DNA from: a virus
Reading direction: 5' to 3' (one strand)
Length of the DNA stretch: 21,567 nucleotides
IMG/VR virus record: IMGVR_UViG_3300042905_002479
Location: 1-21,567 of that record
Part shown: piece after piece, positions 1-21,567 of the stretch
Layout: each line of letters starts with the position of its first letter
Position numbering within the stretch: position 1 is the stretch's first letter
Position numbers and translations under genes: made by a program
The notes under the pieces: generated by a model
What the model was told of the DNA's origin: nothing
Database searches by the model: none
The model's input: only the letters and a program-made list of their open reading frames with translations

Positions 1-159
1 GCTGATGTAGTCCACTCCCTTTTGGGACTTCTGTTTCCAGCCCGCCACATCAAGGTTCACACCATTGATCATGACCTTACCCTTGTGGGTGGGGGCTTTG
101 GGGTTATCACTTTTGTTCGGGAACAAAGCTCCCGAATTGTCTTTTTGTTGGTTATTCAT
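1..159 (-). CDS. DUF736-like small protein, N-terminal part (cut by window edge)
   Basis: Fifty-three codons are visible, from ATG at 159 to the window edge, so the C-terminus is missing. A polar, Asn/Lys-rich start leads into a segment reading GKVMINGVNLDVAGWKQKS followed by KGVDYIS. This resembles the core of DUF736-type proteins, in which a short beta strand is followed by a conserved A-G-W-K and a K-x-Y-I/L-S block. Members occur in phages and mobile elements and are often linked loosely to DNA metabolism, without an established reaction. It lies 5 bases downstream of the PD-(D/E)XK-like gene on the same strand and is probably co-transcribed with it. The family match is from memory of the motif; the reading frame itself is clear. 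Confidence 0.6.
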   Translation of the reverse strand, partial: MNNQQKDNSGALFPNKSDNPKAPTHKGKVMINGVNLDVAGWKQKSQKGVDYIS

Positions 160-164
160 ATAGT

Positions 165-620
165 TTATTTTTTTATTATCTCTTCACTAATGGCCAGCAG
201 ATCCACGGTGGGAACTACGGTCATCAGATCTTTTCTACCAGTTCTCTGGTAAAGTCTATAGACAGTGGGCTTCAAGCTTTGTTCACTATTTTCTGTCATC
301 CCTTCGATAAATGGCATGAGGGTTCGGCGTTTGACCACAATCCAATAGGAACGTGTTTCAAAGACGATGTAGTCGGCTTCTCCATAGAGCCAACCAAGTT
401 CCCCGTGGACATTGCGTAGCTCCACATAGTGCATGCGATCTGTGGGTTCGGGGTCATCCCGCCTCCACTTCTTCATCGCCTTAACATCATACCTTTTTCC
501 GTCTGATTCCACATCCCAATGTTCTTCCATATCCTGCTCTGGTGTGGAGAAATGAGGATTGGTTAGCAGTTCAGCAAAGCGTTGTTCAGCGCGCTGCCCG
601 ACCTCATAGCATGTGTTCAT
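165..620 (-). CDS. PD-(D/E)XK nuclease-like phage protein
   Basis: A 151-residue protein if it starts at ATG 620. A TTG at 656 would add 12 residues but overlap the upstream gene by 29 bases, so ATG is preferred. An N-terminal helix (YEVGQRAEQRF) is followed by HWDVESDGKRYDVKAMKKW, giving the D-x(n)-V-K pattern of a PD-(D/E)XK fold. Next comes VELRNVHGELGWLYGEADYI with further acidic residues and a YWIVVKRRTL strand. This arrangement is common in small phage proteins related to resolvase-type or restriction-type nucleases, where the Asp and Lys would bind metal at the active site. The nuclease activity is inferred and substrate is unknown; a catalytically inactive DNA-binding relative is possible. 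It is near the distal end of the minus-strand operon. Confidence 0.6.
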   Translation of the reverse strand: MNTCYEVGQRAEQRFAELLTNPHFSTPEQDMEEHWDVESDGKRYDVKAMKKWRRDDPEPTDRMHYVELRNVHGELGWLYGEADYIVFETRSYWIVVKRRTLMPFIEGMTENSEQSLKPTVYRLYQRTGRKDLMTVVPTVDLLAISEEIIKK

Positions 621-627
621 TGATGCG

Positions 628-834
628 TTAGACAGCTTGGCGTTTAAGATGTTCAAAGTTTTTCGCAGCCCACATCATGGCCTCGCCATCGTTGCCCACA
701 TCCTTGGCCCACAAGCAATTATCGCTCACCACTCCGCATTCCTGAAGAATATTCATAACATCACACTCGTTGGCAAAGCGGGCCTTGATCCAATTCTCTA
801 GCTTGTTACCAGTAGAAGAATGAGTAGATGCCAT
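628..834 (-). CDS. Hypothetical protein, 68 residues
   Basis: ATG at 834, TGA at 628. It is a soluble, mixed-charge protein with no membrane segment. It has three cysteines spread through the chain and a tryptophan/methionine-rich stretch (EAMMWAAKNFEHL). I recognise no domain. Its first 29 bases overlap the end of the 30-residue membrane peptide gene at 806-898 in another frame, and it ends 7 bases before the likely start of the PD-(D/E)XK-like gene. No Shine-Dalgarno site precedes it, so initiation probably depends on coupling with the overlapping upstream reading frame. It is supported mainly by tight packing and plausible composition. Confidence 0.5.
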   Translation of the reverse strand: MASTHSSTGNKLENWIKARFANECDVMNILQECGVVSDNCLWAKDVGNDGEAMMWAAKNFEHLKRQAV

Positions 835-898
835 AGAAAGTAAAGACCCAGAAGAATAGTGAGAAGATAATTGAGATGGCTAGGACTACAGGATTCAT
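806..898 (-). CDS. Single-pass membrane peptide, 30 residues
   Basis: ATG at 898 overlaps the stop of the preceding peptide gene (ATGA), and TAA is at 806-808. The product is almost wholly hydrophobic and aromatic: an MNPVVLAISIIFSLFFWVFT core, then a Tyr/Phe/Trp-rich tail. It should span the membrane once with almost no soluble part. It is the last of three consecutive coupled peptide genes of nearly identical size, and its own 3' end overlaps the next gene by 29 bases. Small phage membrane peptides of this type can be holin-like, superinfection-exclusion or host-takeover factors, but nothing here decides which. Three coupled ORFs of the same character argue against chance. Confidence 0.5.
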   Translation of the reverse strand: MNPVVLAISIIFSLFFWVFTFYGIYSFFYW

Positions 899-984
899 CG
901 CGGGTTGATAACATCCTTGAGAATTTTTAGACCGACCAATGCCAAAACAATCCAAAGCCCGTAAGCCAAGAGATAGTCGATCAT
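895..984 (-). CDS. Single-pass membrane peptide, 29 residues
   Basis: ATG at 984 overlaps the TGA of the preceding gene (ATGA), and its own TGA overlaps the next ATG in the same way. The sequence begins MIDYLLAYGLWIVLALVGLK and ends with a short basic/polar tail. This gives one transmembrane helix, probably with the C-terminus in the cytoplasm by the positive-inside rule. No Shine-Dalgarno site precedes it, so translation is likely coupled to the upstream gene. Too short for family recognition; the double 4-base overlap is the main evidence that it is real. Confidence 0.55.
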   Translation of the reverse strand: MIDYLLAYGLWIVLALVGLKILKDVINPR

Positions 985-1073
985 AGGTCTTTATCCAAAA
1001 ACTTGCCTGTTGTTTTCATGTTTGCCCAGAACGTCAGGGCAAAGATACATAGTATCGTTGTTAGTGCTTCCAT
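981..1073 (-). CDS. Single-pass membrane peptide, 30 residues
   Basis: ATG at 1073 follows a U-rich run directly, and TGA at 981-983 overlaps the next ATG. The product has an N-terminal hydrophobic helix (MEALTTILCIFALTFWANMK) and a basic, polar C-terminal tail of about ten residues. It is the first of three coupled membrane-peptide genes. A GC-rich hairpin with a T-run ends exactly at its start codon, so its expression probably depends on reading through, or initiating after, that structure. No Shine-Dalgarno site is present. Function unknown. Confidence 0.55.
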   Translation of the reverse strand: MEALTTILCIFALTFWANMKTTGKFLDKDL

Positions 1074-1107
1074 AAAAAAGATAGGGAGGAGGCTAGTGCC
1101 TCCCCCC
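1074..1107 (-). terminator. Probable intrinsic terminator or attenuator abutting a start codon
   Basis: Bases 1084-1093 can pair with 1098-1107 in a 10-position stem with one mismatch (1087 against 1104) and a 4-base loop. On the minus strand the stem is followed by TATC and six T residues (1079-1074), then immediately by the ATG at 1073. A stable GC stem plus U-tract is the classic rho-independent pattern. The position suggests it separates the upstream block (1136 and higher) from the downstream peptide cluster, perhaps with partial read-through. Confidence 0.65.
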
Positions 1108-1135
1108 ATTTATTTCTGTAGTTTGAACCCGTTGT

Positions 1136-1276
1136 CTACAGAAAAAGATACGCAAACCAGCGGCACAACCCGAAACAGTTGGGTTTATCCTGTTTCGTTT
1201 TGGGACACGGGGCGTAGCCAATTCCACCATAAGGCCCGTAGACAATGCCGAATCCATTAGTGTAGTAGTGATTCAA
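1136..1276 (-). CDS. Gly/Tyr-rich small protein, TTG start, 46 residues
   Basis: No ATG frame occupies this stretch. A TTG at 1276 is preceded by a full AAGGAGGT (1286-1293) with 9-base spacing and opens a 46-codon frame ending TAG at 1136. The product has an N-terminal Gly/Tyr-rich half (HYYTNGFGIVYGPYGGIGY) and a C-terminal half with three cysteines, a basic Pro/Lys segment and a hydrophobic aromatic end (CRWFAYLFL). No family is recognised. The match to anti-Shine-Dalgarno is one of the very few strong sites in the window, so the start choice is well supported even though the codon is TTG. It lies between a two-helix membrane protein gene and the terminator at 1074-1107. Confidence 0.55.
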   Translation of the reverse strand: MNHYYTNGFGIVYGPYGGIGYAPCPKTKQDKPNCFGLCRWFAYLFL

Positions 1277-1285
1277 TTCCTTTCC

Positions 1286-1293
1286 ACCTCCTT
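1286..1293 (-). promoter_or_regulatory. Strong Shine-Dalgarno site for the TTG-start gene
   Basis: The minus strand reads AAGGAGGT, fully complementary to the 16S rRNA 3' end core, nine bases before TTG 1276. Most genes in the window lack such a site, and here it decides the start codon. Confidence 0.7.
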
Positions 1294-1327
1294 TCTGTAA
1301 AAGAACGAAGCTGGAATTATACCAGAA

Positions 1328-1486
1328 TTACTTAGTTCCGTAAAGCGTTACCCAAAGTAATCCCCATTGGGAGAAACAATATCCTCCCCAAATGACTGAT
1401 AGGGCGATGTTTCCGCGAATTGCCTGCTCTAGAGCAACGATTCCGTAACATATTCCCACCGCCCCGATCAGCCAAATACTGGTCAT
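1328..1486 (-). CDS. Two-helix membrane protein, 52 residues
   Basis: ATG at 1486 overlaps the TGA of the upstream gene (ATGA), and TAA is at 1328. The product has two hydrophobic segments: about residues 4-20 (IWLIGAVGICYGIVAL) and about 28-49 (ALSVIWGGYCFSQWGLLWVTLY). They are separated by a short polar turn containing Glu, Gln and Arg. This gives a hairpin membrane topology with very short ends. Similar small two-helix proteins are common in phage genomes as unannotated genes; a holin-like or membrane-modifying role is possible but unproven. A 72-residue frame on the same strand covers part of this region but has an unlikely Lys/Arg-rich composition. Confidence 0.65.
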   Translation of the reverse strand: MTSIWLIGAVGICYGIVALEQAIRGNIALSVIWGGYCFSQWGLLWVTLYGTK

Positions 1487-1722
1487 TTTTCTTCTTCTTT
1501 GGGTTGTGTTTCGGGCGCAAGCTGCTCAACCATTTCCTTGGCCCCTTCAAAGGTCATCAGGATATCGGCAGTAGCCTCGTTTTTCTCACCCTGAATCATC
1601 AGGATGTTGTCCGTTCCTCCGTTGAGAAGTGTATAGCCCTTGGCAATGTATGCCTTGTCTACACGTTCTTGGAGGCTATCGGGGGCCAGCGGGCTGGCAG
1701 TTTGTTCAGTTTGTTCGCTCAT
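1483..1722 (-). CDS. Hypothetical acidic protein, 79 residues
   Basis: ATG at 1722 overlaps the stop of the upstream gene (ATGA), and its own TGA overlaps the next ATG. The N-terminus is polar and probably disordered (MSEQTEQTASPLAPDS). A compact middle follows (ERVDKAYIAKGYTLLNGGTD, then a NILMIQGEKNEA strand), and the C-terminus is Glu/Lys/Pro-rich. No domain recognised. Composition and coupling at both ends support a real cytoplasmic protein. Confidence 0.65.
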   Translation of the reverse strand: MSEQTEQTASPLAPDSLQERVDKAYIAKGYTLLNGGTDNILMIQGEKNEATADILMTFEGAKEMVEQLAPETQPKEEEK

Positions 1723-1943
1723 AAGTTGGTTTGATAATTTTCGCTAAAGCGGACGAAGATGTCTCCGTCCATGTACATATGGTCGAGGTGGACTGGCTCT
1801 TTGTCAACCCTCCACAGAAACATTGCTGATCCGAATTCTCCCACCCGTTCAGTGGTGATATAGCCTTCTTGGTCTTTTTCAAAGTCCGAATATTCCCTCC
1901 AGCCAGTTATCCATTCAAATACCCTAGCCAATTGGTTGCTCAT
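1719..1943 (-). CDS. Hypothetical protein, 74 residues
   Basis: The preferred start is ATG 1943, giving MSNQLARVFEWITGWREYSD at the N-terminus. A TTG at 1979 would overlap the deaminase stop in a TTGA arrangement matching the tight packing of the neighbours, so the longer 86-residue form cannot be excluded. The protein is small, acidic and rich in aromatic residues (FEWITGWREY, MFLWRVD, MYMDGDIFVRF), with alternating strands that suggest a compact beta fold. No family recognised. The end overlaps the 79-residue gene by four bases. Confidence 0.6.
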   Translation of the reverse strand: MSNQLARVFEWITGWREYSDFEKDQEGYITTERVGEFGSAMFLWRVDKEPVHLDHMYMDGDIFVRFSENYQTNL

Positions 1944-1975
1944 GGAGAACAATAAAGATGTGGATTGTCTGGATG

Positions 1976-2422
1976 TCAAGAGAAAATAACACTAACCCCC
2001 GCCTCATCAAACATTTGTAGAGCGGCTTTGAAGGAATTGGCCCAGCGTTCATAACTATCCAAATGGGCGTTGAATGGGCAGTAAACCTCTTTTATCCCAG
2101 CTTGGATAATTGATGACGCACAATGGGCGCAGGGCTGGAAGGGCCATACAAAAATAGAATAGTCTTTAAGTGGTTCTTTGGCCGACAAGATGGCGTTCAT
2201 TTCGGCGTGGATTGTGTAGAGCAACTTAACCTCCCTATTGGTGATTCGGTGATTGCCATCATCCACTCCGCGAGGGAAGCCATTAAATCCTATGGATGCT
2301 ATGGTTCGGTCTGGTCGGACAATAACCGCTCCAACTTGTGACGAAGGATCTTTGCTCCATGTGGACACCTCTTCGGCCAACTTGATAAATCGCCCCTGCC
2401 ACTTAATGTTAATTGTTGCCAT
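1976..2422 (-). CDS. Deoxycytidylate (dCMP) deaminase-like protein
   Basis: A 148-residue zinc-dependent deaminase of the cytidine/deoxycytidylate superfamily. ATG 2422 is chosen over a TTG nine bases upstream. The core motifs are visible: H-A-E at residues 72-74 (zinc-binding His, catalytic Glu) and P-C-A-H-C at 97-101 (two zinc-binding Cys). SSQVGAVIV near residues 27-35 and GFNGFPRG at 45-52 are typical of phage dCMP deaminases. The expected reaction is dCMP to dUMP plus ammonia, supplying precursor for dTMP synthesis during phage replication. No thymidylate synthase is in the window. The length is usual for the family. The gene overlaps its upstream neighbour by 14 bases and belongs to the minus-strand operon. 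Confidence 0.85.
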   Translation of the reverse strand: MATINIKWQGRFIKLAEEVSTWSKDPSSQVGAVIVRPDRTIASIGFNGFPRGVDDGNHRITNREVKLLYTIHAEMNAILSAKEPLKDYSIFVWPFQPCAHCASSIIQAGIKEVYCPFNAHLDSYERWANSFKAALQMFDEAGVSVIFS

Positions 2423-2675
2423 CAACTTCAAATCCTTGGTTTTCCAGTTTCTTCACCATGTTGGCAATCATGGTGGATTTCAGCTTGCGCTCATAGCTAT
2501 CTTTAGATCTCCACATCTTGACTTCCGAAATTAGTAGATCAATTGAGATAATCGGGCTTTCTCCTTCAAATGTTTGATATTCGGAGAGTAGTTGCTTGAT
2601 CTCTTCAAGTTGGCTACATGAAGGGCATGGGACATATTCTTTGCCATTAAGCCCGTTGTTCATTAGATCAATCAT
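2409..2675 (-). CDS. Hypothetical protein with one CxxC motif, 88 residues
   Basis: ATG at 2675 overlaps the end of the upstream gene by 8 bases; an ATG at 2663 is an alternative start. Near the N-terminus is YVPCPSCSQLEEIKQLLSEY, a single C-P-x-C pair leading into a helix. Only one Cys pair is present, so a full zinc ribbon would need a partner chain. The remainder is helical and basic (KMWRSKDSYERKLKSTMIANMV). A DNA-associated or protein-protein role is plausible but nothing identifies it. It sits between the zincin-like gene and the dCMP deaminase. Confidence 0.6.
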   Translation of the reverse strand: MIDLMNNGLNGKEYVPCPSCSQLEEIKQLLSEYQTFEGESPIISIDLLISEVKMWRSKDSYERKLKSTMIANMVKKLENQGFEVDGNN

Positions 2676-3240
2676 AGTACGGATCGGTAAGCTTGCTAGG
2701 GGGAAATAATGCGGTCTTTAGGGGGATGATTTTTTCGGGCATCTGCGTCCAGATCCTTGTGGTCTCGTAGCTCTTCTTACACCACTTGCGATTGTTGAAC
2801 ATCCAATGGTAGCCCAAGATATAGGCGTTGGCCATCTGGGCATATTCCTTGAGATTTACTGGAAGCTTGTTGCGGGCAATCTTGCGGACGGACCTCATCT
2901 CACAATCCCACTCCAGTTCAATAACAAGACGAATATACTTGTCCACATAGTCTACCCGCTTGCCAGCCAACCATTCGTCCACCTTGCCAAGAGCGTCTTC
3001 TTTATTTTTGTGCCACTTGGGTCTTTGGGTCTGCTGGTCGAGATGGCAAGTCTCATGGACAAAGACATCTAGCCATGTGGATACGGGGCGCTTTGTGGCG
3101 ATGCGAAGCTCTTTGTCATCCGCCCAGCCGACAGAGGTGGCCTTGCCCGTGATGAGATATTTTTGGGGAACGAAAGTTAATTTAAACTTTCGATATTTGA
3201 GGATGGCCCGCCCCAAAAAGTTGATCGTTGCTTGATCCAT
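2668..3240 (-). CDS. Zincin-like putative metalloprotease (HExxH)
   Basis: A 190-residue protein with H-E-T-C-H at residues 62-66 in the helix WLDVFVHETCHLDQQ, matching the HExxH zinc-binding signature. Glu63 would be the general base. A third ligand could be Glu110 or Glu114 in VIELEWDCEMRS, as in gluzincin-like folds. The preceding ELRIATKRP strand is where the edge strand usually lies. There is no signal peptide, so it should act in the cytoplasm; phage relatives include SprT-like and other minimal zincins with mostly unknown targets. The C-terminal third is basic and aromatic with a tryptophan-rich region (GYHWMFNNRKW). It starts by sharing one base with the stop of the upstream gene (TAATG). 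Confidence 0.65.
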   Translation of the reverse strand: MDQATINFLGRAILKYRKFKLTFVPQKYLITGKATSVGWADDKELRIATKRPVSTWLDVFVHETCHLDQQTQRPKWHKNKEDALGKVDEWLAGKRVDYVDKYIRLVIELEWDCEMRSVRKIARNKLPVNLKEYAQMANAYILGYHWMFNNRKWCKKSYETTRIWTQMPEKIIPLKTALFPPSKLTDPYYD

Positions 3241-3422
3241 TAGTCTTCTTGGACATCTTCTTCTTCAACTTGTTCAAACAACCTTCTGATAGGATTGTCG
3301 CAAAAGCCCTCTTCTTGTTCTGGGAATGGCATCAGAACACCCGTGTCATCGTAGGCGACTTTTAGATCAGCATCAAAATCTCGCTGGTTCATTTGGCCCC
3401 ATACTACGCCTAATTTTCCCAT
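3240..3422 (-). CDS. Hypothetical acidic protein, 60 residues
   Basis: ATG at 3422 lies inside the last codons of the homing-nuclease-like gene, overlapping it by 13 bases. TAA at 3240-3242 overlaps the next ATG. The protein is strongly acidic, with a Glu/Asp-rich C-terminal tail (EQVEEEDVQED) and a central VAYDDTGVLMPFPEQEEGF stretch. No domain recognised. Acidic tails of this kind occur in DNA-mimic or partner-binding phage proteins, but that is only a suggestion. Confidence 0.55.
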   Translation of the reverse strand: MGKLGVVWGQMNQRDFDADLKVAYDDTGVLMPFPEQEEGFCDNPIRRLFEQVEEEDVQED

Positions 3423-4564
3423 CCTTCAATAATGTTTGATAGGGTTCTTGAATTTTTACTATACCACTTTCCGTCAAATACTTTTAAAACAACGCTGGGA
3501 TGGTATTTCGCCATCCTTTTGATTTTGGTTTTGCTTGCGGCGTCCATCCAGCCTTTGACTTCGTGATACTCAGTAGAGCCATCATTGTTGGTTACTTTGA
3601 AGTCTGGAAGATACGAGACACATCCGCGCTTAATGCCTTCAAACCAAAACGTTTCTGGTTCGTGAGACCAGTCTTTGATAAGCCCTTGGTTTTTCTGGAA
3701 CTCTAAATATCTGGCATAGTTTGCCTCCCAGCGGGATCTGTAAAACTTTCTTTTTCCGCCAATCTCCCTCCACGCAGCCCTCCATGTTCCTCGACCTTTC
3801 AATGGCGTCAAGCTGCCGTATCTTTTTAATCTTGTTTTGAGTTGGCGAATGACTCGCTCTCTTGGAACCTTTTTCCCCATTTGATTCTTTGACATGTTGT
3901 CTTTTGCTTCTTGGGTGTGTTTTTTTCCAAGCATGCCGCGAGGATGTGGATTGTTTTTGTGCCACTCTTTGCTTCGTTCACTCATCGCCAATCTGGCTTC
4001 AATTGCGTGACTTTTTCCAAGAAATCCATTTTTCCCACCACTGGCAAAGTATTCTTTGAGCGGTTTAACCATTTTTTCGCCGCCCTCAATCTCAAAGCGT
4101 TTCTTTTGGCCTATAGACAAGTTTTTCTTGTGTGCGTCAGAAAACGTCCAAGGCGCTGTTTTTGGATCGGAGCATCCATACCTAGAGGCTTTTATTGCGA
4201 CAGATGCGTGGGTTCTGCCCATACCCTTGGCTAATTCATGCAAGCAAAAGTCTTTCGCTGGCGTGTTCTTGTAATAATCTATTACCTTTTGCTTTTCTTC
4301 TTCTGTCCACTTTGCGTTGTTTAGTCTGTATCCAGCTTTATTGAGTCGGTCTTTTACAGTTTGTCCACGCACCCCGTAAATCTTGCCGACCTTGTGGACG
4401 CTTCCAAGTTCTTGATATTTTTCCCATAATTCCATGACTTGATTATGCCCAGCGTTGGAAAGATTGTCAATATCAAGTTTGTGCTGAAGTCGCTTTTTTA
4501 TAACATCGATACGCTCATAGACTCCTTTCTTTGTTTCTACATAGCCTGCGGGGATGGCGTTCAT
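3410..4564 (-). CDS. Homing-type endonuclease: HTH plus NUMOD3 repeats plus PD-(D/E)XK domain
   Basis: A 384-residue multidomain protein. Residues about 40-80 form a helix-turn-helix (VHKVGKIYGVRGQTVKDRL), and 84-130 are Myb/SANT- or HTH-like (KWTEEEKQKVIDYY...). Residues about 140-232 hold two or three NUMOD3-like DNA-binding repeats, two with the F/M-L-G-K-x-H motif (FLGKSHAIEARLAMSERSKE and MLGKKHTQEAKDNMSKNQMG). Residues about 275-365 look like a PD-(D/E)XK nuclease: Glu280, P-D at 320-321, then E-V-K at 335-337, close to phage DUF1064-type sequences. NUMOD repeats are hallmarks of free-standing homing endonucleases, usually with GIY-YIG or HNH catalytic domains; the pairing here is less usual. 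The start shares ATGA with the upstream gene. The stretch looks more AT-rich than its neighbours, fitting a mobile gene. Target site unknown. Confidence 0.7.
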   Translation of the reverse strand: MNAIPAGYVETKKGVYERIDVIKKRLQHKLDIDNLSNAGHNQVMELWEKYQELGSVHKVGKIYGVRGQTVKDRLNKAGYRLNNAKWTEEEKQKVIDYYKNTPAKDFCLHELAKGMGRTHASVAIKASRYGCSDPKTAPWTFSDAHKKNLSIGQKKRFEIEGGEKMVKPLKEYFASGGKNGFLGKSHAIEARLAMSERSKEWHKNNPHPRGMLGKKHTQEAKDNMSKNQMGKKVPRERVIRQLKTRLKRYGSLTPLKGRGTWRAAWREIGGKRKFYRSRWEANYARYLEFQKNQGLIKDWSHEPETFWFEGIKRGCVSYLPDFKVTNNDGSTEYHEVKGWMDAASKTKIKRMAKYHPSVVLKVFDGKWYSKNSRTLSNIIEGWEN

Positions 4565-4782
4565 GGATTCGGGATTTCATTTAAGTATTTTTCAGCATCT
4601 TCTTTATATCTAAAATAAGGTGCGTATTTGTAGATCCACTTAGGCCCGATACCAACTTCTTCAAAGTTTTTCCAAAATAACCATTTTTTGTATTGAGGGT
4701 AGTAAACAGTAATTTCCTGCCATTTTTTATCTAAGTAGCGAAAGTAAGCCTCCTGTTTTACTTCTTGAATTCTGTATTTCAT
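4561..4782 (-). CDS. Hypothetical protein, 73 residues, aromatic-rich
   Basis: ATG 4782 overlaps the stop of the upstream gene (ATGA) and is preferred over a GTG nine bases earlier. The product is rich in Tyr, Trp and Lys (KKWQEITVYYPQYKKWLFWK, then GPKWIYKYAPYFRY). No hydrophobic span is long enough for a membrane helix. No family recognised. It lies directly before the homing-type nuclease gene, shares the same AT-rich composition and overlaps it by four bases, so the two may have arrived together. Confidence 0.6.
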   Translation of the reverse strand: MKYRIQEVKQEAYFRYLDKKWQEITVYYPQYKKWLFWKNFEEVGIGPKWIYKYAPYFRYKEDAEKYLNEIPNP

Positions 4783-4946
4783 TGCTTCCACTCATCAGCT
4801 ACTTGTTTCATGGCGGCGTAATGCGAACCTTCCAGTTTGCCAGTCTTTAGCATTTTTTCTTCGGCGCGGTATTCCACTTCTTGGACGAAAACGGAGATCA
4901 CAAGGTTGATTGTTTCGCGATCTATATCTTTAAGTTTCTCTTTCAT
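4779..4946 (-). CDS. Hypothetical helical protein, 55 residues
   Basis: ATG at 4946 and TGA at 4779, with four-base overlaps at both ends. The product is a charged, probably all-helical protein: MKEKLKDIDRETINLVISVF, then EVEYRAEEKMLKTGKLEG and a C-terminal helix. No cysteines and no motif are recognised. Coupling on both sides and a normal amino-acid composition support it as a gene. Confidence 0.6.
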   Translation of the reverse strand: MKEKLKDIDRETINLVISVFVQEVEYRAEEKMLKTGKLEGSHYAAMKQVADEWKQ

Positions 4947-5116
4947 TGCTCAAGCAATACTTCCTCTTTAAGTCTTTCGGCTTCGGGGTCGGGGGCAATG
5001 CACATCATCAATGCTTGGCGGGCCTTCTCCAGTTGCCTTTCTTTCTGCTGTAGCAATACCTCAAACACATCTGGATGGACGGGGTTGATGTTGGAGTAAA
5101 CTCGTCCCACGTTCAT
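4943..5116 (-). CDS. Hypothetical coiled-coil-like protein, 57 residues
   Basis: ATG at 5116 overlaps the stop of the HTH gene (ATGA), and the TGA at 4943 overlaps the next ATG. After a short N-terminus, residues about 15-37 form a charged amphipathic helix (VFEVLLQQKERQLEKARQAL). A Pro-rich break (CIAPDPEAERL) and a second acidic helix follow. It is likely a small dimerising protein. No family recognised. Confidence 0.6.
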   Translation of the reverse strand: MNVGRVYSNINPVHPDVFEVLLQQKERQLEKARQALMMCIAPDPEAERLKEEVLLEQ

Positions 5117-5421
5117 TTCATGATTCCCTCTTGGCGGGCGATGGCCTCAATCTGGCTCACATACTCGCGGGTGCAATTGAATTGCTCGGCAATGGCAGCG
5201 AAGTTCATTTCGGGGTTGGCCATAAGATAGCCCAGCACCTTGAAGGCCCGACCACCATGCATACGCCTCTTGGTCGTGTTTTTGCGCTTGGCCCGAATCC
5301 CATTTTTGCGAAGGGCTTGCGCCATGGCTCCGTATTTGACTCCGTGTTTCTCGGCAAGTTCGCCAATAGTGATTTCGGGGTTTTCTTGAATTTCAGTAGG
5401 TAGGATGGTTGTATCGATCAT
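5113..5421 (-). CDS. Putative DNA-binding regulator with two helix-turn-helix motifs
   Basis: A 102-residue basic protein. Residues about 16-43 read EITIGELAEKHGVKYGAMAQ followed by ALRKNGI, a clear helix-turn-helix. Residues about 72-100 (NFAAIAEQFNCTREYVSQIE) form a second one resembling sigma-region-4 or LuxR-type helices. A basic linker (RAKRKNTTKRR) joins them. It is the first gene behind the promoter at 5441-5471, so it may regulate the minus-strand operon and itself; the 12-base palindrome at 5470-5481 is a possible operator. Start ATG 5421 lies about 20 bases from the -7 element, leaving only a short leader without a Shine-Dalgarno site. Confidence 0.7.
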   Translation of the reverse strand: MIDTTILPTEIQENPEITIGELAEKHGVKYGAMAQALRKNGIRAKRKNTTKRRMHGGRAFKVLGYLMANPEMNFAAIAEQFNCTREYVSQIEAIARQEGIMK

Positions 5422-5440
5422 AAGATTATGTGTTGACTTA

Positions 5441-5471
5441 CAAACCTAGCTGGTGTTCAATCTTCGTCAAA
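5441..5471 (-). promoter_or_regulatory. Candidate Bacteroidota-type promoter
   Basis: On the minus strand TTTG (5471-5468) is followed after 19 bases by TAGGTTTG (5448-5441). This matches the Bacteroidota primary-sigma pattern of a -33 TTTG and a -7 TAnnTTTG with about 19 bases between them. The TTGACG here would also serve as a sigma-70 -35, but no acceptable -10 lies 16-18 bases away. It sits about 20 bases before the regulator start. Confidence 0.5.
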
Positions 5472-5481
5472 TATTAATATT
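5470..5481. repeat. Perfect 12-base palindrome (possible operator)
   Basis: AATATTAATATT is a perfect palindrome touching the upstream element of the candidate promoter. A dimeric HTH protein, such as the one encoded immediately downstream, could bind there. It could equally be an AT-rich upstream element. Confidence 0.4.
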
Positions 5482-5520
5482 GGAGAGGCGTGGAGACTTT
5501 CGTTTCCGCGCCTTTCGCGG

Positions 5521-6054
5521 TTAACGGCGTCTTTTTTTGGCTCGGACATTTTTGCCAGCCAAGGCTTGTTGGTACGCCTCTTCAGTAATGACACGGCCTC
5601 GCAGCTTGAATAGCCAGTTAGGTTGGCGTGTAAAGCTCCAACTTACTCCTAAAGCCTTGAGGGTTGCTGCCGTCATCCCACCTTTAACCTTAAGACTTTC
5701 GACAATCTTGGAGTCGATAACTCTGGTGGATGTGGCCTTATCCCGATTGCTGGGGGGAACAGGATCGACCGCCATAGGTTCGGGTTTTGGTCGGGATAGC
5801 TTCCGTTGAAACTTGCGGGATTCCTCGCGTTCCACGGCATGGAAGTTCTTGTGACACTTTTTACAGAGACAAATCAAGTCATCAAGATGGTTTAGTTCGT
5901 CTCCCTTATGCTCGTAGGTTCGGTGGTGGGCTTGTAGGTCTAGCGGACTGTTGCAGAGTTGGCAGCGGAACCCTGCCCGTTTCTTGACGGCTCTGCTTAC
6001 CTCTCTCCAGTAAGGAGTAAGTAGATAGGCTTGGTATTGAGATTGCATTATCAT
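5521..6054 (-). CDS. HNH endonuclease
   Basis: A 177-residue protein whose N-terminal half is a zinc-stabilised HNH domain: YLLTPYWREVSRAVKKRAGF, then C-Q-L-C (31-34), a His pair H43-H44 (AHHRTYEHKGDE) and LCKKCHKNFH with Cys64 and Cys67. The two CxxC knuckles bind a structural zinc, and His44 is the expected catalytic base. The C-terminal half has a linker rich in Pro and Arg, a small helical domain (GGMTAATLKALGVSWSFTRQ) that may contact DNA, and a very basic tail (KKRRR). Such genes act as homing or packaging-associated nicking enzymes in phages. Starts at 6054 or 6048 are both possible. The 5422-5520 spacer downstream holds a promoter for the next gene. Confidence 0.8.
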   Translation of the reverse strand: MIMQSQYQAYLLTPYWREVSRAVKKRAGFRCQLCNSPLDLQAHHRTYEHKGDELNHLDDLICLCKKCHKNFHAVEREESRKFQRKLSRPKPEPMAVDPVPPSNRDKATSTRVIDSKIVESLKVKGGMTAATLKALGVSWSFTRQPNWLFKLRGRVITEEAYQQALAGKNVRAKKRRR

Positions 6055-6123
6055 CGCGGAACCCTTGCGCTGCGCGGCTTATCGGTTCGGTCGTTAATTG
6101 GATTATTTCGGGATTTCATCCGA

Positions 6124-6648
6124 TTACCACAATCCCCGAATTTCTCCCTGATACTCCTCCTCATCCCCATAACCCGATACAATACTATCGGTATCATAGA
6201 TGGTATTCTGTATATTGGTATTCTGGGATATTGGTGTTATAATGTGGTCGAGGTTTCCCGTGGACGGAATTTCCCGTGCGCTAGAAACCTTGACCACGGA
6301 AAGAGAGGAGCGCCAATTTGTGCGATTGCTACGCTGATCTTCCGCAACTGGCGCATCATAAAATGTCCAAGTATTGCAGAATCCTCCCTTACCCCCGCCA
6401 GAAAGCTCATACTTTACATAGCCAAGACTTTCCAATTCCCGAAAGTAGGTCTTGACCCTGTTGGCCCCGTCTGTGGTGTTGTTTACAAAGTAAGCCCGAT
6501 TTGCCACCCACTCATCGGCGTTGGATAGCACCATAGCCAGCAAACCTCTCGCCCCGAATGACAACTTCTTATCTCTTACGAGATCGTTTGATAGCTGGAC
6601 AAATCCGCCCCTAGTTACCCGCTTATAGACTGTTTGATTCTTTTTCAT
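6124..6648 (-). CDS. Winged-helix protein, candidate replication initiator or regulator
   Basis: ATG 6648 gives 174 residues; a GTG at 6669 falls inside a predicted RNA stem and is less likely. Residues about 10-85 follow the pattern of N-terminal winged-helix domains of phage/plasmid replication initiators: FVQLSNDLVRDKKLSFGARG, then LLAMVLSNADEW and a recognition region (DGANRVKTYFRELESLGYVK). The C-terminal half is low in structure and Ser/Thr/Asn-rich. The gene faces the strand-switch region with its structured repeats and is the first minus-strand gene, the usual place for an initiator next to an origin. Without the ATPase or primase domain of a full initiator, it could instead be a transcription regulator or a helicase-loader-like adaptor for the DnaB-type helicase. 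Confidence 0.6.
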   Translation of the reverse strand: MKKNQTVYKRVTRGGFVQLSNDLVRDKKLSFGARGLLAMVLSNADEWVANRAYFVNNTTDGANRVKTYFRELESLGYVKYELSGGGKGGFCNTWTFYDAPVAEDQRSNRTNWRSSLSVVKVSSAREIPSTGNLDHIITPISQNTNIQNTIYDTDSIVSGYGDEEEYQGEIRGLW

Positions 6649-6663
6649 AGCAATAAATAAAAT

Positions 6664-6801
6664 TGCCACTCAAATGACGGGGCGTGGGATGATTGAGAAC
6701 CCGACAATGAAACAAGCAAGTTACTCCCTCACCCCGCCACTTGAATGGCAGATTAATATTTATTGTTATTTCTTGTTTCATACTCAATCGTCTGGGTTCT
6801 C
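6664..6801 (-). repeat. Interleaved inverted repeats, possible pseudoknotted leader
   Basis: Pair A: 6664-6689 is inverted-repeated at 6725-6750, with 21 of 26 positions identical. Pair B: GAGAACCC-n4-ATGAAACAAG (6695-6716) is inverted-repeated at 6772-6801 with a 12-base insert instead of four. The order along the DNA is A, B, A', B', the topology of a pseudoknot. In a minus-strand RNA, four of the five mismatches in pair A become G-U pairs, giving 25 of 26 pairable positions around a 35-base loop that holds one B arm. The stem ends 15 bases before the initiator-like start codon. Confidence 0.6.
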
Positions 6802-6915
6802 ACATCAGACTGTTGTAACTTCTCACAAAGGGTCAGACATGGCAAGTTCAAAAACGCTCAAAAAAACATTGAACGCCCCGAAGGGGCTATGGTCTATGTA
6901 TGTATGAACACTTTT

Positions 6916-6992
6916 GGAGGCGGGGAGACCCGCATGCAAATGCGAAGGCTTCAAAGGCTGGGGGGCCAATGAAGTTGCGCCACCCCGCTTCC
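6916..6992 (+). ncRNA. Candidate structured RNA (three-way junction) leader
   Basis: On the plus strand 6916-6925 pairs with 6983-6992 (nine Watson-Crick pairs plus one G-U). Inside are two further helices. One is 6931-6935 with 6940-6944, closed by a GCAA (GNRA) tetraloop. The other is 6947-6953 with 6970-6976, containing 6956-6959 against 6964-6967. An alternative hairpin, GCGGG-GAGA-CCCGC (6920-6933), is mutually exclusive with the outer helix. AATCTTTTT and the ATG at 7002 follow directly. This looks like a regulatory leader or attenuator; I recognise no known riboswitch class. Confidence 0.4.
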
Positions 6993-7001
6993 AATCTTTT
7001 T

Positions 7002-7283
7002 ATGAAACCACTACTAATAGTATTACTACTAACAGCCAATATTCAGGCACAAGACGGTTCTTTTAATGGGACGATCTATGATTTGAATTCGGGGCGGATA
7101 CAGGTCATTAGAGGATCGGTGGACATCAAACCCACCGAAAGCCCGTATCTTACCACCCTTCGCCGCATCAATGCGGAGTTGGCCGAATCAAACGCCCGTT
7201 TGAGTGCGGAGATTACAGCGAACAATCAACTCTACGAACTGCGCGAGCAGACGCGACTCCTTCGCAAAATTGCCGACCAATGA
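7002..7283 (+). CDS. Exported protein with C-terminal coiled coil, 93 residues
   Basis: Start ATG 7002 gives a typical signal peptide (MKPLLIVLLLTANIQAQDGS) with likely cleavage after I-Q-A near residue 15. An ATG at 6969 would prepend a polar segment and lies inside the structured leader, so it is less likely. The mature part has a short beta-like region (GTIYDLNSGRIQVIRGSVDI). A heptad-rich helix follows, about residues 50-90 (TLRRINAELAESNARLSAEI). It is probably a periplasmic or envelope-associated trimer/dimer. The stop overlaps the next start (ATGA). No family is recognised; spanin-like roles were considered but not supported. Confidence 0.65.
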   Translation: MKPLLIVLLLTANIQAQDGSFNGTIYDLNSGRIQVIRGSVDIKPTESPYLTTLRRINAELAESNARLSAEITANNQLYELREQTRLLRKIADQ

Positions 7284-7927
7284 GCAACTATCTCAACGTC
7301 AACATCCCAACCTTCTTTGCTTTCGTAGACGAGGGATTCTTTTATGACTTGGAACCCAGCGTCAGCAGGGAAAGACAACTAGTCGAAGTATTTGCCTTCA
7401 CCTCCATCCCTCAACGATGTGGATTGTTCAGCGTGATGACCGAATACGGAAGCCAGCATGCCAGAGTTCCGATCCACTATCTCCACACTGAGGAAATTGG
7501 AGGGACGTTTTACCCTCTGGATTGGATACAACTTTGGGATTCCATGAGTTATTACTGTTCGGTTAACATCTTGGACTACTGCAAGAATCGGGCGGCAAAC
7601 ATCATGCTCAAGAACAAGTCCCTTGAGGAGGCCAAGTATATGTTCACCTTGGATTGGTGCCTTGGGCCTCATTACACAAGTGGCTACGGGGAGATGGCTG
7701 CTGGCCACAAATGCGGCCATGTGTTTGCGGGCGATGGGCAATATTTTATCCAACCCAACAACCGTGTGTTATGGATGGACGGCGGATCGTTTATCGCTAA
7801 AAAATTCCCAACCAAGCCCAACTGGAAGGTTTTCAGCCAAGAGTTTAGCTGCGAGCATACAGGCAGCAGATGGGTTAGTGAAAGCGAGGAGGAACTATGG
7901 TTTTACGACTTCAAAGAGCAGGGATAG
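7280..7927 (+). CDS. Hypothetical phage protein, 215 residues
   Basis: ATG 7280 overlaps the previous stop by four bases. This cytoplasmic-looking protein is rich in aromatic residues and cysteine. An N-terminal beta-rich region (VNIPTFFAFVDEGFFYDLEP; then VFAFTSIPQRCGLFSVMTEY) runs into HARVPIHYLHTEE, a pattern I associate with uncharacterised proteins in several phages. The middle has SVNILDYCKNRAANIMLKNK, and the C-terminal half has H/C-rich loops (GHKCGHVFAGDGQYFIQPNN) and WMDGGSF. Whether the Cys/His residues bind metal is unclear. No function assigned. Its last 31 bases overlap the lipoprotein start. Confidence 0.7.
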   Translation: MSNYLNVNIPTFFAFVDEGFFYDLEPSVSRERQLVEVFAFTSIPQRCGLFSVMTEYGSQHARVPIHYLHTEEIGGTFYPLDWIQLWDSMSYYCSVNILDYCKNRAANIMLKNKSLEEAKYMFTLDWCLGPHYTSGYGEMAAGHKCGHVFAGDGQYFIQPNNRVLWMDGGSFIAKKFPTKPNWKVFSQEFSCEHTGSRWVSESEEELWFYDFKEQG

Positions 7928-8175
7928 GATTAGCACTACTTATTGCAAGTGGTTGCGCTTCTTATCCGCGACCCTATCCTTGGAATTTCCCCCCAGAGGA
8001 GGAATGGAACGCCCCGCTGGAGACTAGCTGGCTTAATCTTGTTGATAACTGGCGAAATCTGACAGCCCCGCGCAATAAAGTGTGGAATCCGCTTATTCGT
8101 GAGTATGAGCCTGATTTTGGCTCGGAGATTGAACTTTTGCAGCGGGATCTTGAAGAACATGAATTGTATCAATGA
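7897..8175 (+). CDS. Small phage-encoded lipoprotein, 92 residues
   Basis: ATG 7897 is preceded by GAGGAGG (7886-7892), one of the few recognisable ribosome sites, and lies inside the end of the 215-residue gene. The N-terminus has a basic start, a hydrophobic run and a lipobox ending in Cys (LALLIASGCASY, Cys20), so signal peptidase II processing and membrane anchoring are expected. The mature protein is Pro/Trp-rich (YPRPYPWNFPPEEEWNAP) and then acidic and helical. A Pro-rich lipoprotein recalls outer-membrane spanins (Rz1 type), and the neighbouring exported coiled-coil protein could be its partner, but no lysin is nearby. Its last 83 bases are antisense to the HNH gene. Confidence 0.65.
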   Translation: MVLRLQRAGIGLALLIASGCASYPRPYPWNFPPEEEWNAPLETSWLNLVDNWRNLTAPRNKVWNPLIREYEPDFGSEIELLQRDLEEHELYQ

Positions 8176-8488
8176 TCCAGCCCTGCTTGCGGGCTTCTCT
8201 GCCATTCTGGTGGATAAAGTCATGGCAGGCTCGACAAAGCGCGGCAAACAGACTGTAGTCACAAAGGTAGCGACCAACCCTGCCCGCCTTATGATGGATG
8301 TCCTGACTCTTCGCCTTCTTGCATTTCTCGCACATGGGATGCAGTGCCAAGTAGGCTTTTTTTACCTTTGCATACTCCTTGTATTCACTCTGGCGCTTGG
8401 GGGATGCATTCCGCAACCGTCCGCTGCGTTTGAGGCCATTCGACCTTTTGAGTGGAGTTTTTGAACGAAGTGGAGTTTTTCTTGTCAT
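8093..8488 (-). CDS. HNH endonuclease (phage recombination-nuclease-like)
   Basis: ATG 8488 gives 131 residues; a GTG 15 bases upstream is less likely. A basic N-terminus with a duplicated K-T-P-L-(R/K) motif (TRKTPLRSKTPLKRS) precedes a zinc HNH core: C-E-K-C at residues 53-56, H65-H66 (SQDIHHKAGR), and LCRACHDFIHQN with Cys85, Cys88 and His89/His93. This layout is shared by phage HNH proteins related to NinG/Rap-like recombination nucleases. It is the only minus-strand gene in this plus-strand block, overlaps the lipoprotein gene tail-to-tail by 83 bases, and starts 7 bases from the divergent gene at 8496, leaving no room for a separate divergent promoter pair. Confidence 0.75.
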   Translation of the reverse strand: MTRKTPLRSKTPLKRSNGLKRSGRLRNASPKRQSEYKEYAKVKKAYLALHPMCEKCKKAKSQDIHHKAGRVGRYLCDYSLFAALCRACHDFIHQNGREARKQGWIIDTIHVLQDPAAKVQSPSQNQAHTHE

Positions 8489-8495
8489 ACCTACT

Positions 8496-8684
8496 ATGAT
8501 CACTTGGAACGATTACAACGATACAAAGCCCGATACTGAGGGAATCTACCTTATTAAAAACGACGAGTCAAACCCCCCATTGAGGTGGGCCTGCCATTAC
8601 CATCCCCACCATGGATGGAGTGGTATTGGACATATACTTGAGCGTGTGATTAAGTATTGGAGTCCATGGCCCGATTCAAAGTAG
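8496..8684 (+). CDS. DUF551-like small protein, 62 residues
   Basis: Start ATG 8496 is favoured because the preceding codons in frame are antisense to the HNH gene. The product reads ITWNDYNDTKPDTEGIYLIK, then RWACHYHPHHGWSGIG, ending in KYWSPWPDSK. The W-x(n)-P...G-x-Y/V-L-(I/V) start and the terminal Y/H-W-x-P-x-P are the pattern of DUF551 proteins, common small phage proteins of unknown role. It overlaps the next gene by 19 bases. Confidence 0.65.
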   Translation: MITWNDYNDTKPDTEGIYLIKNDESNPPLRWACHYHPHHGWSGIGHILERVIKYWSPWPDSK

Positions 8685-8896
8685 TATTAACAGTTATCAA
8701 TGAAGACTCCGTCTCCCCATTCGTGGTTGGCCCACGATTCCGTCGAGGAACCCCCATGCCAATGGAAGCGTTGTACGCTGAACGTGGCGGTTACTTCTTT
8801 GACCCAGAATCAGAAATCGAGATGGCCAGAACATGCGCTGAACAGTTTACCAAATACCTCCAACAAGCAGACCAAAAAAAGAAAAAGAAAAAATGA
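8666..8896 (+). CDS. Hypothetical protein with poly-lysine tail, 76 residues
   Basis: ATG 8666 is preferred to a TTG at 8657; GGAG lies close upstream. The N-terminal part is a beta strand (MARFKVVLTVINEDSVSPFV). The middle contains GPRFRRGTPMPMEALYAERG, followed by a helix (EMARTCAEQFTKYLQQADQ). It ends in six lysines encoded by an A-rich run carrying A_AAA_AAG. The stop overlaps the next start (ATGA). No family recognised. Confidence 0.65.
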   Translation: MARFKVVLTVINEDSVSPFVVGPRFRRGTPMPMEALYAERGGYFFDPESEIEMARTCAEQFTKYLQQADQKKKKKK

Positions 8897-9084
8897 GCGA
8901 TAAAACCAAAACATTTATTGTGTGTTACGGAGAAAAAACCGTCGAACTCCACGGGTTCGGTCTTTCCCATGAAGAGGCAACTCTTCAGGCCGACCAGCTA
9001 ACGAGGTCTGGAAAGCGCAACGTCCGCATTCGTCTGGAAGATCCCATTCATCCTAGCTGGCCGCTTAACTTCGACGCACAATGA
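8893..9084 (+). CDS. Hypothetical protein, 63 residues
   Basis: ATG 8893 overlaps the previous stop, and its own TGA overlaps the next ATG. Sequence: KTKTFIVCYGEKTVELHGFG, then a helix (HEEATLQADQLTRSGKRNV) and RIRLEDPIHP. The alternation suggests a small beta-beta-alpha-beta fold. No motif identifies it. It is probably translated together with the glycosyltransferase-like gene that follows. Confidence 0.65.
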   Translation: MSDKTKTFIVCYGEKTVELHGFGLSHEEATLQADQLTRSGKRNVRIRLEDPIHPSWPLNFDAQ

Positions 9085-10094
9085 ATATTGTCTTTGCCTA
9101 CCATAACGGAGACGCCGATCTGGCTATGGAGTCCGCCAAGGCCATTACTGCCATGGGAATTAACATGCGCCACAAGGCAACAGTATGTACCAAGAGTGAT
9201 ACATCTGGTGTTTCCGATGTCATTCACGAACTCAAGAAAAGCTTTCCAGAAGTTGACCACCTGACCGCCCAAGACGGATTTGATGGCTGGCCACTTGGCC
9301 CAAACCAGATGTTTAGTGATGTGGCTGCTGCCATGTATTCAACCAATGCTCCGTTTTACTTTTGGGAGCCAGATTGTGTTCCGATGAAAGAGGGATGGGT
9401 AGATGACTTGGACGCCGAATACCACAGAAAAGTCGGAATTATGGGCCATCTCTACGAAGGCGGAATGGCAACCAATGGGAAGAATATCTACAGGATGATT
9501 GTGGGTAGTGCTGTTTACCCGCCCAATTTCTTGGACTTTTGTCCTTCCGCGCAGTCCTTATCGACCTACAATTTGGCTTACAAAAACGCAGGCACCATCC
9601 CCGAACCATGGGATGTTCGTTGCCGCTGGAACTTCATGGCCATTGGCCGCGACACCCCACTGATCCGCACCTACTGGAAAAGTGTCAACTACCAGTGGAA
9701 GGATGGGAAGATTGTCTTCTATGCCGAAGACCCCGAAGCCCAAGCTGTCCAAGGAGTCACTTGCCCAGATAGAGTCATCTCCAGCCAAGCCGTGGTCATC
9801 CACGGATGTAAAGATGGGTCACTCCACAAGATGGCGCAAGAGGGGTTTCCAATGCCACAAAGCGTCAACAATGATGCACAAAGTGGGACGGCTTGCGATA
9901 AAGCATCAGAAGTGGTGCATAATTCGCCAGAAGTGGCGATAAAATCAGAATCTACTCTGAAACCCAAAAATAAATCGTCACAAAAGGCGAAAAAGAAACG
10001 GGTTATCTCGGAGCAAGAGCGCGAACGCCGCAGGCAATCCATGCTGGAAATTTTGCAAAGAAAGCGTGAACGAAAAGCCCAATCGGCTGTCTAA
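9081..10094 (+). CDS. Glycosyltransferase-like protein with basic C-terminal tail
   Basis: A 337-residue protein. The N-terminal strand-helix MNIVFAYHNGDADLAMESAK and, at residues 91-101, FYFWEPDCVPM with an E-P-D triad (96-98) fit a GT-A fold in which the acidic residues bind a metal and nucleotide sugar. GWVDDLDAEY and IMGHLYEGGMATNGKNIYRM follow, typical of phage and bacterial GT-A proteins. Possible acceptors are phage DNA bases, virion proteins or host surface sugars; none can be chosen. From about residue 262 a low-complexity tail (KPKNKSSQKAKKKRVISEQE, then RERRRQSMLEILQRKRERK) is highly basic and may bind nucleic acid. It lies directly before the DnaB-type gene. Confidence 0.6.
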   Translation: MNIVFAYHNGDADLAMESAKAITAMGINMRHKATVCTKSDTSGVSDVIHELKKSFPEVDHLTAQDGFDGWPLGPNQMFSDVAAAMYSTNAPFYFWEPDCVPMKEGWVDDLDAEYHRKVGIMGHLYEGGMATNGKNIYRMIVGSAVYPPNFLDFCPSAQSLSTYNLAYKNAGTIPEPWDVRCRWNFMAIGRDTPLIRTYWKSVNYQWKDGKIVFYAEDPEAQAVQGVTCPDRVISSQAVVIHGCKDGSLHKMAQEGFPMPQSVNNDAQSGTACDKASEVVHNSPEVAIKSESTLKPKNKSSQKAKKKRVISEQERERRRQSMLEILQRKRERKAQSAV

Positions 10095-10102
10095 CGCTTA
10101 CT

Positions 10103-11407
10103 ATGCACGAAGTCATTCACGAACCCTCGGCTGAAACCGCACTCCTCTCCTGCCTCTGCCATGCGCCAACAGAGGACCAAAGAGAGATCCTTCTATCCAT
10201 TAAGGAGGATCACTTCTACCTTCAAGAGAACAAGATCATCTTTCGGGCGATCATGCGCTGTATCGCCAAGGGGATGCAGGCTGACATCATCAATGTCAAA
10301 GGAGAGATTGAAGCCGCCAACGAATACGACATCATTGGTGGTGAACAAAAGATTACAGAAGTTGCGACTTCGTGTGTAGCCCACAACAACTGGAAACGCT
10401 ACTACCCCAAGCTGGAAGAAGCCCGTTACAGAAGGTCGCTGGAATACTTGGCCAATGACATGGTTCACAAGGCGAGGGACCGCGAGCTAAAGATTGAAGA
10501 ACTAAAGAACTGGTCGGAAACAACCGTGATGCGGGCCGATTACGAGATTGATGATGGAGACAAACTATCAATCAATAGCGCCCTAGACCGCGCTGCCCAA
10601 AACATCGAATCCACCATTGCTGGCAAGCCCTGTATCGGTATCCGCACAGGAATCACACCATTGGATGACATCCTTATGTTTGGATTGCGCGGAGGAGACA
10701 TGGTTGTTTTGGCGGCAAGACCAGCAGTAGGAAAGACTGCAAGCGCACTACAGATTGCTGAAAACGTAGCACTAAACCAGAAAAAGCGGGTGCTTATATT
10801 TTCTTTAGAGATGACCAGTGTTGCACTTATGGAACGCATGATCCGCTCGCGGGCGCGTGTGGGTGCGGCTGACATCCTTTCTGGTCGTGTTACCCAGCAT
10901 CAAAAACAATCTCTGGCACGTTCTATCCAAGAAATCCACGGATCGGAAATTATATGCGATGATAGCTCGGCAAAGTCCATAGGCTATCTCAAAGCTGTTG
11001 CCCGCCGCGCCCACCAACGGACACCACTAGACCTTGTCATTATTGACTACTTGCAGTTGGTTAAAGGTGACAGCAAGCGCGGAAAAGACAATCGCGTGTG
11101 CGAGGTAGAAGAGATCAGCGGTGGGATCAAGGATCTGGCCAAGACCCTCAAGGTTCCTGTTTTGGTGCTTGCTCAACTTAACCGTGATCCCGACAAGCGT
11201 GGTGGACGCCCAAGCCTTTCAGACCTAAAGGGATCTGGAGCAATCGAACAGGATTCAGATATCGTCATTATGCTTCACAGCGAAGATGCTCAAGACCATG
11301 AGCAAAATCCGACCATGGAGTTTATTGTTGGTAAGCATCGTGACGGCCCGACAGGCGTTGCCAACATGAGCTTCAACAAGGCGATTACTCGCTTTGAGGT
11401 TGCTTGA
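10103..11407 (+). CDS. DnaB-type replicative DNA helicase
   Basis: A 434-residue hexameric 5'-3' helicase of the DnaB family that unwinds the replication fork using ATP. The N-terminal helical domain runs to about residue 110 and the RecA-like domain from about 175. Walker A is ARPAVGKTA (205-213), SLEM is at 234-237 and Walker B is LVIIDYLQL (311-319). Then come the AQLNRDP motif (357-363) and KHRDGPTG (411-418), whose arginine acts as a finger residue. It lacks the intein or primase fusion seen in some phages. Start ATG 10103 follows the previous gene by 8 bases. The end overlaps a minus-strand gene tail-to-tail by 23 bases. No loader or primase is visible in the window; the winged-helix protein at 6124-6648 could be a partner. 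Confidence 0.95.
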   Translation: MHEVIHEPSAETALLSCLCHAPTEDQREILLSIKEDHFYLQENKIIFRAIMRCIAKGMQADIINVKGEIEAANEYDIIGGEQKITEVATSCVAHNNWKRYYPKLEEARYRRSLEYLANDMVHKARDRELKIEELKNWSETTVMRADYEIDDGDKLSINSALDRAAQNIESTIAGKPCIGIRTGITPLDDILMFGLRGGDMVVLAARPAVGKTASALQIAENVALNQKKRVLIFSLEMTSVALMERMIRSRARVGAADILSGRVTQHQKQSLARSIQEIHGSEIICDDSSAKSIGYLKAVARRAHQRTPLDLVIIDYLQLVKGDSKRGKDNRVCEVEEISGGIKDLAKTLKVPVLVLAQLNRDPDKRGGRPSLSDLKGSGAIEQDSDIVIMLHSEDAQDHEQNPTMEFIVGKHRDGPTGVANMSFNKAITRFEVA

Positions 11408-11984
11408 ACTTCCAGCAAAAATCGGGAAAATCCAGATTCTCCCCGCCCTGCACCTCAACGGGTAGATGGACGCTCACAGCATTGTAGCATCCGCAAACCC
11501 CGCAAGCTTTAAGCTGTAAGTCATAGGAAGTTTTTCTGGCTCCTGCAATATGTGGAAGCATTCCAGCAATCCCCTTACATCCCCAACATCCAGAAGTGGC
11601 TATTTGATGGGGGCAGGCGGCACAGATCTTGGCTCGGCGCTCCGCCTCTTCTTGGGGGACAAGCTCAAACTTGCCATTGACTGCAAACTGATACATGGCC
11701 CGAACCCAGCGAACAATTTCTCCAAATCCAAGCTTCTGTTTTTCTTGAGAACAAGGAACACAGTTTTCGTTGCCAGCCATTCTGTCACAAAGATTGTTTT
11801 CTATTTGTGACACAAAATCAGTAGGCGGAGTAATTCCTTTGGAAACCAAAAGCTTTTCACAATTATTAACCATGTCCCAAAAGTCTCCACCGTGGACGGG
11901 TTCATTTACAATTGGACATTTAACCCACCAGCCTTGCGGCGGGACACTGGTTTTACGGGAATAGCAGAATCTTGGACTACTCAT
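11385..11984 (-). CDS. Cysteine-rich putative zinc-binding protein, 199 residues
   Basis: ATG 11984 is chosen because GGAG lies about 10 bases upstream and the product starts MSSPRFCYSRKTSVPPQGWW; an ATG at 12005 is an alternative. The N-terminal region ends with VHGGDFWDMVNNC. The middle has LCDRMAGNENCVPCSQEKQK. The C-terminal part holds several pairs: AKICAACPHQ, GCWGCKG, CGVCGCY, with a late FCWKF. At least three CxxC knuckles suggest two zinc sites and a structural or nucleic-acid-binding role. I have seen this arrangement as an uncharacterised phage family. The start overlaps the candidate small terminase by 8 bases, so the two are co-transcribed, and a packaging link is possible. Confidence 0.7.
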   Translation of the reverse strand: MSSPRFCYSRKTSVPPQGWWVKCPIVNEPVHGGDFWDMVNNCEKLLVSKGITPPTDFVSQIENNLCDRMAGNENCVPCSQEKQKLGFGEIVRWVRAMYQFAVNGKFELVPQEEAERRAKICAACPHQIATSGCWGCKGIAGMLPHIAGARKTSYDLQLKACGVCGCYNAVSVHLPVEVQGGENLDFPDFCWKFKQPQSE

Positions 11985-12747
11985 TAACCACAAGCTCCGC
12001 TTCATAGGTTGAGTCTTCGGGAATCTTCATAGATTCCAGTTTGGTGGCGATGTTGATTTGGATGGCATTCTGGGCATTAACCCCTTCAGAGAAGTTGATT
12101 GCAGCAGCTTCGGCCAGCTGTTTAATGTTACGCATCATCCCAAGAGCCTCCATGCCGTCGAGATCTTGCGCGGCATCAGCGGCCTTAACCAAGACTTTAC
12201 CCGTCAGAAACTTGATCGATTTTTTCATAGTTTCCAATGAAGCCGTAATTTCCGACATCAAAGTGGGAACTCCGTCATCCTCCCAAGGGGCGGGGGCCGA
12301 CTCATTGACTAGGCGTTCCCTGCACTGAAACCAACGCTGGGTATCCCGCCAGAGGCAGACTGTGGATTCGCTAACCTTCAGTTCTTCGGCAATATCCCGC
12401 AGGGTGCGCCCCGAACAATACATGGAAAACCCCTTTATGCACTCCATTCTGCGCTTCTTGTCCATCTCCTCCATTTTGGCGGGAGGAACTACTAGTGCTA
12501 CAGGACGTTCTCTATCCCAAGGATAGAGATTCTCTGCTTCGGGATTTTCCTGCCAGACCTTCGCATAATCATCCCACTTCTCGCTGTAGATCAGCTTCTC
12601 AAGAGTGGGTTTGTGCTTGGTATCCAAGGCTTGCATGACTTCTGGCATCTTTCGTCCAGCGGCATACAAACGAAATGCATTCTGCTTTTTGAGGCGGTTT
12701 TCGGGGCTGTCCCAATCACGTTCTGCAACCTTGCGCTTTTTCTCCAT
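11977..12747 (-). CDS. Candidate terminase small subunit (two helix-turn-helix regions)
   Basis: A 256-residue protein. An N-terminal helical/HTH region (residues about 20-60, FRLYAAGRKMPEVMQAL) is followed by a clear helix-turn-helix at about 108-137 (YCSGRTLRDIAEELKVSEST, then VCLWRDTQRW). A long helical region (about 163-235, GVPTLMSEITASLETMKKSI; DAAQDLDGMEALGMMRNIKQ) looks like an oligomerisation core, and the C-terminus is acidic. DNA-binding HTH plus oligomerisation helices plus adjacency to the large terminase fit a small terminase subunit, which recognises packaging sites as a ring. It is divergent from the large subunit, with only 28 bases between starts, which is unusual. A transcription regulator is the main alternative. 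Confidence 0.5.
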   Translation of the reverse strand: MEKKRKVAERDWDSPENRLKKQNAFRLYAAGRKMPEVMQALDTKHKPTLEKLIYSEKWDDYAKVWQENPEAENLYPWDRERPVALVVPPAKMEEMDKKRRMECIKGFSMYCSGRTLRDIAEELKVSESTVCLWRDTQRWFQCRERLVNESAPAPWEDDGVPTLMSEITASLETMKKSIKFLTGKVLVKAADAAQDLDGMEALGMMRNIKQLAEAAAINFSEGVNAQNAIQINIATKLESMKIPEDSTYEAELVVNE

Positions 12748-12775
12748 TGCGATTAGTGTAGTATAAATTTCATAA

Positions 12776-14617
12776 ATGGCAACAGTTGATCAAGGCGTAG
12801 AGAAATACGGGAGGTTGTGGCTACCCAAAGACGGACAGGCGATTACGCCGATCCGTATTGAGATGGATGCATTCTTGCAAGGGTTGACGCCCGAAGAAGG
12901 AGGTTTAGGAAAAGCCCGTCATTACCGAAACATCGTTTCAGCTATATGGCCCACTTTCCAATGGCACAGGTGGGCGGAATTAGCTGCACAGGCATTCTGT
13001 AACACTGTTCACGAAGTAGACGAAGTAACGGGCAATCGATTTGTCAGAAGTGTGACGGGTCTCGCGGGCGGCACCGACTCTGGCAAGTCTTACGGCATGG
13101 CGGCATTTGCGCTAGTCAACTGGTTCTGCGACCCGATCAATACAATGTGCATTGTGGTCTCTACGAGCAAAATAGACGCCAAGCAGCGTATTTGGGCAGC
13201 ACTGGTCAAGATGTATCGCGAAGCCCGAAACATGGGACTGGCCTCTGGCAGGCTTATTGAATCCATGGATATCATCAAGCTATCGGATGAAGAGGGGGCT
13301 ATTATCGATCCCGAAACAGGGGTAAGTGATGCGTCATCAATCATGCTCCTCGCGGCTGGCGACGAATACAAAGATGACGCCCAGAAACGACTTCAAGGTA
13401 AGAAGAATCGTCGTATCGTTTTGATAATCGATGAGTTACAAGACTGTTCGCCTTCCGTGATATCTCAGGCGGTGTGGGGATTCAAGGGCGCTCAAGAACT
13501 ATATATTGTCGGCGCAGGTAACCCATCCTCCATCTTCGACCCCCACGGGAAGTTCTGTGAACCTATCAAAGGATGGATGAGCGTGGATGAGGAAACCCCG
13601 AACTGGAAGATACGGGTAGCTGGTATTGAAGGTGTTTGTATTCGATTTGACTCTGAAAAAGACAACCCCAACCAACAGTCGTTCGATGCTGGAAAGGGAC
13701 TCCGCTACCCATTCCTGCCCAAGCCTAACGATGTGGCATTGGCCAAAAAGGAACTCGGAGAGCTAAATCCGCAGTATTGGAGAAAGTTTCGGGGCTTCTG
13801 GCCTCCTGCTGATGCTGATGACTCTACGATTGTCTCTGATATCCTTTTGGCCCGCCATGGAGCGTTAGACAAGCCGATCTGGGATGGAACCCCGAAAGAT
13901 ATTGCTGGAATCGACCCAAGCTATACAGAAGGGGGCGATAGGTTTGTCTTCACCCACCTCAAGTATGGCAAGCTGATCAGTGGTAAATGGGCGATAGCCG
14001 TCGAAAAACAGTATGTCCTTAACCGAAGGGCTGGATCTCAAGAAGATTTTCAATACGAGATGATCCAGCAAATCCACGACCTCTCTCTCAAATTGGGAAT
14101 ACCGAATCAATGGATGGGAGTGGACGCTTCGGCGGGTGGTATCTTCTGGTCAATCGGTGAACGGGAACTCCTAAAGGGTTGGCATGCAGTGAGTTTTGCA
14201 GGAGCGGCATCAGATTTACCCGTGAGCGCCCAATATGCCATGAGGAACGAAGTTACAGGAAAGCCCCAAGTCGGCAAGGAATTGTTCCACAACATGGCCA
14301 GCGAACTGTGCTTCGCCGCTCGCTACTTCCTAGAATGTGAACAACTCAAGGGCATTGGCCCCGATCTGGCATGGGAGATGACCCAAAGGAAGTATGTGCG
14401 CCGAACCAGAAAGATTATCATTGAGTCCAAGACCGACATGAAAAAACGGATAGGAAAGTCCCCCGACTTATTTGACTCATTTGCCGTAGGATTGTTTGTC
14501 GCCCGTAAAGTCTTTGGAGCCATGGCTGGATCGGAAGCGATAGAAGAAAAGAAACGGCTTAATAAAGAAACCTTCAAGAAACTTAAACAAGCCTTGACTA
14601 TAAAGAAGAATTGGTAG
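12776..14617 (+). CDS. Terminase large subunit (ATPase and nuclease)
   Basis: A 613-residue DNA-packaging motor protein. Walker A is GGTDSGKS (residues 98-105), Walker B is IVLIIDE with Asp219-Glu220, and the coupling motif region is VGAGNPSS (245-252). The C-terminal RNase H-fold nuclease has Asp380 (AGIDPSYTEGGDRF), Asp450 (GVDASAGG) and Asp567 (SPDLFDSFAVG). It cuts concatemeric DNA and drives it into the prohead. The length is at the upper end for the family. The intergenic space to the divergent upstream gene is 28 AT-rich bases with TATAAAT and no Shine-Dalgarno site. Unusually, a tail-fibre module follows directly, not a portal gene. Confidence 0.95.
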   Translation: MATVDQGVEKYGRLWLPKDGQAITPIRIEMDAFLQGLTPEEGGLGKARHYRNIVSAIWPTFQWHRWAELAAQAFCNTVHEVDEVTGNRFVRSVTGLAGGTDSGKSYGMAAFALVNWFCDPINTMCIVVSTSKIDAKQRIWAALVKMYREARNMGLASGRLIESMDIIKLSDEEGAIIDPETGVSDASSIMLLAAGDEYKDDAQKRLQGKKNRRIVLIIDELQDCSPSVISQAVWGFKGAQELYIVGAGNPSSIFDPHGKFCEPIKGWMSVDEETPNWKIRVAGIEGVCIRFDSEKDNPNQQSFDAGKGLRYPFLPKPNDVALAKKELGELNPQYWRKFRGFWPPADADDSTIVSDILLARHGALDKPIWDGTPKDIAGIDPSYTEGGDRFVFTHLKYGKLISGKWAIAVEKQYVLNRRAGSQEDFQYEMIQQIHDLSLKLGIPNQWMGVDASAGGIFWSIGERELLKGWHAVSFAGAASDLPVSAQYAMRNEVTGKPQVGKELFHNMASELCFAARYFLECEQLKGIGPDLAWEMTQRKYVRRTRKIIIESKTDMKKRIGKSPDLFDSFAVGLFVARKVFGAMAGSEAIEEKKRLNKETFKKLKQALTIKKNW

Positions 14618-14633
14618 ATTCTATTTGCCATTT

Positions 14634-14996
14634 ATGGCTCAACTACCGATTGCGGAAGCTGACATCTGTATATTTCAAGGTGCCACCTTTAACCAGACCT
14701 TATTCTATGAGACGGGCGAACCTTCGGCTCCCGTCAACCTTGCGGGTTATACAGCCAAGATGCACATCAGGTCAAAGCCCGAATCCAAGGCACTAATTCT
14801 TGAATTGTCTACAACCAATGGTAGAATCGTCTTGAATGAAACTACAGGATCTATTAGACTTTTTATTTCGGCGTCCGACACGGCGTCACTCTCGGTCTGT
14901 GATAAAGCCGTATATGACCTTGAGCTTACAACAGGGGCCATCACAACCCGAATCCTACAAGGTAATGTTATCATTTCACCAGAGGTTACCCGCTAA
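14634..14996 (+). CDS. Small beta-sandwich virion-associated protein, paralogue 1
   Basis: ATG 14634 gives 120 residues. The sequence follows a pattern seen in phage fibre/baseplate modules: an N-terminal IFQGATFNQTLFYETGE, then VNLAGYTAKMHIRSK, a GSIRLFISASDTASLSVCDK strand-loop, VYDLELTTG and a terminal QGNVIISPEVTR. The same pattern recurs in the gene at 17272-17640. It is probably a receptor-binding or adaptor domain placed next to fibres, similar to BppU-type N-terminal domains; assignment is by pattern. It follows the terminase gene by 16 bases and abuts the next gene (TAA then ATG). Confidence 0.6.
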   Translation: MAQLPIAEADICIFQGATFNQTLFYETGEPSAPVNLAGYTAKMHIRSKPESKALILELSTTNGRIVLNETTGSIRLFISASDTASLSVCDKAVYDLELTTGAITTRILQGNVIISPEVTR

Positions 14997-15320
14997 ATGA
15001 GCAAGATCTGTATCCCAATCCCATCCAGCAGTGTTATCGGTGTGTCCTCATCTCCGATTACCACTCCAAGTATTAACATTCTTCGCGTCGAGCCATCAAT
15101 TACGGGACTTACTGGTGGAACGGCGACAGACCTTGATTCTTTAAATACCGTTAGCGGAACCTATGCGGTGGGTATTGTGGTATTTGTTGTCATCGGTGGA
15201 GTTCCAGCAATCTATCAACTAACCAACGGAACTGACACTGAAAACGATCCATTTGTTATCCGTCCTAATGATTATGATAGCCAAACTGGAACAAAACGAG
15301 TTTGGAAACGACTAATGTAA
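14997..15320 (+). CDS. Hypothetical virion-associated protein, 107 residues
   Basis: ATG 14997 follows the previous stop without a gap. The protein is Ser/Thr/Ile-rich at the N-terminus (SKICIPIPSSSVIGVSSSPI). It has a GTATDLDSLNTVSGTYAVGI strand region and a C-terminal YQLTNGTDTENDPFVIRPND stretch. The part from about residue 40 on resembles a fibre-shaft or attachment domain in which a parameter such as a value range is displayed on the particle surface. No signal peptide. It ends 2 bases before the start of the large fibre gene. Confidence 0.6.
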   Translation: MSKICIPIPSSSVIGVSSSPITTPSINILRVEPSITGLTGGTATDLDSLNTVSGTYAVGIVVFVVIGGVPAIYQLTNGTDTENDPFVIRPNDYDSQTGTKRVWKRLM

Positions 15321-15322
15321 CA

Positions 15323-17275
15323 ATGAAATATATTCTCTCACTTATTATCAGTGGAGCCTTGGTTGTTTCGGGCTTCGGGCAAACTCGGAACGTTCTTGTA
15401 GGAACCAATAATGCCGTAGTCCAACCCACCAACTTTTGGAGTGCTGATGCTTCCAATGCTCGCACGGGACTTGGATTGGGGACAGCGGCCACCAGTTCGG
15501 TATCAGCATTTCAGCCCTCTTCTTCCACGCTTTCCAATTTAGCGACTGGTAATGGCGGGGCATTGAGCAACCTTCAGGCCACAAATCTTGTTGGAATTAT
15601 TCCTGCATCTAATATCTCCACAGTCACATTCACCAACATTGGGGGAACGCTTGCTATTTCCAGTGGCGGCACAGGAGCGACTAATGCAGTCAATGCTCGT
15701 CAGAATCTTGGTTCCACAATAGTTGGCGATGCTGTGTTTATTGCCACAAACGCAGCAGCGGCTAGAACTGCAATTGGCGCTTTGGCAACAGATGGAAATG
15801 CCATTAATCTTACAAATTTTCCTTCAACCCTCCTTCGCATAAACGGCAATGGGGCGGGGCTTACGAATCTTACAGCCGAGAGTATCACGGGCGCTGTGTC
15901 CATTGCCAAGGGAGGCACTGGAGCCACTAACGCCGCAACAGCAAGAAGTGGTCTTGGTCTCGGCTGGTCTGCCCTCACCAACATTAATTCAACTAATTTC
16001 AGAACGGATATCGGGCTTGGTAGTGAAGGTTCTGTTGTATTTTCAAACCTGTCATTATCCAACGGGACCGCAACAAATCCTGCCCTTGCTATTGGTTCCG
16101 CAAATCGTGGATTCTTCGCAACCTCTGGGCCAGAAAGGATTGGTGTTGCCGTTGGTGGAAGCAATGTTGCTTCATTTTTCTCTACACAATTTGAGGTGTC
16201 TACATCATTAGCCACCGCTTCAAATGCTACAGTATCTGGCAACCTTATTTTGGGTGGCCCTGTTTCATTTATTGGAGCAGAGATAAGCGCCAACATTGCG
16301 ACTACTCGTACAAACCTCGGCCTCGGTGCAACTTGGCTGACCAACACCAACACGGCAGGATTCAACACCTCTCTCTATGGCAGCGGAACCAATCCCGTTT
16401 TATACAATACCAATGGAGAAGTAGTAAGCCCTACCAATTTCTGGGCAGTAGCCCCGATATCCACAACTGTCCAATATCAGACAAACGTTACTGGAACATC
16501 AACAAATGCCGCCACAAATAGCCGCAACCTATTCTTGTTCAGCCTTTCTCCTTCGGTTGGAGTAACTAATGTTACGAACATTGTGACGTTACCAACGAAC
16601 CCTGCAACCACATTTGAAGGAGATAGAGCTACTATTACCCATCTTGCCAATTCAACCAATGCAGTGACGGCCATTAGGCAATTGGGCGCGGCAACCAACC
16701 TAATCACACTCAACCAGCTTGATGAAACGGTTCTATTGATGTATCGCAGCGGAGCATGGAGATTGGCCGACAATATCTCTTACATTGAGCCTATCTATTT
16801 TTCGGGAACCAACGCAGCAGCCAATGCGGCGGCAAGTAGGACGAATTTGGGATTGGGAGAAAATGCAATTGTAAAATTTGAAGAAATTAATGCAAAATTA
16901 TACGCTGGTTCTGGAACAAATATCGTTTTTAGTTCCGCAATATTTTTTGATGATATTGATTCACAAAATATTGTCGAGCAGACCCGCACCAATCTTGGCA
17001 TCCCCCTCCCTGCCCTCACCAACACCAACAATGCCAATTTCCGCAATGCCATAGAACTCGGAGCCACTAACAACGTCTCCTTCTCCAATGTCACGGCATC
17101 TGGAACTCTGACAGCTACTGGCACTGTGACGGCAACCACCAATCTTGTGGTTAATGGGTTTGTAGACTTCTCCACCAACCACACCAACTCAAACCCCGCA
17201 ACCAGCAACCAGATCAATGACTTCATTGAGATTCGTGTTGGAACCAACCAATTCTGGCTACCAGTTTACAAATGA
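15323..17275 (+). CDS. Large tail-fibre-like protein with signal peptide, 650 residues
   Basis: ATG 15323 is preferred over a TTG at 15302. The protein starts MKYILSLIISGALVVSGFGQ, a signal peptide. The rest is Asn/Thr/Ala/Gly-rich and carries repeats typical of phage fibres: GGTGATNA twice (nt about 15666 and 15915) and A/T-R-T-N-L-G-L(G) copies across the chain (NARTGLGLG, ATARSGLGLG, TTRTNLGLG, AASRTNLGLG, EQTRTNLGI). LTN(T/I)N(T/S)xxF linkers also repeat. These motifs form trimeric beta-structured shafts. It would mediate host recognition. The signal peptide is odd for a virion protein assembled in the cytoplasm. It is flanked by the two related beta-sandwich genes. Its stop overlaps the next start (ATGA). 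Confidence 0.75.
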   Translation: MKYILSLIISGALVVSGFGQTRNVLVGTNNAVVQPTNFWSADASNARTGLGLGTAATSSVSAFQPSSSTLSNLATGNGGALSNLQATNLVGIIPASNISTVTFTNIGGTLAISSGGTGATNAVNARQNLGSTIVGDAVFIATNAAAARTAIGALATDGNAINLTNFPSTLLRINGNGAGLTNLTAESITGAVSIAKGGTGATNAATARSGLGLGWSALTNINSTNFRTDIGLGSEGSVVFSNLSLSNGTATNPALAIGSANRGFFATSGPERIGVAVGGSNVASFFSTQFEVSTSLATASNATVSGNLILGGPVSFIGAEISANIATTRTNLGLGATWLTNTNTAGFNTSLYGSGTNPVLYNTNGEVVSPTNFWAVAPISTTVQYQTNVTGTSTNAATNSRNLFLFSLSPSVGVTNVTNIVTLPTNPATTFEGDRATITHLANSTNAVTAIRQLGAATNLITLNQLDETVLLMYRSGAWRLADNISYIEPIYFSGTNAAANAAASRTNLGLGENAIVKFEEINAKLYAGSGTNIVFSSAIFFDDIDSQNIVEQTRTNLGIPLPALTNTNNANFRNAIELGATNNVSFSNVTASGTLTATGTVTATTNLVVNGFVDFSTNHTNSNPATSNQINDFIEIRVGTNQFWLPVYK

Positions 17276-17640
17276 CCAACTACTGGAGACTTGAGAGGGA
17301 TATTGATATCGTCCAAGGAAAAACTTGGACGGCGAAGTTTCGTTATCTGACCAAGTCTTGTAAGGGGAAGTCTAATGTCCCAGTCAATCTTTCGGGCTAC
17401 GGGGCCAACATGGTCATCCGTGAGTGCGCCAAGGATAGTGCTACTTTGCTCACATTGACCTCTGGAAGCGGGATTACATTGGGCGGAAGCGCGGGCACCA
17501 TCGAAATCGAAATCACCGCCACACAGGCCGCAAACCTCACAGCAGGCGACAACGTCTACGAAATCGAACTCTACCTCGGCTACACCTATATCGCATTTGC
17601 CACGGGTAAGGCCAAAGTCTATCAGGAGATCGCCCGATGA
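17272..17640 (+). CDS. Small beta-sandwich virion-associated protein, paralogue 2
   Basis: A 122-residue protein with the same layout as the 14634 gene: DIVQGKTWTAKFRYLTKS, VNLSGYGANMVIRE, then GTIEIEITATQAANLTAGDN, VYEIELYLG and a terminal KAKVYQEIAR. Both share Q-G-x-T/(K)-W/F, V-N-L-(A/S)-G-Y-x-A-x-M-x-I-R and (V)Y-(D/E)-(L/I)-E-L, so they are probably diverged copies, one before and one after the signal-peptide fibre. Likely a fibre adaptor or receptor-binding module. It is joined by four-base overlaps to the genes on both sides. Confidence 0.65.
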   Translation: MTNYWRLERDIDIVQGKTWTAKFRYLTKSCKGKSNVPVNLSGYGANMVIRECAKDSATLLTLTSGSGITLGGSAGTIEIEITATQAANLTAGDNVYEIELYLGYTYIAFATGKAKVYQEIAR

Positions 17641-19472
17641 GCCAAGAGGTCATTGAGATCACAGAGAGGGAGATTGAGGTTATTGAGGTGGTGGAGCGGG
17701 GTCCGTTGGGACCAGTCGGCCCGCAGGCAAATATTAACTATACGGTAGTCTCTAGTCCTCAGACGCTCTCTAACTCGCAGAACATCGCAGCCGATACTTC
17801 AGGAGGGGCGTTTACTCTTACGCTACCCGCAAGCCCGAATGCTGGTGATTCCATTGATATCTTCGACTACTCGGAGACCTTCGACACTAATCCACTGACC
17901 ATCTCCCGAAACGGACAAAGAATCGAAAGTCTGGAAGAAAATCTTATCTGTAACGTCGAGGGAGCCTACTTCACGATGATCTATACGGGGGCGACCCGTG
18001 GATGGCAGATCCTTCCGCGCTATGGCACTTCTGGAGGAGGAGGAGAGTCTATCCTTACTAATCAGGGTGATACCCTCTATCGCGGGGCGCTAGTCAACGA
18101 ACGCCTGCCAATCGGCACGGCGGGACAGATCCTCAAAGTAAACAGCGGAGCCACTGCACCCGAATGGGGAGCAGCCCCCGCGACTGGCGTAACCAGCGTC
18201 ACGGGAACCGCCCCCATCGCTTCTTCTGGTGGGGCAACCCCCGCAATCAGCATCAGCGCGGCCACTACTTCGGCGGCTGGTAGCATGAGCAGTGCGGATA
18301 AAACGAAGCTGGACGGGATCGCGGCCAACGCCAATAACTACGCCCACCCCAATCATAGTGGAGATGTAACCAGTGTCGGAGACGGGGCGACCACGATAGC
18401 TAATGATGCGGTCACCAACGCCAAGCTGGCCAACATGGCGACTGCCACGATCAAAGGACGGGCCACCGCAGGCACAGGCGACCCCGAAGACCTAAGTGCT
18501 AGTAGTGTAAGGACGCTCCTAAATACAGACCAAGTCAGTGACGCCCGCACGCCAACCAGCCACAACCACGGCAACCTAACCAACGACGGAAAAGTCGGCA
18601 CCACCGCCAACCTCCCGCTCAAAACGGGCACGAACGGCGTAGTCGAGGCGGGGGCATTCGGCACGGCGGCAGGGAGCTTTTGCGAGGGCAATGATGCGCG
18701 GCTTTCGGATGACCGCGACCCGAATCTTCATGCCGCAAGTCACCTCCCCGAAGGCGCGGATGAGCTTTTTGATCAGTCGTTGAATACGTACGATAGCCCG
18801 CAGTTCAATAGTCTCACAGTCGGAGCATTAAGTGCCACATCAATTGAGAGCGTGCCCGCCATCATCTTAAAAGATAATCAAGATTTCACAGCAAGCATAA
18901 TTGCTGGCGAAGATATTTTAACAGGCGAGCAAACTTACCAAGTGCCCAATGCGAGCGGCACCCTCGCCCTCCAAGGAGCCATCACCACATCTGGCCTCAC
19001 CCAAGCCACCGCAAGAATTTTAGGCCGCACGACCGCGAGCACAGGTGCCATCGAGGAGATCACAATCGGCTCGGGCTTGAGCCTTTCGGCGGGGGAGCTT
19101 TCTTCCACAGTCAGCGCGGGCATCCCTGCAACCCTCCTCGACGCCAAAGGCGACCTCATCGTGGCTTCGGCAGCAGACACCGTAGCGCGGCTCCCCGTGG
19201 GCGGCACGAACGGCCATGTGCTGACAGTCGATTCGGCGGAAACGCTGGGCGTGAAGTGGGCGGCGGCGGCAGGAGGAGTCGGCGGCGGAGAAGTCCGCAG
19301 CGATTTCGTCAGCCCTTACACCTACACGGGCCTCGCAGACGCAGGCACCAGCGAATCGACCGCAAGCTGGCTAATCCGCCGCAGCGAGTTTGACGCGGGC
19401 GGCAGCTTCGTCGCCACGCTCACCGCATCCGCCGTCCAGTGGGCTAATCGCCTGACAGCATCTTACGCTTAA
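17637..19472 (+). CDS. Large tail-fibre protein, 611 residues
   Basis: The N-terminus begins with a short acidic region and a mini collagen-like run (GPLGPVGP). A first domain holds IAADTSGGAFTLTLPASPNA. Later regions contain a repeated module, GDTLYRGALVNERLPIGTAG and GDLIVASAADTVARLPVGGT, each followed by a G-x-(I/V)-L-x-V strand and a conserved W (PEWGA; VKWAA). The chain also has SADKTKLDGIAANANNY and SHNHGNLTNDGKVG, classical fibre motifs. No signal peptide, unlike the previous fibre. It ends with a Gly/Ala/Ser-rich tip. A patch near 18830-18940 is AT-richer than the rest, suggesting mosaic assembly. Likely part of the host-recognition apparatus. Confidence 0.8.
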   Translation: MSQEVIEITEREIEVIEVVERGPLGPVGPQANINYTVVSSPQTLSNSQNIAADTSGGAFTLTLPASPNAGDSIDIFDYSETFDTNPLTISRNGQRIESLEENLICNVEGAYFTMIYTGATRGWQILPRYGTSGGGGESILTNQGDTLYRGALVNERLPIGTAGQILKVNSGATAPEWGAAPATGVTSVTGTAPIASSGGATPAISISAATTSAAGSMSSADKTKLDGIAANANNYAHPNHSGDVTSVGDGATTIANDAVTNAKLANMATATIKGRATAGTGDPEDLSASSVRTLLNTDQVSDARTPTSHNHGNLTNDGKVGTTANLPLKTGTNGVVEAGAFGTAAGSFCEGNDARLSDDRDPNLHAASHLPEGADELFDQSLNTYDSPQFNSLTVGALSATSIESVPAIILKDNQDFTASIIAGEDILTGEQTYQVPNASGTLALQGAITTSGLTQATARILGRTTASTGAIEEITIGSGLSLSAGELSSTVSAGIPATLLDAKGDLIVASAADTVARLPVGGTNGHVLTVDSAETLGVKWAAAAGGVGGGEVRSDFVSPYTYTGLADAGTSESTASWLIRRSEFDAGGSFVATLTASAVQWANRLTASYA

Positions 19473-19491
19473 CAACTAACCAAACAAAACT

Positions 19492-19809
19492 ATGATCGCT
19501 ACCAATCCTCTCGCAATCGACGGCCAGACCTACGACCGCTGGTCGCTCAACCTCGCCATCACGGGCAAATACAAGGCAGACGGCTCGCCCGATGCGTCGA
19601 TTGCGATGCGCCTTATCCCCACGCGCATAGCGCCCGCGACCACCGACGAAGAAGGCAACGCCGTTCTCGCCCAAACCGTCACCGCCGACAGCAATGCCAT
19701 CGGCATCCTGCGCGGGTATCTCTCGGAGGTTAATGACCCCGCCGAAGCCGCTTGCGTCTCGGCCATCACCACCGCGTTGCAAACCTTCATCGCCGCCAAG
19801 GGGTTGTAA
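19492..19809 (+). CDS. Hypothetical structural protein, 105 residues
   Basis: ATG 19492 follows an A-rich, Shine-Dalgarno-free leader. The protein contains IDGQTYDRWSLNLAITGKYK, SPDASIAMRLIPTRIAP and a C-terminal helical region (AEAACVSAITTALQTFIAAK). No family is recognised; it sits between a fibre and a solenoid protein and is likely part of the same particle-surface module. The 19-base gap before it shows no promoter. Confidence 0.65.
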   Translation: MIATNPLAIDGQTYDRWSLNLAITGKYKADGSPDASIAMRLIPTRIAPATTDEEGNAVLAQTVTADSNAIGILRGYLSEVNDPAEAACVSAITTALQTFIAAKGL

Positions 19810-19812
19810 GTC

Positions 19813-21081
19813 ATGGCAAACTATTTCGCCAGAAAAGCGGGCAATATTAATGCTACCGATGTCTGGGCCACCACGCCCGCAGGCTCGGCGGCGGATGTGT
19901 GGTCTAGTTTTACGAGCAGCGATGTGCTGCACTCCAACAACTTTGCCATCACGGTCAACGTCTCAACCACGGTGGGCGAGGTGCGGAATGATAATTCCAA
20001 CAGCGCCACGGCGGGTGGATCATTTGCTTTAGTAAATGGCATCACGCTGACGGCGGATGCTTTTGCTGGAACAGCAAACGCTCAAACTGTAACTTATGCT
20101 GGAACAGTCGGCAATTCTGCATCTTTCGTGGGTGATGCCACTTCTGGCAGCGGAGCAAATAGTCGGGCACTAGAAAATAGTTCCACGGGAACACTTAATA
20201 TTACAGGCAATGTGACGGGCGGATCGGCATCGGCTGCTCACGGTGTTAATAACGCCTCTACGGGAACTGTAAATATTACAGGCAATGTGACGGCTGGATC
20301 GGCAACAGGCATCTACGGAGCCAATAACAGCTCTACGGGCACTATAAATATCACAGGCAATGTCGTAGGCGGCGGCGCAAATACGGCCAACGGAGCCAAT
20401 AACGCCTCTACGGGCACAATGACGATCACGGGCAACGCCACAGGCGGAAGCGTTGCTGGTGCCCTTGGTGCCAATAACGCCTCTACGGGCACAATGACGA
20501 TTGTCGGTAGTGCTTTCGGCTCCAACAACGCCATCGGAGCCAACAACGCCTCCACGGGTATCCTCAACGTAAAACGCGCAGTCGGCAACGACTTTGGTAT
20601 CGGAGCCACGGGCATGGCGTCTGTGGCGGGCGTGGTCAGTGCCGTAGCAGGAGCGCAAACTCGCGTTGAAGAATTTGAATACGGTCTGCTCGGTCAAGCC
20701 CCGACCACAGGGGCCGTAAGCTGCCCCGACCAAACGACCAACGTGTGCTTGGTGCATCGTTTGAGCAGCACCAAGAAAACGCTTATCGACGCAGCTTCCG
20801 TGTCTGGCGCACTGCCAGCCGCAGGCGACGTTCGCTTCGGGACAACTTTTAACCAAGGCAGCACCACAGGAACCCTGCGTGTTCCCGCTGCTGGCAGCGT
20901 GGCGCTTGGCGTGTTGGTGGATAACACCACAGGCACCGCCGTCCTGACGCCCGCCGCCGTGTGGGATGCGCTGACCAGCGGGATGACTACTTCGGGCAGC
21001 ATCGGGGCGCGGCTTAAAAATGCGGCCACGCTGGACTCGACGGGGCAGCAGTTGGCGGATGCGCTTTCGCCCGTGCCGTGA
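19813..21081 (+). CDS. Repeat-containing beta-solenoid-like adhesin or fibre, 422 residues
   Basis: The N-terminal domain (to about residue 120) includes VTVNVSTTVGEVRNDN-like strands. Then five tandem repeats of about 25 residues beginning STGT(x)(N/T)ITGN (residues 124-246) form a regular beta-solenoid-like stack. A C-terminal domain follows, about residues 275-422, with RVEEFEYGLLGQAPTTGAVS and the tip region VWDALTSGMTTSGSIGARLK, a common phage fibre ending. No signal peptide is visible. Function is probably receptor binding or surface display. The stop is 5 bases before the next ATG. Confidence 0.7.
   Translation: MANYFARKAGNINATDVWATTPAGSAADVWSSFTSSDVLHSNNFAITVNVSTTVGEVRNDNSNSATAGGSFALVNGITLTADAFAGTANAQTVTYAGTVGNSASFVGDATSGSGANSRALENSSTGTLNITGNVTGGSASAAHGVNNASTGTVNITGNVTAGSATGIYGANNSSTGTINITGNVVGGGANTANGANNASTGTMTITGNATGGSVAGALGANNASTGTMTIVGSAFGSNNAIGANNASTGILNVKRAVGNDFGIGATGMASVAGVVSAVAGAQTRVEEFEYGLLGQAPTTGAVSCPDQTTNVCLVHRLSSTKKTLIDAASVSGALPAAGDVRFGTTFNQGSTTGTLRVPAAGSVALGVLVDNTTGTAVLTPAAVWDALTSGMTTSGSIGARLKNAATLDSTGQQLADALSPVP
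20182..20550 (+). repeat. Five tandem 25-residue (75-bp) coding repeats
   Basis: Units start at 20182, 20257, 20332 and 20407 (75 bp each) and 20482 (69 bp), followed by a partial unit at 20551. Each encodes S-T-G-T-x-x-I-x-G followed by a G/A/S-rich stretch and ends N-N-(A/S). The bases tcNacgggnac begin each unit, so the repeats are also visible in the DNA. Confidence 0.8.
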
Positions 21082-21086
21082 TCAAG

Positions 21087-21194
21087 ATGAACACTAAATC
21101 CAGTTCAACGCCCGCGCCAGCGGCCAGCTTTGGAAGTCCTGCGGCTACGTTTGAAGAGGCGAGTGCGGAGGCTGTGGCTGACTTGATGCCGTGA
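21087..21194 (+). CDS. Small Ala/Ser/Pro-rich protein, 35 residues
   Basis: ATG 21087 to TGA 21194. The product (MNTKSSSTPAPAASFGSPAA, then TFEEASAEAVADLMP) is a flexible Ala/Pro/Ser segment with an acidic helix. Its stop overlaps the GTG of the next gene (GTGA). It fills the space after the solenoid gene and is coupled to the next one. Low complexity makes it weakly supported. Confidence 0.4.
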   Translation: MNTKSSSTPAPAASFGSPAATFEEASAEAVADLMP

Positions 21195-21409
21195 CGGCCA
21201 CGCTAACCTTCACGCTGCCCGAGGAGCAGGAAGAATTTTACCTCGCCGCCAAGGGCGCGGAGTGGCGAATGGTGCTGGAGGACATGGACGCGCACCTTCG
21301 CTCGCGGCTAAAGCACGAAGATTTGCCCGAAGATGTGGACGCCGCGTTAGACGCTGCGCGGCAGAGACTTCATGAGTTTGTGTCCGAGCGAGGCTTGAGT
21401 TTGTGGTGA
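21191..21409 (+). CDS. Small conserved phage protein, GTG start, 72 residues
   Basis: The GTG at 21191 overlaps the previous stop. The sequence runs TLTFTLPEEQEEFYLAAKGA, then EWRMVLEDMDAHLRSRLKHE, and a C-terminal helix closing with ERGLSLW. It matches a small helical phage protein family I have seen repeatedly, often near fibres and lysis genes, without assigned function. The L-P-E-E-x-E-E-F and terminal R-G-L-S-L-(W) ends are the recognisable parts. Confidence 0.7.
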   Translation: MTATLTFTLPEEQEEFYLAAKGAEWRMVLEDMDAHLRSRLKHEDLPEDVDAALDAARQRLHEFVSERGLSLW

Positions 21410-21438
21410 TTGGCAGGCTTTGACACCCCGGCGAGGGC

Positions 21439-21567
21439 ATGAACTTGCTTAATACGGCACTCGGAAAACTGCGCGAAAAATCCACTTGGGCCGGGCTGGC
21501 TACGCTTGCCGCCGCCGCAGGCTGGAAGCTCTCGCCGGAGGACTGGAGTTCCGTGGCGGCTCTCGTC
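21439..21567 (+). CDS. Holin-like membrane protein, N-terminal part (cut by window edge)
   Basis: Forty-three codons are visible from ATG 21439 to the window edge. The start reads MNLLNTALGKLREKSTWAGL, then ATLAAAAGWKLSPEDW and a second hydrophobic segment beginning SSVAALV. This arrangement (a K-S-T-W-A-G-L motif, a small hydrophobic run, a turn with S-P-E, then a second hydrophobic helix) is typical of small phage membrane proteins annotated as holins. Such proteins permeabilise the inner membrane to release or activate the endolysin. The second helix and the C-terminus lie outside the window, so the assignment is provisional. It follows the 72-residue gene by 29 bases. Confidence 0.55.
   Translation, partial: MNLLNTALGKLREKSTWAGLATLAAAAGWKLSPEDWSSVAALV

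Follow-up and report, generated by a model that had tools for sequence, protein, structure and literature searches.

In bacteria, MgrB, AcrZ, CydX and KdpF exemplify regulatory membrane peptides that consist of a short single helix and probably act by binding a larger membrane protein. Phages also encode small single-span membrane proteins, and both Holin_LLH (PF09682) and the pinholins belong to the small membrane proteins of phages. The three peptides described here, T1, T2 and T3, are like MgrB and its counterparts in having a single short helix, without significant homology to them. With phage small single-span proteins in general, they share a length near 30 residues, a single helix that leaves no space for a catalytic part, and a location in a cluster of small genes. 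They differ from these in being three distinct families that occur together and are reordered next to G52, a gene whose product carries two hydrophobic stretches. They also differ from Holin_LLH and the pinholins, since they have no holin-family match and most of the long relatives of their phage (nine of 12) hold a separate PF09682 protein. P22 SieA and the DicB small protein, the latter acting on inner-membrane receptors, are reported to be phage-encoded factors with an action at the inner membrane, and such a role would fit the fast divergence of T1-T3. In contrast to these two, T1-T3 come from uncultured phages; they are likened to them by description, and exclusion is a putative function. 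At the level of titles and abstract openings, the literature yielded no description of a T1-T2-T3 trio.

Searches of Pfam, PHROGs, NCBIfam and PADLOC gave no convincing family match for T1-T3. The three peptides of the DNA analysed here had no Pfam or PHROG match at E ≤ 0.1, and for one relative of each, no Pfam or PHROG line at E ≤ 1 named a holin. The best PHROG line was phrog_22067 (unknown function), at E 0.01 for a T1 relative. The sole NCBIfam line related a T3 from one of the two clades delineated below (clade II) to MgrB, at E 0.19 and 11.9 bits for a cut-off of 40. T1-T3, G52, g68 and three neighbouring proteins were also compared to PADLOC, which returned no family at E ≤ 1.

Layout of the locus and membrane character of the peptides

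The window, i.e., the whole stretch of DNA that was analysed, is a 21,567-base IMG/VR virus record. Its gene content, including a large terminase (phrog_2), a DnaB helicase and a dCMP deaminase, is that of a bacteriophage. A search for its host in a genome contig collection with the terminase as query gave no match. The minus strand carries, in this order, the dCMP deaminase gene, two small genes, G52, a cassette of about 250 bp holding g46, T1, T2, T3 and g68. The features of the locus are:

T1: positions 981-1073 (start 1073), minus strand; MEALTTILCIFALTFWANMKTTGKFLDKDL, 30 codons, single-helix peptide with a basic C-terminus
T2: positions 895-984 (start 984), minus strand; MIDYLLAYGLWIVLALVGLKILKDVINPR, 29 codons, single-helix peptide, the most constant of the three
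T3: positions 806-898 (start 898), minus strand; MNPVVLAISIIFSLFFWVFTFYGIYSFFYW, 30 codons, single-helix peptide with a W conserved within the helix
g68: positions 628-834 (start 834), minus strand; 68 aa, predicted soluble, start codon within T3 in the window
G52: positions 1328-1486 (start 1486), minus strand; 52 aa, two hydrophobic stretches, upstream of the peptide chain
g46: positions 1136-1276, minus strand; 46-aa ORF with a TTG start, within the cassette of about 250 bp between G52 and T1/T2
Promoter-like TTTACG-17-TATAAT: positions 1316-1344, minus strand; from a consensus scan, at the head of the g46 cassette
Terminator-like hairpin: positions 1084-1107, minus strand; its U-run finishes at the T1 start codon

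The original prediction described three consecutive frames of 30, 29 and 30 codons with ATGA overlaps. It holds: the overlap is present at both the T1/T2 and T2/T3 junctions, and all three frames lie on the minus strand, which had been left unstated. The start of g68 overlaps the end of T3 by 29 nt, and g68 matches phrog_7637 (unknown function) at E 6.5e-4. Proteins resembling g68 (LQ-x-GVVSDN) are also encoded beside small hydrophobic ORFs in more distant phages (L262, L265, L268 and L269); in L262, the ORF next to the g68-like gene is G52-like. Elsewhere in the window, a 190-aa protein (2668-3240, minus strand) displays a HETCH motif of the HExxH type, whose H62, E63 and H66 are invariant in a 10-sequence alignment; it has no Pfam match at E ≤ 0.1. 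The plus strand encodes a 657-aa protein (15302-17275) rich in TNLGLG-like repeats, which differs in length among relatives (e.g., 814 aa in G002 and 692 aa in G001).

Hydropathy bears out the presence of one hydrophobic helix per frame. T1, T2 and T3 have the helix length and hydrophobicity of a membrane span: the best 17-residue Kyte-Doolittle mean reaches 1.6 or more in all distinct T2 (33/33) and T3 (29/29) proteins and in 11 of the 13 T1 proteins. The claim that the peptides have almost no soluble part is slightly too strong for T1, whose C-terminus comprises about ten residues, mostly polar. The T2 consensus is MVDYxxxYxFWIAIxxVxLKxIKDxINPx; in a 20-sequence alignment, V17 and D24 are kept throughout, and 90% or more of the sequences also have D3, K20 and K23. 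Many copies of T3 have a YG besides the conserved W.

According to the positive-inside rule, the more basic flank of a membrane helix lies on the cytoplasmic side. All distinct T1 (13/13) and T2 (33/33) proteins have more K and R in the C flank than in the N flank, and both peptides are therefore predicted to be N-out, C-in. Among 29 distinct T3 proteins, the N flank is more basic in eight, the flanks are equal in 20 and the C flank is more basic in one; the topology of T3 appears ambiguous, either neutral or opposite to that of T1 and T2.

Coding evidence, distribution and divergence in related phages

Using the neighbouring protein (2671-3240) as query gave 55 loci, and relatives were also gathered through alignments of neighbouring proteins. 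Profiles of T1, T2, T3 and G52 led to 41 distinct contexts, window included, from an uncultured phage group, contexts whose blocks were identical over their final 130 nt being counted as duplicates.

An ATGA-chain of three ORFs of 28-33 codons occurs once in the window and in none of 500 dinucleotide shuffles, for a codon bracket that was set after the finding was seen. A looser chain, with a minimum of 20 codons per ORF and no upper limit, turns up in 213 of 500 such shuffles, which makes conservation the decisive evidence. Among pairs whose proteins are 60% identical or more, dN/dS amounts to 0.109 for T1 (103 pairs), 0.139 for T2 (153) and 0.113 for T3 (76), values that this choice of pairs biases downwards. 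In pairs chosen by G52 DNA identity, it reaches 0.189 (49 pairs), 0.235 (114) and 0.181 (58), respectively, at 85% identity or more, and 0.106 (21), 0.119 (33) and 0.118 (30) at 90% or more; third codon positions change most at both cut-offs. Conserved DNA with broken frames, a pattern that would argue against genes, was looked for and not found. These comparisons indicate that T1, T2 and T3 are almost certainly genes under purifying selection.

It is hardly credible that they are chance open frames in conserved DNA. Overlapping alternative ORFs do exist, for example one of 38 aa across T3 in the window, and, of the two remaining frames on the same strand, one is open in 0 and the other in 1 of 19 distinct T1 copies; the corresponding counts are 5 and 7 of 39 for T2 and 0 and 33 of 35 for T3. 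The frame that is stop-free in 33 of the 35 T3 copies is the +2 frame; nevertheless, the third-position bias tracks the T3 frame and, among the ORFs listed, only those of L082, L083 and L086 include one that starts with ATG in this alternative frame. A dN/dS of 0.11-0.24 combined with the third-position bias in the frames of all three peptides, and the persistence of these frames at protein identities as low as 30-45%, likewise speak against chance.

G52 is found in all 41 contexts, T2 in 39, T3 in 36 (E < 1e-3) and T1 in 22, counts that are partly circular because the first profiles were seeded from both clades. Profiles built from clade I only served as a control of this circularity for T2 and T3. 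Clade I (26 contexts) has G52 first, then the cassette where there is one, and then T1, T2 and T3; four contexts lack T1 and one lacks T3. These figures leave aside L104, which finishes at a contig edge after T1; it is counted among the 41 and accounts for one of the two in which T2 is missing, but the absence of T2 and T3 there is not evidence. Clade II (14 contexts) has no T1, and its order is G52-T3-T2 in 11 of the 14. L125, which lies outside both clades, has T3 alone, and L124 encodes a different hydrophobic peptide of 37 aa at the T3 position.

All 14 T2 copies of clade II are matched by the clade-I-only T2 profile, with E-values between 1.8e-16 and 5.1e-6. With the corresponding T3 profile, five of the 11 copies in clade II are listed at E ≤ 10, and two of these five fall below 1e-3. 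The swap of T2 and T3 is thus secure in L120 and L121 and probable in the other contexts, the identity of clade-II T3 being less certain than that of T2 on this profile evidence. Outside these contexts, L194 carries a T2-like ORF (E 0.0013) and L195 a T3-like ORF (E 0.26), and they extend the peptide families at most weakly. L196-L198 gave no match to the T1-T3 profiles below E 0.1, and a tblastn search of the phages collection with one clade-II T2 returned nothing at E ≤ 10.

A search for synteny in related phages had been suggested as a check, and the T1-T3 neighbourhood is indeed kept across the 41 distinct contexts. The spacing from T1 to T2 (n = 21) is -4 in eight contexts, -1 in three, -8 in one, +11 in one and +19 in eight. 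T2 and T3 are separated by -4 in 14 of 24 contexts and by +2 in the other ten. In the swapped order, the spacing from T3 to T2 is -7 or -8 in eight of 11 contexts and -16 or -19 in three, and that from G52 to T3 is -4 in ten of 12. The peptide genes stay close together, but only some relatives share the precise ATGA overlaps of the window.

G52, T1, T2 and T3 occur together in 20 contexts, which provide 18 distinct trio sets, i.e., 153 pairs. The mean pairwise identity among these sets is 92% for G52, 69% for T1, 62% for T2 and 55% for T3. Between T1, T2 and T3, these identities are correlated (r 0.69-0.87); this suggests a partial joint inheritance, and such co-inheritance is compatible with some cooperation between the peptides. 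The identity gap between genes reaches at least 40 points in 12 of the 153 pairs; for example, the window and L099 share 36% identity in T1, 38% in T2 and 83% in T3. These large gaps indicate that the peptides are exchanged partly one by one.

Equal size and coupling had led to the proposal of a multi-component membrane device. The small single-helix genes, their close coupling and the synteny are borne out, whereas the absence of T1 from 19 of the 41 contexts, the occasional absence of T3, the order swap and the partly independent identities speak against one fixed device. In its strictest form, the proposal would be an obligate complex of three membrane subunits made in equal amounts through coupled translation. 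We consider such a complex unlikely. It would account for the ATGA overlap at both junctions of the window, for the correlated identities and for the 20 of 41 contexts that hold all three peptides; however, L134 has T1 and T2 without T3, L123 has T2 alone, the clade-II order is swapped and the distance between T1 and T2 varies from -8 to +19 nt. Optional membership, the clade-II order swap and partly independent identity patterns thus weaken any fixed three-part device.

G52 and the g46 cassette

G52 is widespread, with at least 333 confirmed stretches, and has homologues in five GenBank phage records, including that of Methylophilaceae phage P19250A. The gene that follows it was surveyed in the best 80 of these at least 333 loci, 64 of which were non-duplicate, readable contexts (15 were duplicates and one was unreadable). 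In this sample, a small hydrophobic ORF comes after G52 in 14 of the 64 contexts, all from the present group or from the contig of its near relative L195; in the other 50, the next ORF is non-hydrophobic in 46 and hydrophobic and larger in one, and three have none. An association of G52 with membrane peptides as a general rule was therefore rejected: outside the group, a membrane peptide is usually not next. One described protein occupies a comparable position. UOF80854.1, a 33-aa protein of MW202711.1 annotated as 'psbY', is encoded directly after a homologue of G52, and its gene shares an ATGA overlap with the one that follows; it differs from T1-T3 in giving no match to their profiles, its best PHROG line being at E 0.047. 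Its ORF (L151, 5137-5238) encodes one helix, and no Pfam match backs the PsbY label, so that its annotation as a photosystem II protein looks weak.

In most contexts without the cassette, G52 adjoins or nearly adjoins the next peptide. A cassette of 238-272 bp separates it from the first peptide in 20 contexts, one of them the window (positions 1074-1344, minus strand), and this cassette is gained or missing as a whole. It comprises a TATAAT/CATAAT block (CACAAT in L100), the invariant AAAGGAGGTG, the g46 ORF and a GC-rich hairpin. The promoter-like site agrees with the consensus at ten of 12 positions and has a TG. The TATAAT/CATAAT block is kept in 19 of the 20 aligned contexts; promoter-like sites are no commoner in this region than in shuffles, and such a match would not by itself be evidence of function. 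The g46 ORF lies behind a GGAGG-type sequence and keeps a GPYGGIGY-like motif. The hairpin of the window folds at -21.8 kcal/mol, and none of 200 shuffles is as stable; hairpins were folded in five of the 20 contexts, each being more stable than all 200 shuffles, and the alignment of the 20 contexts shows a GC-rich inverted repeat at this site. The T-rich tail of the hairpin abuts the T1 start in 14 of the 20, a spacer of about 20 nt intervenes in four, and T2 comes next after the cassette in the other two (L107 and L108). If the hairpin terminates transcription, expression of the peptides would depend on read-through.

The peptides might also be membrane toxins of a type I toxin-antitoxin-like system, for which the promoter-terminator cassette upstream would supply a regulatory RNA. 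Type I toxins are comparable to T1-T3 in size and hydrophobicity, and a compact unit with promoter-like and terminator-like ends abuts T1. Such a system is nevertheless quite improbable here: the cassette is on the same strand rather than antisense, it has its own ORF behind a GGAGG-type sequence, several relatives keep the peptides without it, and Rfam gave no match above the gathering score in positions 1-5000 of the window.

Lysis genes and the possible role of the peptides

The original prediction also put forward a holin-like pore. If so, the three helices would oligomerise as a pore or lysis accessory that permeabilises the membrane, and the peptides are indeed small, very hydrophobic and single-helix. 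The window itself stops short of the holin/endolysin region, which is seen in longer relatives. The Holin_LLH match present in nine of the 12 long relatives is above the Pfam cut-off in eight, and in all nine the gene lies about 29-43 kb from the peptide chain, on the opposite strand. An endolysin gene is found within 1 kb of it in eight of the 12 (six CHAP-type and two Amidase_2, the latter in G002 and G005). The neighbours of the peptide chain are G52, g46 and g68, with no endolysin adjacent. In three of the four clade-II records, G007, G009 and G012 (54, 49 and 38 kb), neither a PF09682 holin nor an endolysin was found, which leaves some room for a lytic function of the peptides; the fourth, G008, is the only one with both, its holin being below the cut-off. 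A holin role is unlikely because Holin_LLH is found elsewhere in most long relatives, with an endolysin near it in eight, and the variable composition of the chain among relatives also argues against it.

The endolysins of these phages vary in their own right. The site alternates between Amidase_2 and CHAP genes, as seen when G002 (71473-72066) is compared to G001 (59218-59868), and the endolysins of G002 and G005 share only about the first 40 residues with the CHAP-type ones.

The locus lies on the DNA-metabolism side of the genome, near the dCMP deaminase gene and far from Holin_LLH and the endolysin where these were found. The reading that we favour, with about even confidence, is that T1-T3 may be accessory inner-membrane peptides that act individually, for host takeover or superinfection exclusion. 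T1, T2 and T3 would be translated separately as single-span inner-membrane peptides, with translation probably coupled by the ATGA overlaps where these occur. T1 and T2 would span the membrane with their basic C-terminus on the cytoplasmic side, T3 being neutral or opposite. Each peptide alone would pack against an inner-membrane protein of the host (or of the phage) and alter its activity. The likeliest benefit would be takeover of the host membrane or exclusion of competing phages; we infer this target and benefit, whereas the coding, membrane and modular steps come directly from the sequence comparisons. An exclusion system was among the functions proposed at the outset, and an exclusion function is possible for T1-T3. 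Takeover or exclusion would explain why the peptides diverge and are exchanged faster than G52, although their fast divergence can instead reflect a weak constraint on hydrophobic helices.

A more speculative arrangement, to which we give little weight, would make G52 a scaffold for exchangeable helices. T2 would be its near-constant core, while T1, T3 or their replacements would act as plug-in specificity elements whose swaps retarget the host protein or phage that is blocked.

These results add three conserved families of membrane peptides that four annotation libraries do not convincingly hold. They also call for caution, since a neat coupled trio in one genome does not amount to a fixed complex. 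Within one phage group, membrane peptides are exchanged, reordered and lost, yet they remain closely linked. If they retarget host membrane proteins, they would constitute a compact natural set of helix-helix binders.
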